From: Bathymodiolus japonicus methanotrophic gill symbiont | GTDB taxonomy: Bacteria; Pseudomonadota; Gammaproteobacteria; Methylococcales; Methylomonadaceae | NCBI RefSeq assembly: GCF_019721995.1 | Contig: NZ_BLYC01000016.1 | Location: 1 to 64,000, forward strand | Length of the DNA stretch: 64,000 bases | Direction: 5' to 3' | In this document: one piece after another, positions 1 through 64,000 of the stretch | How positions within the stretch are numbered: position 1 is the stretch's first letter | Layout of the letters: each line of letters begins with the position of its first letter | Notes under the pieces: model-generated | What the model was told of the DNA's origin: nothing | Database searches by the model: none | What the model saw: only the letters and a program-made list of their open reading frames with translations | Made by a program: the position numbers and the translations under genes

Positions 1-2
1 CG

Positions 3-755
3 CTAACAACCAGCCTATTAATAGGCTGTGCAACATCACCTACTGGACGCAGTCAATTACTGATGATGTCTAATAGTGAAATGCAGCAAATGGGGGAGCA
101 GTCATTTAATAACCTAAAAAAAGAAATGCCCATAGAACACGATGCAAAAATCAATGCCTATGTGCGCTGTGTCGCTACGGCTATCACCAATGAAGTGGGC
201 GGCGACTGGGAAGTGGTAGTATTTAAAGAGCCATCTGCCAATGCATTTGCACTTCCGGGTAGAAAAATTGGCGTACATACCGGACTGTTGAATGTTGCGC
301 AAAATCAGGACCAGCTGGCCGCAGTATTAGGCCATGAAGTCGCGCATGTTTTAGCAAACCATAGTAACGAGCGTGTTTCGCAAAAAACCATGGTTAATCA
401 GGGTTTATCTATTAGTCAGGCTATCATTAACCCACAGTCAGAACTAGGTCAAGCAGGTATGGGACTATTAGGCGTTGGCGCTGAATATGGCATTATCATG
501 CCCTTTAGTCGGGCGCATGAATCGGAGGCTGATATTTACGGGCTGGATTTGATGGCAAAAGCTGGCTTTAACCCGGAGGAAAGTGTGACGCTCTGGGTTA
601 ATATGGGTAAAGCAGGTGGCGAAGCACCACCTGAATTCATGTCCACGCATCCTGCACATGCAGCCCGTATTACAGACTTGCAAGAGCAAATGCCCAAAGC
701 ATTAAAGCTACGCAGTGAGGCACAGGCTCAAGGCAAATATCCGCAATGTAACTAG
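3..755 (+). CDS. M48 family zinc metallopeptidase lipoprotein (5' partial)
   Basis: This is a probable outer-membrane or periplasmic quality-control protease of the M48B (LoiP/YcaL-like) type. The reading frame is open to the window edge. Upstream of the first ATG (63) it encodes a lipobox (LLIGC) followed by ATSPTGRSQLL, so the real start lies before the window and the mature protein is probably a lipoprotein. The zinc motif HEVAH falls at about nt 333-347, and the third-ligand region ESEADIYGLDLM at about nt 525. This spacing is normal for the family. It ends in TAG at 755, just before a REP hairpin pair. The family call is firm; the exact orthologue is not. Confidence 0.9.
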   Translation, partial: LTTSLLIGCATSPTGRSQLLMMSNSEMQQMGEQSFNNLKKEMPIEHDAKINAYVRCVATAITNEVGGDWEVVVFKEPSANAFALPGRKIGVHTGLLNVAQNQDQLAAVLGHEVAHVLANHSNERVSQKTMVNQGLSISQAIINPQSELGQAGMGLLGVGAEYGIIMPFSRAHESEADIYGLDLMAKAGFNPEESVTLWVNMGKAGGEAPPEFMSTHPAHAARITDLQEQMPKALKLRSEAQAQGKYPQCN

Positions 756-756
756 A

Positions 757-822
757 CTGTAGAGCGGACTTCAGTCCGCCTGCTCTATAAAATGGTTATT
801 GCGGACTAAAGTCCGCTCTACC
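757..822. repeat. REP-B hairpin pair (GTAG-headed)
   Basis: Two inverted copies of a short palindrome, GTAGAGCGGACTTCAGTCCGC and its reverse, are separated by about 20 bp in the convergent gap between the M48 peptidase and cobH genes. The GTAG foot followed by a GC-rich hairpin is the classic layout of REP sequences handled by RAYT transposases. The second hairpin overlaps the last codons of cobH. It may also act as a transcription terminator for both genes. Confidence 0.85.
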
Positions 823-1483
823 CATTTTTTGCCTGCTCTGCGAGCGCTAATAGCGCGTGATTAGCAGCCACAACAAGAGTCGAACCGCCTTTACGTCCTT
901 GAGTAATAATCCAGGGAATATCTTTTAATAATGCCGTTTCTGCTTTAGATTCTGCTGCAGAAACAAAGCCTACTGGCATACCGACAATTAATGCTGGACG
1001 GACATTTTCTGCTTTTATCATGCGGATGACTTCCAGCAAAGCCGTCGGCGCATTACCAACGGCAACAATGCTATTTTGCAGTAAATCCAAGCGCTGAGCC
1101 TTGCGCATCGCCTGTACTGCACGTGTAGTATTTTCCGCTTTTGCCTGAGTAATTACATCCGCATCAGAAATAAAATGATGCGTGCTCACGCCAAAATGAC
1201 CTAACCGGGGTTTGGATAAGCCTACACAGATCATTTCTACATCGGCAACAATATTTGCGCCCTGCTGAATAGCATGCAGACCTGACGATACCGCATCCGG
1301 GTGAAATTTTGTCAGCCCATTAAATTTAAAATCAGCCGTAGCATGGATCATTCTGCGCACGATATTCCATTCAGACGCTGAATAATTGTGGCTGCCGACT
1401 TCCTGGTCGACTATGGCAAATGAGTCATGTTCAATCTTTTGCCCTGCCTGGGTCATTTGCTCTGTAATAGTATTTTGTTGCAT
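818..1483 (-). CDS. cobH: Precorrin-8X methylmutase
   Basis: CobH/CbiC moves the methyl group from C-11 to C-12 of the corrin ring, giving hydrogenobyrinic acid in cobalamin synthesis. The 221-residue length matches the family. Family motifs visible in order are VRRMIHATADF, DVEMICVGLSKPRL, GNAPTALLEV, GMPVGFVSAAESK and QGRKGGSTLVVAA. No other cobalamin biosynthesis gene lies next to it here, so it is either isolated or its operon lies elsewhere. A cobalamin riboswitch occurs 33 kb away. The start at 1483 has no strong Shine-Dalgarno sequence. Confidence 0.9.
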   Translation of the reverse strand: MQQNTITEQMTQAGQKIEHDSFAIVDQEVGSHNYSASEWNIVRRMIHATADFKFNGLTKFHPDAVSSGLHAIQQGANIVADVEMICVGLSKPRLGHFGVSTHHFISDADVITQAKAENTTRAVQAMRKAQRLDLLQNSIVAVGNAPTALLEVIRMIKAENVRPALIVGMPVGFVSAAESKAETALLKDIPWIITQGRKGGSTLVVAANHALLALAEQAKNG

Positions 1484-1920
1484 GTTTTTCCCGCGAGTTA
1501 TTTGCTGCTAGTTGCCTCACTATCATAGCAGTTATGTACAGACTTCGCGCGCTCACGGTAGCGGTACGAAGTATTGGTCAATGACCACTAAAAATGGCTG
1601 CAATACTTCACTGGCTTGCTCACATGAAATATTCATCTGGTCATTTTCAAGTAAATAATTAGCAAAGGTCTTGATGCATTTCCAGTTGCGTGGCTTATCT
1701 ATAAAGCGGAATGCTTTCATAAACTGAAGTTTCCCAATTATTGAGTAGCTGAAATACACAATGCTGGTGTATCGAGGTTTATTTTAGGTGGTTTTGCCAT
1801 GTTTATAGCAAACCCCTATTTAATTCCCCTTAGGCAATAGCATTTGAAACGAATGAAAAGACTGTTTTTTTCATATATAGTTTCTCAGATAAATAATTTC
1901 CAAATTTGGAGCGCTTAAAC

Positions 1921-3431
1921 TTAGGCGGTAACAACGAAATCTTCCCGCAATTTTTGCATAACACAAATCACTTTACTGGCATCATGCATATAAGTGTTAA
2001 AAGTTTGCACAACTGAATCATGAAGATCTTCAAAAGTTTTAAAATACTTCATATGAGTCGAATCGCGTTTCGTATTTTTCCATAATTTCTCAATCGGATT
2101 AAAATCCGGCGAGAACGCAGGGAGACGTTCTACTGTCAAACGATCTACATTAGCTAACTTAAATTCCTTAATAACACCGCTTCCATGATACGGGGCACCA
2201 TCTTCAATTAGAATAATCTTGCCTTTATAATAAGCCAGCAATTGTGTTAAAAACTCAACATAGCTTTCACCATTAAAACGCCCAGATGTTTCAGCGTGTT
2301 GTAATATCATTGGCTTATAACTCTCGATTAAGACGTTGTCGGCAATAGAATATATCGCTTCCATAAAAAGCTTCTGTGTTGGATATTTCTCATTTTTTAA
2401 GCTTTTAAGAATAGCTAAAAATTCTTGAGGCAGCCCAGCTTCTTTTAAAAGTCTAAGTGACTTTGGTTTTATCTCATAAGCCAATGATTCTCGGTATTGA
2501 AAACTCCCTCCTTCGAGTTCGATCGTACCAAACATTTTCAACCCTTTTCGAATCCCTGATGTTTTCACTGTGGGTTGCTCTCCTATTGGAGCCCAGGTTC
2601 GTGCCAATGAACCCCACATAGCAAATGACACCTCATCACCGAATAAAACGACACTCTTTCGCTGAAAATCATGGAAACGGAGCTTAGCGAAGTGGTGATT
2701 TTTAGTCCCTGATAGGCGACAGGGCAATTCGCTGATTCGACGTGTGCTAGCAGCACGCGAGAGGAGCAAGAATTGCATTCCGAATAGCCGTCCAGCCAGT
2801 GAGGTAGTAATGACGAAGCGGCTTTTGTGCGTAGTCGTTGCGGACGCAGGGCGTTCAGGGCATCTCCCATCCGCTGCGTAGGTGAACGAATTATGGCGAC
2901 AGGAGTCCCGGGATTTCGTGAGGTAGCATGGCGCGCCTGCGCCTTTTCCATAATGGCAGGCAATGTTTCTTCCAGCCACGTTTTTCTTTCAAGCTCGTAC
3001 TTTTCTTCTTCTTGGCGATCAGTCACAAAACGAGCTTTTTGATAACTGAAGCCCAGTTTTTTCATTAGGCTTGATAAATAGTTCAAGTTATAACGAACTT
3101 CAAATTTTAACCAAATAAGCTCGGCAATCATCGCAGTATTCCATATTCCACAATGAAATCCATTGTCTTCTGGGCCTTTCTTTATCAACTCAACCAATTT
3201 ATTTTTCTGGTCTTTAGTTAACTTTGACTTCCGACCACGTCCTTGATAGTGTTGCCCTATTAACCAACCGACACCTTTATGCATGAATGTTTTCAGCCAA
3301 TTTATAATGGTTTTTTCACAGACTCACATTAGGCGTGCTATTTCTTTGATTCCCATGCATTCACTGAACCAGAGTAGAGCTTGAGTTAATCGATATAAAC
3401 AAATATTACTTAGCTTGAGAGCTGTCGCCAT
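1921..3431 (-). pseudogene. IS630-family transposase, interrupted
   Basis: The N-terminal half starts near 3431 (MATALKLSNICLYRL) and has an in-frame TGA at 3324-3326 inside the helix-turn-helix region. It then runs to EETLPAIMEKA at 2940. The C-terminal half carries the catalytic signature: LFGDEVSF, ILIEDGAPYH and PDFNPIEKLWKN. The type 1 element at 2660-2939 separates the halves. Deleting the element exactly would leave the halves out of frame by two bases, so this copy has an additional defect at or near the junction. No active transposase is expected. Confidence 0.85.
2660..2939 (+). repeat. Type 1 hairpin element (280 bp)
   Basis: It begins CGCTGAAAATC and ends GGCGCGCCTG. Three other copies of exactly 280 bp lie at 6329, 15994 and 19731. 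The 5' flank is CTTT. Its internal stems include CTGAAAATCA pairing with TGATTTTTAG, GCAATTC with GAATTGC, and ACGCAG with CTGCGT. It sits inside the IS630 transposase gene, in the opposite orientation to that gene. Confidence 0.9.
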
Positions 3432-3777
3432 ATTTTTTTTAGTCGGTCTACAATTGACTTTGAAAAAGTGAGGGATACCATTTTTGACTGTTTCCGTTAG
3501 TGTTGGGACGAAAATTATAAGCCAGTTTCCCCTCTGTCGTTTTTGTTTGTTCGGAAATTAATTTTCTGAAAGTCTATAGTTGTAGCATAGTTTCAATTTT
3601 ACCATAAATAATTATTGGGAAACTTCAGTTCATAAAAAGTTCACTAATTTTTAATTCACGCTCAGCAGCACAAGGGATAAAGTATTCTAAATAACGGTAT
3701 GCCTGCTCTATGTCTGAGTGCCCACCATAATTTTTTAAGGCGATGATATTAACCAGCTGAAGTTTCTTAGAAATTCA

Positions 3778-4335
3778 TCAAGGAACCATTCGCAATAAAA
3801 CGGCTACCACCGAATTTACAGGGGAGCTGCTGTATTTGGGGCAAACCCTTTCAAAATCCGGATCCAAAGCCGCTTCGGCAATGATGCGGCGGATATCTGA
3901 AAATGCGAAACTGGCTCGCCCCTTCACTTTGTGCCGACGTTCCGGATCGGTTTTTAAACGATCCGCGTAAATCCACGTCAGCGTTGTTGCCAAACCAGCT
4001 ATCAGTGACTGTCAATATCGGAGCGGTGGAAAAATGTTCTGCAATTGCAATCAGCATTTGAGCCGCCTGAGCCATCTTGGTCTGGAAAGGAACGACATCA
4101 CCTCTTATCGTGGCGGTTTCTTTTTTTGCCTGAATTGTTTTTAAGGGCAGATAAAATCGGAAATCTAAAAATAAGCACGCCCAGCGACCTTTGACCTGTT
4201 TCAGCAACCCTACCGATACAATATTTTGTGCCCATGGATATTTGCTTTGATTCGATTTGGCCGCGTGGTCAAAAATGGCTTCACAGCCGAAGATATTTTT
4301 GCCTACTTTAGTGATAATGGCATCAGTGTTCCCAT
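3778..4335 (-). pseudogene. IS-beta DDE transposase remnant
   Basis: These are fragments of the transposase also seen at 61404-62996. The C-terminal end (RASFAFSDIRRIIAEAALDP) and a middle part (FLDFRFYLPLKTIQAKKET) are joined by an internal deletion of about 490 bp. The deletion junction falls on GGCAACA, a 7-bp sequence present at both deletion ends in the longer copy (near 62292 and 62784), which suggests slippage or microhomology repair. The N-terminal end is cut by IS-gamma after DDSIITKVGK. Confidence 0.75.
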
Positions 4336-4340
4336 TGAAA

Positions 4341-5498
4341 GAAGAAGTACCTAAACAAAGCAGCCTATAACCTACCTGAAGGTAGCACCACTCGAATATT
4401 TCCATTATTTCCATCTTTTTGATTTTAATCACTTATAACAGCAAATAGACACTCTGTAGGCACCGTAAAAAAACAACAAATAATTTCAAATAAAGCTTGC
4501 AATTGCCGAAAAAATTCTTCTAAAAATTTCCGTTTTAATCACCTCATAAACGGATATCACCCATGCTTAAAGACCTACCACTCTCTGAACATATTCACCA
4601 ACACTGCAATGAAAGTATGGAACGTGCCCTGTTAGCAGAGCGTCATCCTTTGTGGGCTCGTTCATGCCCAGAGTTGAAGGATATATCGACTTTATTCGCC
4701 TTGGGTTATTACGCTGTATCAGTGTAGTCGATAGTGGTCGCCATTTCCTCCAAACCAATGAACATATTTATGGCCAGCTGCTTCCCCACTCAACGTATTT
4801 TAAATCACTGAAGTCGCATAGACGAACAAGTATGCTTGAGGCATTTGAACAGCAGAGCTATCATCTTCACGCTGAAACACTGCTATCGCAAGGCATTGAT
4901 TATCTTAAAGCATTCCCAGAACTTGACGAATACACCATAGAAGCAGCGGATGGACATTTTATTGATCATGCCTGCCATACTGAAAAAAACAGCAAGGGGA
5001 AAGTTCAGGCGGCCGGGGGGATTTACGCGTTGAATCTCAGAAGTGGGTTGCTCAGATTTCTTTGTCTGGTGACAAACGGAACTCAGAGACATCAAGAAAT
5101 ACCTGTGTTACGAGATCATATTGAAAAGCAAAACAATGGAAATAACAGCTCTCAGAAACGTCTCTATGTCTACGATAAAGCCGTCACCGGCTTTGTCTGG
5201 TGGGATCGGCAGAAACGACATGCTAATCACATGATTTCAATGCTAAAAGAAAATTCAATTGCGACTCTGGTTGAGTCTATCCCTTTTGACTCCCAGCATG
5301 AGATCAATACAGGAGTTGAAGCATACAGTGTGTACGAAAACAAGGGCATCAAATTTAACGTGGTGGATTACCGTGATCCAGAAACCGGAAAACTTCACCG
5401 GTTTGTGACAACCTTGCCAATGACTATTAACCCTGGAACCATTGCTATGCTGTATTTCAAGCGATGGACGATTGAAAAGACATTCAATAACACTAAAA
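4341..5498 (+). mobile_element. IS-gamma, 3'-truncated copy
   Basis: The left boundary is set where the IS-beta sequence stops (after TGATAATGG) and CATCAGTGTTCCCATTG begins. The same left-end sequence recurs at 17674. The right end is missing because MITE-delta adjoins the transposase gene directly. The 4341-4562 stretch is the noncoding IS leader. Confidence 0.65.
4563..5498 (+). pseudogene. IS-gamma IS4-type transposase, frameshifted and truncated
   Basis: The reading frame starts MLKDLPLSEHIHQHC at 4563 and runs to a TAG at about 4727, while the homologous frame continues from about 4700 in another phase (LRCISVVDSGRHFLQ). A frameshift therefore lies between about 4690 and 4725. The downstream part reads AADGHFIDHACH, NLRSGLLRFL and YDKAVTGFVWWD, and ends at FKRWTIEKTFNNTK, where MITE-delta cuts it off. 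The later copy at 20200-21014 shows the missing C-terminus. The protein has the layout of an IS4-superfamily DDE transposase. Confidence 0.75.
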
Positions 5499-5650
5499 CT
5501 CGGTGTTCAAGTTTTCAGCTATAACTGGGCTAAGAAAAGTACATTTTTCCGGCTTTGTTTTATAAGTGATTGATTTACAATGATGTTGATGCTTTCTTTG
5601 TCAGTAAAATTATCAATAAAGTCAATCAGTTAAAAAACTTGAACATCGAG
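5499..5650. mobile_element. MITE-delta (152 bp)
   Basis: Its ends CTCGGTGTTCAAGTTTT and AAAACTTGAACATCGAG match the inverted repeats of IS-delta (17966-19495). An identical-length copy is at 28571-28722. No direct repeat remains here, because the left flank is IS-gamma and the right flank is IS-beta; a deletion has joined them. Confidence 0.8.
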
Positions 5651-6122
5651 TGTAAACAAACAGAGAGGCTCGTTCGCGGCCTAAAGTGGTTTCGGAAAAA
5701 TGATCTTGAAGCGGGAGTAAAATATTGCGTAAAATGAACATGAATGAGGTCGTTTTATTTGTATAATCAATGTGTTATAAACTTTTATTATACAGTAAAA
5801 CTAGACCTCATTCACGATTAACCTGTTGTTTTTAAAAAGAATTCAAGGCTTTTAGTCAGCGGAATGGCATTAATATTAGTAATACCTAATATTTCAGAAA
5901 AATAAGCATTAGCTGATATTCTTATGCTTTAAAAACTAGGAAACTTCAGTTAACCAGGTGTGCATTAAATATTTCACCGTCCCGCTGAGCAACATATTTT
6001 GCTTCTGTCAAAGGCCCCGTTAATAGATTAATCACATCAGCCTCATAGGCTTTTTGTAGACTTAGTCTTTCAGCATCCGAGCCTAGATAATTATTTTCTA
6101 TTTCCACCACCGGTAGATTATC

Positions 6123-6328
6123 AACTGAAGTTTCCCAATTATTGAGTAGCTGAAATACACAATGCTGGTGTATCGAGGTTTATTTTAGGTGGTTTTGCCA
6201 TGTTTATAGCAAACCCCTACTTAATTCCCCTTAGGCAATAGCATTTGAAACGAATGAAAAGACTATTTTTTCATATAGTTGTAGCATAGTTTCAATTTTA
6301 CCATAAATAATTATTGGGAAACTTCGCC
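6123..6328. mobile_element. MITE-beta copy 2
   Basis: AACTGAAGTTTCCCAATT begins right after TATC (6119-6122). The matching TATC at 6610-6613 lies beyond an adjacent type 1 element. The right terminus reads GGGAAACTTC followed by GCC instead of the expected AGT, so the last bases changed when or after the type 1 element arrived. Confidence 0.8.
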
Positions 6329-6608
6329 CGCTGAAAATCATGGAAACGGAGCTTAGCGAAGTGGTGATTTTTAGTCCCTGATAGGCGACAGGGCAATTCG
6401 CTGATTCGACGTGTGCTAGCAGCACGCGAGAGGAGCAAGAATTGCATTCCGAATAGCCGTCCAGCCAGTGAGGTAGTAATGACGAAGCGGCTTTTGTGCG
6501 TAGTCGTTGCGGACGCAGGGCGTTCAGGGCATCTCCCATCCGCTGCGTAGGTGAACTAATTATGGCGACAGGAGTCCCGGAATTTCGTGAGGTAGCATGG
6601 CGCGCCTG
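6329..6608 (+). repeat. Type 1 hairpin element (280 bp)
   Basis: It begins CGCTGAAAATCATGG and ends GGCGCGCCTG, the same 280-bp length as the other type 1 copies. The 5' flank is CGCC. It lies between the end of MITE-beta copy 2 and that MITE's TATC target duplicate, so it inserted after the MITE did. Confidence 0.9.
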
Positions 6609-6823
6609 TTATCAATTAACCTGCCACCTAAAATCTGGGCAAAATAGGCATGATGCTTTTGCTGCTTCTTATTAATAATCTGAAAGTAAACCGGCGGTAA
6701 TTTTTGTTGCTGGTTGCGGATAAAAATTGCCGCGACATGTCCAGCCTCGTGAAAGACTATCTGTTTAAGTAATTCCTCGGCACACAGTGGTGTGTTGGGG
6801 AGGGAGTGATTTGTTCGTTTCAT

Positions 6824-7222
6824 AATAGGTAACCTCTTGAAAAAAAATGCGGCCATTACAGCCGCATTAGAGGAAGGAGATAGCTCTGATTATTCCGAAG
6901 AGGAACGCATTCAAGAGTTAGGCGTAGTTTATGTGAGCAAAAACACTTTGCAAATGTGGCATTTTGACGCGCGACAATTTGTCGCCAGTTTTGGCATAAT
7001 AGCTGCTATGTATTGCTATTGGACAGAAGTAAATTCAATGAAAACACCATTTATCTGCTTTTTCTTGCAAATAAACAAGTTAAATCACCTAAAACCCCGT
7101 GGCATTTAGCCTAAAATAGCTTCATTCTTTAGCAAGCACACTAATGGGCTGCTTTAAAAAAAATATCTGCCACATAATTTAAGGTCACTGCTTGCGGTAA
7201 AATTGCGCACTTATAAAGCCTT
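6824..7222. other. Intergenic stretch without a convincing gene
   Basis: This divergent gap lies between the HEAGH gene and the glycosyltransferase. A 90-codon frame at 6837-7109 starts KKNAAITAALEEGDSSDYSEEER and could be a worn antitoxin-like fragment, but it lacks a ribosome site and its second half is not protein-like. Nothing else is recognisable. Confidence 0.4.
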
Positions 7223-7258
7223 ATGGCTGGGCTTGCAGAAACAACTATTAAACCGTGC

Positions 7259-8080
7259 ATGGAAATTTCCCTGATTATCCCGACTTATAACCGTTGCTCG
7301 CTACTTAAGCGCGCGCTGAATTCGGTGTTTAAACAGAGCAGGAAGCCGGATGAAATCATTGTAGTCGATGATGGCTCTATCGATAACACTGCGGAAATGC
7401 TCGCGGATGAATTTCCACTGGTGAGAGTTATCAGGCAAAGCAATAAGGGCGTAAGTGCCGCAAGAAATGCAGGTATACAGCAGGCGAAAAGCGACTGGAT
7501 CGCTTTGCTGGATTCGGATGATACCTGGCAGGCTGAAAAACTGGCAACCCAGTTCCTGGCATTACAAAGGTCAGCTGACACCAAGATTTGTCATACTGAA
7601 GAAATATGGATTAGAAAGGGCGTAAGAGTCAATGCCATGCACAAGCATAAAAAAGCAGGAGGCTGGATTTTCAAGCAATGCCTGCCCTTATGTGCAATGT
7701 CACCCTCATCAATTATTATTCATCGCTCGGTCTTTGATGATGTCGGCCTGTTTGATGAAAGCCTGCCGGCCTGCGAGGATTACGACCTATGGTTACGTAT
7801 TAGTGCAAAATACCCGGTCTTGTTTATAGAGCAGCAACTAATCAAAAAATATGGCGGACATGAAGATCAGCTATCGCACAAATACTGGGGCATGGATAGG
7901 TTCAGAATACAGACCCTGGAAAAAATTATTAGTCAAGGTGAGCTAAGCGAAGAAAATAAGCAAGATGCCATACAAATGCTGCTAAAAAAAGCACGTATCT
8001 TTAGCAGTGGTGCTTTAAAACGAGGAAATAATGAGTCAGCACAATACTATCAGCAGTTGCTTGATAAGTATCAAACATGA
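7259..8080 (+). CDS. Family 2 glycosyltransferase
   Basis: This is a GT-A fold, inverting sugar transferase that probably acts at the cytoplasmic face on a cell-surface polysaccharide or glycan. The N-terminus MEISLIIPTYNRCSLLKRAL is the family start, so 7259 is preferred over the ATG at 7223. The nucleotide-binding VVDDGSIDNT follows at about residue 40, then NKGVSAARNAG and the metal-binding LLDSDDTW at about residue 90. A CEDYDLWLRI segment typical of the acceptor half is also present. The length of about 273 residues is normal for a single-domain GT2. No partner glycan genes are adjacent. The sugar and acceptor cannot be told. Confidence 0.88.
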   Translation: MEISLIIPTYNRCSLLKRALNSVFKQSRKPDEIIVVDDGSIDNTAEMLADEFPLVRVIRQSNKGVSAARNAGIQQAKSDWIALLDSDDTWQAEKLATQFLALQRSADTKICHTEEIWIRKGVRVNAMHKHKKAGGWIFKQCLPLCAMSPSSIIIHRSVFDDVGLFDESLPACEDYDLWLRISAKYPVLFIEQQLIKKYGGHEDQLSHKYWGMDRFRIQTLEKIISQGELSEENKQDAIQMLLKKARIFSSGALKRGNNESAQYYQQLLDKYQT

Positions 8081-8091
8081 TTGCCTCCGCT

Positions 8092-8252
8092 CTAGAGCAG
8101 ACTTCAGTCCGCTAATAAGCTAATAAGCTAATAAGCTAATGCACAATATACATTGGTATTGATGGTAATCCACTCATTACGTTCTCCATATCAAAATTAC
8201 TAACGTCAACTGCAAGTACTGGTTGAACACAGACTGAAGTCCGCTCTACGAT
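8092..8252. repeat. REP-B hairpins with a short tandem repeat
   Basis: AGAGCAGACTTCAGTCCGC (about 8094-8112) and the inverted ACTGAAGTCCGCTCTAC (about 8233-8249) frame the gap between the convergent glycosyltransferase and ampG genes. Immediately after the first hairpin, an 8-bp unit (TAATAAGC) is repeated about four times (8111-8140). Confidence 0.75.
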
Positions 8253-9598
8253 GGGGTGTTTTGAGCTTTTTTAGTGTCGTTTTGCAAATGCATCAATACC
8301 AGCACTAAAAATATAGCAGGTAAACCCACTGACGAAGCATATAAAAAGAACATCGCATAACCATAGGCATCAACGATTAAACCAGACGCGCCACCCATTA
8401 ATTTTGCCGGCAAAGTCATTAATGAACTAAATAATGCATATTGCGTAGCAGTATAGGCACTATTAGTTAAACTGGATAAGTAGGCGATAAATACCGATGT
8501 GGCAATACCCCCACTTAAATTATCGGCACTGATAACGATTGCCAGTAATTGCAGATTCGGCTCGGAGCGTGCGAGTAGAACAAATAATAAATTAGTGCTG
8601 GCAACGAGTACTGCACCTAATAGCAGGGGCTTCATCAAGCCGTAGCGGATCACTAATACGCCGCCCAGTGCGGCGCCGAAAATAGTCATAAAAAAGCCAA
8701 ATATCTTACTGACATCGGCGATTTCGGTCTTGCTATAACCTAGGTCTAGATAAAACGGGTTAGCCATCACGCCCATGGTAATATCACTCATTTTATACAG
8801 CGCAATCAGAGCTAAAATCCAGAGACCTGTCTTGCCGTTACGGACAAAAAAATCGGCAAAGGGGCTGATAACCGCATCGGAAAACCAGTCGCTTAATCGC
8901 TGCAATATGCCTCGAAGCGCTTGTACGCCCAGTGCCGTTTCAATTTTGTTTTCCAGTTCAGTAGTCTGCTGCTTGATAGGGTGCTTAGACTCTGAGCTGA
9001 GTAGTGTTGCCATAATGCCGATAAACATACATAAAGCCATAGCAGAATAAGCGGCATTCCAGCCGATGTATTCGGCAATATAAAAAGCACCTGCACCGGA
9101 AACAAGCAGGGCAACCCGATAGCCAAATACATACATGGCTGCCATCGCCGCCTGATACTCAGGCTCTATCGCTTCAATACGATAGGCATCGATCACAATA
9201 TCCTGAGTTGCAGAGCAAAAAGCAATCCACACTGCGGTTACGGCAATCAATTCAATTTCTAGCTGCGGGTTTAATTCGGCCAAGGTCATTAAACCAGCGG
9301 AAATTCCTACTTGCGCAAGTAACATCCAGCTGCGCCGCTTACCAAGTAGCCTGGTTAAGAAAGGCAAGGGCAAGCGATCGACTATGGGTGCCCAGATCAC
9401 CTTAATGGAATAAGTTAAGCCTACCCAGCTAAAAAATCCGATAACAGACAAAGTGACGCCCGAGTCTCGCAACCAGGCAGAGAGCGTGGAGAAAACCAGT
9501 AAAAAGGGTAGTCCGGCTGAAAAGCCTAGAAAAGACATGCCTAGGATCTTGGGGCGAAAATAAGCAGAAAATGATTGTTTCCAGCTATGCTCGGTCAT
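8246..9598 (-). CDS. ampG: AmpG-like muropeptide permease (MFS)
   Basis: This is an inner-membrane transporter of the major facilitator superfamily. AmpG brings GlcNAc-anhydroMurNAc peptides from the periplasm into the cytoplasm for wall recycling. The protein is 450 residues with about twelve hydrophobic segments. The first region reads ILGMSFLGFSAGLPFLLVFS and is followed by WLRDSGVTLSVIGFFSWVGL, both AmpG hallmarks, with APIVDRLPLPF and GKRRSWMLLAQ in the next loop. The start is at 9598. An upstream hairpin terminator separates it from nhaD. The family call is strong; the substrate is inferred from the family. Confidence 0.88.
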   Translation of the reverse strand: MTEHSWKQSFSAYFRPKILGMSFLGFSAGLPFLLVFSTLSAWLRDSGVTLSVIGFFSWVGLTYSIKVIWAPIVDRLPLPFLTRLLGKRRSWMLLAQVGISAGLMTLAELNPQLEIELIAVTAVWIAFCSATQDIVIDAYRIEAIEPEYQAAMAAMYVFGYRVALLVSGAGAFYIAEYIGWNAAYSAMALCMFIGIMATLLSSESKHPIKQQTTELENKIETALGVQALRGILQRLSDWFSDAVISPFADFFVRNGKTGLWILALIALYKMSDITMGVMANPFYLDLGYSKTEIADVSKIFGFFMTIFGAALGGVLVIRYGLMKPLLLGAVLVASTNLLFVLLARSEPNLQLLAIVISADNLSGGIATSVFIAYLSSLTNSAYTATQYALFSSLMTLPAKLMGGASGLIVDAYGYAMFFLYASSVGLPAIFLVLVLMHLQNDTKKAQNTPS

Positions 9599-9624
9599 AT
9601 CAATGTGGGTTATAGTTTCAGAAA

Positions 9625-9660
9625 TAAAAAAAGGGAGCAGAATTTAATTCCCACTCCCTC
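9625..9660 (-). terminator. Rho-independent terminator after nhaD
   Basis: Read on the minus strand, AGGGAG and CTCCCT arms enclose an AT-rich loop and are followed by a run of seven T. It lies between nhaD and ampG, both on the minus strand, so ampG is likely transcribed separately. Confidence 0.75.
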
Positions 9661-9673
9661 TATATAAGGATAA

Positions 9674-9698
9674 TAGCGGGCTGAAGCCACGCCCTACA
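9674..9698. repeat. REP-A hairpin
   Basis: A single reversed copy of the GTAGGGCGTGG-type palindrome (GCGGGCTGAAGCCACGCCCTAC) lies in the nhaD-ampG gap. Confidence 0.75.
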
Positions 9699-9736
9699 TC
9701 TATATTACACGTTAGATGTACCTGTTAGTGCAGCTA

Positions 9737-11110
9737 TTAACCATTAATTAAATAATGCACAATAATACTGGCGATATAGCCCAGCGCAATGACTGGCGTC
9801 CATTTTATATGGCTGAAGAAAGTATACTTATGGTTAGATGAGCCCATTAACGCAACTCCGGCTGCTGAGCCTACTGATAGTATTGATCCACCCGTACCGG
9901 CAGTTAATGTGACTAATAACCATTGATATAAATCCATATCCAGGTTCATGCTTAACACAGCAAACATAACTGGAATATTATCTACAATCGCTGAAACAAC
10001 CCCGACGATAATATTCGCTGGCGTTTGACCGAGCCCATCATACATACCCGCAGCAATAAGCTCTAAATAACCGATATAGCCTAAACCACCGACAGCAAAA
10101 ACCACACCAAAGAAGAAAAACAGTGTATCCCACTCGGCATCACGCACTTTATCGAAGATATCAAACTCACTATGTCCTTCATGTCTGCCAGATTTATACA
10201 GTACTTGAAGTCTGTAGCCATAAACCATTAATACACCAAGACCAGCCATCATGCCCATAAAAGGAGGTAAATGCAGAACCTGCTTAAAGCTAACAGCGGT
10301 AACAATGGTTAATGCAAACAAGACACAGACTTGGATCGCACCGGGCTTTAATACCACTGCGGCTTCATTGGTTGCAGCGGGTTGTTCATCGGGTACTGCT
10401 AGCCACATAAAGTAAGCCGGCACAACATAGTTAACGACAGATGGAATAAATAACTGGAAAAAATCAAAAAATTCCGCATAACCTGCCTGCCATACCATCA
10501 AGGTAGTAATATCACCGAATGGGCTGAACGCACCCCCCGCATTAGCGGCAACAACCAGATTGACAAAGCCTATGGCGACAAATTTCTCATTATCTTTACC
10601 AACCGCAAGAACTACCGCGCCAACTAATAGGGCTGAGGTCAGGTTATCGGCAACAGCGGATAAAAAGAAAGTGATAATACCGGTAATCCAGAATAATTTT
10701 TTATAACCAAACTCCTTTCTAATCATCCAGGAGCGCAGTGCTTCGAATACATTTCGCTCGGCCATAGCATTGATATAGGTCATTGCAACCAGCAAGAACA
10801 GCATCAATGCCGCATATTCTTTCAGGTTAAACTCAAACGCCTCATGCAAAGCTTCGGTGGAAACCCCTGCTTCTGCAGCTAGCACAGCAGCATGAGCCCA
10901 GATAACGGCAGCCGCGATAATAACCGGCTTGGATTTGCGTAACCCGGTAAATTCTTCCGCCATGACAAAGCCATAAGCAATGATAAAAATCAGCACAGTA
11001 TAAATACCACGCTCGGTCCCAGTAAGACCTAAACTAACAATTTGCTCTTCAGCCATTGCCAACTGCGGCATACAAAACAGCGCAGCAAAAATCAAAAATA
11101 AACGAAACAC
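9737..11110 (-). CDS. nhaD: NhaD-type Na+/H+ antiporter
   Basis: This is an inner-membrane sodium/proton exchanger of the ion transporter superfamily, used for sodium and pH homeostasis. It has 457 residues. It begins with a cleavable signal-like segment (MFRLFLIFAALFCMPQLAMA), then EEFTGLRKSKPVIIAA and multiple membrane helices. Conserved stretches include AVADNLTSALLVGAVVLA, ANAGGAFSPFGDITTLMVW and SAIVDNIPVMFAVLSM, typical of NhaD/ArsB-like carriers. It is a stand-alone gene with its own terminator downstream. No regulator is visible upstream beyond an AT-rich 160-bp gap divergent from cysI. Confidence 0.88.
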   Translation of the reverse strand: MFRLFLIFAALFCMPQLAMAEEQIVSLGLTGTERGIYTVLIFIIAYGFVMAEEFTGLRKSKPVIIAAAVIWAHAAVLAAEAGVSTEALHEAFEFNLKEYAALMLFLLVAMTYINAMAERNVFEALRSWMIRKEFGYKKLFWITGIITFFLSAVADNLTSALLVGAVVLAVGKDNEKFVAIGFVNLVVAANAGGAFSPFGDITTLMVWQAGYAEFFDFFQLFIPSVVNYVVPAYFMWLAVPDEQPAATNEAAVVLKPGAIQVCVLFALTIVTAVSFKQVLHLPPFMGMMAGLGVLMVYGYRLQVLYKSGRHEGHSEFDIFDKVRDAEWDTLFFFFGVVFAVGGLGYIGYLELIAAGMYDGLGQTPANIIVGVVSAIVDNIPVMFAVLSMNLDMDLYQWLLVTLTAGTGGSILSVGSAAGVALMGSSNHKYTFFSHIKWTPVIALGYIASIIVHYLING

Positions 11111-11269
11111 ACGACCTCCCTCTAGGTTCTTAATTTATAAATTATTTTTATTATGAAACTACATTAAATTCAACCCCTAATGTTAGCATTTTATATTTAA
11201 ATTGTCATTTAATGGCTGGCAGTATATGATTATTAATTCAATGTAACCTGCCTGCATAAGCACATTTGT

Positions 11270-12925
11270 ATGTATCAATATAGCGATAAAGATCAGACTC
11301 TCATCGACGAGCGCGTCACTCAGTTTCGTGATCAAACCGAACGTTTTTTAAAAGGGGAAATTCCAGAAGATAAATACCGTGCCTTACGTTTAATGAACGG
11401 TGTGTATGTTCAAACACATGCGCCTTTATTACGTGTGGCAGGCCCCTATGGATTACTATCCAGCAAACAAATTAGAAAACTGGCATCAATTGCCCGTGAT
11501 TATGATAAGGGGTTTTGTCATTTTACCACTCGGCAAAATATCCAGTATAACTGGCCAGCACTGGAGCGTGTACCTGATATTCTTGAGGAATTAGCTAGTG
11601 TGCAAATGCATGCTATTCAAACCAGTGGTAACTGTCTTAGAAATACCACATCGGATCAACTAGCTGGTGTTGCCACCGATGAGCTGGAAGACCCGCGCCC
11701 GTACTGTGAAATCATTCGCCAATGGACAATATTGCACCCTGAATTTGCATATTTACCACGTAAATTCAAAATTGCAGTCACTGGCGCACAGCATGACCGG
11801 GCAGCGATTCGCTTCCATGATATAGGACTCCAGTTAGTTAAAAATGATCAAGGTGAGGTTGGTTTTACCGTCTTCGTTGGTGGTGGCTTAGGCCGTACTC
11901 CTGTCATTGGCCAGGTAGTCAGGCCTTTTTTAGAGAAAAAACATTTACTCTCTTATCTGGAAGCTATTTTACGCATCTATAATCTTTATGGTCGTAGAGA
12001 TAATAAATATAAAGCACGCATAAAAATTCTGGTAAGGGAAACCGGGTTAGCCGAAATTACGCAGAAAATTGAAGCTGAATGGGAACTCATTAAAGACAAG
12101 CTAGAGCTAAGTTCTGAGCGTATTAAAGAAATTCAGGCACAATTTGCACCGCCTGCTTATCTGGCGAGTGCGGCACAAGATACAAGTTATGACGATAAAA
12201 GGGCAAATAACCCGGATTTTGCAATATGGGTCAAGCATAATACTGCTGATCATAAAGTAACCGGTTACCGTGCCGCTTACATATCACTAAAAGCACCGGA
12301 CTGTCCTCCCGGGGATTGCACTGAAAGTCAGCTAGATGCCATAGCTGATCTAGCGGATCAGTACAGCTTTGGTATGGTGCGCACTACGCACCGACAGAAT
12401 TTAGTGCTAGCTGATGTGCCGCAAGCCGATTTATTTGATTTATGGCAAAAGCTGGAGGCATTAAACCTGGCGACGCCGAATATCGGCAAAGCAACAGATA
12501 TGATTTGCTGCCCGGGACTGGACTATTGCTCTTTAGCCAATGCTGGCTCGATCGGGGTAGCTAAAGAGATTAATGAAACGCTGGATTCTATGGATTATGT
12601 GCATGATTTAGGTGATCTGAAAATCAATATTTCAGGTTGTATGAATGGTTGTGCACATCAAAGCGTTGGACATATCGGCATACTGGGTGTGGATAAAAAA
12701 GGCGTAGAATGGTATCAGGTTACGCTGGGCGGAAGTTCGGAAAATGACGCTGCGATTGGTGAACGATTGGGACCTGCTGTAAGCAAAAAGGATATTACCC
12801 CGGTTATTAAGAGCATACTTGAGGTTTATCTTGCGCAGCGCAGTCATGAAGATGAGTCTTTTCTTAGTACCGTCAGACGTGTTGGCGTTAGCCCATTCAA
12901 GGAGAAAGTCTATGCAACTCATTAA
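11270..12925 (+). CDS. cysI: Sulfite reductase hemoprotein subunit
   Basis: This is an assimilatory sulfite (or nitrite) reductase of the siroheme/4Fe-4S family, probably reducing sulfite to sulfide with six electrons in the cytoplasm. It has 551 residues. The two cysteine motifs that bridge cluster and siroheme are at about residues 413-421 (CCPGLDYC) and 453-461 (GCMNGCAHQ). Substrate-side arginines lie in NGVYVQTHAPLLRV and HFTTRQNIQYNW. The 3' end overlaps the start of a DUF934 gene by 14 bp, an arrangement usual for the bacterial sulfite-reducing pair. Sulfite is preferred over nitrite because of that partner. No flavoprotein subunit (CysJ) is seen. Confidence 0.88.
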   Translation: MYQYSDKDQTLIDERVTQFRDQTERFLKGEIPEDKYRALRLMNGVYVQTHAPLLRVAGPYGLLSSKQIRKLASIARDYDKGFCHFTTRQNIQYNWPALERVPDILEELASVQMHAIQTSGNCLRNTTSDQLAGVATDELEDPRPYCEIIRQWTILHPEFAYLPRKFKIAVTGAQHDRAAIRFHDIGLQLVKNDQGEVGFTVFVGGGLGRTPVIGQVVRPFLEKKHLLSYLEAILRIYNLYGRRDNKYKARIKILVRETGLAEITQKIEAEWELIKDKLELSSERIKEIQAQFAPPAYLASAAQDTSYDDKRANNPDFAIWVKHNTADHKVTGYRAAYISLKAPDCPPGDCTESQLDAIADLADQYSFGMVRTTHRQNLVLADVPQADLFDLWQKLEALNLATPNIGKATDMICCPGLDYCSLANAGSIGVAKEINETLDSMDYVHDLGDLKINISGCMNGCAHQSVGHIGILGVDKKGVEWYQVTLGGSSENDAAIGERLGPAVSKKDITPVIKSILEVYLAQRSHEDESFLSTVRRVGVSPFKEKVYATH

Positions 12926-13361
12926 AGAAAAAAAAATTATTCAGGATAACTGGGAATATATTTTCGACGAAACACCATTAAAGGCTGATTATATTATTGT
13001 GTCTTTAGTCCGGTGGCAGCAAGAACGCGATCAACTTTCCAAGGTTAAGCACCTGGGGCTAAGGTTAGAACCTGATGTTGTGCTGGAAGAAATTGCCGAT
13101 GATTTAGTTTACTTTCAGTTAATAGAGTTATATTTTCCAGTGTTTACCGACGGTCGTGCGTTTACTCATGCCCGCGTATTACGCAGTCGTTATGGATTTG
13201 AGGGTGATATTCGTGTGAGTGGTGACTATATGCGCGATCAGGTTTATTATCTAAGCCGCGTGGGTGTCAGCAGCTTTGAGCTTAATGACCAGGATAATGC
13301 AGAAGAAGTTATAAAATCGATGGATGATTTTTCTGTGGACTATCAAGATTCAATCGCCTAA
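12912..13361 (+). CDS. DUF934 family protein, sulfite-reductase partner
   Basis: The start at 12912 (MQLIKEKKIIQDNWEY) is set by a GGAG site at 12901-12904 and by translational overlap with cysI. The 149-residue protein shows the DUF934 core: GLRLEPDVVLEEIADDL, FPVFTDGRAFTHARVLRSR and GDIRVSGDYMRDQVYYLSRVG. This family almost always sits directly after CysI-type hemoproteins and is thought to help electron delivery or assembly; its biochemistry is not established. Co-translation with cysI is likely. A strong terminator follows. Confidence 0.85.
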   Translation: MQLIKEKKIIQDNWEYIFDETPLKADYIIVSLVRWQQERDQLSKVKHLGLRLEPDVVLEEIADDLVYFQLIELYFPVFTDGRAFTHARVLRSRYGFEGDIRVSGDYMRDQVYYLSRVGVSSFELNDQDNAEEVIKSMDDFSVDYQDSIA

Positions 13362-13388
13362 GTTTTAGGCTCTGTCCGATGGTTGAAA

Positions 13389-13432
13389 AAAATAAGCAAT
13401 CAAGTTAAATCTAATTTGATTGCTTATTTTTA
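13389..13432 (+). terminator. Rho-independent terminator of the cysI operon
   Basis: A 13-bp stem, AATAAGCAATCAA with TTGATTGCTTATT, has a 12-base loop and is followed by a T tract. It lies 30 bp after the DUF934 stop codon. The A tract on the left side would let it work for transcripts from the right as well. Confidence 0.85.
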
Positions 13433-13545
13433 AACGGATTCAGCACCGTATTGCAGGATGCACAAAGAAGCATCTATACTAAAATTTAATATTAGTTTTT
13501 ATGTTAATCTAATAACCTATGCAATACAATGACGTACTAAATGGA

Positions 13546-13896
13546 TTAGAACTGAATCGCTTTATACCCGTGCTTAGCTTTTTCTAGCTCAGACTTTGCA
13601 CTCGCATAGTCAGATTTCTTAATAAACTTATTAGCTTTAGTAAAATGCGCTGAAAGTCGGCCTATCTTAGGCGCATTTTGTTCGCTGTTAAGTTCTTTCT
13701 TGGCGCGTTTCGCTTGCTTGATATGAGCTTTAGCTGCATCTGGGTCATTAGCATCAAGACTCTTGATTGCTTCATCGACATGGGCGCTAATGCGATTTAC
13801 AGCGTCATCATTTGGCGTAGCAAAAGCAGCCAATGAAAATGAACCTAAAAAAACAGCAAGCATGGCTGCTACGATAGTGCTTTTTAAAAATTTCAT
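13546..13896 (-). CDS. Small exported helical protein, SmbP-like
   Basis: The start is placed at 13896 (MKFLKSTIVAAMLAVFLGS), which gives a clean signal peptide ending near AFA-TPNDD; an upstream ATG at 13932 would only add a poor leader. The mature protein is about 90 residues, helical and rich in Lys, Ala and His. Two repeat-like helix pairs (HVDEAIKSLDANDPDAAKAH and HFTKANKFIKKSDYASAKSE) resemble small periplasmic metal-binding proteins such as SmbP. Metal binding is inferred from this resemblance only. Confidence 0.6.
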   Translation of the reverse strand: MKFLKSTIVAAMLAVFLGSFSLAAFATPNDDAVNRISAHVDEAIKSLDANDPDAAKAHIKQAKRAKKELNSEQNAPKIGRLSAHFTKANKFIKKSDYASAKSELEKAKHGYKAIQF

Positions 13897-15057
13897 AGAT
13901 ATTACCTTCGTTGTGGTTATTATTATTGGCACATAACAATCCTCAGATATGCGCCTAGACTGATTCTAGCACAGCTTTTGAAAAAATACTCCAAATGGCA
14001 GCTAGTTGAGTTTATGTGTGTGAATTTAGCCTGGAATATCAAAACCAGGAAAAACTTGCCCAGTACCTGAATTTGTATCAACAAAAGAGCCACTTTGAGA
14101 AAATGCTTCTGCCAGGCTGACACGCGGATAAATAGCAGTGACTTGAGCAGTGCTCATATTGCTCTGGGTCACTTTAAAGCGGGCTACATAATTACTATCT
14201 GCCGCACTGGCGACAACTTCCACTAATTGCATCATACCGTTGTCTTCATGTTTTAAAATATGGCAATGGTTGACATACTCGCCCACATAATCAGTAAAAC
14301 GCGAACGAAATACTGCACGACCACGGTTTCTAGGTAGCCAGGTGACATCCAGCCAGCGCGGTTCGGTAAGTATATTCACAAGCGAGCCATCAGCAATCGG
14401 CACATCCACACGACTTAACCAGAAGGGGTTGACATGTATATGAAACGGGTGATCAACGGTAGTGGTACTGATAGCCTTTAAGCCTTCAGCTTCTGCCTGT
14501 GCTCGTGTAACGGCTCTGCCTGCCTAATGTGGCTGCCAAACCGAATTGATTCTATCCGACCATAAGCTTAGTGAGTTATTGTACACAGCCCATTCTTCAG
14601 AGCTGTCTAACCACATTTGCGGATGTATGCCCGTTGGGTCAAACTTGAGCCCGTCGATTGCCATGGTACGAATATTAGGGGGTAATACCACCATTCGCTC
14701 ACTATTTGGAGTGATAGGACCGTAGGTAATATTAAGCAACTCCGGGTTTTTTGCCACAAAATTTGCAGGTGCATCGATAATCGGGAAATCAGCATTGCCC
14801 CAGCCTGAATAGCTCACCACACGAGTACGAAAACTACCGAGTTCCACGTCACGCGCATTAGCCTCGGCAGCAGTGTTGACGGTTAAGTCTTCATCGCTGA
14901 TTGGTATCAGATAATCAGGGACTTGGGGGTAAAGCATTTACATCTATGTCGCCACCTTCTACCGGTTCACCCGAAACGACAACGGTGGCAACAATAATAT
15001 CTCCAGGCCAGTTAGGTAGCGTAGTATTATTCTGAGCTACCAGTTTGCGCAGGCCTT

Positions 15058-15653
15058 CGCTGCCAGCCATGGAGAGCGAAAGCGAGGGCTGGTAGTCCCC
15101 AGAAGGCGTAGAGCCGTTGTTTTGTCGGAATCGTAGCGCTAGCGTAGGTGTAGACAAAATAAAAGGCATTCCGAAACGCCGTCCAGTCATTTGAGGGAGT
15201 GTTACGAAGCCAGCACCGAGTTTACGATGGTAATGGCGAAGTGGCACGTACGCAGGACGTCCGCTGAAAATCCTGGAAACGGAGCTTTAGCGAAGTGAAG
15301 ATTTTTAGTCCGCGATAGCCGTAGGGCCGTTGTTTTGTCGGAGTCTGAGCGTTAGCGAAGGTGGAGACAAAATAAAAGGCCATCCGACACGGCGTCAAGT
15401 CATTTGGAGCCTATGTTCCGACCCCTTGTTGGGTCGGGACGAGGTGACGAGGACGAATCGGGGCCGCCGGAGGCATAAGTGGTCGCGTTAAGTTTTTGCT
15501 GCTTGCTTGGGCTGGGATGCCCAAAACAAGCTTTCGCAAAAATAGCGACTCCCCAATGGGGCGCCGAAGGCATTAGTGGTCGCGTTAAGTTTTTGCCGCT
15601 TGCTTGGGCTGGGATGCCCAAAACAAGCTTTCGCAAAAATAGCGACTCCCCGC
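15058..15653 (+). repeat. Type 3 hairpin element with a type 4 element nested inside
   Basis: The outer element begins CGCTGCCAGCCATGG and ends GACTCCCCGC; its parts match the uninterrupted type 3 copy at 21867-22167. The nested type 4 copy splits it between GGACGTC and TGGGGCGCC. The 5' flank is CCTT. It interrupts the multicopper oxidase gene. Confidence 0.88.
15262..15556 (+). repeat. Type 4 hairpin element (295 bp), nested
   Basis: It begins CGCTGAAAATCCTGG and ends GACTCCCCAA, where other copies end CCCCGC. The length equals the type 4 copies at 22336 and 55867. The 5' flank is CGTC, within the type 3 element. Comparison with the 21867 copy shows a clean insertion without duplication. 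Confidence 0.88.
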
Positions 15654-15993
15654 TCTCGTAATTATCGTTATGCAAGATATCAAAATGCGCCACAACGGTG
15701 TAAACCAAACTGGTCTCAGCGCCTTTTAACTGTGGCGCCTGAAAAATATATCGGCTCGATTTGCTGGAGCCATCATAATTTCATTAGGGCGGTTGTACGC
15801 TGCTTTGACATTTTCTTCATTAGCAAAACAGGCGGAAATTCTATCGATGCGATCTTGCGGTGTATCTTTATTGGTGAAATCAAGTGGATTAGGCGGTGCA
15901 TCAAAGTTTAGGTCTTTTATATAATATTCATAACCGCCATTCGCAGTAGCGCGCACCAGGGTAACACCATCCATAGCAAGTTGCGTTATCGGC

Positions 15994-16273
15994 CGCTGAA
16001 AATCATGGAAACGTAGCTTAGCGAAGTGGTGATTTTTAGTCCCTGATAGGCGACAGGGCAATTTGCTGATTCGACGTGTGCTAGCAGCACGCGAGAGGAG
16101 CAAGAATTGCATTCCGAATAGCCGTCCAGCCAGTGAGGTAGTAATGACGAAGCGGCTTTTGTGCGTAGTCGTTGCGGACGCAGGGCGTTCAGGGCATCTC
16201 CCATCCGCTGCGTAGGTGAACGAATTATGGCGACAGGAGTCCCGGAATTTCGTGAGGTAGCATGGCGCGCCTG
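15994..16273 (+). repeat. Type 1 hairpin element (280 bp)
   Basis: It begins CGCTGAAAATCATGG and ends GGCGCGCCTG; the 5' flank is CGGC. It lies in the multicopper oxidase gene, opposite to the gene's direction. Exact removal yields an in-frame junction coding LKQPITQLAMDG. Confidence 0.9.
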
Positions 16274-17704
16274 TGTTTGAGGCTTTCAATTATTGATGTA
16301 TCCAGAGGAGTGCAGCCACCATAAGCATTAATGCGTCCAATCTGGCCATTTTCGAAGACAGTGAGTGGTCCTTTTAAAATAAAAAAACGAATATAGCTAC
16401 GTCTATCGACACTGCCGTTAAGGACTCGCCAGCGTTCAATTGCTCTCGGTTGCATGGTTATGACTTTCGGTAGAAATCTACCATTAACGGTGGGAAATGA
16501 TGCTGCACCTTGACCTTTTCCGCCATTTGCATCTGGATCCACGGCAACATTGCCTGGGTTTACATTTTGCATAAACATCAGCCGCTCACGATATTTATAA
16601 CGGCCGGTTGGAACCTGAGGGTCAGAGTTAGGGTATTCAGATTCGGGGCCTACAAGTTGCTCATTAATTGCTTCATTGACATCACCCTCAACAATAAAAA
16701 AACCAGCCATGCCACTAGCAACCTGATTATGTGTCGCTCCATGCGCGTGAGGATGATACCAGTGCGTGCCTGGTGGGTGAGGTGCTCCTGATGCACCGAT
16801 ATCCCCTAAGCGAAATTCATAATTAGCATCTCCCACCTGCTCGTTAACACGCAAGAATCGACAATCTGAGTCTGCAGAATTTTCTCTGGCTACAAAATCT
16901 GCCTGCGGCATGATTCTGAGGATGATATTGTCAGAGATTGAACCGTCAGGATTGGATCCTGGGCGTACATGTAAGCCGTGGGTATGCATATTGGTCGTAT
17001 TCACGGAATGAATGCCATTAGTGTGCTCACCTAAACACCAGTCATCTTGAGGGTCTTGCGGTATATCATCTTTACTAACGCCTTTGGGTAATGCGTTGGG
17101 ATCTGGATAGGGGCCGACAAAGCTCTTTCCAGCATCCAGACCTAGCAAATTACGCAGCTCTAGATAGTAAGTTGAATCTCCAGGCATGCGGATAGTAGGG
17201 CCTGGAGTAATACCGCCATAGCTGAATAATAAGGGCCGTATATTTTCAAAACCGGTACCAGTAATGGCAATAGGCGAGGCATTTTCGACTACGGTTAAGT
17301 TGAGTTGCTTGCCAGGCCAATCATCAGGCCGCCAAACCCAGAGTTCTGACCAGGTATCAACTGCAGTATCTGGATCAAAGTCAGACAAACTGGCTAATCT
17401 AGGTACCGGTCGCATTTCTGAATCCGAGCCTGCCTCGCTAGTTTCAGCAGATACTTTAGCGCTGTCGTTAAGGCTAGTCGCAGCAAATGCGGTTACACCG
17501 ACACCTTTGGCAGAGGTGAGAATAAATTCGCGCCGGCTATATTGAGGTTGCTCGGTAGAAGAGGCTGGTTTTTCCGCTTGTTCGGAGATGGTTTTTTTAG
17601 ACATTATTATGACTCCTGACTATTGCTAGGGCAGCACCGTGTTGGAATCATAGATAAGTAATTGCATATGATCCATCAGTGTTCCCATTGAAAGAAGAAG
17701 TACC

Positions 17705-17880
17705 GTAACTACTCAGCGTATTTTTTAACTTTAAAATCAAATGGATATATTTTAATTTAACCTGACTTTAGTCATTTTCACCTTTAAAAAGGGGTGAAAA
17801 TTGGGCTAAAATGCAGAGAGATACATTAATTATTATTTTAAATCAATCTGTTATGAGTTTAAATTACGCTGAGTAGTTAC
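17705..17880. mobile_element. GTAA-ended MITE (176 bp), IS66-like ends
   Basis: The inverted repeats GTAACTACTCAGCGTA and TACGCTGAGTAGTTAC are perfect. The flanks are 8-bp direct repeats GAAGTACC (17697-17704 and 17881-17888). GTAA termini with 8-bp duplications are characteristic of the IS66 family, so an IS66-type transposase is the probable mover. The interior is AT-rich and noncoding. Confidence 0.85.
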
Positions 17881-17965
17881 GAAGTACCTAAACAAAGCAG
17901 CCTATAACCCACCTGAAGGTAGCACCACTCGAATATTTCCATAATTGGGTTATTACGCTGTATCA

Positions 17966-19495
17966 CTCGATGTTCAAGTTTTTCCATCCCATTGCCATCA
18001 AACTCTTACCTTCACCCAGTAGAACAATACTTTAATGATGCTGTTGGCCCTAAGCGCCCTAAATCTCTGCCAATCATATTTTTTCCTGATGGCATCAGTT
18101 GAAACACATCCTTTATTAATTCACCTAACTCTTTCAGCTTATCACCAGGATCTGGAAACTCTAGCAATGACGTGATGAACTCAAGCAGTACATCTATTTG
18201 AGACTTGCGCTGTAAGCTTCCTACGGTATACGCAGGTAGTTTGCTTTCAATGCGGGCTATTTGCTCTGGGTGAAGGAGAAGGCAATGGTCAAACAAAAGA
18301 CTCAGAATCAGGCCACGGCTTGATCCCTCTTCATCTAATTGTTTGGCCTCACGCCCCCATCCTTCATAAAGCTTCCAGTCCTCAAAGAAAACCTCAATCA
18401 GCCATCTCAACGTATAGGCTTGAATAATATCTTGTGTGCGCCAAGTCAGGTCTGTCGCCACTAAATAGCGATAGTCGTTTTCACCGTCATATTTTAAGGC
18501 AATGACAAAGCGTTTTTTACTGTGAGAACTCACCTTTAATCGTGCACTGCTGACAGTCACTTTAATCTCTTTGCCGCCACGTACACGTATTATCTGATCA
18601 ATGCCTTTGTTAATCGAATTAAAGTAGCTCTCGACTGACCTTATTCTACCTCTATATTCAATATTTTGGTTTTTACGTAATTGGCTAATCACCTGCGAGC
18701 CTCCAGATTCTTTAGCGGCTTCGTCCATAAAGGCTTTTCACCATACAGCGCATCAGCCAGTACGCCTTTAATTTTAATCAGGCTATGCGCAACTTTAAAC
18801 TCTTTTAATAAGCCTAATGCAATCTCTGTTTTGGTCGGGTAGGCACTGTCACGTTCAGGCTTAATAGGCCGATCTTTTTTTGCTATACCGCTATTTTTCA
18901 ACCGTTTATCTTCTTTATCCCACTGCTTTAAGGCTGGATCCGGCATATAAAAGAAAAAACCGACAGGCACTGTAATGGATGAGGTAACTAGCAGCAATAA
19001 TACTATCGTTTGTCCATTAACATACCCGCCGGAGCCTTTGTGTTTCTGCTTGTAAACCTTATAAATACGTTTTGTAGACTTAGATCGTGCTCGGTCTGAT
19101 TCATCAAAGGCCAACACACCTTCAGTAATGCCATAACGTTTTAAAATTAAGACCACACTCACCCGTAGCAACCAGTCCCAGGGTATACTTGCTTTACGAA
19201 ACACCCAGGATAATGCGGCTACTTTGCAATCTCCAAGGCTTGCTCGCTCAAACTTAGCCCAGCAAACAGAGTTCATTAGCAGTATGCCCGTTAAACAAGT
19301 GCCCAACCAAGCGGCTTGAATCCGTGTCAAAGCGGCTCCGGGTTTTAGCTGATTGAGCGCATCATTTAAATCGTCAATATAGCTCTGGATAAAGGTGGCT
19401 GGGGCATTCATTAACATGGGCTTACACCGATAAAATTACAACAACCTCAGAATACCTGATTTTACCTTCTCAATATCAAAAACTTGAACATCGAG
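17966..19495. mobile_element. IS-delta copy A (1530 bp)
   Basis: Its ends are CTCGATGTTCAAGTTTTT and AAAAACTTGAACATCGAG. The 5-bp duplicates TATCA lie at 17961-17965 and 19496-19500. The two flanks rejoin into the IS-gamma transposase sequence seen at 4708-4730, which proves the boundaries. Confidence 0.92.
18012..19417 (-). pseudogene. IS-delta DDE transposase with a one-base frameshift
   Basis: The N-terminal part (19417-18689) carries VLAFDESDRARSK and KGVLADALYGEK; the C-terminal part (18728-18012) carries RWLIEVFFEDWKLYEGWG. Together they give the D, D and E of an IS4-superfamily DDE transposase. The frames break near 18735, where this copy has four A (coding strand) and the damaged copy B has five. 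Adding one base restores EKAFMDEAAKESGG. The break is a homopolymer slip or a sequencing error; the rest of the frame is clean. Confidence 0.85.
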
Positions 19496-19730
19496 TATCA
19501 GTGTAGTCGATAGTGGTCGCCATTTCCTCCAAACCAATGAACAGATTTATGGCCAGCGGCTTCCCCACTCAACGTATTTTAAATCACTGAAGTCGCATAG
19601 ACGAACAAGTATGCTTGAGGCATTTGAACAGCAGAGCTATCATCTTCACGCTGAAACACTGCTATCGCAAGGCATTGATTATCTTAACCCATCTTCGTCA
19701 CTATTGATGATGTAGTTGTTATAAATCAAT

Positions 19731-20010
19731 CGCTGAAAATCATGGAAACGGAGCTTAGCGAAGTGGTGATTTTTAGCCCCTGATAGGCGACAGGGCAATT
19801 CGCTGATTCGACGTGTGCTAGCAGCACGCGAGAGGAGCAAGAATTGCATTCCGAATAGCCGTCCAGCCAGTGAGGTAGTAATGACGAAGCGGCTTTTGTG
19901 CGTAGTCGTTGCGGACGCAGGGCGTTCAGGGCATCTCCCATCCGCTGCGTAGGTGAACGAATTATGGCGACAGGAGTCCCAGAATTTCGTGAGGTAGCAT
20001 GGCGCGCCTG
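19731..20010 (+). repeat. Type 1 hairpin element (280 bp)
   Basis: The 5' flank is CAAT. The intact MITE at 35126 reads AAATCAAT-TGGTTGAAA at this point, so the insertion added exactly 280 bp and duplicated nothing. Confidence 0.92.
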
Positions 20011-20101
20011 TGGTTGAAATTTTAAAAAGTAGCCAGTTGGCACTACAGATTTTGTGTTTTTGTATAAAACGTTGGATTTTTTAGAGTATTTTTGTCGCAT
20101 G

Positions 20102-20130
20102 CGCTGTCAGCCCGTCCGGGGCTGACAGCG
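20102..20130. repeat. Solo terminal hairpin related to type 2 elements (29 bp)
   Basis: A near-perfect palindrome of arms CGCTGTCAGCCC and GGGCTGACAGCG, with a five-base centre, matches the first hairpin of type 2 elements in reverse, with the closing arm converted to the CGCTGT form. It replaces internal MITE sequence between GTCGCATG and ATCGACAAAA. It may be a minimal remnant of a larger element. Confidence 0.7.
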
Positions 20131-20199
20131 ATCGACAAAAAATCGCTTAAACCGATGAATCAATGGCTTAGAAAGATGAAAGTGACGAAGATTGGTTAA

Positions 20200-21014
20200 A
20201 GCATTCCCGGAACTTGACGAATACACCATAGAAGCAGCGGATGGACATTTTATTGATCATGCCTGCCATACTGAAAAAAACAGCAAGGGGAAAGTTTATG
20301 CGGCCGGGGGGATTTACGCGTTGAATCTCAGAAGTGGGTTGCTCAGATTTCTTTGTCTGGTGACAAACGGAACTCAGAGGCATCAAGAAATACCTGTGTT
20401 ACGAGATCATATTGAAAAGCAAAACAAGGGAAATAACAGCTCTCAGAAACATCTCTATGTCTACGATAAAGCCGTCACCGACTTTGTCTGGTGGGATCGG
20501 CAGAAACGACATGCTAATTACATGATTTCAATGCTAAAAGAAAATTCAATTGCGACTCTGGTTGAGTCTATCCCTTTTGACTCCCGCCATGAGATCAATA
20601 CAGGGGTTGAAGCATACAGTGTGTACGAAAACAAGGGCATCAAATTTAACGTGGTGGATTACCGTGATCCAGAAACCGGAAAACTTCACCGGTTTGTGAC
20701 AACCTTGCCAATGACTATTAACCCTGGAACCATTGCCATGCTGTATTTCAAGCGATGGACGATTGAAAAGACATTCAATAACACTAAAAGTAATTTCAAG
20801 GAAACTAAAGCTTGGTCTTCCAATACCCGCTCACTTGAAAATCAAATGCGCCTGACTGCAATGAGCTATAATTTAATGCGCGTGTTTGAAGAGATTTCAA
20901 AAACACAACAGCCAGAATTGATTCATCCATCGGATAAAAAATATAGCGAGGCTCTGGAGATAAGGCAGCAACAGGCTCAAAAACGAGATCGTTTTGTGAA
21001 TCCATTATTTTCCA
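20200..21014 (+). pseudogene. IS-gamma transposase, C-terminal part
   Basis: It begins KAFPELDEYTIEAADGHF right after the TTAA repeat and runs collinearly with 4905-5498. It then continues beyond it (SNFKETKAWSSNTRSLENQ, MSYNLMRVFEEISK), showing the C-terminal helices missing from the first copy. IS-delta copy B truncates it. Its N-terminal part is scattered through 17945-19687. It is not functional. Confidence 0.8.
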
Positions 21015-21384
21015 CTCGATGTTCAAGTTTTTCCATCCCATTGCCATCAAACTCTTACCTTCACCCAGCAGAACAATACTTTAATGATGCTGTTGGCCCT
21101 AAGCGCCCTAAATCTCTGCCAATCATATGTTTTCCTGATGGCATCAGTTGAAACACATCCTTTATTAATTCACCTAACTCTTTCAGCTTATCACCAGGAT
21201 CTGGAAACTCTAGCAATGACGTGATGAACTCAAGCAGTACATCCATTTGAGACTTGCGCTGTAAGCTTCCTACGGTATACGCAGGTAGTTTGCTTTCAAT
21301 GCGGGCTATTTGCTCTGGGTGAAGGAGAAGGCAATGGTCAAACAAAAGACTCAGAATCAGGCCACGGCTTGATCCCTCTTCATC

Positions 21385-21644
21385 CGCTGTCAGCCCCGGA
21401 CGGGCTGATAGTCTCCAGAAGGCGCAGGGAAATTTGCCAATCCGAAGTGCGCGATAGCGCGCGAGGGAGGCTAAAATTTTATCCCGAATAGCCGTAGAGC
21501 CATTTGTGGTAGCCATGACTGAGCTGCTTTGTGCTCAGTCTGTGGCGGACGCAGGGCGGCTGGAGCATCTCCTATTCGCTGCGTAGGTGAACGAATTACG
21601 GCGACAGGAGTCCCGGAATTTCGTGAGGTAGCATGGCGCGCCTG
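21385..21644 (+). repeat. Type 2 hairpin element (260 bp)
   Basis: It begins CGCTGTCAGCCCCGG and ends GGCGCGCCTG. The 5' flank is CATC. Copy A of IS-delta reads TTCATC-TAATTG here, so the insertion is exact and without duplication. Four further copies of 260 bp occur at 37965, 39697 (inverted), 56875 and 61649. Confidence 0.93.
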
Positions 21645-21866
21645 TAATTGTTTGGCCTCACGCCCCCATCCTTCATAAAGCTTCCAGTCCTCAAAGAAAA
21701 CCTCAATCAGCCATCTCAACGTATAGGCTTGAATAATATCTTGTGTGCGCCAAGTCAGGTCTGTCGCCACTAAATAGCGATAGTCGTTTTCACCGTCATA
21801 TTTTAAGGCAATGACAAAGCGTTTTTTACTGTGTGAACTCACCTTTAATCGTGCACTGCTGACAGT

Positions 21867-22167
21867 CGCTGCCAGCCATGGAGAGCGAAAGCGAGGGCTG
21901 GTAGTCCCCAGAAGGCGTAGGGCCGTTGTTTTGTCGGAATCGTAGCGCTAGCGTAGGTGTAGACAAAATAAAAGGCATTCCGAAACGCCGTCCAGTCATT
22001 TGAGGGAGTGTTACGAAGCCAGCACCGAGTTTACGATGGTAATGGCGAAGTGGCACGTACGCAGGACGTCTGGGGCGCCGAAGGCATTAGTGGTCGCGTT
22101 AAGTTTTTGCCGCTTGCTTGGGCTGGGATGCCCAAAACAAGCTTTCGCAAAAATAGCGACTCCCCGC
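21867..22167 (+). repeat. Type 3 hairpin element (301 bp)
   Basis: It begins CGCTGCCAGCCATGG and ends GACTCCCCGC. The 5' flank is CAGT. Copy A of IS-delta reads GACAGT-CACTTT here, so the insertion is exact. The right third is shared with type 4 elements. Confidence 0.92.
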
Positions 22168-22335
22168 CACTTTAATCTCTTTGCCGCCACGTACACGTAT
22201 TATCTGATCAATGCCTTTGTTAATCGAATTAAAGTAGCTCTCGACTGACCTTATTCTACCTCTATATTCAATATTTTGGTTTTCACGTAATTGGCTAATC
22301 ACCTGCGAGCCTCCAGATTCTTTAGCGGCTTCGTC

Positions 22336-22630
22336 CGCTGAAAATCAGGGAAACGGAGCCTAAGCGAAGTGATGATTTTTAGTCCGCGATAGCCGTAGGG
22401 CCGTTGTTTTGTCGGAGTCTGAGCGTTAGCGAAGGTGGAGACAAAATAAAAGGCCATCCGACACGGCGTCAAGTCATTTGGAGCCTATGTTCCGACCCCT
22501 TGTTGGGTCGGGACGAGGTGACGAGGACGAATCGGGGCCGCCGGAGGCATAAGTGGTCGCGTTAAGTTTTTGCCGCTTGCTTGGGCTGGGATGCCCAAAA
22601 CAAGCTTTCGCAAAAATAGCGACTCCCCGC
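22336..22630 (+). repeat. Type 4 hairpin element (295 bp)
   Basis: It begins CGCTGAAAATCAGGG and ends GACTCCCCGC. The 5' flank is CGTC. Copy A of IS-delta reads TTCGTC-CATAAAG here, so the insertion is exact. Confidence 0.92.
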
Positions 22631-22830
22631 CATAAAGGCTTTTTCACCATACAGCGCTTCAAGCCAGTACCCTTTAATTTTAATCAGGCTATGCGCAACT
22701 TTAAACTCTTTTAATAAGCCTAATGCAATCTCTGTTTTGGTCGGGTAGGCACTGTCACGTTCAGGCTTAATAGGCCGATCTTTTTCTGCTATACCGCTCT
22801 TTATTCAACCGTTTATCTTCTTTATCCCAC

Positions 22831-23127
22831 TTGTTAATCCTCGCTGGGTTTGCTACTATGATCGACATATTACAGGTTAAATATTTGAATAACATCATCG
22901 AACAGGATCACCGCTTTATCAAAAAAATAACAAAACCGATGATGGGCTTTAAAGCGTTTCACTCCGCTCAAGCAACCATTGATGGAATTGAAACGGCACA
23001 TATGATCCGAAAGGGACAATTGTCTGAGGAAAATGTTCCTGCTTATAAGCAGTTTATGGCTTTAGCAGGATAGTTATGCCTGAAGGACAGAGGGTCTGCG
23101 CTTTTAATAATTATTGCGATAGAACCC
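22831..23127 (+). mobile_element. IS6-family element, 3' fragment
   Basis: It encodes the C-terminal third of the IS6 transposase (LNNIIEQDHRFIKKITKPMM to FMALAG) and ends with a degenerate terminal repeat, TTGCGATAGAACC. The intact relative is at 25940-26751. Confidence 0.85.
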
Positions 23128-23187
23128 GCAGAACTTGGTAGGATGCATGAAAATGTTGTATGATTTTTGGAGAAGGTATTGGTTAAT

Positions 23188-24009
23188 ATGAATGTATTTA
23201 AATTGAAAAAAGTGGTTTGCGTTATGGGGATGGTTTTATCTGGACCCGTGATGGCTTATGGTGTTACCCCTGTGAATCCTGGTGTTCCTGGTGTTCCTGG
23301 TGGGGGTCTAGTTCTTGACATTGAGGAGGAAAGGAGACTCGTTGCTATAGCGTCCAACACCGAGGGTGTTTTTACGAACTCGAAAGGACTGAAGGTAAAT
23401 AGAGTCGCCCTTGAGGGGTTGAATGAATTATTACCCCCTATTCCTGAGAATAGAACCGAACCTCTAGCCTTAACCTTTTGCTCTAACACTGATGAAATTC
23501 AGTGGGGTGATTGTCCTACCTATAAACTTGGTGGTAGAGGCCCCGCGGGTGGTTGGGTATTTTATGTTTCGGATAGCGGAATGCGAGGGTTAGAAGCGTC
23601 TCCGGAGGACCAGGGTAACTATGAGTGGGGTTGTTATAATACAGAATTTGAGGGTGTGACGGGCACGGCTATCGGATCAGGTGCGGCTAATACTAAGATA
23701 ATTTCTGAATCGAATTGTGTGGGAAGGTATTCATACAGTGGTGAGATTGCGGCTAGAGTGTCAAATAATTATGAGCTTAATGGCTTTGATGACTGGTACT
23801 TACCCTCGCGTGATGAGCTGTATTTAATGGACAAAAACTTAAACGCAAAAGGTTTGGGTGATTTTAAGGGTCGTAGTTACTGGAGTTCATCTAACTATAC
23901 GAAAAGTAGTCGTCCAGATGAGTTTGCTTGGATTCAGTATTTTGGTGGTGGAAATTATGGAGTCAGTAGATTTGGCGAGCTTCCGGTGAGATCTATAAGG
24001 TCTTTTTGA
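23188..24009 (+). CDS. Exported DUF1566 (Lcl C-terminal) protein, paralogue 1
   Basis: The start is taken at 23188 (MNVFKLKKVVCVMGM), which begins a signal peptide ending near VMAYG. A short collagen-like stretch (NPGVPGVPGGG) follows, as in Legionella collagen-like proteins whose C-terminal domain defines this family. A linker and then the DUF1566 domain start at about residue 115: GPAGGWVFYVSDSG, GLEASPEDQG, EWGC, NGFDDWYLPSRDELYLMD and the terminal VRSIRSF. The fold is C-type-lectin-like in related proteins, so surface binding is likely. It is the first of four paralogues, followed after 15 bp by the second. Confidence 0.8.
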   Translation: MNVFKLKKVVCVMGMVLSGPVMAYGVTPVNPGVPGVPGGGLVLDIEEERRLVAIASNTEGVFTNSKGLKVNRVALEGLNELLPPIPENRTEPLALTFCSNTDEIQWGDCPTYKLGGRGPAGGWVFYVSDSGMRGLEASPEDQGNYEWGCYNTEFEGVTGTAIGSGAANTKIISESNCVGRYSYSGEIAARVSNNYELNGFDDWYLPSRDELYLMDKNLNAKGLGDFKGRSYWSSSNYTKSSRPDEFAWIQYFGGGNYGVSRFGELPVRSIRSF

Positions 24010-24024
24010 TAATTGGAGATAATA

Positions 24025-24750
24025 ATGAAAAAATTAAAGGTTGTTACAGGGCTATTGTTAATATTCACAGTAAACTCGGTATTTGCAGATCAAGTTGAGA
24101 AGAATAAAATTGGTCAAGCTAGGAATGCGGCGGCTATTGTAATTAATACGAAAACGCTACAGAATCTACAGAAGATTTTACCTGAGCTTCCTGAGGTAGT
24201 GGGTCAAGATATGGCTATAATTCTTTGCCCTGAGAAGGATACTCCTCAATGGGGGGAATGTTTGTATGAAGTCGGTGGCACTGGACCTGCAGGTGGATTG
24301 GTTTTCTATACTACAGATGGGGGTAGGCATGGAATAGAAGCATCTCCAACAGATCAAGGACAATCTGAATGGGGTTGTTACACTGTTGAGGTTGCAGGTG
24401 CAGAGAGTCAGGAAGTTGGATTTGGTAAGACAAATACTAATGCTATCTTAGATGGAGGTTGTGTTCAGGACTATGTTTACAGTGGAGATATAGCCGCACG
24501 GATAGCATATGACTACACCTTAAATGGATTTGAGGATTGGTATTTACCATCTTTGGGTGAATTAGGCTTGATGTATAGTGAGTTGAAAGAAAAAAAGATA
24601 GGTGACTTTGCTGGTTATGGACGTTACATTAGCTCATCACAACAGGAAGAATCAAATATTAGATCATGGGCAATGAGGTTCTCAAGTGGTCTGAAAGTTC
24701 TTATTTATAGGAATCTTCATGGACATGTTCGTCCAGTACGATCATTTTAA
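24025..24750 (+). CDS. Exported DUF1566 protein, paralogue 2
   Basis: The start at 24025 (MKKLKVVTGLLLIFTVNSVFA) follows a GGAG site and gives a typical signal peptide. A coiled, Asn/Ala-rich linker (NKIGQARNAAAIVINTKTL) leads into the DUF1566 domain: GPAGGLVFYTTDGG, HGIEASPTDQG, EWGCY, NGFEDWYLPSLGELGLM and a final VRPVRSF. The gap from paralogue 1 is 15 bp, so the two are probably one operon. Domain identity to paralogue 1 is clear but moderate, and the linkers differ. Confidence 0.8.
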   Translation: MKKLKVVTGLLLIFTVNSVFADQVEKNKIGQARNAAAIVINTKTLQNLQKILPELPEVVGQDMAIILCPEKDTPQWGECLYEVGGTGPAGGLVFYTTDGGRHGIEASPTDQGQSEWGCYTVEVAGAESQEVGFGKTNTNAILDGGCVQDYVYSGDIAARIAYDYTLNGFEDWYLPSLGELGLMYSELKEKKIGDFAGYGRYISSSQQEESNIRSWAMRFSSGLKVLIYRNLHGHVRPVRSF

Positions 24751-24768
24751 AAAAATGTTCTGATAAAT

Positions 24769-24890
24769 CAATACCTTCGCCAAAATGAAAATACACTCAT
24801 TTTTATGAATTTTACAGCCTATAAGCGATTGATTTATATAGGTGTAAGATTATCATTTTTGGATTAAATTAAAATTGGCGAAGGTATTGA
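24769..24890. mobile_element. Short MITE (122 bp) with TAAA duplication
   Basis: The inverted ends TCAATACCTTCGCCAA and TTGGCGAAGGTATTGA lie between TAAA repeats (24765-24768 and 24891-24894). The interior is AT-rich. It sits 18 bp after paralogue 2 and could act as a terminator. No matching IS is present in the window. Confidence 0.7.
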
Positions 24891-24894
24891 TAAA

Positions 24895-25175
24895 TGTCGG
24901 GTAATACTTGGATTATTCACTCAGTCTCTGAAAATAAAGGAGAATACGATTTATTTCCTGTAGGATAGTTTTTTGTACTAGCCGCATAAAAATTGGTTAT
25001 GGCTGGTTTTTACACTCATAATAAATTTTTGCGACAGAAACGGGCTGTCCCGTCTAAGCCGGGACAGCTCGTAATTTTAAGGGATCTAGATCAACCTTAG
25101 GCCTACCTTTTCTGAGCGTAGGTGTCCCGCTTTAGATGGGAAGCCAAGAAACCCAATAAAATAGGTGATATAAAA
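24895..25175. other. Intergenic stretch with one hairpin
   Basis: No gene is seen. It contains GCGACAGAA (25031-25039), which resembles an IS6 end, and a GC-rich hairpin GCTGTCCCG/CGGGACAGC (25044-25068). The latter may be a terminator or the scar of another mobile element. Confidence 0.4.
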
Positions 25176-25892
25176 ATGGAAAAAATAAAGATAGTTGTGA
25201 GCGCTGTATTATTAATGTTGTCATTACCGATCTTTGCAGATCAGGTGGCTCAAAACACGGCCGGTATTGCTAAAAACAAAGACTTGATAAATTCTAACGC
25301 AGCTTCTATTCAGTATGTGGAGGGTACTATCCCTACTTTACCACGGGGTGCGGATAAAGGAATGAAACTTTTTATTTGTAAAGATAGTAATGAAATCCGT
25401 TGGGGGTCTTGTGAAACAACTTATAAGATTGGCGATACAGGTCCCTCTGGGGGACTTGTGTTCTACATAACGGATGAGGGTATGCATGGAATAGAATCCT
25501 CCCCTGTCGACCAGGGTTGGGCGGAATGGGGTTGTCATGGGAATTATGTCCATAATGCTGGAAGTGAATTAGTTGGTTCTGGTGCGAAAAACACTAGGGC
25601 TATATTGGCTGCTGGTTGTGCAAGCCGTGAGGGGGGTAGGACTGCCGTACAAATGACAGATGATTACGAGTTAAATGGTTTTGATGACTGGTACCTTCCA
25701 TCACGAGATGAGTTAAATCTGATGCAAACCCATTTATATCAAAGTGGCTTAGGGGATTTTTGGAGTAGTATGTACTCAAGTTCTTCACAGAATACGGGTG
25801 ATATGTCATGGTATCAATACTTCCCAACAGGGGTGCAGGACGTGTCTTTTAAATATATTTTCTTACGTGTTCGGGCTGTCCGCTCTTTTTAA
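25176..25892 (+). CDS. Exported DUF1566 protein, paralogue 3
   Basis: The start is taken at 25176 (MEKIKIVVSAVLLMLSLPIFA), after an AGGTGAT ribosome site; the longer frame from 25122 would bury the signal peptide. The mature N-terminus repeats the DQVAQNTAGIAKNK-type linker of paralogue 2. The domain then shows GPSGGLVFYITDEG, HGIESSPVDQG, EWGCHG, NGFDDWYLPSRDELNLMQ and the end VRAVRSF. It is followed at once by IS6. Confidence 0.8.
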   Translation: MEKIKIVVSAVLLMLSLPIFADQVAQNTAGIAKNKDLINSNAASIQYVEGTIPTLPRGADKGMKLFICKDSNEIRWGSCETTYKIGDTGPSGGLVFYITDEGMHGIESSPVDQGWAEWGCHGNYVHNAGSELVGSGAKNTRAILAAGCASREGGRTAVQMTDDYELNGFDDWYLPSRDELNLMQTHLYQSGLGDFWSSMYSSSSQNTGDMSWYQYFPTGVQDVSFKYIFLRVRAVRSF

Positions 25893-25939
25893 ATTTATAC
25901 TCCTGTGAGGTTGGCGGATCCGAAACCTTGAACCAAAGG

Positions 25940-26751
25940 GGTTCTGTCGCAATAATTATCAAAAGCGCAGACCTCCTGGTCTTCAGGCATAACTATCCTG
26001 CTAAAGCCATAAGCTGCTTATAAGCAGGAATATTTTCCTCAGGCAACTGCCCCTTTCGGATCATATGTGCCGTTTCAATTCCATCAATGGTTGCTTGAGC
26101 CGAGTGAAACGCTTTAAAGCCCATCATCGGTTTTGTTATTTTTTTGATAAAGCGGTGATCCTGTTCGATGATGTTATTCAAATATTTAACCTGTAATATG
26201 TCGATCATATTGGCAAGCCCATCGAGGATTAACAAGAGGTTAATATTTGCTAATCCTGCATAGTTAACGCCACTTTTATCCATAACGACCTTATCAGGAA
26301 AGCCATTATTGTTAATCATTTGTTTGAAAAATGCGGTTGCAGCCTCTTCATCACGGCGCTCAGAAAGCATGAAATCAAGCGTATCCCAGCGACTATCAAC
26401 AGCTCGGTATAAATAGGTCCACTGGCCCTTCACTTTGATATACGATTCATCCATGCGCCACGATTTATTGGTTTCTCGTTTCTGAGATTTAGCTTTTACA
26501 GCAATGGCAGGAGAATAACGGATAACCCAACGATTGAGCGTAGCATGATCCACTTCAACACCTCTTTCTTCCATAATTTCTTCAAGGTCGCGATACGAAA
26601 CGCCATGCCTGACATAAAAGAAAACAGCATAAAGAATGACATCTTTTGGAAAGTGAGTGCCTTTGAAGCTGAGCATGTGATCCACCTTTTATTGAAATTG
26701 ATAATTATGATAGCAGATAACGTCGGGAAGGGGGATTTATGCGACAGAACC
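25940..26751. mobile_element. IS6-family insertion sequence, complete
   Basis: 812 bp lie between the inverted ends GGTTCTGTCGCA and TGCGACAGAACC. No 8-bp direct repeat is seen at its flanks, which suits IS6 elements left behind after cointegrate resolution or deletion. Fragments of the same element lie at 22831, 27306 and 32155. Confidence 0.9.
25993..26685 (-). CDS. IS6-family transposase
   Basis: An intact 230-residue DDE transposase. It begins MDHMLSFKGTHFPKDVIL with the HTH region VSYRDLEEIMEERG. The catalytic residues are in WRMDESYIKVKG, VVMDKSGVNYAG and NNIIEQDHRFIK. It is the only transposase in the window with no visible damage, so it is the best candidate for current activity. IS6 elements move by replicative cointegrate formation and are known for assembling flanked gene segments. 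Confidence 0.92.
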   Translation of the reverse strand: MDHMLSFKGTHFPKDVILYAVFFYVRHGVSYRDLEEIMEERGVEVDHATLNRWVIRYSPAIAVKAKSQKRETNKSWRMDESYIKVKGQWTYLYRAVDSRWDTLDFMLSERRDEEAATAFFKQMINNNGFPDKVVMDKSGVNYAGLANINLLLILDGLANMIDILQVKYLNNIIEQDHRFIKKITKPMMGFKAFHSAQATIDGIETAHMIRKGQLPEENIPAYKQLMALAG

Positions 26752-26883
26752 TATTATGAGTTATAATTGTTGATCTTATATTGCGGATATTTTAATCTTG
26801 CAAGTTTTTGCAAAAAATATTGACACTTGCAATATATGCTATATCATCTCTACAATTGGTTTATTTTTTAATGAGGTGTGATT

Positions 26884-27132
26884 ATGACTGCTACATCTAT
26901 AAGTGTTTCTGCCAACATCCCTGTAGAGCTAGGAGAAATGCTGAATAAAGTTTCACGGGCTGAATAAAGATCTAAAAGTTACTACATAAAAAAAAGGCTA
27001 GAGCAATTATTGAGAGATAGGCTAGAGGATTTAGAGGGCTATCAATACGCAAAGCAAGCGCATGATGAATTTATAGCCTCTGGTGAAAAATCTGTGCCTT
27101 TTGAAGATATGAGAAAAGAACTTAATTTATAA
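26884..27132 (+). pseudogene. Antitoxin (RelB/ribbon-helix-helix type) with an internal stop
   Basis: The 83-codon frame starts MTATSISVSANIPVELGEML and ends FEDMRKELNL. This is the layout of a ribbon-helix-helix antitoxin with a toxin-wrapping tail. A TAA at codon 29 (SRAE-stop-RSKSYYIKKRLEQLL) interrupts the DNA-binding segment. A toxin frame follows 14 bp later. The class is inferred from layout and motif order. Confidence 0.65.
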
Positions 27133-27146
27133 GATAAGCTTTCTGA

Positions 27147-27320
27147 ATGTACAAAATAGAATTTGAGCAAAGAGCTAAAAAGCAGTTTTATAAGCTAAGT
27201 CGTGAAGTGCAAGAAAGGCTTACAGAGGCTATTGACGAAAAACTATCTGTAAACCCAAAAGAATATTTAATTCCTTTAGCTGGAAACAAGGCAGGGCTTT
27301 ATAAAGGTTCTGTCGCATAA
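27147..27320 (+). pseudogene. RelE/ParE-like toxin, 3' end removed by an IS6 fragment
   Basis: MYKIEFEQRAKKQFYKLSRE is typical of the RelE/ParE start, followed by LIPLAGNKAGLYK. It should continue with an R-x-G-x-Y-R core, but GGTTCTGTCGCA of an IS6 fragment begins at 27306 and the frame ends in that fragment. With the antitoxin also broken, the pair is dead. Confidence 0.65.
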
Positions 27321-27483
27321 ATTCCCCTTCCCGACGTTATCTGCTATCATAATTCTCAATTTCAATAAAAGGTGGATCATATGCTCAGCTTCAAAGGCAC
27401 TCACTTTCCAAAAGATGTCATTCTTTATGCTGTTTTCTTTTATGTCAGGTATGGCGTTTCGTATCGCGACCTTGAAGAAATTT
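27306..27483 (+). mobile_element. IS6-family element, 5' fragment
   Basis: It matches the first 178 bp of the intact IS6 in the same reading direction as the transposase: terminal repeat, leader and MLSFKGTHFPKDVIL. It breaks off after DLEEI. The following bases (GGCGCGCC at 27485) resemble the 3' tip of type 1/2 hairpin elements in reverse. Confidence 0.8.
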
Positions 27484-27617
27484 AGGCGCGCCACCGCGTG
27501 CCTCATGATAGATTTTGTGACATGGAGTCCCAAAAGCTTAAGTTACGCAAAACTCAGTAATCTTTCTGAGAAACTTAGGCTCTACGGTGTTATTTTTTAT
27601 ATAAATTGAGGTGTAAA

Positions 27618-28337
27618 ATGAAGAGATATAATTTTTTAGTGTTATTAGTAAGTGTTTTAGTGTTATTCCCTGCGCGAGCAGATGATCTTGAGGTGTTCAT
27701 CCCGTACGCTCTTTATGATAATCCTATAGTAGAATTTACTCAGGAACCTGAGTACGATGATTTTTGTACATCATCGTTTGCTCCTTATGGAGCTTTAGAA
27801 ATGGATGAAGAAGAAATGTCTAAGTATCTAACATCTTTGCAGGATGGTCCTTGTGCCAGAATTTATGAGGTTGGTGATGAGGGGCCCGCGGGAGGTCGTG
27901 TATTTTATATTTCGGACGATGAAGGAAAACATGGATTAGAAGCTGCTCCCGATGATTTTAGTGGTGTTGAGTGGGGCTGTCATGGAATTAAGGTAGAAGG
28001 AACTAATCATACAGAGATTGGTGGGGGGAAAGATAACTCTGATGCACATGCAGAATTTAACTGTAAAAGTCGCTGGGGCGGAAGAGTTGCTTTCGATGTA
28101 GTTAAGGATTATAAATTACATGGATATCTGGATTGGTACGTGCCCTCTCGTGACGAGTTGCTGACTATGAAGTCTGAGTTGAGTGTTAAGGATCTCGGTA
28201 ACTTTGCTAAATCTTGTTATTGGGCTTCTACAGAAGCATGGGGTACATTCAGTTGGATGGTAAATTTTGGTTCCGGCGGGTACGTATATGGCGAGAAAAG
28301 CCTGAGAGTCCGCGTCAAGCCTATTAGGACTTTTTAA
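27618..28337 (+). CDS. Exported DUF1566 protein, paralogue 4
   Basis: The start is taken at 27618 (MKRYNFLVLLVSVLVLFPARA) after a GAGGTG ribosome site. This is the most divergent paralogue: its linker is acidic and lacks the Asn-rich coil of the others. The domain shows GPAGGRVFYISDDEG, HGLEAAPDDFSG, EWGCHG, LHGYLDWYVPSRDELLTM and the end VRVKPIRTF. It lies beyond the IS6 and toxin remnants but keeps the same strand, so the four genes probably form one family array later split by insertions. Confidence 0.78.
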   Translation: MKRYNFLVLLVSVLVLFPARADDLEVFIPYALYDNPIVEFTQEPEYDDFCTSSFAPYGALEMDEEEMSKYLTSLQDGPCARIYEVGDEGPAGGRVFYISDDEGKHGLEAAPDDFSGVEWGCHGIKVEGTNHTEIGGGKDNSDAHAEFNCKSRWGGRVAFDVVKDYKLHGYLDWYVPSRDELLTMKSELSVKDLGNFAKSCYWASTEAWGTFSWMVNFGSGGYVYGEKSLRVRVKPIRTF

Positions 28338-28351
28338 TTACAGTCCGCATA

Positions 28352-28517
28352 CGCTAAAAATAATTTAGAGCCTATGTTCCGACCCCTTGTTGGGTCGGGA
28401 CGAGGTGACGAAGACGAATCGGGGCCGCCGGAGGCATAAGTGGTCGCGTTAAGTTTTTGCTGCTTGCTTGGGCTGGGATGCCCAAAACAAGCTTTCGCAA
28501 AAATAGCGACTCCTCGC
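28352..28517 (+). repeat. Type 4 hairpin element, internally deleted
   Basis: CGCT at 28352 is followed after 12 bases by the GAGCCTATGTTCCGACCCC middle of type 4, then the complete right part ending GACTCCTCGC. About 130 bp of the left half is missing. The 5' flank CATA keeps C at -4 but not the pyrimidine at -1. Confidence 0.75.
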
Positions 28518-28570
28518 AGTTTTTTATCTCCCTTATTTTGGCGAATGTATTGAACACTAATACTGTATTA

Positions 28571-28722
28571 CTCGATGTTCAAGTTTTCAGCTATAACTGG
28601 GCTAAGAAAAGTAAATTTTTCCAGCTTTGTTTTATAAGTGATTGATTTACAATGATGTTGATGCTTTCTTTGTCAGTAAAATTATCAATAAAATCAATCA
28701 GTTAAAAAACTTGAACATCGAG
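28571..28722. mobile_element. MITE-delta (152 bp)
   Basis: Its ends are CTCGATGTTCAAGTTTT and AAAACTTGAACATCGAG, with 5-bp duplicates TATTA (28566-28570 and 28723-28727). It has the same size and ends as the copy at 5499. It lies 60 bp upstream of the molybdopterin oxidoreductase gene. Confidence 0.9.
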
Positions 28723-28781
28723 TATTAGTGTTTGCTAGCAGAAGAGTTCTAAAAACCGATGTAAATAATGAGGAATATACG

Positions 28782-30917
28782 ATGTCTGCAATAATAACAA
28801 AAACTGCACACGGTGGTTGTCCGCATGACTGTCCTGATACCTGCGCAATGGTTTATGAAATTGAGGATGGAAAATTGGTGGGTGTCAAAGGTAACCCTGA
28901 ACATCCAATGACTCGGGGTGGCCTGTGTGTCAAATTAAAAGATTACGAAAAGCGCCACCATCATCCAGATCGTTTGTTATACCCGTTACGCCGTAAGGGT
29001 CCCAAAGGCAGTAAGCAGTTTGAACGAATTAGTTGGGATGAAGCGCTGGATGAGATTAGCAGAAAATGGGAAGCCATTATAGAAGAACATGGAGCGCATG
29101 CCATTTTACCGACGAGTTATCTTGGCAATCAAGGGCTGGTGCATGGCTTAAATGGTGGTGATGCTTTTTTTAACCGCATGGGAGCAACTGTTTGTGAGCG
29201 AACCTACTGTGGTCAAGCTTCGGCAACGGCCTGGCTATTGACAGTCGGACCCACTGCGGGAGTAGACCCGGAAAGTTTTATTCACTCTAAGTACATCGTA
29301 ATTTGGGCATGTAATTCAGTCAGTACCAACTTGCATCATTGGCATACCATTAAACAGGCTCATAAAAAAGGTGCCAAAATTATTGTTATAGACTCATATG
29401 CCTCTAAAACTGCGAAAGAAGCTGACTGGCATATTGCGCCAAAGCCAGGGACGGATGGTGCATTAGCGATGGCGATGATCCATACCATCATTAAAGAAGG
29501 CTTAGTGGATCAAGATTATGTTGATCAGTATACCGTTGGCTTTACTGAATTATCCGCACGCGCTAAAGATAGAACACCAGAATGGGCTGAGCAGATTACC
29601 GGCATTCCTGCTACCGATATTCGTAAATTAGCCAGAGAATATGCGACAACACAGCCTGCCGCTATTCGTCTTGGAGTCGCCTTAGAAAGAAGTCGTGGTG
29701 GAGGTCAAGCTATTCGTGCAGTTTCTTGCCTGCCTGCCTTAATTGGTGCCTGGCGGCATGTTGGCGGTGGCGCAATGCAAATGTCGGTGTGGGAGCATCC
29801 CTATAAATTTGATGTTATCTGCCGCCCTGATTTAATCCCCGAAGGAACTCCGGTGGTTAATAATCTTCAGTTGGGGCGAGTTCTCACAGGGGAAACAAAG
29901 CTTGCGACCCCGATTAAATCTTTGATGTGCTGGAATAACAATCCAGTCACGCAGTCACCTGAAACAGATAAAATTATTGAAGGGCTAAAACGCGAAGATC
30001 TGTTTATGGTATCAGCTGAACATTTTATCTCTGATACTGCCGCTTATGCCGATATTGTTTTGCCCGCGTCAATGGGGGCGGAAATGGAGGATATGATCTT
30101 ATCCTGGGGGCATCTGTATTTGACTTATAATGAAAAATGCGTGGAATCCCCAGGCGAAGCTATCCCGAATAATGAAATCTTTCGTCGCTTAGCGCAACGT
30201 ATGGGGTATGAAGAAGAGAATTTCACATGGTCAGATAGTGAATGTCTTGAGCACTATGTGGACTGGGAGTCACCCGCTTGTGATGGCATAGATCTGACTT
30301 ATTTGAAAAAACAGGGTTATGCCCGATTAACATTAGGTAACAAAGATGATCGAACTCCGCACAAAGAAGGCAACTTTTCCACGCCATCAGGTAAATGCGA
30401 ATTCAAATTAGACGCTCCAAGTAACTTTCTAGTAGGCCCATTCCGGCAGATGTATGAGGGATTCCAGTCGGGCGAATTATTAGATAGTCTGCCTGATTAT
30501 GTTGCGCCTAAAGAAACACCTGAAACCAATCCGGAACTGGCCAAAAAATACCCTCTGAATATCATCTCACCTAAAAGCCATGGTTTTCTGAATTCCTGTT
30601 ATGCCAATATGGATAATAAAATCAGTGGGCAAGGTGAGCAATTTGTTTTAATTAATGCATCTGATGCAATCTCTCGGGGAATTAAAGAAAAGGATAAAGT
30701 TCGAGTCTTTAATGATCGAGGTGCATTTGAAAGCGACGCCAGAATTACGGATGATGTGAATATCGGAATTGTGGTCGCAACCTTGGGTTATTGGCGACAG
30801 CTTAATACCGGCACGGTCAACTGCATTAGCTCCGCAGAATTTGTTAATATGGGGCATGGGCCGACCTACTCAGATAACTTGGTGCAGATAGAGCTGGTAG
30901 GCAGCCCTGACGCATGA
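28782..30917 (+). CDS. Molybdopterin (bis-MGD) oxidoreductase
   Basis: This is a DMSO-reductase-superfamily catalytic subunit of 711 residues. The start at 28782 follows GAGGA. An N-terminal 4Fe-4S site is formed by C13, C17, C21 and C49 (GGCPHDCPDTC, GGLCVK). The molybdopterin domain follows (RISWDEALDEISRKW, RTYCGQASATAW, AYADIVLPASMGAEM), and the C-terminal MGD-binding domain contains INASDAISRGIKEKDKVRVFN. No TAT signal is present, so it is probably cytoplasmic. No electron-transfer subunit is adjacent. The substrate is unknown; formate and sulfur oxyanions are possibilities for the family. Confidence 0.85.
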   Translation: MSAIITKTAHGGCPHDCPDTCAMVYEIEDGKLVGVKGNPEHPMTRGGLCVKLKDYEKRHHHPDRLLYPLRRKGPKGSKQFERISWDEALDEISRKWEAIIEEHGAHAILPTSYLGNQGLVHGLNGGDAFFNRMGATVCERTYCGQASATAWLLTVGPTAGVDPESFIHSKYIVIWACNSVSTNLHHWHTIKQAHKKGAKIIVIDSYASKTAKEADWHIAPKPGTDGALAMAMIHTIIKEGLVDQDYVDQYTVGFTELSARAKDRTPEWAEQITGIPATDIRKLAREYATTQPAAIRLGVALERSRGGGQAIRAVSCLPALIGAWRHVGGGAMQMSVWEHPYKFDVICRPDLIPEGTPVVNNLQLGRVLTGETKLATPIKSLMCWNNNPVTQSPETDKIIEGLKREDLFMVSAEHFISDTAAYADIVLPASMGAEMEDMILSWGHLYLTYNEKCVESPGEAIPNNEIFRRLAQRMGYEEENFTWSDSECLEHYVDWESPACDGIDLTYLKKQGYARLTLGNKDDRTPHKEGNFSTPSGKCEFKLDAPSNFLVGPFRQMYEGFQSGELLDSLPDYVAPKETPETNPELAKKYPLNIISPKSHGFLNSCYANMDNKISGQGEQFVLINASDAISRGIKEKDKVRVFNDRGAFESDARITDDVNIGIVVATLGYWRQLNTGTVNCISSAEFVNMGHGPTYSDNLVQIELVGSPDA

Positions 30918-30927
30918 ACCTTGCAAT

Positions 30928-30992
30928 CGCTGAAAATCAGGGAAACGGAGCCAAAGCGAAGTGATGATTTTTAGTCCGTGGTAGGCGACAGA
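30928..30992 (+). repeat. Type 4-like hairpin element, 5' fragment
   Basis: CGCTGAAAATCAGGG to TTTTTAGTCCGTGGTAGG matches the first hairpin of type 4. The sequence then changes to unrelated DNA after GCGACAGAACC, which resembles an IS6 end. The 5' flank is CAAT. It lies 10 bp after the oxidoreductase stop. Confidence 0.75.
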
Positions 30993-31603
30993 ACCAATTG
31001 ATGCCTCAAAACCATTTTTAGGCTTAACTAATTTTAAAGCTGAAAAACCTACAAAACAAGAAACACAAATAGCTAAAAATTATCTTAATGAACAAGAATT
31101 GGATGTTTTAAATAACTGAAGTTTCCCAATAATTATTTATGGTAGAATTGAAACTATGCTACAACTATATGAAAAAATAGTCTTTTCATTCGTTTCAAAT
31201 GCTATTGCCTAAGGGGAATTAAGTAGGGGTTTGCTATAAACATGGCAAAACCACCTAAAATAAACCTCGATACACCAGCATTGTGTATTTCAGCTACTCA
31301 ATAATTGGGAAACTTCAGTTAAATAAGATGGTAACGGCTTATCTGGATATTGCAGACTTACAAGCAACTAATAGAAAGCTAATGTATATGAATGACTGGA
31401 TAAATAAGCTTGATGAATTTTTAAAGATGACAGGCTATGAAATCCTAGACCATGCAGGAAAAATAAGTCATAACCAAGCTATTGAAAAATCAAAAAAAGA
31501 GTATGAAGAATTTAAGGAAAGAACAAAAAATAATCTCTCTTTAGCTGAAAAGTATTTTATAAAAACAATAGATAATACTGCTAAAAAACTAAAAAATGGA
31601 TAA
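30993..31603 (+). pseudogene. RhuM-family protein, interrupted 3' part
   Basis: The frame before the MITE reads FGLTNFKAEKPTKQETQIAK and NYLNEQELDVLN. After the MITE it resumes KMVTAYLDIADLQATNRKLM and YMNDWINKLDEFL, and ends KKLKNG. Removing 31114-31320 with one AAAT duplicate restores the frame (DVLN-KMVTAY). RhuM proteins often lie inside type I restriction operons, and an hsdS fragment follows with an 8-bp overlap. The N-terminal part is absent. Confidence 0.75.
31114..31320. mobile_element. MITE-beta copy 3 (207 bp), complete
   Basis: It has complete inverted ends AACTGAAGTTTCCCAAT and ATTGGGAAACTTCAGTT, with AAAT duplicates (31110-31113 and 31321-31324). It is in the opposite orientation to copies 1, 2, 5 and 6. 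This is the reference copy for the family. Confidence 0.92.
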
Positions 31604-31895
31604 TTTAAAAAAAGTACCTGCATTGAGGTTTCCAGGGTTTTCGGGGGAATGGGGGGTTAAGAAGTTAGAGCAATTGGCAGATATTACAACTGGAAATAAG
31701 GATACTCAAAATAAAGTGAATGGTGGAGTATATCTATTTTTTGTTAGGTCTCAAACCGTGGGAAAAATCAATTCTTTTTCTTATGATGGAGAAGCAATAT
31801 TAACATCAGGTGATGGCGTTGGAGTGGGTAAAAATTTTCATTATATAAACGGAAGATTTGACTATCATCAACGAGTTTATTGTATTTTTGGTTCT
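31596..31895 (+). pseudogene. Type I restriction specificity subunit fragment (HsdS)
   Basis: MDNLKKVPALRFPGFSGEWG is the characteristic HsdS opening, followed by VKKLEQLADITTGNKDT and GEAILTSGDGVGVG from the first target-recognition domain. Only about 100 codons remain. The frame is cut at GGTTCTGTCGC, the end of an IS6-like element. It overlaps the RhuM stop codon, as in typical type I operons. Confidence 0.8.
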
Positions 31896-32154
31896 GTCGC
31901 AAACGATAAGTATTTGTGTTAAACTGGCTATAACCCTGTTTTTATGTCTCTCATGAAAAAAGCATCATGCAGGAGAAAATATTATCAACTCATCGGGATA
32001 ATTGAATGGATAAGCCAGGTATGATCTGGTGTTCAGGAAAATAATTACTTAAGAAAATAGCACCATTTTTAGTTGAGCATGCAAACCTACTTTGGGTGAA
32101 ATTAAATCTTATGATCGTAGGTAATAGGCTATTTTTGGGTTTTGGGACAGAACC
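31890..32154. mobile_element. IS6-ended noncoding element (265 bp)
   Basis: Its ends GGTTCTGTCGC and GGGACAGAACC match IS6 terminal repeats, but the interior is unlike the IS6 transposase and has no reading frame. It could be a MITE using IS6-type ends, or two IS6 tips around unrelated DNA. The right tip abuts another IS6 fragment directly. Confidence 0.5.
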
Positions 32155-32665
32155 ATGAAACGTATATCAAAGTGAAGGGGCAGTGGATCTATTTATACCG
32201 AGCTGTTGATAGTCGCGGGGATACGCTTGATTTCATGCTTTCTGAGCGCCGTGATGAAGAGGCTGCAACCGCATTTTTCAAACAAACGATTAACAATAAT
32301 GGCTTTCCTGATAAGGTCGTTATGGATAAAAGTGGCGCTAACTATGCAGGATTAGCCAACATTAACCTCTTGTTAATCCTCGCTTGGTTTGCCAATATGA
32401 TCGACATATTACAGGTTAAATATTTGAATAACATCATCGAACAGGATCACCGCTTTATCAAAAAAATAACAAAACCGATGATGGGCTTTAAAGCGTTTCA
32501 CTCGGCTCAAGCAACCATTGATGGAATTGAAACGGCACATATGATCCGAAAGGGGCAGTTGTCTGAGGAAAATATTCCTGCTTATAAGCAGTTTATGGCT
32601 TTAGCAGGATAGTTATGCCTGAAGACCAGGAGGTCTGCGCTTTTGATAATTATTGCGACAGAGCC
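32155..32665 (+). mobile_element. IS6-family element, 3' fragment
   Basis: It encodes the transposase from the first catalytic region (SYIKVKG, here ETYIKVKG) to FMALAG, then the terminal repeat GCGACAGAGCC. It is nearly identical to the intact element at 25940 but lacks the N-terminal third. Confidence 0.85.
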
Positions 32666-32710
32666 ACTTCATGCCCGTCATGGTGATAAAAAAGGTATTA
32701 TGGTTAAGCA

Positions 32711-33985
32711 CTAAAATTGAAAGCCTAAAATCACCCGCAACTGCTCGGTCACCAGATCGGCCTGCAAATCTTTAATATAGGCGTACATAACATCTACGGT
32801 AATCATTTGCTTATACTGGTAGCTAAGATAGGTATTTAATTCCTGGGTGTGAAATTCAGCGGCCTTTCCGCCTTGAAAATCGCCAGCAGCAACACCTATA
32901 TTCATGTTTTTTATAAAGTATGGCTGGTATTCCAGATTAAATAACAAGGCCTGGGCATTTTTTGCACTCACTGCATCCAGGGTCATTTGCTCCATAGAAG
33001 TAAAAAAAGGTCCACCCCCGACACTATTTACAGCAGCTGACTGGCCGAAGTTCTTATTATAAGCGGTGGTAAATGATACGCCATAAGAGCTGATAGTGGC
33101 ATATGCCCCAAGTGTGTTAGCATCAACCACACCTATCGACTGCTTGCCCACAGAACGTCCCAGATCAAATTGCCCTCCTAATTCATAGAAAATATAATCA
33201 TTAAAGCTGTTCTGGTACGTGACATCAAGAAAGAAAATTTGCTGTACATCTTTAATATAGTAGTACCAAGCGCTAGCACTGATATAGCCCTGCTGATACT
33301 TTCCCCAGGCTATCCATGACTGCGCGCCAGTGCCACCAAATGCTTCACCGATATCAACAAAATCCGCTGCATTGCCATTATTTTCCCAGCCTTTAGCCGT
33401 GCGAATAAAACCACTGCCCAGATAAATCTCATCATTCAGGTGATAGTCCAGTAAGTAGGCCTCAAAAATATTCGGTAATAAGCGTAAGTCATCCTGATCC
33501 ATATGCGGTGAATTAAAACGCTGAGAACCTAAATGTGCCTGAAAATCGGCATAGGATAAACTCATGACAGCTTCACCCAGGGTAATATAGCGGTTCTTGT
33601 TTTCGTCGAAAAAATCACCCTGAATTTCATCTTTATTGCCACTATTAAAACCTGGATTAATAGCGGTAAAGGCGCTGGCATGAAGCTTAAAATATGGCCC
33701 CCAGGAAATACCACAGCCTAGCTCACCGCCTAATCCATAGGCTTGTTGATTGCTAACGGTTTTGGTATGGGTCTGAATATAACCACCACGGATAAAACCA
33801 TTGCAGCCATTATATTTTAAGCCATGTTTAATACCTTCTACGCGCACCGAATTATTGATATTGTACGGTTGGCCAGGCGATAGGTTTTCTTTGGACGGGA
33901 TATCGGATTGAGTGCTTTGCTCTTCGGCAAAGGCAGTTTGCAGCATGATTAACACCAGCAACAAACTATAAAGATAAGCTTGCAT
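32711..33985 (-). CDS. OprD-like outer-membrane porin
   Basis: The start is taken at 33985 (MQAYLYSLLLVLIMLQTAFA), which opens a signal peptide; the longer frame to 34063 derives partly from a MITE. The mature protein is rich in alternating aromatic beta-strand segments (GGYIQTHTKTV, ISASAWYYYIKDVQQIFF, QLNTYLSYQYKQMITVDVMY) and ends in GFQF, as outer-membrane barrels do. A cobalamin riboswitch lies 340 bp upstream on the same strand, so it may help take up a corrinoid or serve a B12-dependent pathway. This link is inferred from position only. Confidence 0.65.
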   Translation of the reverse strand: MQAYLYSLLLVLIMLQTAFAEEQSTQSDIPSKENLSPGQPYNINNSVRVEGIKHGLKYNGCNGFIRGGYIQTHTKTVSNQQAYGLGGELGCGISWGPYFKLHASAFTAINPGFNSGNKDEIQGDFFDENKNRYITLGEAVMSLSYADFQAHLGSQRFNSPHMDQDDLRLLPNIFEAYLLDYHLNDEIYLGSGFIRTAKGWENNGNAADFVDIGEAFGGTGAQSWIAWGKYQQGYISASAWYYYIKDVQQIFFLDVTYQNSFNDYIFYELGGQFDLGRSVGKQSIGVVDANTLGAYATISSYGVSFTTAYNKNFGQSAAVNSVGGGPFFTSMEQMTLDAVSAKNAQALLFNLEYQPYFIKNMNIGVAAGDFQGGKAAEFHTQELNTYLSYQYKQMITVDVMYAYIKDLQADLVTEQLRVILGFQF

Positions 33986-34047
33986 ATAATTCAATTTGAG
34001 AATGTAGGGCAGAGATGTGGTGCGGGTTTTAAGTCGCGATAATAATA

Positions 34048-34180
34048 AACTGAAGTTTCCCAATTATTGAGTAGCTGAAATACACAATGCTGGTGTATCG
34101 AGGTTTATTTTAGGTGTTTTGCCATGTTTATAGCAACCCCCTACTTAATTCCCCTTAGGCAATAGCATTTGAAACTTCAG
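34048..34180. mobile_element. MITE-beta copy 4, internally deleted
   Basis: AACTGAAGTTTCCCAATT begins at 34048. The sequence follows the family to GGCAATAGCATTTGAAAC and then jumps to the CTTCAG end. It lies in the leader between the cobalamin riboswitch and the porin start. Confidence 0.8.
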
Positions 34181-34324
34181 ATAATAATCTGTGCCTAAGC
34201 AAATAGATTGAATAATAAGAAAAGCGAATTGAAGCTAAGAAAAAAACAAAAAGTGGTCATGGTGGATGCCTGATTAATGTGCTCACCCGCACAAGTTTTA
34301 TAGAGGAAACCTTTAGGGTTTCCT

Positions 34325-34500
34325 AGTCGATTTCAGGCAGGCCTCCGGGCTGATGAGCGGACATACTCCAGAATCGACACCTTCCCATTCAAAAAAGAAC
34401 AGTGGTATAAAATAGACTTTTAACTCAATTACCGTTGCGGGGGGGCAGCGTTGGTTTTATTTGCGTAATGCACCAACTTCCCTTTTAATCTTGAAAAAAC
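34325..34500 (-). promoter_or_regulatory. Cobalamin riboswitch
   Basis: Read on the minus strand, the conserved B12-box elements appear in order: AAGGGAAGTTGGTGCA, CGCTGCCCCCGCAACGGTAA, CCACTG, GGGAAGG, and GCCCGGAGGCCTGCCTG. This is the standard AdoCbl-type aptamer. A stem-loop GAAACC/GGTTTC follows near 34300-34325 and could be the expression platform. It points toward the porin gene. Confidence 0.9.
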
Positions 34501-34715
34501 AAGACACCTGAAACGGCGCATTATACATTTGAGTGCAAATGAGAACAAGTCTTATTTGCATGATAGTAATGAAGGTACCCTGTAGGGCGTGGCTTTAGCC
34601 CGCCTGTAGTATTAGGCGGGCTAAAGCCACGCCCTACATTCATCTTTGGAAATTCCACAAACTAAACCCTGTGAAGTATATAATGAGTTTTTTATATTTG
34701 ATAGATGAAAGTGAT
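34501..34715. repeat. Intergenic stretch with a REP-A pair
   Basis: Two inverted REP-A palindromes (GTAGGGCGTGGCTTTAGCCC and its reverse) lie at 34581-34638, 13 bp apart, forming a large cruciform-capable structure. The rest of the gap shows no gene; it should hold the promoter of the riboswitch transcript. Confidence 0.75.
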
Positions 34716-34890
34716 ATGGCAAGCAATAATCAACAAAATATAAGTGCCAGCGAGCGCCTTGTTGCAGAGGCTCGTAAGCATCAAACAGACCGGGAAAAAA
34801 CCTACCGCGGTCAGGCTCTGAAAATGTACCCCTGGGTATGTGGCCGCTGCTCCCGGGAATTTGCCAATGCCAACCTGAGTGAACTTTATC
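34716..34890 (+). pseudogene. YajD-like HNH nuclease, N-terminal fragment
   Basis: The segment YRGQALKMYPWVCGRCSREF followed by NANLSEL is the zinc-knuckle start of YajD-type HNH proteins. The expected continuation with the HNH histidines is missing, and the frame runs directly into the methylase remnant. A deletion has therefore fused the two. Confidence 0.75.
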
Positions 34891-35983
34891 GTGCGCGCGG
34901 TAGATGAAATCTTAAAAACGGAATTTAAGCTAGCTAAAGGTTTAGCCGATACCAGCAAAACCACCATACAAGTTGAAGTTCCGGTGATTAAAGGGCGTGG
35001 TAAACACAAAGCCACCCGCCTGGAAAAGTCGATAAACAAGTACATAAGGTACAGATACTAGATCCTGCAACCGGCACAGGCACGTTTCTAGCTGAAACCA
35101 TTAAGCATATTTACCAAGATTTTAACCCATCTTCGTCACTATTGATGATGTAGTTGTTATAAATCAATTGGTTGAAATTTTAAAAAGTAGCCAGTTGGCA
35201 CTACAGATTTTGTGTTTTTGTATAAAACGTTGGATTTTTTAGAGTATTTTTGTCGCATGTAAATTACACTCAAATAATGATGATTTTTTTGACAAAAGTC
35301 AATGAATTTATCGACAAAAATAATATAAATGACACTACAAAACTTTCAAAAAAAACACCATTGATTTTAAAGAGAATTTTTCGACAAAAAATCGCTTAAA
35401 CCGATGAATCAATGGCTTAGAAAGATGAAAGTGACGAAGATGGGTTAAAGGCCAGCAGGGCATCTGGAGCGGCTATGTAGAAGAGCATTTAACTCCACGG
35501 CTGAATGGCTTTGAGCTGCTGATGGCATCCTATGCGATGGCGCATTTAAAGCTGGACTTATTATTAAAAGAAACCGGATACACTGCCAAAAAACAGCAGA
35601 GGCTCAATGTGTTTTTAACCAATAGCCTGGAAAAAGAGCATCCTGATACGGGCACCTTATTTGCCACCTGGTTATCTAATGAAGCCAGCGAGGCTAATCG
35701 TATCAAGCGTGATGCACCGGTCATGGTGGTGATGGGTAATCCACCCTATGCCGTCAGTAGTAGCAATAAAGGTGACTGGATACAAGAATTACTTAAAGAT
35801 TATAAAAAGGACTTAAACGAGCGTAATATTCAGCCGCTGTCGGATGATTACATTAAATTTATCCGTTACGGTCAGCACTATATAGACAAAAATGGTGAAG
35901 GCATACTGGCCTATATTTCTAATAATAGCTTTATCGATGGCATTATTCATCGGCAAATGCGCAAGTGTCTGATGGCGGGCTAA
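34890..35983 (+). pseudogene. Type ISP restriction-modification enzyme, internal fragment
   Basis: The frame VDEILKTEFKLAKGLADTSK is followed by a one-base shift in an A run near 35025. KVQILDPATGTGTFLAETIK (adenine methylase motif I) then stops at the TTAA MITE. After the MITE it resumes GQQGIWSGYVEEHLTPRLNG and reaches MVVMGNPPYAVSS (motif IV), and it breaks off in a REP at about 35970. The order of segments matches single-chain Type ISP (LlaGI-like) enzymes. Both the helicase and the target-recognition ends are missing. Confidence 0.8.
35126..35444. mobile_element. TTAA-targeted MITE (319 bp), complete
   Basis: Its ends are CCCATCTTCGTCACT and AAGTGACGAAGATGGG, with TTAA duplicates at 35122-35125 and 35445-35448. 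The interior repeats TTTTTGTCG and CGACAAAAA motifs. It interrupts the methylase gene; removal with one TTAA restores the frame (YQDF-KGQQG). Confidence 0.9.
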
Positions 35984-35998
35984 AGCCGCGCCCTACAG
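35973..35998. repeat. REP-A hairpin upstream of RAYT
   Basis: GGCGGGCTAAAGCCGCGCCCTAC, reversed relative to the GTAG-headed form, lies 42 bp before the RAYT gene. A second REP-A foot (TGTAGGGCGTAC) follows the gene at 36499-36510. REP sequences on both sides of a RAYT gene are typical of this system. Confidence 0.8.
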
Positions 35999-36039
35999 TT
36001 GGGCATGACAGGGCGTATCAATAATATTTAGGAGTAATT

Positions 36040-36491
36040 ATGAGTTATCAGGATTTAACGATAGGGCGATACTCTGAAAGCGGGCGTGCTTATTCGTTGA
36101 CTATGGTAACTGATAAGCGAATTCCGCATTTTGCCGATTTTGCAAAGGCACGTTATTTGATTAATGAAATGCGTGTGTTACATGAAACTGGATTGCTAGA
36201 ATCATTAGCCTGGGTGTTGATGCCGGATCACTTGCATTGGTTATTAATTGTAAACAAGGCTGAGTTATCAGAGGTGGTGCGGATATTTAAGGGGAAAGTA
36301 GTTTTGATTTAAAGAAATCTTTTCGCCATAAGGGGGCGCTCTGGCAACGCGGGTTTTATGATCATGCCATACGCAAAGAAGAGGTTTTAAGAGCGGCTGC
36401 ACGCTATATTGTGGCAAATCCATTACGAGCTGGGTTAGTGGAAACAATTGGTGAATATCCGCATTGGGATGCTGCCTGGGTGGTTGATTAA
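36040..36491 (+). pseudogene. REP-associated tyrosine transposase (RAYT), frameshifted
   Basis: This is an HUH/Y1 single-strand nuclease of the IS200/IS605 superfamily that cuts REP hairpins. The HUH motif is H64-L-H66 in WVLMPDHLHWLL. The frame breaks near 36297 in an A run (three A where four would restore KGKSSFDLKK). It then continues LWQRGFYDHAIRKEEVL and ARYIVANPLRAGLVET, the region with the catalytic tyrosine and the typical RAYT tail, to the stop at 36491. One added base would give an intact protein of about 150 residues. Confidence 0.85.
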
Positions 36492-36524
36492 AGTTGGTGT
36501 AGGGCGTACAAAGAGGTTATGATT

Positions 36525-37232
36525 ATGAGAAAAAAAGGCAGGCAGGTTGTTTTAGATACGGAAACCACGGGGTTAAATACTAAAGAAGGGCACCGGATTA
36601 TCGAGATTGGTTGTGTGGAGCTAGTGAATCGGCGCTTAACTGACCGGCAGTTTCATATGTATATTAATCCAGAGCGGCATATTGATGATGGTGCGATTGA
36701 GGTACATGGTATCACTAATGAATTTCTACTCGATAAGCCTTTATTTAAAGATGTGGTCGATGATTTTGTCGATTTTATTCATGGCGCGGAATTGATTATT
36801 CATAATGCGCCGTTTGATGTCGGCTTTATCGATCATGAATTTTCTTTAGTAAATTCAGCTGTTAAAACCAAAGATATCTGTACCGTTTTTGATAGTCTGG
36901 TGTATGCCAGGAAAAAACACCCAGGGCAGCGTAATAGTCTGGATGCTTTATGTAAGCGTTATGGCATCGATAATAGCCACCGTGATTTGCATGGCGCACT
37001 ATTAGATGCCGAAATTTTATCCGATGTTTATCTGTTAATGACCGGTGGACAGATTTCCATGCTGGATGACGATGATTTAACCGATGGTGCAACAGAGCAT
37101 GTTATTCAGCGCCTAAGTAGCGACAGGCCGCCGTTGAAAGTAATTCAGTGTTGCGAGGAGGAATTACTTGAACATCAGAAAATGCTGCAATTGTTAGAAA
37201 AATCCAGTGGTGCCTGTTTATGGAATCAGTAA
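36525..37232 (+). CDS. dnaQ: DNA polymerase III epsilon subunit (3'-5' proofreading exonuclease)
   Basis: The start is placed at 36525, nine bases after AGAGG; an ATG at 36519 is too close to that site. The DEDDh exonuclease motifs are visible: VVLDTETTGLNTKEGHRIIEIG (D, E), LIIHNAPFDVGFIDHE (D) and NSHRDLHGALLDAEILSDVY (H, D). The 235-residue length and the C-terminal tail are typical for the core-polymerase proofreading subunit. Its end overlaps the next gene by 13 bp. Confidence 0.92.
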   Translation: MRKKGRQVVLDTETTGLNTKEGHRIIEIGCVELVNRRLTDRQFHMYINPERHIDDGAIEVHGITNEFLLDKPLFKDVVDDFVDFIHGAELIIHNAPFDVGFIDHEFSLVNSAVKTKDICTVFDSLVYARKKHPGQRNSLDALCKRYGIDNSHRDLHGALLDAEILSDVYLLMTGGQISMLDDDDLTDGATEHVIQRLSSDRPPLKVIQCCEEELLEHQKMLQLLEKSSGACLWNQ

Positions 37233-37900
37233 GTATTAAGGCTTTATGGAGCAGGCATTTTTCCGAGTTTATTCAAGCTGGAGAAGCAGGTATGAATAGC
37301 CTGATGGCATCGGTAAAATTAGTTGAACTCCCTGCAGGGCAGCAGGTTTTTTATCCGGGGGCTGTTTGTGAGCAGTATTTATTAGTTTTACAGGGCAGTG
37401 TTAAAGCGCAGATTATTTCTGAAGGTGGGCGAGAAATGTTGCTGTATCACGTTAGGTCCGGCGATTCCTGTGTGTTGACGACTTCATGTTTGCTGAGTGG
37501 TGATAATTATCCTGCTGAAGGGATTGCCGAGGACCAGGTGCTGGCTTTTGCGATTTCTAAACATGCCTTTTACCGCTGTATAGAGCAGTCTGCATTTTTT
37601 CGTGAGTTTGTGTTTAAAAAGTTTTCAGCGCGCTTATCGGATGTGATCGCGCTGCTAGAAGATGTGACTTTTAGCGCAATTGATACGCGCTTAAGCAAGG
37701 CACTGCTAGCAGAAGAATCAGCCGTTATCAGCTACACTCACCAGGAGCTGGCCACTAAACTGGGCTCAGCTCGTGAAGTGATTTCCAGGCATTTAAAACG
37801 CTTTGAGGCGTATGGCTGGGTTAGTCTAACTAGAGGTACGATTACTTTATTAGACATTGAAGCTTTAAGAACTGGAGTTTCCCAATTATTGAGTAGCTGA
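37220..37900 (+). CDS. Crp/Fnr-family regulator with its C-terminal tip replaced
   Basis: A cyclic-nucleotide-binding-type sensor domain comes first (LPAGQQVFYPGAVCEQYLLV, GSVKAQI), followed by a linker helix and a winged helix (SYTHQELATKLGSAREVISR, HLKRFEAYGWVSL). The N-terminal domain has no cysteine cluster of the Fnr type. MITE-beta copy 5 begins at 37870, so the last nine or so codons (GVSQLLSS) are MITE-derived and replace the native end just after LLDIEALR. The wing and recognition helix are intact, so it could still function. Confidence 0.85.
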   Translation: MESVSIKALWSRHFSEFIQAGEAGMNSLMASVKLVELPAGQQVFYPGAVCEQYLLVLQGSVKAQIISEGGREMLLYHVRSGDSCVLTTSCLLSGDNYPAEGIAEDQVLAFAISKHAFYRCIEQSAFFREFVFKKFSARLSDVIALLEDVTFSAIDTRLSKALLAEESAVISYTHQELATKLGSAREVISRHLKRFEAYGWVSLTRGTITLLDIEALRTGVSQLLSS

Positions 37901-38337
37901 AATACACAATGCTGGTGTATCGAGGTTTATTTTAGGTGGTTTTGCCATGTTTATAGCAAACCCCCGCTGTCAGCCCCGGACGGGCTGATAGTCTCCAGAA
38001 GGCGCAGGGAAATTTGCCAATCCGAAGTGCGCGATAGCGCGCGAGGGAGGCTAAAATTTTATCCCGAATAGCCGTAGAGCCATTTGTGGTAGCCATGACT
38101 GAGCTGCTTTGTGCTCAGTCTGTGGCGGACGCAGGGCGGCTGGAGCATCTCCTATTCGCTGCGTAGGTGAACGAATTACGGCGACAGGAGTCCCGGAATT
38201 TCGTGAGGTAGCATGGCGCGCCTGTACTTAATTCCCCTTAGGCAATAGCATTTGAAACGAATGAAAAGACTATCTTTCTCATATAGTTGCAGCATGGTTT
38301 AAATTTTACCATAAATAATTATTGGGAAACTTCAGTT
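37870..38337. mobile_element. MITE-beta copy 5, interrupted by a type 2 element
   Basis: Its ends are AACTGGAGTTTCCCAATT and ATTGGGAAACTTCAGTT, with TAAG duplicates (37866-37869 and 38338-38341). The length without the 260-bp insert is 208 bp. It truncates the Crp/Fnr gene. Confidence 0.92.
37965..38224 (+). repeat. Type 2 hairpin element (260 bp)
   Basis: The 5' flank is CCCC. Other MITE-beta copies read AAACCCC-TACTTAATT here, so the insertion is exact with no duplication. Confidence 0.93.
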
Positions 38338-38359
38338 TAAGAAAAGGCGCCGATAAATA

Positions 38360-38554
38360 CTAATGTACAGCGGTTTCCTTGGCGCGTTCCGTATCTTCTA
38401 ATTGTTCTTTAACGACAAATCTGACGATGGTAAAGCCAATTAAGCCACCGACTAAACAAGCCATCAGTAATGGCATGGCAAATGGTATTTCGTGATGGTC
38501 GCGCATATTCATTTGAAACATGGTAGAAAAAATATTCAGAAAAAAATCAATCAT
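38360..38554 (-). CDS. Small membrane protein, unknown
   Basis: A 64-residue frame with one central hydrophobic helix (IPFAMPLLMACLVGGLIGFT) and a charged C-terminal tail (VVKEQLEDTERAKETAVH). The start at 38554 is preceded by AAGGGTGAA on the minus strand, a good ribosome site. No family is recognised. It lies divergent from the thioredoxin-like gene. Confidence 0.55.
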   Translation of the reverse strand: MIDFFLNIFSTMFQMNMRDHHEIPFAMPLLMACLVGGLIGFTIVRFVVKEQLEDTERAKETAVH

Positions 38555-38713
38555 AGTTCACCCTTTTATTATAATGCGCTAGAGCGCGGAATGCTGACTT
38601 GAACAACAGCGTGACCATATATTAGAGTATTATGAAATGTTTATCAGTGACTATGTCACATTGGTGAGTAATTTACTGGGTTTTTAACAATATTAATTTT
38701 TAGAGGGTTTATT

Positions 38714-39274
38714 ATGGCAGCAACACAATCAAATATGATGCCTTTAGGCACAACAGCACCTGAGTTTGGTTTGCCCGATACCATGTCGGGACAAGAGTTA
38801 AGCCTTGCCAGTCTGCAAGGAAGTGAGGGTACGCTGGTGATGTTTATCTGCAATCATTGCCCGTATGTGATTCATATTAAAGAGCAGCTGATCGCGATAG
38901 CGCGGCAGTATGCTGAGCTGGGGATTAATACTATTGCGATTAGCGCCAATGATGTAGAAAATTATCCTCAGGATGCACCGGATAAGATGCAGGCATTAAT
39001 GGCCGAGTGGGGCAATCCATTTGCAGCGTATTTATATGATGAAACTCAAGCGGTGGCAAAAGCCTATCAAGCTGCCTGTACACCGGATATTTTTCTGTTT
39101 GATAAAGATCTGAACTGTGTGTATCGGGGACGGCTGGATGGCTCGACACCCAAGAATGATGTACCATTAACAGGAGAAGATTTACGCTGTGCTCTGGACG
39201 CACTGTTAGCGGGCAAGCCTGCTATCGAGCCACAGACTCCCAGTATTGGTTGTAATATTAAGTGGAAAACTTAA
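38714..39274 (+). CDS. Thioredoxin-fold redox protein (AhpC/TSA-like)
   Basis: 186 residues. It begins with the peroxiredoxin-type lead PLGTTAPEFGLPDTMSGQEL, then a thioredoxin fold with an active-site pair at CNHCPYV (about residue 57), and YQAACTPDIFLFDKD with the cis-proline. This CNHCP subgroup is widespread and is annotated only as thioredoxin family. It has no signal peptide, so it is cytoplasmic. An upstream GAGGG lies at 38702. A role in peroxide or disulfide reduction is inferred. Confidence 0.85.
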   Translation: MAATQSNMMPLGTTAPEFGLPDTMSGQELSLASLQGSEGTLVMFICNHCPYVIHIKEQLIAIARQYAELGINTIAISANDVENYPQDAPDKMQALMAEWGNPFAAYLYDETQAVAKAYQAACTPDIFLFDKDLNCVYRGRLDGSTPKNDVPLTGEDLRCALDALLAGKPAIEPQTPSIGCNIKWKT

Positions 39275-39279
39275 ATCAA

Positions 39280-39328
39280 TTAGGGCGTGGTTTTGCCCGC
39301 TTATGGCGGGCTAAAGCCATGCCCTACA
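39280..39328. repeat. REP-A hairpin pair
   Basis: TAGGGCGTGGTTTTGCCCGC and the reverse form lie in the convergent gap after the thioredoxin-like gene. The first copy has a TTTT loop variation. It probably also works as a terminator for both flanking genes. Confidence 0.78.
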
Positions 39329-39338
39329 ATATTCAGAC

Positions 39339-39680
39339 TTACTTAATGTCCTCTGGGCGGCAATCTCCAGGGCAGAGGAATTTGCCCACTGGGCGCAAAA
39401 ATGTATAGGTGGCAGGGACAATAATAAATACATCGGCTACGCGTTCAAATGCGTCATGCGGTGGTGCTATTGAGCTGAGCGCTGTGAATGGTGAGAAGAC
39501 AATAAATAATGCTGTCCCTGTAATAGTTGCAGCCAGGCCTAAGGGGCGTGTGATTAAAATATCAGCGGGCACAAACCAGGGGTTGTAATCTTTTGATTGG
39601 GGTGTTGCTTTAGTTTTAGCGTGTACCGGCTGGATAAAGAAAAAACAGCTGAGCAGGCTGAAGAGTATAAATTTTTTCAT
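39339..39680 (-). CDS. Exported small protein, unknown
   Basis: 113 residues with a clear signal peptide (MKKFILFSLLSCFFFIQPVHA). The mature part contains YNPWFVPADILITRPLGLAA, a hydrophobic segment (TALFIVFSPFTALSS) and a Cys pair near the end (FLCPGDCRPED). Similar short proteins occur in many Gammaproteobacteria without known function. A type 2 element lies 16 bp upstream of the start and could have displaced its promoter. Confidence 0.65.
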   Translation of the reverse strand: MKKFILFSLLSCFFFIQPVHAKTKATPQSKDYNPWFVPADILITRPLGLAATITGTALFIVFSPFTALSSIAPPHDAFERVADVFIIVPATYTFLRPVGKFLCPGDCRPEDIK

Positions 39681-39696
39681 GATAATTTTTGGCTAA

Positions 39697-39956
39697 CAGG
39701 CGCGCCATGCTACCTCACGAAATTCCGGGACTCCTGTCGCCGTAATTCGTTCACCTACGCAGCGAATAGGAGATGCTCCAGCCGCCCTGCGTCCGCCACA
39801 GACTGAGCACAAAGCAGCTCAGTCATGGCTACCACAAATGGCTCTACGGCTATTCGGGATAAAATTTTAGCCTCCCTCGCGCGCTATCGCGCACTTCGGA
39901 TTGGCAAATTTCCCTGCGCCTTCTGGAGACTATCAGCCCGTCCGGGGCTGACAGCG
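39697..39956 (-). repeat. Type 2 hairpin element (260 bp), the only inverted copy
   Basis: It is the exact reverse complement of the other type 2 copies. Read in the element's own direction, the 5' flank is CATC. It sits directly against a terminator hairpin. Confidence 0.92.
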
Positions 39957-39959
39957 GAT

Positions 39960-40001
39960 GAAAAAAAGCGCTAGTTCGTGAGAAGTAGCGCTTTTTTTGT
40001 T
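39960..40001 (-). terminator. Bidirectional terminator after petC
   Basis: The stem AGCGCTA/TAGCGCT is flanked by A7 on one side and T7 on the other. On the minus strand it lies 70 bp after petC and would end the petABC transcript. Confidence 0.85.
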
Positions 40002-40041
40002 TCTGCAAAGATAACTACTTTAGGTAGCTACACTTAAATAA

Positions 40042-40063
40042 GGCGGACTAAAGTCCGCTCTAC
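40042..40063. repeat. REP-B hairpin
   Basis: A reversed REP-B palindrome (GCGGACTAAAGTCCGCTCTAC) lies immediately downstream of petC. Confidence 0.75.
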
Positions 40064-40069
40064 ATTAGC

Positions 40070-40792
40070 TTAGTGTATGTCTTTCCAGTATTCCTTTTTC
40101 AATAAGTAGGCGATTACACCAAATAAAAGGATAAAGAAGAGCACATATTTACCCATGCTTTGGCGCTCTACTTGCGCTGGTTCACCGGCATATACCAGGA
40201 AGTTCACTATATCATTAACTGATTTATCGAATTCTTCAGCGCTCATAGTGCCGGGTTTTTCGAGTACCAGTTCAGTAATGACTTGCTGGTCGTCAACGGT
40301 CTCAAAGACTGCTGTCTGCTTACCTTGAAGTTTCCATAGTGGATTAGGCATACCCACATCAGGAAATATAGCATTGTTAACACCCAGAGGTTTATTGGGG
40401 TCAGCATAAAAACTTCTTAAGTAGCTATATAACCAGTCAGCGCCTCTTGAGCGGGCAATCAAAGATAAATCAGGAGGGCGAACACCAAACCATTTTTTAG
40501 CATCATGGCCGTTCATGGCTGTGAGCATTTTGTCATAAATACCCGCTCTTTCTGGAGCAACTTTATCTAAAATTTCTTGCTGCTCTACTCCAAAATCATC
40601 CGCTAGATTCAGATAGCGAATATATTTAGTTGAATGACAACCTAGGCAATATTGAACATAAAGGTGAGCTCCATTTTCTAAGGAATCTTTATCAGTTAAA
40701 TCTATATCCGCTGAGTCCAGGTCCATCCCCCCTGAAGCAAATGCTCCTAGTGGGATCAAGGTTAATAGACAGATTTGCAATAATTTTTTCAT
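40070..40792 (-). CDS. petC: Cytochrome c1 of the bc1 complex
   Basis: This subunit passes electrons from the Rieske protein to soluble cytochrome c. It has a signal peptide (MKKLLQICLLTLIPLGAFA), a heme c motif CLGCH at about residue 54, and the heme-ligand methionine region (FPDVGMPNPLWKLQGKQ). A C-terminal membrane anchor (YVLFFILLFGVIAYLLKKEY) keeps it at the periplasmic face. The gap to petB is one base, so the three pet genes are one operon. The 240-residue length is standard. Confidence 0.95.
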   Translation of the reverse strand: MKKLLQICLLTLIPLGAFASGGMDLDSADIDLTDKDSLENGAHLYVQYCLGCHSTKYIRYLNLADDFGVEQQEILDKVAPERAGIYDKMLTAMNGHDAKKWFGVRPPDLSLIARSRGADWLYSYLRSFYADPNKPLGVNNAIFPDVGMPNPLWKLQGKQTAVFETVDDQQVITELVLEKPGTMSAEEFDKSVNDIVNFLVYAGEPAQVERQSMGKYVLFFILLFGVIAYLLKKEYWKDIH

Positions 40793-40793
40793 A

Positions 40794-42191
40794 TTAGTCC
40801 AGGCTCCTTATGATTTTTCTTCCAAGCTTGCTTAATTCGTGAGCAATGCCAGAAGCATCGGGTCGTGTATGCATGACAGTGTGCCCATCTCTGGTTTCTG
40901 GCACATCGTGGGTCATTGCTGCAAAAGATTGCTTGATTGCCGGAATTCGATCTTCAAGACCGGGTTCTTCATTCACTCGCTTAGGTAAAGGTTTCGGTCT
41001 TTCCCAGCGGGTATAAATTGGCATCAATAAGAAGAAAGCGAAATATATCGCGGTAAGAATTCGTGCAAAAATGGTGGCTCCAGCTGTAGGCGGTTGCATA
41101 CCCAGGTAGCCTAATCCGATAAAGCTAATCACGAATAGAACGATTGCTTTTTTGTAAATACCACCACGATAACGTATTGAGCGTACTGGGCTACGGTCTA
41201 ACCACGGTAGCAAGAATAAGACGACAATCGCACCGCCCATGGCAATAACCCCTGCAAATTTATCCGGTATCGCTCTTAAAATTGCATAGAAAGGCGTGAA
41301 ATACCAGACCGGTGCAATATGCTCAGGCGTGGCTAACGGGTCAGCCGGGATAAAGTTGGCATGTTCCAGAAAGTATCCACCCATTTCAGGCATATAGAAA
41401 ATTACCGTAGCAAAAAAGAACATAAAGACGGCTACGCCGACGATATCTTTTACCGTGTAGTACGGGTGAAAAGGAATGCCATCAACCGGGTGTCCCCATG
41501 GGTCTTTGGAATCTTTTATTTCAATGCCGTCAGGGTTATTTGAGCCGACTTCATGTAAGGCGATAATATGCAAGAATACCAGCATTACTAAAATCAGCGG
41601 GATAGCAATCACATGGAAAGCAAAGAAGCGGTTTAAGGTCGCATCAGAGATTACGTAGTCACCTCTTACCCATAAGGATAAATCATCGCCTATCACTGGA
41701 ATAGCGCTGAACAATGAGATAATGACCTGTGCTCCCCAGTAAGACATTTGACCCCATGGAAGCAAGTAGCCCATAAAGGCTTCAGCCATCAGAGCTAGAA
41801 AGATCAGCATACCAAAGATCCAGATCAGCTCTCTAGGTTGTTTGTAAGAGCCATAAATCAGCCCACGGAACATATGCAGATAAACCACGATAAAAAAGGC
41901 AGATGCCCCCGTGGAGTGCATATAGCGCACTAGCCAGCCCCATGGGACTTCGCGCATGATATATTCTACAGAGTCAAATGCTAGGCTGGCATCAGGCTTG
42001 TAGTTCATGGTCAGTAATATGCCGGTAATAAACTGGTTTACCAGCACTAATAATGCAAGTGAACCAAAAAAATACCAGAAGTTGAAATTTTTCGGCGCGT
42101 AATATTGCGCCATATGATCATTCCATAGTTTGGCCATTGGAAAGCGACGGCAAACCCAGCTAGTGCAATCATTTAAGTAATTTGATTTCAT
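40794..42191 (-). CDS. petB: Cytochrome b of the bc1 complex
   Basis: This is the quinol-oxidising membrane subunit with two b hemes. Heme-ligand helices contain YMHSTGASAFFIVVYLHMFR and RFFAFHVIAIPLILVMLVFL, and the Qo-site motif appears as PVWYFTPFYAILR. 465 residues is longer than the usual 400-430 because of a hydrophilic C-terminal extension (from WERPKPLPKRVNEEPG onward) of about 70 residues. Its start overlaps the petA stop by four bases. Confidence 0.95.
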   Translation of the reverse strand: MKSNYLNDCTSWVCRRFPMAKLWNDHMAQYYAPKNFNFWYFFGSLALLVLVNQFITGILLTMNYKPDASLAFDSVEYIMREVPWGWLVRYMHSTGASAFFIVVYLHMFRGLIYGSYKQPRELIWIFGMLIFLALMAEAFMGYLLPWGQMSYWGAQVIISLFSAIPVIGDDLSLWVRGDYVISDATLNRFFAFHVIAIPLILVMLVFLHIIALHEVGSNNPDGIEIKDSKDPWGHPVDGIPFHPYYTVKDIVGVAVFMFFFATVIFYMPEMGGYFLEHANFIPADPLATPEHIAPVWYFTPFYAILRAIPDKFAGVIAMGGAIVVLFLLPWLDRSPVRSIRYRGGIYKKAIVLFVISFIGLGYLGMQPPTAGATIFARILTAIYFAFFLLMPIYTRWERPKPLPKRVNEEPGLEDRIPAIKQSFAAMTHDVPETRDGHTVMHTRPDASGIAHELSKLGRKIIRSLD

Positions 42192-42787
42192 GTGCTTGCC
42201 TCCGAAGCATCTTCACCGATCAGAATAAGCGTGTCAGTAATATAATGGTGGGGTGGTACGTCTAAATTGGTAGGAGCTGGAACGCCTCTGACGACACGCC
42301 CCGCTAGATCAAACCCTGAACCATGACAAGGGCAGAAAAAGCCGCCATTCCATGTGGGACCTAAGTCATTAGGAGCAATTTCTGGCCGAAAAGTAGGCGA
42401 GCAGCCTAGATGGGTACATAAGCCTACAGCAATAAAAATTCCCGGTTTTATAGAGCGAAATTCATTTTGACTGGACTCTGGTTGGATAGACTCTAGTGAA
42501 TCAGGGTCTGCTAGCTTACCAGTGTCAGTTGCTAGAATTTCCAGAACTTCCGGAGTACGGAAAAGAACCCAGACTGGCTTGCCACGCCATGCGGCACGAA
42601 TTAGTTGACCGGGTTCTATCTTGCTTATATCAATTTCTACTGGGGCTCCAGCCGCCTTAGCCTTGGTACTAGGCTGCATTTGCGCCAGAAATGGGACGGC
42701 AATATAGCCGGTACCCACTGCACCCACGACAGTTAAAGCCGTGGTTAGAAATTGGCGTTTTGAATTGTCGACGCCTTGTTCGCTCAT
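42188..42787 (-). CDS. petA: Rieske iron-sulfur protein of the bc1 complex
   Basis: The Rieske 2Fe-2S subunit moves electrons between quinol and cytochrome c1. The N-terminal SKRQFLTTALTVVGAVGTGY is a TAT-type signal anchor with a KR pair. Cluster ligands are in CTHLGC (about residue 123) and CPCHGSGFD (about residue 149). The length is 199 residues. It is first in the petABC operon, on the minus strand; a 135-bp AT-rich gap with a REP pair precedes it. Confidence 0.95.
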   Translation of the reverse strand: MSEQGVDNSKRQFLTTALTVVGAVGTGYIAVPFLAQMQPSTKAKAAGAPVEIDISKIEPGQLIRAAWRGKPVWVLFRTPEVLEILATDTGKLADPDSLESIQPESSQNEFRSIKPGIFIAVGLCTHLGCSPTFRPEIAPNDLGPTWNGGFFCPCHGSGFDLAGRVVRGVPAPTNLDVPPHHYITDTLILIGEDASEAST

Positions 42788-42922
42788 GTATAACGCTCCT
42801 CGAGGTGATTATTTGTAACTTTTTTATTTTATTATCGGCTCAATGTTACATGAGAGCCGCTGTATTTTGAAGCTAGTTTTAATAAACTTTTAGTATGGCT
42901 TTGTTTTTTTATAGCTTAACGG

Positions 42923-42995
42923 TGTGTAGGGCGTGGCTTTAGCCCGCCTGTTAAGGTACTCCCGAAATATAGGCGAGCTAAAACCACGCACTACA
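42923..42995. repeat. REP-A hairpin pair
   Basis: Two inverted palindromes (GTAGGGCGTGGCTTTAGCCC and a diverged reverse copy, GCGAGCTAAAACCACGCACTAC) lie between hisC and petA. Confidence 0.78.
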
Positions 42996-43005
42996 TTATT
43001 GCAAT

Positions 43006-44085
43006 TTATAATGCATTTTTTAGTGCTTTAATAAACGCACCGTTTTCATCTGGTTTGCCGATTGTGACGCGTAAACAGTCACTCAGCAGACCTTTTTTGG
43101 GGGATAGGTTTTTTATTAATATGCCTTGCTTTTTTAAGGCATTAAAAATATCGGTCGCCATATCTTTAGCGGTTCGGAAAAGAATAAAATTTGCAGCACT
43201 TGGACAAGGCCTTATGTCTTTCAGGGTGCTTAATTGCAGAAACATTCGCGCGCGTTCCTGGCGTAAAGTTTTGGTTTGTGTGGCAAACATCTGCGGATGG
43301 TTTAAGGCAAATTCAACGCTGCACTGGGTCAGGATATTGATATTATAAGGTAATCTGGCTTTGTTTAACTGGCTGATAATAAAATTACCCCCAGTAATAA
43401 AACCTAAACGCAAGCCTGCCAAGCCGAGCTTGGAAACCGTGCGCATAACCAGTAAATTTTTATATTTTGACAGGTGCTGGATAAAGCTACAATCAGTAAA
43501 TGGCGCATAGGCTTCATCAATAACTACTAAACCCCTGGCATGCTGGATAATTTGCTCGATAGCATCGCTATCAAATAAATTCCCGGTGGGATTATTCGGG
43601 TAAGCAAGAAAGATAATTTCGGGTTGCTGTGTTTTTATTGCGGCCAGGGTAAGGTTTATATCCAGTTCAAAAGTGTCAGCTTGTAAAGGGATGCCCTGGT
43701 ATTTTAAGCCCAGACATTGTGCAACTTGCTTATACATGACAAAACTGGGTTCTGGTGCCATGACTGTCGCATTGGCAGGTAAGGCCATCAGCAATAGCTG
43801 GATAATCTCATCTGACCCATTACCTAATAAAATCTCACTGTCGGCAGGAATCTGGTTATAATCTTTTAGAATACGACAAAGTGTTTTGGCTTCCGGGTCA
43901 GGGTAGCGATTAATTTCTGCATCATGAACGATTTTTAACCATTCAGCTTTAATTTCTTCTGGCCAGGTATAAGGGTTTTCCATCGCATCAAGTTTTACAT
44001 ATCCGCAGGCATCGGCAACTTTATATGCAGTGAGCGCTCTAATTTCTGGGCGTATTACTGTAGATATAAGCTCTTGTTCATTCAT
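43006..44085 (-). CDS. hisC: Histidinol-phosphate aminotransferase
   Basis: This PLP enzyme converts imidazole-acetol phosphate to histidinol phosphate. The start is chosen at 44085 (MNEQELISTVIRPEIRALTA), which avoids overlap with the upstream ASCH gene; the ATG at 44142 would overlap it by 47 bp. The fold-type I signature shows LGNGSDEIIQLLL, AYPNNPTGN, VVIDEAYAPF, and the PLP lysine in MRTVSKLGLAGLRLGF. The 359-residue length is usual. It is separated from hisD by the ASCH gene and a gap of about 220 bp. Confidence 0.93.
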   Translation of the reverse strand: MNEQELISTVIRPEIRALTAYKVADACGYVKLDAMENPYTWPEEIKAEWLKIVHDAEINRYPDPEAKTLCRILKDYNQIPADSEILLGNGSDEIIQLLLMALPANATVMAPEPSFVMYKQVAQCLGLKYQGIPLQADTFELDINLTLAAIKTQQPEIIFLAYPNNPTGNLFDSDAIEQIIQHARGLVVIDEAYAPFTDCSFIQHLSKYKNLLVMRTVSKLGLAGLRLGFITGGNFIISQLNKARLPYNINILTQCSVEFALNHPQMFATQTKTLRQERARMFLQLSTLKDIRPCPSAANFILFRTAKDMATDIFNALKKQGILIKNLSPKKGLLSDCLRVTIGKPDENGAFIKALKNAL

Positions 44086-44095
44086 GGGTAAATGC

Positions 44096-44425
44096 TTAAT
44101 CAACACGCTTGAAGTGGTGTACCCAGACTGGTGCAGATTCATTCCATTGCATGCCTTTATGCATTTTTAGAATCAGGTTTTTATACATTTCCAGATTGGG
44201 GTAACCTTCCGCCTGAGCTTCTGCATCACCCATATCGCCGATAGTTTCACGGGTTAAGTCAGTGATAATAAATTCCTGTCCTTCCAGGGTAAAAGTTTCA
44301 TTCGGGTAGGCATACACACCATCACGGCGCTGCTGGGTTTTTCTGCCGCTAAGTGCAGCTTCAACTAATTTAGGGTGGGTTACCAGGCGCTCAATGCCAC
44401 AGGTTTTTTCAGGTAGATCGGTCAT
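44096..44425 (-). CDS. ASCH-domain protein
   Basis: 109 residues. The segment ALSGRKTQQRRDGVYAYPNE is the ASCH-type basic loop, followed by FTLEGQEFIITDLTRETIGD and an acidic helix. ASCH domains resemble PUA folds and are thought to bind RNA or nucleotides; this small form has no settled function. It lies 10 bp before hisC on the same strand and is probably co-transcribed. Confidence 0.75.
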   Translation of the reverse strand: MTDLPEKTCGIERLVTHPKLVEAALSGRKTQQRRDGVYAYPNETFTLEGQEFIITDLTRETIGDMGDAEAQAEGYPNLEMYKNLILKMHKGMQWNESAPVWVHHFKRVD

Positions 44426-44646
44426 TATTCTTCTCTTGTTGTATTATTTTCAGTTTCCGATGCTAGAGCACTACGACCATTAAGTTAAGAGCTAAAGCTA
44501 TTTTAAACAATGTGTTATATCGTATGCTGGGTTACGTTTTTATTAATGCGCAAAAAATATAACCCAGTCTACAAAGTAATTCATTGATTTTAAAATAATA
44601 AGTCCTTAAGTTTATGAAGCAATGTTCTAGCGTTGGGAGATATGTG
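44426..44646. other. Intergenic gap, no gene seen
   Basis: This AT-rich stretch between hisD and the ASCH gene holds no recognisable gene or strong hairpin. It likely contains the end of the mla-mur-his transcript and the ASCH-hisC promoter. Confidence 0.4.
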
Positions 44647-45948
44647 TTATTTTAGTCTGTATTCTGCAGAACGCGCATGCGCAGTTAAGCTTTCTCCGCG
44701 AGCTAATACTGATGCTGTCTTACCTAGCGTATTAGCACCTTCAGCTGAGCAGAAGATCAAACTGGAGCGCTTCTGGAAGTCGTAGACACCTAGCGGCGAT
44801 GAAAAGCGCGCTGTACCCGATGTAGGCAGTACATGATTCGGTCCTGCACAGTAATCGCCTAATGCTTCTGCAGTATAGCGCCCCATAAAGATAGCGCCGG
44901 CATTTCGGATATGTGCGCATAGTGCTTCCGGGTCAGCTACAGATAACTCCAGATGTTCAGGGGCAATGGTATTAGCTACTTCAGCAGCCTCTATTAATGA
45001 CTCTGTTTTTATCAGTGCGCCGCGTGTTGATAATGAAGCTTTGATAATTTCAGCACGCTCCATTTCTGGTAGTAATTTTTCGATACTTTGAGCAACGGCA
45101 TCAAGAAAGTCAGCATCATCTGATAATAAGATAGCCTGGGCATCTTGATCATGCTCGGCCTGAGAAAACAAATCCATCGCAATCCAGTCTGGATCGGTTT
45201 TGCCATCACAAATTATCAGTATTTCAGAAGGCCCCGCAATCATATCAATGCCTACCTGGCCAAAGACCAGCTTTTTTGCCGTGGCTACATAGATATTACC
45301 TGGGCCGACAATTTTCTCTACTGCGGGAATACTTTCTGTGCCATACGCCAGAGCAGCAACTGCTTGTGCTCCACCGATGGTAAATACGCGGTCTACACCT
45401 GAAAGATAAGCGGCCGCCAGGACAAGTTCGTTGGTATGACCCTGTGGTGTAGGGACCACCATAATTAGCTCGCGTACTCCGGCTACTTTTGCAGGAATAG
45501 CGTTCATCAATACTGACGAAGGGTAGGAAGCTTTGCCTCCTGGGACATATAAGCCGGCACGGTCTAGTGGGGTTATTTTTTGACCCAGTATCGTGCCATC
45601 GGCTTCGGTGTATTGCCAGGACTCCATTTTTTGCTTTTCGGCATAGGCTTGCACGCGGTTTGCAGCGGTTTGCAATGCGTCAGCTTTATCTTCCGGCAGG
45701 CTATCCCAGGCGGCTTTTAATTGCTCTTGAGTAAGTTCCATTTCAGCAGCGTTTGTCAGTGAACATTGGTCAAACTGATTGGTGTAATCGAGTACGGCCT
45801 GGTCGCCCTTGCTACGAACATTGGCAATAATATCCAGGACGCGCTGGTGTACCGTATCGTCTGAACTTTCCTCAAAGGCTAGTAGTTGTTGGAGTTGCTG
45901 CTGAAAATTGGCATCAGAGCTATTTAAACGAGTGATAGTTTGCGTCAT
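44647..45948 (-). CDS. hisD: Histidinol dehydrogenase
   Basis: This enzyme oxidises histidinol to histidine in two NAD-dependent steps. It has 433 residues. Signature segments are [40 protein letters not shown] and [16 protein letters not shown], with the catalytic Glu-His pair in [10 protein letters not shown] and zinc-site residues in [13 protein letters not shown]. It is separated from hisG by six bases and is clearly the same operon. Confidence 0.95.
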
Positions 45949-45954
45949 AGTGAT

Positions 45955-46581
45955 TTATCTTGCTGCAATTGTTTTTTCGAATTGATCCAGTAAGGGCTGG
46001 ATAATCTGGTGCTTCATTTTCATCGAGGCTTTGTTGACCACTAGGCGTGAGCTGATATTCATAATCAATTCACGTGGCTCCAGACCATTAGCCCTTAAAG
46101 TATTGCCGGTATCGACCACATCGACGATACAATCGGCTAGGCCAACGATGGGTGCCAGTTCCATAGCACCATAGAGTTTAATGATTTCAGCCTGTATGCC
46201 TTTGCTGGCAAAATAGCGCTCAGCTGTTTTGATGTATTTAGTTGCTACGCGTACGCGCCCAGAAATATCTGGCGCATTAGTGGGTGCTGCTGTCATTAGT
46301 TTGCAGCAAGCGATATTCAGGTCGATAGGTTCGTATAAGTTGTCCGACTCATGCTCAATCAGCACATCTTTACCGGCAATACCTATATCTGCAGCACCAT
46401 ACTCGACAAATGTAGGCACGTCGGTGGCACGAATGATAACCAGTTGTACATCGGCATGGTTGGTTTTAAGAATCAGTTTACGACTGGTTTTTGGATCGTC
46501 CAGTGGAACGATGTCGGCATCTGCCAATAAGGGCAGTGCCTCGTCATAAATTCTGCCCTTTGAAACGGCGATAGTTAACAT
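45955..46581 (-). CDS. hisG: ATP phosphoribosyltransferase, short form
   Basis: This is the first enzyme of histidine synthesis, joining ATP and PRPP. It has 208 residues, the short form that lacks the regulatory ACT-like domain; such enzymes need a HisZ partner, which is not in this window. Motifs include [14 protein letters not shown] at the start, [16 protein letters not shown], and the PRPP loop in [18 protein letters not shown]. It lies between murA and hisD with short gaps. Confidence 0.95.
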
Positions 46582-46596
46582 GAATAAAAGCCTGTA

Positions 46597-47868
<1,272 letters not shown>

Positions 47869-48192
47869 TTATTGGGTCGTGGAGTTAAATAAGTTGATTT
47901 CAGCAATATCGCAGAGCTTAGCCAGGGCCGAGAGTTGCGCGGGAATATGTTCAAAGCTGAGTTCTGTTTGCAATGTGCGTGCTAATCTGATCCATTCTAT
48001 AAGCAAAGCTAATCCTGCGCTATCAATTTTACCTAGTTGCCGTAAGTCTATTTTAATCAATGCAGGTGATTGCGCAAAATTTAACATCTTTGCACTGTTT
48101 TTATTAATGCTGCTGAAAGTCAAGTCACCCTTAATGAGATAGTGACCCCGTGCAGTTGAGAGAATTTCTATCGCGGACATTGAGCTATTCAT
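47869..48192 (-). CDS. mlaB: STAS-domain protein of the Mla system
   Basis: This cytoplasmic STAS subunit binds the MlaF ATPase and is needed for the MlaFEDB lipid transporter. The start is set at 48192 (MNSSMSAIEIL), just inside the mlaD end; 48180 is an alternative. The core IDLRQLGKIDSAGLALLIEW carries the conserved STAS serine/threonine region. The length of 107 residues is normal. Confidence 0.85.
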   Translation of the reverse strand: MNSSMSAIEILSTARGHYLIKGDLTFSSINKNSAKMLNFAQSPALIKIDLRQLGKIDSAGLALLIEWIRLARTLQTELSFEHIPAQLSALAKLCDIAEINLFNSTTQ

Positions 48193-48664
48193 CTTTATCC
48201 GATGGATTAAACAGAAACTGGCTAATAAGCCGCTCCAGCACAAGCGCTGACTGTGTAAGCTCGATACTGTCGCCTTGCTGTAAAAAATCGTCCAGGCCGC
48301 CAGGGCTTAGGCCGATATATTTATCACCTAGCAAGCCTGAGGTCAGGATGCTCGCCGAGGTGTCGCTAGGCAGATTGTTATAACGCGCATCAATGCGCAT
48401 GGTCACCAGCGCATCATAATTTGCAGTATCGAAACTGATTGCTGTTACACGGCCTATAGGCACTCCAGCCATAGACACCAGTGCCTTGCTTTTTAGGCCG
48501 CCGACATTGTCAAAGTGGGCGTTGAGAGTATAGCTGCCATTATCTTGCAAGTCGCTGAAATTACTGACTTGCAGAGCAAGAAAGAACAGCGCAGCAATGC
48601 ACAGGCTAACAAACAGGCCAACTAAAATTTCTATGGATTTGCTGTGCATATTAGTTTGCTCCAT
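48185..48664 (-). CDS. mlaD: Mla phospholipid transporter, MCE subunit
   Basis: MlaD forms the periplasmic hexameric ring that hands phospholipids between MlaC and the MlaFE core. An N-terminal membrane anchor (IEILVGLFVSLCIAALFFLA) is followed by one MCE domain (LNAHFDNVGGLKSKALVSMA, GVPIGRVTAI, LLGDKYIGLSPGG). 159 residues is typical. It overlaps mlaE by 14 bp and mlaB by 8 bp. Confidence 0.93.
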   Translation of the reverse strand: MEQTNMHSKSIEILVGLFVSLCIAALFFLALQVSNFSDLQDNGSYTLNAHFDNVGGLKSKALVSMAGVPIGRVTAISFDTANYDALVTMRIDARYNNLPSDTSASILTSGLLGDKYIGLSPGGLDDFLQQGDSIELTQSALVLERLISQFLFNPSDKDE

Positions 48665-49430
48665 ACATAAGCGCAGTTAATAAAAAATCAAATAGTAGAA
48701 TGGCAAAAGCAGAGTTGACTACGGTACGAGTAGTGGCGCGACTAATGCCAGCTGAGGTAGGTGTTGCATCATAGCCTTCAAACAGGGCAACCCAGGAAAC
48801 CAGCCAGGCAAAAATAATGCTCTTGATAATGCCATTAATAATATCTTCATGAAAATCAATCGCACTCTGCATTTGTGACCAGTAAGAGCCAGCATCTACG
48901 TTGAGTAATTCCACGCCGGCCAGATATCCGCCCATGACCCCGATAGCACTAAATAAGGCGGCTAATAAAGGTAGGGATATAAAGCCGGCAAAAAAACGAG
49001 GTGCAATAATATACTTTAACGGATCTATTGCCATCATTTCCATCGCGGAAAGTTGCTCGGTTGCTTTCATTAAGCCAATTTCTGCAGTTAGGGCAGAGCC
49101 AGCGCGCCCGGCAAATAATAAGGCGCTAACCACTGGCCCTAGTTCTCTGACCAAAGACGCTGCGACCATAACTCCTAGAGCGGACTCGGCACCAAAAGTT
49201 GATAAGGTGTAGACTCCCTGTAATCCGAGAACCATGCCGACAAATAGTCCGGCGATTGCAATCAGCCAGAAAGTCAGTGCGCCGATATTGTAGAGCTGTT
49301 TAATCAGTAGGCTAGGGCGGCTTAATGTGTAGCCCAGTCCGCTAAGTATCGCCCACAAAAAAAGGCTGCTGCGGCCTAATTTTGCGATAAATTGTAAACT
49401 GGAATGCCCCAGTGACTGGAAGAATTTCAT
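48651..49430 (-). CDS. mlaE: Mla phospholipid transporter, permease subunit
   Basis: This inner-membrane permease dimer moves lipids through the MlaFEDB complex. It has 259 residues with about five helices. Conserved segments are GLFVGMVLGLQGVYTLSTFG, VVSALLFAGRAGSALTAEIG, and LMKATEQLSAMEMMAIDPLK, which contacts the ATPase. Translational coupling to mlaD is indicated by their overlap, and mlaF ends six bases upstream. Confidence 0.94.
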   Translation of the reverse strand: MKFFQSLGHSSLQFIAKLGRSSLFLWAILSGLGYTLSRPSLLIKQLYNIGALTFWLIAIAGLFVGMVLGLQGVYTLSTFGAESALGVMVAASLVRELGPVVSALLFAGRAGSALTAEIGLMKATEQLSAMEMMAIDPLKYIIAPRFFAGFISLPLLAALFSAIGVMGGYLAGVELLNVDAGSYWSQMQSAIDFHEDIINGIIKSIIFAWLVSWVALFEGYDATPTSAGISRATTRTVVNSAFAILLFDFLLTALMYGAN

Positions 49431-49435
49431 AATGA

Positions 49436-50224
49436 TTAGGGGCTGTCAAGCAGGTCATCAGCGAGGCCCGGTGCCGGGTAATGAAACGGCACCGGGCCAT
49501 CGGCTTTACCGTGCATAAATTGTCTAACCCACTCTGAGTATGCATTGTAAAGTTCTTTGGGCGTACCTTGTCCGGTGATTTTTCCTTCCGAAATAAGGTA
49601 AATATAATCCGCGATAGTCGCTGTTTCCTGCACATCATGAGAAACAACGATGCTAGTTAAATGTAAGGTTTGATTCAGTGTCTGAATAAGTTTGACCAGT
49701 ACCCCAAGGGAAATCGGGTCTTGTCCGGTAAAGGGCTCATCATACATGATCATTTCAGGATCCAGTGCCAGCGCTCTTGCCATAGCCACGCGCCGCGCCA
49801 TGCCGCCAGATAGCTCGCTAGGCATTAGCTCTCTTGCCCCGCGTAAGCCTACTGCATTGAGCTTCATTAACACCAGGGTGCGTATCATCGATTCGGGAAG
49901 CTGGGTATGCTCTCGGATGGGAAAGGCAATATTGTCGTACACGGACATATCGGTTAATAACGCGCCACTTTGAAATAGCATGCCCATTTGCTTGCGCAGC
50001 TGATACAATTTAGCCTGGGATAGTTGGTGTACGTTTTGCTGGTTAATTAAAATTGTACCGCTATCCGGTTGCAGTTGCCCTGCGATCAATTTTAATAAGG
50101 TGGTTTTTCCAGTGCCACTTGGCCCCATGATCGCAGTAATTTTATGCGGCTGGATATCCATAGAGATATCATCAAAAATTTTTCTGTCGCCACGTGAGAA
50201 AGTTAAATTACGGATGCAAATCAT
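49436..50224 (-). CDS. mlaF: Mla phospholipid transporter, ATP-binding subunit
   Basis: This ABC ATPase drives lipid transport. The start is set at 50224 (MICIRNLTFSRGDRKIFDDI), the standard N-terminus; the frame upstream to 50272 has no family support. Walker A is GPSGTGKTT, the signature is LSGGMARRVAMARAL, Walker B is MIMYDEPFTGQDP, and the switch histidine is in SHDVQET. It is first in the operon mlaFEDB-murA-hisG-hisD. Confidence 0.94.
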   Translation of the reverse strand: MICIRNLTFSRGDRKIFDDISMDIQPHKITAIMGPSGTGKTTLLKLIAGQLQPDSGTILINQQNVHQLSQAKLYQLRKQMGMLFQSGALLTDMSVYDNIAFPIREHTQLPESMIRTLVLMKLNAVGLRGARELMPSELSGGMARRVAMARALALDPEMIMYDEPFTGQDPISLGVLVKLIQTLNQTLHLTSIVVSHDVQETATIADYIYLISEGKITGQGTPKELYNAYSEWVRQFMHGKADGPVPFHYPAPGLADDLLDSP

Positions 50225-50397
50225 GGGAATATATTTATTAGCGCCCCGAAAAAATAGACTATTATAGTGCAAACAAGTGTTTACAGCTATTTTAAATCCT
50301 TAGTGCGTTGCATCAGATTGATCATGTTATGAGTCATTAAAGAGTTAGCGAATAACGGAGGTAGTTGTTTTGGCCTATGGCGGAATGCAGGAGTGTA

Positions 50398-51828
50398 TCA
50401 AAATAACTTTTGTACTGACGGATAATCAGTTTTGCCGTTAGATAAAGTGGGTAATGTATCCAGCACTAAAAATTTACAGGGCTGCATATAAGGGGGAAGT
50501 TGCTGACGTAAGGGCTTAATTGTTTCCGCGAGGTTCGAGCTGCTTTTTAAAACGATTGCAGCAGCAGGACGCTGGCCACTGGCCTGATCTTTAATACCCA
50601 CCACTGCACTATTTTGCACGCCGTTAAGCTGGTTGATACATTGCTCTATTTCAGCGGGTTCTACTCGGTAGCCGGAGCATTTTAACATGCGATCCAGGCG
50701 GCCATGATAGAGCAATTCGCCTTGCACATTTAGCGAGACTTTATCGCCCGTCGGGTAGTATTGTGTAGTCTGTGGTTTAAGCTGGCCCTGTTGCCAGTAG
50801 CCGGAAAAATTATTTAGGCTATCAACTAAAAGCTCAGCTGTCACAGGGTCGATGTCTAATTTTGCGGCACCAGCTGCACGCCCTATAGGAATAGTATGGT
50901 CGGGGCTTAAGCGCTGACGCTCAACTTGCCAGTAACAACAAACATTGGTTTCGGTAGGACCATATAAATTATACAGTGCTGTATCAGCCAGTAAATAAGC
51001 TAGTTTGATTAAATTCTGACTAGGGAACACTTCACCGGCAAATAATAAGCGTTTTAAATGAGGTAAGGGGGTTGTTGCTAATGCGCCTTTAAGGGCGACA
51101 AAGCTCAATATAGAAGGTACTGTGTACCATATTGTTATTTTATGTTCGCTTAGCCAGGCAGTTAAACGACTAGGCGACAAGCTAAAGCGTGCGGGGAGAA
51201 AATACACGCTTGCACCCGATGCCAGGCTACTGAATAAATCAAAAATAGATAAGTCAAAATGAAATGGAGCCAGGCTGGCAATGCGGTCTTGCTGATCCAG
51301 TTTAAAAGTATAGCTCGCCCAACTGGAAAAATTTAACAATGCCTGATGACTTAATGCAACGCCTTTAGGTTTGCCCGTAGAACCTGAGGTATAGAGTATG
51401 GCGGCAAGGTCGGTGTTATTGGCTTGGGGGGGGGTATGGATGTGCACGTCGTTTAAGAGTAGCTGGCTTATATCCAGCCACAGGTGTTTGTTTTCTAGCC
51501 AGTCAGGAGCTGAGCCTCGGCCGATAATAAAGCTGGGCCGGGCATCGTGGATAATAAAGTTTAAGCGTGTTGCAGGGTTTTTAATATCCAGTGGCAGATA
51601 GATTGCGCCGACATGTAACACGCCATAAATACAGCTTGCCGCATCAATGCCACGATCCAGGGCAATGGCGATACACTGATCTTTTACGTGTTTATTGGTT
51701 AAGAAAGTTGCTATTTTTTCTATACGCGTTTTAAATTCCGCATAACTGATGCTTGTGTTTTCTTCAATAAGCGCGGAGTTATCAGGCGATTGATCGCATT
51801 GTTGAAAAAAAGGGCTAATGATATTCAT
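50398..51828 (-). CDS. Stand-alone adenylation (AMP-binding) enzyme
   Basis: This member of the acyl/aminoacyl adenylate-forming family probably loads an amino or other acid onto the ACP encoded upstream. Core motifs are present: YTSGSTGKPKGVALSH, FDLSIFDLFSSLASGA, NLYGPTETNVC, YPTGDKV, GRLDRMLKCSGYRVEP and the catalytic lysine in LSNGKTDY. 476 residues is the usual length for a free-standing domain without a carrier. The layout with a condensation-like gene and an ACP gene suggests a small nonribosomal assembly. The substrate cannot be read. Confidence 0.85.
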   Translation of the reverse strand: MNIISPFFQQCDQSPDNSALIEENTSISYAEFKTRIEKIATFLTNKHVKDQCIAIALDRGIDAASCIYGVLHVGAIYLPLDIKNPATRLNFIIHDARPSFIIGRGSAPDWLENKHLWLDISQLLLNDVHIHTPPQANNTDLAAILYTSGSTGKPKGVALSHQALLNFSSWASYTFKLDQQDRIASLAPFHFDLSIFDLFSSLASGASVYFLPARFSLSPSRLTAWLSEHKITIWYTVPSILSFVALKGALATTPLPHLKRLLFAGEVFPSQNLIKLAYLLADTALYNLYGPTETNVCCYWQVERQRLSPDHTIPIGRAAGAAKLDIDPVTAELLVDSLNNFSGYWQQGQLKPQTTQYYPTGDKVSLNVQGELLYHGRLDRMLKCSGYRVEPAEIEQCINQLNGVQNSAVVGIKDQASGQRPAAAIVLKSSSNLAETIKPLRQQLPPYMQPCKFLVLDTLPTLSNGKTDYPSVQKLF

Positions 51829-51839
51829 GTGGCAGTAAT

Positions 51840-51894
51840 GAGGTCGTGGCTTTAGCCCGCCATTCTTGTATAGCGGGCTAAAGCCACGACCTAT
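51840..51894. repeat. REP-A hairpin pair
   Basis: GAGGTCGTGGCTTTAGCCCGCC and its inverted partner lie in the gap between the condensation-like and adenylation genes, which are on the same strand. The REP could allow partial termination inside the operon. Confidence 0.8.
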
Positions 51895-51923
51895 AGTTCG
51901 ATTAATTATTAGTGTTTTGAGAT

Positions 51924-53270
51924 CTACTCTGTCAATAACTCTTCCAGCACATTTTTATGCAATGCCTCAATCTGCTCTTCAGTAAACAAAGGTTCGATAA
52001 AATTGTAACTCAGTGTTAATTGCTGGTTAAATTGGCAGCTTAAAAAGGCAATGGCGGGCGGGCTGCTAATCTGGCACAGGTGATAAATTTTTGTAATATC
52101 GGAGTTAAAAAAAGACGCATTGGATAAGTTCACATTGCCGATATCAGAAAACCAGAATGAGCTACGATCAGTGCCTGTGCGCATAGAGTTACGTAGTTTT
52201 TCTCCGTGTTGCGCTAAAGACAACCAGCTGGCTGCCCACATAATAGGCAGAAAAGCATAGTCGAGCTTCTCGCGTATGGTGTTTGTGTTTTGTTGTTTTA
52301 AATGCTGAAAAAGGGCGGCTCTGTCCGGTAATAGTGATTTCGGTGCCTGGGCAAATAAGGGGGCAACATGATTGCTTAGCAAAGGGCTTAACGCTTTGTT
52401 CCTGCGTAAATTGAAGGCGTATGGCGTGCAATATGCTTCACCAGCCTGGTCAGGGTTCATCTTATTCAAGGCGCGCATAAAGCAGCCTATATAATATAAG
52501 CTGCCCCCGGTTAAGCCTACGTGTTGTCGGTTCAGTTTATTAATGGCCTGAGTTTGCCCGATGCTAAGTGTGAATGTTTTAAAATTTAATTGTTTGGGGG
52601 CTTTGCTGGTATCGGCATGAATAATACTTTGTAGTGTATCAAGCTGGCTAATATAGCGTTTAGCTTTAATAAACATGAGCACTTTTTGCCACCATCTATA
52701 TTTAGCTAACTGCTGGTTTACTAGCGGCTCAAGTTTAGGAAAATCAAATTGTTTCCGTTGCTCTGCATCATCAGTACAGAGGTACCTTAAAATTAAATCA
52801 GCTCCTTTGGCATCGCAAAAAGGATGAATCCAGCGCATTAAGAAAGTGTTTTTATTGGCACTTTGAATAAGGTGGAATTCCAGGGCTGGAATGGTTTCGC
52901 GTGCTTGCAGGTGATTAAGTAATTGCTGTACCGTTTGATGATGAAACTCTGCTTCGTTTGAGCTGTCGGTAGTTTTGTGTTGATGAAATAAGGGGTGCTT
53001 ATGTTCGCGTTGGCACCAAAAGAAACGCTTGCCACGCTGCTGCAAGCTGGCAAAAACCAGTGGAAAACGCTGGCTAAATTCGTGAATGCGTTGCTCTATG
53101 GCAGTACTATCAGGCGCGCTAGCAAGCTCTAGGGCAAAGCCACACTGACTGCCTGGCATGTTTTCCTGGCGGATTTCCTCATCCATAGCCAGGGTAAAGC
53201 AATCAGAAGGGTTGAGGATCTGGATAATATCGTCAGTGGCGGTGCTCATGTTTTGTGCTGCAGTATCCAC
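51924..53270 (-). CDS. Condensation-domain-like acyltransferase
   Basis: A 448-residue protein with the overall layout of the chloramphenicol-acetyltransferase/condensation superfamily. The motif HPFCDAKGADLIL (about residue 145) resembles the HHxxxDG active site but has only one histidine in place of two. SSFWFSDIGNVNLSNA fits the second half. It overlaps the ACP gene by 25 bp, so it very likely acts on that carrier protein. The product is unknown. Alternatives are a wax-ester-synthase-like or lipid-modifying acyltransferase. Confidence 0.65.
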   Translation of the reverse strand: MDTAAQNMSTATDDIIQILNPSDCFTLAMDEEIRQENMPGSQCGFALELASAPDSTAIEQRIHEFSQRFPLVFASLQQRGKRFFWCQREHKHPLFHQHKTTDSSNEAEFHHQTVQQLLNHLQARETIPALEFHLIQSANKNTFLMRWIHPFCDAKGADLILRYLCTDDAEQRKQFDFPKLEPLVNQQLAKYRWWQKVLMFIKAKRYISQLDTLQSIIHADTSKAPKQLNFKTFTLSIGQTQAINKLNRQHVGLTGGSLYYIGCFMRALNKMNPDQAGEAYCTPYAFNLRRNKALSPLLSNHVAPLFAQAPKSLLPDRAALFQHLKQQNTNTIREKLDYAFLPIMWAASWLSLAQHGEKLRNSMRTGTDRSSFWFSDIGNVNLSNASFFNSDITKIYHLCQISSPPAIAFLSCQFNQQLTLSYNFIEPLFTEEQIEALHKNVLEELLTE

Positions 53271-53482
53271 TGTTCCAGGGCGTTAAATGAATTGACATTA
53301 TCAGGGTCAATTTCAGAGTCAGGAAGGGTGATATTAAATTGTTCTTCTATATGCATAATCAGGCGCATAATCCCCATGCTATCCAGACCTGCTTCCAGTA
53401 AGTCATCATCATCAGAAAATTTATCCGGCTCTGCGACAAAAATAAGTTCGTTAAAAATAAATTCGCGTAGTTGTTGTTTCAT
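53246..53482 (-). CDS. Acyl carrier protein
   Basis: 78 residues with the phosphopantetheine-attachment motif GLDSMGIMRL (Ser35). The N-terminus (MKQQLREFIFNELIF) and acidic helices are typical of free-standing carriers of secondary metabolism rather than the fatty-acid AcpP, whose motif is usually DSLD. It is first of the ACP/condensation/adenylation trio on the minus strand. Confidence 0.88.
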   Translation of the reverse strand: MKQQLREFIFNELIFVAEPDKFSDDDDLLEAGLDSMGIMRLIMHIEEQFNITLPDSEIDPDNVNSFNALEQWILQHKT

Positions 53483-53545
53483 ATCAGCGTGCTGGTAAGT
53501 TTCACTGTGTTGTGCGAGAGGGAAAAAGGTTCTATACAGGTGTGG

Positions 53546-54505
53546 CTAATCTTCTAGCTGTTGCAAACCATCCAGATACCATTTAGCCTGCATGCTGTTT
53601 TTTGGTTTGATAAAAGTCCATACTTCACGTACTTTCTCTGGATGGGCGCTGATATCTTCACGCATCAGGGAGTCAAATAGGACCACGGCTTCCAGGTCAG
53701 TCCCTATTTCCCGGACTTCCAGTAGTTCAGCTTCAACTTTTAAGACATCTGTATGATTCTCGCTAGGCAAATTGCGCAACTGTGCCTGAATTTCGGCAAA
53801 TACCTTGTCAGTCGTCAAGCCACGAATTTCAGCAAGGTCTCTTTTGTCCCAGGCAGCTTGTAGCATTTTAAATGCCCCTTTTGCACCTTCCAGGAAATCC
53901 TGTTCATCGAAATCTTTGGGTAATACAATAGCATCCTCAATCAGCTTTTCGTCAAGCTGGTCGTTGTCTGTATTGAAGTTTGTCTGAGTCTTGCTGGAAA
54001 ATATATCGGTATCAAAGTCGGCAGTCTTTGCAGGTGTAGTATTTGCGCGCGGGTAGTTGCTAGATACAGGCTTCGCATGCGTGTAACCTGCATAATTATT
54101 GCGGCGACTTATAGGACTTCTGGCTTTAGCAGCGAAGAGCTTAAATAGCAGGTAGGCAATTCCACCAAAGACCAGGATATCCATAAAGTTAAAGTTCTCA
54201 AACGCACCGCCAAAAAATAGCGAACCTAATAAACCGCCTAGTGCCAGGCCTCCCAATAAGCCCATTAGGCCTCCACGTCTAGACATGGTTTGTCGGGCTG
54301 ATTGGTTTTTATTATAAGCCTGTTGCTGGCTGGGTGTTTTTTTCGCTGGGCGGGATGCTTTGCGAGAGTATGACTTATTGTATTTTGACATGCTGCCAAA
54401 TGAGCGGGCACCGTCAAAACGCTTGGCTTCAGCATCGGATATGCCTGCAAAAGACAGGCTGGCTGTAATAATAATGGCTAAAAAGAAGCTGGATAATTTA
54501 TTCAT
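53546..54505 (-). CDS. Tim44-like domain membrane protein
   Basis: 319 residues. A signal segment (MNKLSSFFLAIIITASLSFA) is followed by a basic, Ser/Gln-rich stretch. Gly-rich hydrophobic segments come next (LMGLLGGLALGGLLGSLFFG and FMDILVFGGIAYLLFKLF). The C-terminal Tim44-like domain reads FDEQDFLEGAKGAFKMLQAA, ... VREVWTFIKPKNSMQAKWYL and LDGLQQLED. Such proteins are widespread in Proteobacteria as inner-membrane proteins of unclear role. It lies 60 bp from the ACP gene on the same strand; any functional link is unproven. Confidence 0.82.
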   Translation of the reverse strand: MNKLSSFFLAIIITASLSFAGISDAEAKRFDGARSFGSMSKYNKSYSRKASRPAKKTPSQQQAYNKNQSARQTMSRRGGLMGLLGGLALGGLLGSLFFGGAFENFNFMDILVFGGIAYLLFKLFAAKARSPISRRNNYAGYTHAKPVSSNYPRANTTPAKTADFDTDIFSSKTQTNFNTDNDQLDEKLIEDAIVLPKDFDEQDFLEGAKGAFKMLQAAWDKRDLAEIRGLTTDKVFAEIQAQLRNLPSENHTDVLKVEAELLEVREIGTDLEAVVLFDSLMREDISAHPEKVREVWTFIKPKNSMQAKWYLDGLQQLED

Positions 54506-54570
54506 AGTGACCCGTAGGTAATTTATTGTCTATAAAACATGTTATTAATATATGGCCAATTACTTAAAAA

Positions 54571-54679
54571 ACCTGAAGTTTCCCAATTATTGAGTAGCTG
54601 AAATACACAATGCTGGTGTATCGAGGTTTATTTTAGGTGGTTTTGCCATGTTTATAGCAAACCCCTACTTAATTCCCCT
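54571..54679. mobile_element. MITE-beta copy 6, right half missing
   Basis: It starts ACCTGAAGTTTCCCAATT and follows the family to CTTAATTCCCC, then stops. It lies between the Tim44-like and purM genes. Confidence 0.8.
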
Positions 54680-54701
54680 AAATGAATATTTGCGGAAAAA
54701 A

Positions 54702-54724
54702 CAGCGGACTGAAGTCCGCTCTAC
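54702..54724. repeat. REP-B hairpin
   Basis: A reversed REP-B palindrome (GCGGACTGAAGTCCGCTCTAC) overlaps the purM stop codon region. Confidence 0.75.
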
Positions 54725-55791
54725 ACCGCGTGGTAATTTACTTGCTTTTGATTTGGCGAATTGACAATTTCACCGACGCTAAAAGCTTGCTCACCTTGTT
54801 CAATTAAGCAGGCGATAGTAGCTGCTTCATCCTCTGCTGCAACACAGACTATCATGCCGATACCGCAGTTAAATGTAGTCAGCATATCCGCCTGGGTGAT
54901 ATTTCCCTGCTCTTGTAGCCATTGGAAAATAGCTGGAAACTGCCAGGCATTAAGATTGATGCTGGCACTTATGCCTTCAGGTAGTACGCGCGGTAAATTC
55001 TCGGTAATGCCGCCACCGGTAATATGCGCCATGGCATGCACGGGCACTTGTTTAATTAGTTCCAATAGCGACTTAACATAAATGCGCGTAGGTTCGAGTA
55101 AGTGCTCGGCTAGGGGCTTGTCATCCAGTGTTTCAGTCAGCGGGATATTACTACGTTCTATCACCTTACGAATTAAGGAATAGCCATTTGAGTGAGGGCC
55201 TGAAGAGGCTATGCCGATTAATTTATCACCCGCAGCGACCTTGCTACCATCAATAATTGCCGCTTTTTCTACAATGCCGACACAGAAACCAGCCAGGTCA
55301 TATTCACCATCTGCATACATACCCGGCATTTCGGCAGTTTCGCCACCGACTAAAGCGGCTCCTGCCAGTTCGCAACCTTTACCGATACCTTCAATAACGG
55401 CGGCAGCGGTATCGACATCCAGTTTACCGGTAGCAAAATAATCCAGGAAAAAAAGTGATTCAGCGCCTTGTACGATAATGTCGTTAACACACATACCAAC
55501 CAGGTCTATGCCGACTGTATTGTGTGTATTGAGATCTATGGCAAGTTTAAGTTTTGTGCCCACACCATCAGTACCAGACACCAGAATAGGCTGTTTATAA
55601 CGCTCCAGGGGCAGCTCAAACATCGAGCTAAAACCGCCCAGGCCAGACATAACGCCAGGCGTCCGGGTTTTTTCCGCAATTGGCTTAATGCGCTCGACAA
55701 GTGTATTACCTGCCTCTATATCAACGCCTGCACTTTTATAGTTTAAGCTCTCTGGTTTATGTTCGCTCACAAGGGTACTCTTAACAGTCAA
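54721..55791 (-). CDS. purM: Phosphoribosylformylglycinamidine cyclo-ligase
   Basis: AIR synthetase, the fifth step of purine synthesis, ATP-dependent. It has 356 residues. Segments include [64 protein letters not shown] and [17 protein letters not shown]. The start at 55791 lies in a divergent arrangement with a DUF2066 gene, an arrangement seen in other Gammaproteobacteria. purN is not adjacent here. Confidence 0.96.
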
Positions 55792-55866
55792 AATAAATTA
55801 TAGTGAGCGCTTATTGTACAAGACAAACTAAGGATACGAAATTGCTTATCAGGTTTTTATTACTTT

Positions 55867-56161
55867 CGCTGAAAATCAGGGAAACGGAGCCTAAGCGAAG
55901 TGATGATTTTTAGTCCGCGATAGCCGTAGGGCCGTTGTTTTGTCGGAGTCTGAGCGTTAGCGAAGGTGGAGACAAAATAAAAGGCCATCCGACACGGCGT
56001 CAAGTCATTTGGAGCCTATGTTCCGACCCCTTGTTGGGTCGGGACGAGGTGACGAGGACGAATCGGGGCCGCCGGAGGCATAAGTGGTCGCGTTAAGTTT
56101 TTGCTGCTTGCTTGGGCTGGGATGCCCAAAACAAGCTTTCGCAAAAATAGCGACTCCCCGC
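55867..56161 (+). repeat. Type 4 hairpin element (295 bp)
   Basis: It begins CGCTGAAAATCAGGG and ends GACTCCCCGC. The 5' flank is CTTT. It has the same orientation as its host gene, unlike the copies in minus-strand genes. Confidence 0.92.
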
Positions 56162-56874
56162 ATTGCTTGCTTAATACATACAGTGTTGTTGCGGGGGGAA
56201 GTGGAAGGGTTGTTTGCTGTTGAAGTGAGCGTGCATAGTCAATCGCGTGAAGATCGAAATAAAGCACTAGGCAAGGCACTGGAGAAAGTCACCAGTCGCT
56301 TGACTAGCGATAATGAGTTCACCCAGAACCCAGTCGTCAAATCTGCCTTGGATAATGCGGCTGCGTATGAGGATCAGTATCAATATTTACAAATTCCTGA
56401 TCGTACTGGAAAAAACTCGTCACGCGTGTTGCGTGTTACTTTTAATCAAGACGCAGTAATGGCGTTTATGTGTGATAGTGGCTTAGCTATCTGGGGTGCT
56501 GACCGTGATAAAACGCTATTATGGCTAGTTATCGAGCAAGGAGGTAAGCAAGGTTTTTTTGGATGTGGAACAGGATATCGAGATTAATATAGCCTTGGAA
56601 AATGCTGCAAAAGCTCACGGTATCCCGCCATTATTGCCCTTAATGGATCTGGAAGAAAAACAGTCTATCTCTGTTAAAGAGTTACTAGCTACTGATGCGG
56701 AGAAAATATTAGTGGTATCTGCACGTTATGATGTCGCTTCAATATTATCCGCAAAGCTGGTCAAGCAACGCAGATGCTGGCGCTCGGAATGGGCTTTACA
56801 TTTTAATAATAAGGTCGAGCGCTGGACGAATGCCTGTAGCGATTTAAAAACCAACCTAGACCATGCAATGCAAC

Positions 56875-57134
56875 CGCTGTCAGCCCCGGACGGGCTGATA
56901 GTCTCCAGAAGGCGCAGGGAAATTTGCCAATCCGAAGTGCGCGATAGCGCGCGAGGGAGGCTAAAATTTTATCCCGAATAGCCGTAGAGCCATTTGTGGT
57001 AGCCATGACTGAGCTGCTTTGTGCTCAGTCTGTGGCGGACGCAGGGCGGCTGGAGCATCTCCTATTCGCTGCGTAGGTGAACGAATTACGGCGACAGGAG
57101 TCCCGGAATTTCGTGAGGTAGCATGGCGCGCCTG
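56875..57134 (+). repeat. Type 2 hairpin element (260 bp)
   Basis: It begins CGCTGTCAGCCCCGG and ends GGCGCGCCTG. The 5' flank is CAAC. It lies near the 3' end of the DUF2066 gene, in the same orientation as that gene. Confidence 0.92.
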
Positions 57135-57273
57135 AATGGCGAGGTTAGTTTCACGGCCTCAATTGATAGGGGGACACTGATGTCTTTCTTGTCACTAAAA
57201 ACATGATAATTCAAAAGTGCGCATGAGTTTCTTAGTCCGGCTAGCTAAAAAAATAGAGGAACTCAGTCGATAA

Positions 57274-58098
57274 TTACCGTAGCATTGCCAGGGTTAAAAT
57301 AAAGTCCGCTTCAATCTCTAGATTATGCACGCGTTGTATTTGTTGTTGTGTCGTTGCATTTGCGCGCCAGGCGAACGGGGTCATATGTAATAATGCCATG
57401 CGTTGCTCCGAGTCGGGTTGTGTTTTATAGCTGACTCGCTGGCTAGCTATTTGTGCAAAACCTGCTGGGAGAGCAACATCTACTGAATGCTCTTTCACTT
57501 CTTTGTAGATAAATTCTTTTAGTTGCCATAAATGTCGTGGGCCGGGCGTGACTATTAATAAAAGACCATCGGGTTTTAACAGACGGGTAATTTCCTGGTC
57601 ATTAGATGGCGCATAAATTCTAAGTAATAAATCAAAATACTGGTCGGCATAAGGCATGTTTTTATTACTGGCAACGATAAAGCGCGCGTTTTGTTGTTTT
57701 TTTGCGGCGGCAAAAATGGCATTTTTTGCGATATCAATTCCGTGCAGATCAAGGCTTTCTGGATTTTCAGCCAGGGCTTCTAGCTGTCTGCAATAGTATC
57801 CCTCGCCACAGCCGACATCCAGAATATGCATAGGGGTGGTTGCTGATTTATGGCTGTCGATGATCTTTGCAAGGGCCTGTGCCATAGGCTGATAAAATCC
57901 AGCTTCGAGGAAATTACGCCGGGCGCGCATCATCGCACGGCTGTCTCCGGGCTCTTTAGATTTTTTATATTGTGCAGGTAACAGGTTTAAATAGCCCTCT
58001 TTTGCCAGATCAAAATGGTGCTTGTTTTTGCAAAAATAGCCTTTTGAAGGCAGGTGTTGCAGCAGTGGGCTTTGGCAAATAGGGCAGATATAGGGCAT
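57274..58098 (-). CDS. rlmA: 23S rRNA (guanine-N1)-methyltransferase
   Basis: An RlmA(I)-type enzyme that methylates a guanine in helix 35 of 23S rRNA. The N-terminal zinc finger is CPICQSPL ... YFCKNKHHFD, then the linker EGYLNLLPAQYKKSKEPGDS. The SAM-binding domain has HILDVGCGEGYYCRQLEA and FDLLLRIYAP, with the LLIVTPGPRHLWQLKE region following. 274 residues is typical. The position methylated (745 or 748) is not decided by sequence alone. Confidence 0.9.
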   Translation of the reverse strand: MPYICPICQSPLLQHLPSKGYFCKNKHHFDLAKEGYLNLLPAQYKKSKEPGDSRAMMRARRNFLEAGFYQPMAQALAKIIDSHKSATTPMHILDVGCGEGYYCRQLEALAENPESLDLHGIDIAKNAIFAAAKKQQNARFIVASNKNMPYADQYFDLLLRIYAPSNDQEITRLLKPDGLLLIVTPGPRHLWQLKEFIYKEVKEHSVDVALPAGFAQIASQRVSYKTQPDSEQRMALLHMTPFAWRANATTQQQIQRVHNLEIEADFILTLAMLR

Positions 58099-58274
58099 GA
58101 TTTTCGTAGGCTATTTAGGTGATTTCTGTCAAAGAATATACCACTTTACTGGTCTTTTTGTCCGTCTTCGGCATTGCGACAGCAGTTACATAGATTGACT
58201 ATGTGCCTGTTATCGTGCCTTGAATACAAACAAAAATCCTGCGCAATCTGGTATATTCTTTTCCGACAATCACC

Positions 58275-59522
58275 TTATTGATAGATTGCGCACGCGGCAA
58301 TGCGCCGGTCTATGTCTTCTAATACAGTCTGGTATTTGGCGCTGTAGATAGATTGATATTGTTGGGTGAACGCTTGTGAGCTAAGGCTTTCCGGCAGGTC
58401 TCTTATGTCTGGCATAAATGCATGGTAGTTTTCCACCTCGGCCATTTTTTGCTGCATCTGCAGGGCGGATTCCGGGCTGGCGGTGGCTTGTTCGCCAAAT
58501 CTCGTACCTGCGCGGTCAGCGGCAAGGTCGATAAAGCTAAAACCGCTGCCTTTTTTGGCATCACTGAGTTCTTTTTCTATGCCCAGGATATTCGCCAGTT
58601 GACTATTTCCTAAAGCAGTGAGTGTGGCTGACCACATAAAGTGTTGCGTCATATCGATGCGCTTGTATAAGAATACGGAATATCTGGGCGATATTGTACT
58701 ATCCTGTCTATGCGCCGTTGAGCCCGGGTAATAATTTACGTAGCGGTTGGCAACAAAGATTGCCAGACGATTTTCTGCAATGGCATTGCCTGGGTTTGAA
58801 CGTTGCAGCGCAAGTCGGAATAAGGGGCGCAGTACATTACTTAGCGATAAGCGCCACCCAGGGTCATGCTCGCGTAGCGCTTTATCCAGTGCTTGCTGGT
58901 ATTTAGCTATAGCCTGTGTGTCTGTTTTTGGGGTCAATAAGCGCTGTATATTGCTATTAGTCGTTGCAGGTGATTGGTAGACGATATGCAGTTGCTGATT
59001 CTGGATGCGAAAGACTTTTAAGTTTTGACTGATCAATTGTAAATATTTGTTGAGCCGCGTTTGCTCTATTGCGGTATCTATTATTAAGCCAGCATAGGTA
59101 TCAGGTATAGCGATTTTGCCTATTTGCAAGGTGCTAATTTCCGGGGGGCGCGTGTCTGGAGTATGTAGCTGGAACTGGATATCCAGGTAGCGACCAAACA
59201 GATTTTCCGGCAACGGAAAGCGTAGTGAAAAGAAAATATAATCGTTGTGCAGGCGTATTTGTGACTGACTACCTGGGTAAGTATTAAGCAGGTAGGCGCT
59301 GGCAATATTAAGGTCGCGCTCGGTCAGGTACAAGCTAACAGGCTTGCCTGATGCGCGTTTACTAGCCTGTAAGATATTTTTAGCGCGTTGAAGATCAGCA
59401 CTATTCAACTCCCATTTAGGCAGTGACAGCTCTTTGTTGCTGGTTGCAAGCGCGAAGCAGAGAGCAAGAATTAAGGCAGGAATACCGATGGCATATAAAA
59501 TAATGCGCAACAGAAATAGCAT
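58275..59522 (-). CDS. Conserved membrane-anchored protein, unknown
   Basis: 415 residues with one N-terminal membrane segment (MLFLLRIILYAIGIPALILA) and a large, mostly soluble periplasmic part. Features include LYLTERDLNIASAYLLNTYP and LAIFVANRYVNYYPGS, with little repeat structure. The six-base gap after ppx on the same strand suggests co-transcription. No known domain is recognised; the function is open. Confidence 0.7.
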   Translation of the reverse strand: MLFLLRIILYAIGIPALILALCFALATSNKELSLPKWELNSADLQRAKNILQASKRASGKPVSLYLTERDLNIASAYLLNTYPGSQSQIRLHNDYIFFSLRFPLPENLFGRYLDIQFQLHTPDTRPPEISTLQIGKIAIPDTYAGLIIDTAIEQTRLNKYLQLISQNLKVFRIQNQQLHIVYQSPATTNSNIQRLLTPKTDTQAIAKYQQALDKALREHDPGWRLSLSNVLRPLFRLALQRSNPGNAIAENRLAIFVANRYVNYYPGSTAHRQDSTISPRYSVFLYKRIDMTQHFMWSATLTALGNSQLANILGIEKELSDAKKGSGFSFIDLAADRAGTRFGEQATASPESALQMQQKMAEVENYHAFMPDIRDLPESLSSQAFTQQYQSIYSAKYQTVLEDIDRRIAACAIYQ

Positions 59523-59527
59523 TAGGC

Positions 59528-61039
59528 TCAGCTAGTATGCAAGCTGAATTTGGCTTTGGCCAGATAAGCTTCTTCCAGTTTTAAATCGGCTTGTGTTAAT
59601 GGTGCATTGTCCAGCCAGTGTTCGGGGAATTCGATGTCGATAGTTTTGGGTGTCAGGGTTATGGTAAATTCTGGAATATCCGAATGACTGCGGTTTCTCT
59701 GTAGGATCACTGCAATCCTGAGGATGATAACCATATATATCGCGAGTTTATTCCACGTTGGGGGTAAATGCTTTATAGTTTTTAGTGGGATCTTGCGTCG
59801 ATGAGAAAGCACTAGTGTAGCGAGCAGGTTCTGGTCTTGCTGTGAAAAGCCTGCCAGGTCACCATGTTTAATAATATAGGCACCGTGTTTATGATACTGA
59901 CTGTGTGCTATATTTCGACTGATTTCATGCAGTTCCGCTGCCCAGTTTAAATATTGGTGCATAATTCTGGATTGTGCGCCGAGGAAGGGGCCGACCTGCT
60001 GTAAGATAGCTTCTATGGTGGTTTTAATGCGTTCAGTTTGCGGGCGATCGGTATGATAATGTTCGGCCAGCAATTGGACGGTGTCTGAACGCACATCATG
60101 ATTAAACATGCGGCCCAGATAGTCGTAGATCAGTCCTTCGCGTAGCGCGCCGTCTGAAACACTCATCTTGTCTATATCCAGAGTTTTGAATGTTGTGTAC
60201 AGGATAACCAGCCCGCCCATAAATACAGGTAGTCGCTCCTGATCCAGTTCTGGTAAGTCCAGTTCCGAGACATGTTTGCAATTCAGTGCATGCTCCTTTA
60301 GTTTTTCCAGGCCATCAAGGGTAATGCCACCCTTGCTCCACTCTGTGGCGAGCAGAACTTTGCGAATGGCGCGTATACTCCCCGATGCACCGATAGCCTC
60401 ATCCCAGCGGTTATGATTAAACAGGTTTCTGTAAGTGTTAAGTTGTTGATTGACGAAGATCTGCGCCTGCTTGAAGCGCCGCGAGCTGATTGCGCCATCG
60501 GTAAAAAACTGATTACTGACAGTAACACAACCCATGCGTAGACTTTCTTTTTGCGCCGGGTCAGAATTAGTGCCGATAATATATTCGGTACTGCCACCGC
60601 CAATATCCATGACCAGGCGGCGATTGGCATTGCTTTGCAGGCTATGAGCAACACCTTGATAAATAAGCCGCGCTTCTTCTATCCCGGAAATAATATGAAT
60701 TGGATAGCCGATTGCGCGCTCTGCTTTTTGTAAAAACTGCTTGGAATTTTTAGCGGTACGTAAGGTATTAGTACCGACAATACGCACATTGCTTTCGGAA
60801 AAGTTTTGAATGCGCTGACCAAAGCGTTCCAGGCAAGCCAAAGCGCGCTGCTGGGTGGGCTCATCCAGAATTTTTTTGTCATTTAAGCCAGATGCCAGTC
60901 TGACCATTTCGCGTAGCCGGTCTAAGGTTTTGAGCTGTCCCTTATGTACGCTACAGACGATCATGTGAAAACTGTTTGAGCCTAAATCAACAGCGGCAAC
61001 GAGTTCTGGAGCTTGTTCCTGTTCAGTGGTCGGGGTCAT
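59528..61039 (-). CDS. ppx: Exopolyphosphatase / guanosine pentaphosphatase
   Basis: This Ppx/GppA phosphatase of the actin-like ATPase superfamily degrades polyphosphate or pppGpp. It has 503 residues. The N-terminal motif is VAAVDLGSNSFHMIVC, then ISGIEEARLIYQGVAHSLQ and VMDIGGGSTEYIIG. The C-terminal HD-like part contains LAEHYHTDRPQTERIKTTIE and WAAELHEISRNIAHSQYHKH. Full-length and intact. Whether it prefers polyphosphate or pppGpp cannot be told. Confidence 0.92.
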   Translation of the reverse strand: MTPTTEQEQAPELVAAVDLGSNSFHMIVCSVHKGQLKTLDRLREMVRLASGLNDKKILDEPTQQRALACLERFGQRIQNFSESNVRIVGTNTLRTAKNSKQFLQKAERAIGYPIHIISGIEEARLIYQGVAHSLQSNANRRLVMDIGGGSTEYIIGTNSDPAQKESLRMGCVTVSNQFFTDGAISSRRFKQAQIFVNQQLNTYRNLFNHNRWDEAIGASGSIRAIRKVLLATEWSKGGITLDGLEKLKEHALNCKHVSELDLPELDQERLPVFMGGLVILYTTFKTLDIDKMSVSDGALREGLIYDYLGRMFNHDVRSDTVQLLAEHYHTDRPQTERIKTTIEAILQQVGPFLGAQSRIMHQYLNWAAELHEISRNIAHSQYHKHGAYIIKHGDLAGFSQQDQNLLATLVLSHRRKIPLKTIKHLPPTWNKLAIYMVIILRIAVILQRNRSHSDIPEFTITLTPKTIDIEFPEHWLDNAPLTQADLKLEEAYLAKAKFSLHTS

Positions 61040-61403
61040 TTGTCTATAGTACGAATAGATTTTCTGTTAAAATTTAGCTGATTTTCGCATAATGTAACGC
61101 ATTTAGTGGACTACGTTAAGCATTGAGTGTGATTATTAGCAAGGCTGGTGTTGATGCTGGGGCAGATATTCTTGCTAGTAGACTGTTTTTATAAACTGAA
61201 GTTTCCTAGTTTTTAAAGCATAAGAATATCAGCTAATGCTTATTTATATTAAATATTAGATATTACTAATATTAGTGGCATTCCGTTGACTAAAAGCCTT
61301 GAATTCTTTTTAAAAACAACAGGTTAATCGTGAATGAGGCCTAGTCTTACTGTATAATGAAAGTTTATAACACATTGATTATACAAATAAAACGACCTCA
61401 TTC

Positions 61404-62996
61404 ATGTTCATTTTACGCGATATTTTACTCCCGCTTCAAGATCATTTTTCCAAAACCACTTTAGGCCGCGAACGAGCCTCTCTGTTCGTTTACACGATCC
61501 TGTCCATTATCGTTCCTTTTACGTCATCAAGGACCTCTAATCTTTGGCGTTGCCTTGATACGTTGTTTGGGTTTGAGATCAAGAATAAGCGCTTTTACAC
61601 TTTCATGGCTTCTTCAACTTTGCCGTGGGCTGGGCTGTGGAAAACTATCGCTGTCAGCCCCGGACGGGCTGATAGTCTCCAGAAGGCGCAGGGAAATTTG
61701 CCAATCCGAAGTGCGCGATAGCGCGCGAGGGAGGCTAAAATTTTATCCCGAATAGCCGTAGAGCCATTTGTGGTAGCCATGACTGAGCTGCTTTGTGCTC
61801 AGTCTGTGGCGGACGCAGGGCGGCTGGAGCATCTCCTATTCGCTGCGTAGGTGAACGAATTACGGCGACAGGAGTCCCGGAATTTCGTGAGGTAGCATGG
61901 CGCGCCTGCTGGGAGCTGATTCCGTCTCCTGAAACAGATGGGCGCATATTGGTTGCACTGGATGACTCCATTATCACTAAAGTAGGCAAAAATATCTTCG
62001 GCTGTGAAGCCATTTTTGACCATGCGGCCGAATCAAAGCAAATATCCATGGGCACAAAATATTGTATCGGTAGGGTTGCTGAAACAGGTCAAAGGTCGCT
62101 GGGCGTGCTTATTTTTAGATTTCCGATTTTATCTGCCCTTAAAAACAATTCAGGCAAAAAAAGAAACCGCCACGATAAGAGGTGATGTCGTTCCTTTCCA
62201 GACCAAGATGGCTCAGGCGGCTCAAATGCTGATTGCAATTGCAGAACATTTTTCCACCGCTCCGATATTGACAGTCACTGATAGCTGGTTTGGCAACAAT
62301 GGCCTATGGAAGCCTGTTTACAAAGCTATCGGAAGCCGGTTTAATATTCTCTCTAGGTTAAGGTGCAATAATGTACTGTACGATCGTCCAGAAAAAAGAA
62401 AACCCAAGCAGAGGGGGTGGAATAAAAAGTACGGGCAGCGTCTGGGGGCAGCCACAGACATGGCAAAAACAGTACAACAAAAGGCCCGATCGTATACCGT
62501 GAATCTCTATGGAAAACAGCGTGAAGTCAGGGCTTATAGTCGCGTTGTCATGCTGAAAACATTGAAACGACCCGTTCAGGTTGTCTGGGTGTTTCGTCGC
62601 ACACAGTGGATTGCTTTGTTTACGACCGATCTAAGTTTATCCGTCACACAGATTATTGAGTATTATGGTGCGCGATGGAAAATCGAATCTGGGTTCAAAG
62701 CGCTCAAGCAAGACATAGGGAGTCAGAAAAGTCAGTGTCGAAATGCGCAGGCAGTGACCAACCATTTGAACTTCTGTATGATGGCAACAGCGCTGACGTG
62801 GATTTACGCGGATCGTTTAAAAACCGATCCGGAACGTCGGCACAAAGTGAAGGGGCGAGCCAGTTTCGCCTTTTCAGATATCCGCCGCATCATTGCCGAA
62901 GCGGCTTTGGATCCGGATTTTGAAAGGGTTTGCCCCAAATACAGCAACTCCCCTGTAAATTCGGTGGTAGCCGTTTTATTGCGAATGGTTGCTTGA
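61404..62996 (+). pseudogene. IS-beta DDE transposase, interrupted
   Basis: The frame starts MFILRDILLPLQDHFSKTTL and reaches LPWAGLWKTI. Removing the type 2 element gives in-frame WELIPSPETDGRILVALDDS, the first catalytic region. A 5-bp deletion near 62030 (compared with the copy around 4250) then shifts the frame. It continues QSKYPWAQNIVSVGLLKQ, VTDSWFGNN and YGARWKIESGFKALKQD, the last holding the catalytic glutamate, to LLRMVA at 62996. It is inactive through both lesions. Confidence 0.85.
61649..61908 (+). repeat. Type 2 hairpin element (260 bp)
   Basis: The 5' flank is CTAT. Exact removal joins AAAACTAT to CTGGGAG and restores the transposase frame. Confidence 0.93.
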
Positions 62997-63037
62997 TGAA
63001 TTTCTAAGAAACTTCAGTTTATATAGACTAATTATTA

Positions 63038-63970
63038 ATGAAAGCTTTAACTATTCGTAATTTAAAAAAAGTTTATGCAAATGGCCTGGTTGCTGTAAAA
63101 GGCATAGATCTGGATGTAGAAGAAGGCGATTTTTTTGCGTTGTTAGGGCCTAATGGAGCGGGAAAGTCGACCCTGATCAGTATTGTGAGTTCCTTGGTTA
63201 ATGCCAGCAGTGGTGATGTGCGGATTTTTGATGCAGATTTAAAGCGTGATAAGCAATTGGCGAAAAGTTATCTGGGGCTGGTGCCTCAGGAAGTAAATTT
63301 TAATCAGTTTGAAACGACGCGAAATATAGTGATGAACCAGGCAGGTTATTACGGCCTGTCGAGAAAAGAGGCGGTTAAGCGCACGGAGCACTGTCTGAAA
63401 TTAATGCACTTGTGGGAGCACCGCGATACAGTGTCCAGACGCTTGTCGGGGGGAATGAAGCGCCGGGTAATGATTGCTCGTGCAATGGTGCATCAGCCGA
63501 AATTATTAATTTTAGATGAACCGACAGCCGGTGTTGATATCGAGATTCGCCGCTCCATGTGGGAGACCATGAAACAGGTGAATGAACAGGGCACGACGAT
63601 TATCTTAACCACGCATTATCTGGAAGAAGCTGAGAGCTTATGTCGCAATATTGCCATTATTAATCAGGGTGAAATTGTTGAAAATACGGCGATGCAAAGT
63701 TTGCTGTCGCGATTAAACGAAGAGCATTTTGTCTGTGATGTAAAACAGTCGCTGACAACAATCAGCAAAATACCCGGATATAAAATTGAACTGCTAAATG
63801 CCATGCAATTAAGCATTTCTGTGCCTAAAGCGCAGGGCTTAAACCCGTTGTTTAAGGGCTTGTCGGAGCAGCAGATTGAAGTGCTTAGTTTAAAAAATGG
63901 CTCCAACCGTTTAGAACAATTGTTTCTGGGTTTGATCGATGCGGATAAAAACAAGCTGAGCATTAATTAG
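63038..63970 (+). CDS. ABC transporter ATP-binding protein (YadG-like)
   Basis: 310 residues. Walker A is GPNGAGKST, the signature LSGGMKRRVMIARAM, Walker B LLILDEPTAGVD and the switch histidine TTHYLEEAE. A C-terminal extension of about 90 residues follows, as in ATPases of ABC-2 type exporters such as YadGH. The permease gene would be expected just after the window edge. The substrate is unknown. The IS-beta end lies 15 bp upstream of the start and may affect its promoter. Confidence 0.88.
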   Translation: MKALTIRNLKKVYANGLVAVKGIDLDVEEGDFFALLGPNGAGKSTLISIVSSLVNASSGDVRIFDADLKRDKQLAKSYLGLVPQEVNFNQFETTRNIVMNQAGYYGLSRKEAVKRTEHCLKLMHLWEHRDTVSRRLSGGMKRRVMIARAMVHQPKLLILDEPTAGVDIEIRRSMWETMKQVNEQGTTIILTTHYLEEAESLCRNIAIINQGEIVENTAMQSLLSRLNEEHFVCDVKQSLTTISKIPGYKIELLNAMQLSISVPKAQGLNPLFKGLSEQQIEVLSLKNGSNRLEQLFLGLIDADKNKLSIN

Positions 63971-64000
63971 ACATTGCGCCAGAATATTTATAGATTACGA

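Follow-up and report, generated by a model that had tools for sequence, protein, structure and literature searches.

Positions 20102 to 20130 of the window (the whole 64,000-nt stretch of DNA analyzed here) hold a 29-bp palindrome that matches the terminal hairpin of type-2 MITEs and stands alone, as a solo, inside a MITE of a different family. The locus raises the question of whether such a solo is a small element in its own right or the remnant of a larger event. In this study, the solo is read as a deletion scar: two MITEs with their left ends facing outward probably formed a long palindrome that was lost again when replication slipped from one direct repeat to another within the hairpin arms.

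The solo palindrome and its surroundings

The features of the window that bear on this question are as follows.

19688-20195, plus strand: interrupted host MITE copy, 120 bp missing at the solo (direct reading, copies elsewhere)
19731-20010, plus strand: full-length type-1 MITE, 280 bp, nested in the host MITE
20098-20101, plus strand: CATG, target tetranucleotide at the joint of one left end, with C at -4
20102-20130, no strand assigned: perfect palindrome, solo, a fusion of two type-2 left ends (pattern search, folding)
20131-20134, minus strand: ATCG (minus-strand reading CGAT), target tetranucleotide at the joint of the other left end, again with C at -4
21385-21644, plus strand: full-length type-2 MITE, 260 bp, imperfect left-end hairpin ..GATAGTC
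35126-35444, plus strand: intact host MITE copy, in which 35260-35379 are the 120 bp absent at the solo
37965-38224, plus strand: full-length type-2 MITE
39697-39956, minus strand: full-length type-2 MITE
56875-57134, plus strand: full-length type-2 MITE
61649-61908, plus strand: full-length type-2 MITE

The palindrome reads CGCTGTCAGCCC-GTCCG-GGGCTGACAGCG, with 12 of 12 pairs matched around a 5-nt loop that is oriented as in a minus-strand type-2 left end. The sequence-only reading had placed a 29-bp hairpin at exactly this position, which is confirmed, and had judged it almost perfect and more symmetrical than the hairpin of full-length type-2 elements. Its arms are in fact perfect, and DNA folding gave -15.5 kcal/mol for the solo hairpin vs. 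-8.6 for the full-length type-2 left-end hairpin.

The host MITE is about 320 bp long, belongs to a different family from type 2, has the inverted ends CCCATCTTCGTCACT and AGTGACGAAGATTGG, and is surrounded by a duplicated TTAA (19684-19687 and 20196-20199). The solo had been said to replace about 130 bp of a MITE; comparison with the intact copy at 35126-35444 bears out the replacement and corrects the size to 120 bp. The flanking ATCG (..GAATTTATCGAC..) also occurs as an allele without insertion in 3 of 52 sampled host-MITE copies. An additional 72-bp direct-repeat deletion was considered as the source of this flank and rejected, since these three uninterrupted copies make a further deletion unnecessary. 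The nested type-1 MITE is joined at CAAT|TGGT, with its target neither duplicated nor lost. The host MITE itself interrupts a transposase gene (window 19495-20495) with an apparent TTAA duplication, and an uninterrupted copy of this gene lies at about 4716-5204 of the window. Twelve MITEs of the window are in plus orientation and one is in minus orientation.

Distribution of solo palindromes

The symbiont's own genome is a repeat-rich draft of 4.97 Mb in 109 contigs, about half of which was read directly; elements were called by consensus patterns, and few solos could be checked for target loss. A search of this genome for type-2-like hairpins with three or fewer mismatches returned 359 hits: 3 perfect, 1 with two mismatches, and 355 ordinary. 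The ordinary left-end hairpins (about 355) end in ..GATAGTC and the three perfect ones in ..GACAGCG. With 3 perfect among 359 and none with a reversed-pattern control, the perfect solo hairpin is far beyond chance. The MITE body is absent at all three perfect type-2 hairpins and at the near-perfect L004.

A second, unrelated hairpin family gave the same picture of solos. The perfect form, CGCTGAAAATC..GATTTTCAGCG, had 11 hits at 10 distinct sites (L082 and L085 have their flanks in common), and full-length elements of this family, which end in ..GATTTTTAGTC, had 805 hits (427 forward and 378 reverse). Two more solos, with only the foot repaired (the last two bases, ..TAGCG), were present in a 1.26-Mb sample. 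Three others came from relatives, which are methanotrophic symbionts of deep-sea mussels: L046 and L071 in one genome and L049 in another. By name, two of these contigs belong to a Bathymodiolus platifrons methanotrophic gill symbiont and a Bathymodiolus puteoserpentis methanotrophic endosymbiont. The resulting set of 19 solos comprises the 3 perfect type-2 palindromes, the slightly decayed L004, 10 of the second family, 2 foot-repaired, and 3 from relatives. Perfect palindromes are found as solos only. The genome-wide count proposed by the sequence-only reading shows that solos recur and that the one in the window is not a single copy. A record named Methylophaga sp. MAG (L248:1655-1683), probably a mis-binned contig, holds the solo of L049 too, and its flanks match.

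Target motif on both flanks

In every one of the 19 solos, position -4 is C whichever strand is read (CNNN|palindrome|NNNG), which gives 19/19 on each side. Full-length elements have a short, fixed motif in the target just 5' of their left end, with C at -4 in 302 of 306; at their right flanks, G at +4 was found in only 37 of 219 (right end 1/2) and 24 of 131 (right end 3). The target C of full-length elements is thus limited to the left end. The flank rule expected earlier, CNNY, holds for the solos as to C at -4 and is better written CNN(not G), as G occurs at -1 in only 8 of 306 full-length left ends. Since C stands at -4 on both strands, each solo has two independent left-end/target joints, and a solo therefore records two such joints and not one small insertion.

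Three degenerate left-end remnants (C3:263647, C1:181406, and L047) do not have the two-sided C. C3:263647 was considered as a clean solo and set aside; it is decayed, and its right side is fused to the right end of another MITE. The 12-mer CAGGCGCGCCTG at C2:104659, a candidate right-end scar, was likewise dropped, because its context looks coding and the match is probably chance.

Loss of target DNA

Uninterrupted copies elsewhere allowed the target to be resolved for 298 of 634 full elements and for 6 palindromes. Full-length insertion was blunt, without duplication or loss, in 286 of the 298: 167 were exact and 119 had a constant 2-nt offset, which arises because right end 3 reaches two bases beyond the boundary first drawn. 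The DNA between the two joints was missing in 6 of 6 resolvable palindromes.

Solo at 20102-20130: 120 bp missing
L079: 579 bp missing
L086: 43 bp missing
C3:194125: 129 bp missing
C3:109943 (183-bp palindrome): 133 bp missing
C8:100568 (183-bp palindrome): 180 bp missing

Longer palindromes and spacing of MITE pairs

Four palindromes of 183 bp (C3:109943, C5:143101, C6:115593, and C8:100568) are built as a left end, an internal hairpin, and an inverted left end, and the C at -4 is present on each strand in all four. In C3:109943 and C5:143101, the left-end variants differ between the two ends of the palindrome. A single right-end/right-end palindrome of 77 bp, in which two type-3 right ends are combined (C6:2774-2850), was found in the 2.44-Mb sample, where left-left products numbered 11 vs. 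1 right-right product. A search for mixed-family left-end chimeras found none.

Close same-family inverted pairs were depleted in the 2.44-Mb sample. Inverted pairs were closer than 300 bp in 1 of 27 cases vs. 21 of 87 for direct pairs (p=0.023), and closer than 600 bp in 5 of 43 vs. 38 of 137 (p=0.039); the pairs are few, and these p-values are indicative only, as the distance thresholds were set after inspection of the data. Beyond 2 kb, inverted and direct pairs did not differ (p=0.90).

Origin of the solos

In the proposed collapse, the host MITE would have received two type-2 MITEs, one on each strand, with left ends outward; their joints, plus-strand CATG and minus-strand CGAT, would have lain 120 bp from each other. 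The pair would form a long interrupted palindrome with arms of about 260 bp, which could fold on the lagging-strand template. Inverted copies of the hairpin share short direct repeats (GGGCTGA in type 2, GATTTT in the second family), and replication may slip from one GGGCTGA to another, since the inner arm of the first left-end hairpin and the outer arm of the second each contain it. Such a slip would remove the bodies of the two MITEs together with the intervening 120 bp and would leave a single loop flanked by the outer arms of the two left ends. As the outer arms of both left ends would be kept, the palindrome would be perfect, end at the element boundaries, and show the target C on both strands. 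For the 183-bp palindromes, an identical event would have taken place one hairpin further in.

The motifs show the insertion step, in which left ends were joined to the target at two sites; we infer that full elements inserted first and that the deletion occurred by slippage. The restriction of perfection to solos, the two-sided target rule, the target loss, the 183-bp palindromes with two variants, the depletion of inverted pairs, and the one right-end/right-end palindrome together make collapse the probable origin. Its main weakness is that left-left products (11) far exceed right-right ones (1), though intact close pairs are less skewed; part of this excess may come from the right ends of types 1 and 2, which lack a stable hairpin directly at the terminus. 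The junction of L080 also speaks against collapse, with a direct repeat of only 2 nt, as do the three degenerate left-end remnants that lack the two-sided C, and none of the solo sites showed an uncollapsed precursor.

Because of the left-left excess, a second explanation deserves some weight, although we consider it rather unlikely. In one failed transposition, the transposase would join left ends to CNNN targets on both strands, at a distance of a few tens up to hundreds of bases; the right ends would stay unjoined, the DNA between would be lost, and the left-end tails would anneal through their palindromic arms and be filled in. The two-sided C rule, the target loss, and the occurrence of two different left ends all fit such double joining, the predominance of left-left over right-right products suits a left-end-specific reaction, and the 2-nt junction of L080 resembles end joining. 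However, it requires two coordinated one-ended events on opposite strands, and it explains neither the right-end/right-end palindrome nor the depletion of same-family inverted pairs. If it were true, solos would be side products of left-end-only transposition that make palindromic deletions. The suggestion of an abortive insertion in the sequence-only reading survives in this two-left-ends form only.

Alternatively, excision or random deletion might have left just one left end, to which snap-back self-copying then gave its symmetry. The palindrome stops exactly at the first base of the element, and arm mismatches are evened out in L071 and possibly in L083 and L087, as this origin would have it. 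Nevertheless, this origin does not predict a separate target C at the second flank, which 19 of 19 solos have, and the two 183-bp palindromes with different left-end variants contradict it, so that snap-back is very improbable. The related idea of an excision scar is disfavored by the two-strand C rule, the target loss at 6 of 6 sites, and the two-variant 183-bp relatives.

Even less probable is a minimal mobile element, a 29-bp (or 49-bp) hairpin that transposes by itself in a REP-like manner. The recurrence of solos at many unrelated sites beside the correct target motif would suit it. Yet the target was lost at 6 of 6 resolvable sites (43-579 bp) vs. lossless insertion of full elements, the motif on the second strand is left unexplained, different loops and 183-bp versions have arisen more than once, and the palindrome has no right-end cleavage site. 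The solo does not show that the hairpin alone suffices for mobilization. The least credible explanation, an assembly or amplification artefact, might be suspected in a draft genome of 109 contigs with many repeats, but the L049 solo recurs with matching flanks in the separately deposited record L248, other genomes hold further solos, and neither a two-sided motif nor repeatable gap sizes would be expected.

Transposases and palindrome cutting

Matches to Y1 (HUH) transposases numbered 22, mostly fragments. The single intact one, a RAYT-like gene at C5:60392-61057 (L076/L089), was rejected as the mobilizer, as MITE ends are absent around it and its two closest relatives (G017 and G049) lie in genomes without type-2 hairpins. 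The other Y1 genes were rejected as mostly fragments, and a search of the sample for a longer autonomous element with MITE ends found none.

SbcD helps to cut long palindromes. A search of the own draft genome for SbcD (TIGR00619) gave no match, and 14 of 17 congeneric genomes had matches. An SbcC-like gene is intact at C14 (C14:33000-47000, L259), with MITEs immediately upstream; no SbcD remnant was found directly upstream of it. The apparent absence of SbcD alongside the richness in elements is a correlation in one draft genome, and it poses a testable question: does the loss of palindrome cutting let such elements accumulate?

A solo may be a readable fossil of palindrome collapse that keeps both insertion motifs; where the target is repetitive, the size of the deletion can be read from it exactly. 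Small dispersed palindromes can thus derive from collapsed inverted pairs rather than from mobile hairpins, and this origin bears on how REP-like singlets arise.

Comparison with known systems

Full-length type-1, type-2, and type-3 elements behave like IS200/IS605-type non-autonomous elements: target duplication is absent, a short target motif lies directly 5' of the left-end hairpin, and there is a lagging-strand bias. In the sampled genome, MITE orientation followed GC skew in 483 of 634 (Fisher p=6e-40), as expected from insertion into the lagging-strand template. Their terminal hairpins are clear at the left end of type 2 and at right end 3, weak at the left end of types 1 and 3, and weaker at right end 1/2. 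Unlike these elements, a solo has no right end, lost its target at 6 of 6 sites, and is a by-product rather than an element.

Solos are not REPs either. The palindrome foot is CGCTG/CAGCG with flanks varying as CNNN, rather than a REP tag (GTAG or CGTC), and there are at most about 20 solos vs. about 1160 left-end hits of full elements, rather than the high independent copy number of REPs. The closest precedent found is a remark, mentioned as unpublished, that REP singlets arise by deletion between the two inverted REPs of a REPIN, which gives one long palindrome (Bertels and Rainey 2011, PMC3116915). The solos resemble these REP singlets in their short inverted units and in the deletion between inverted copies that is said to yield one long palindrome (PMC3116915). 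Solos differ in that two separate full MITEs and two target sites are involved, the host DNA between them is lost, both target motifs are still readable, and the foot has no GTAG tag.

In Escherichia coli, long interrupted palindromes form hairpins on the lagging strand (PMC3315005). The instability of long palindromes in that species, linked to SbcCD and lagging-strand hairpins, resembles the present case: unstable inverted repeats with arms or span of about 250 bp form folds in the template of the lagging strand. Unlike the E. coli case, the solos are natural products of a symbiont whose genome has no SbcD match, and the small hairpins in which their end points lie are part of the repeats.
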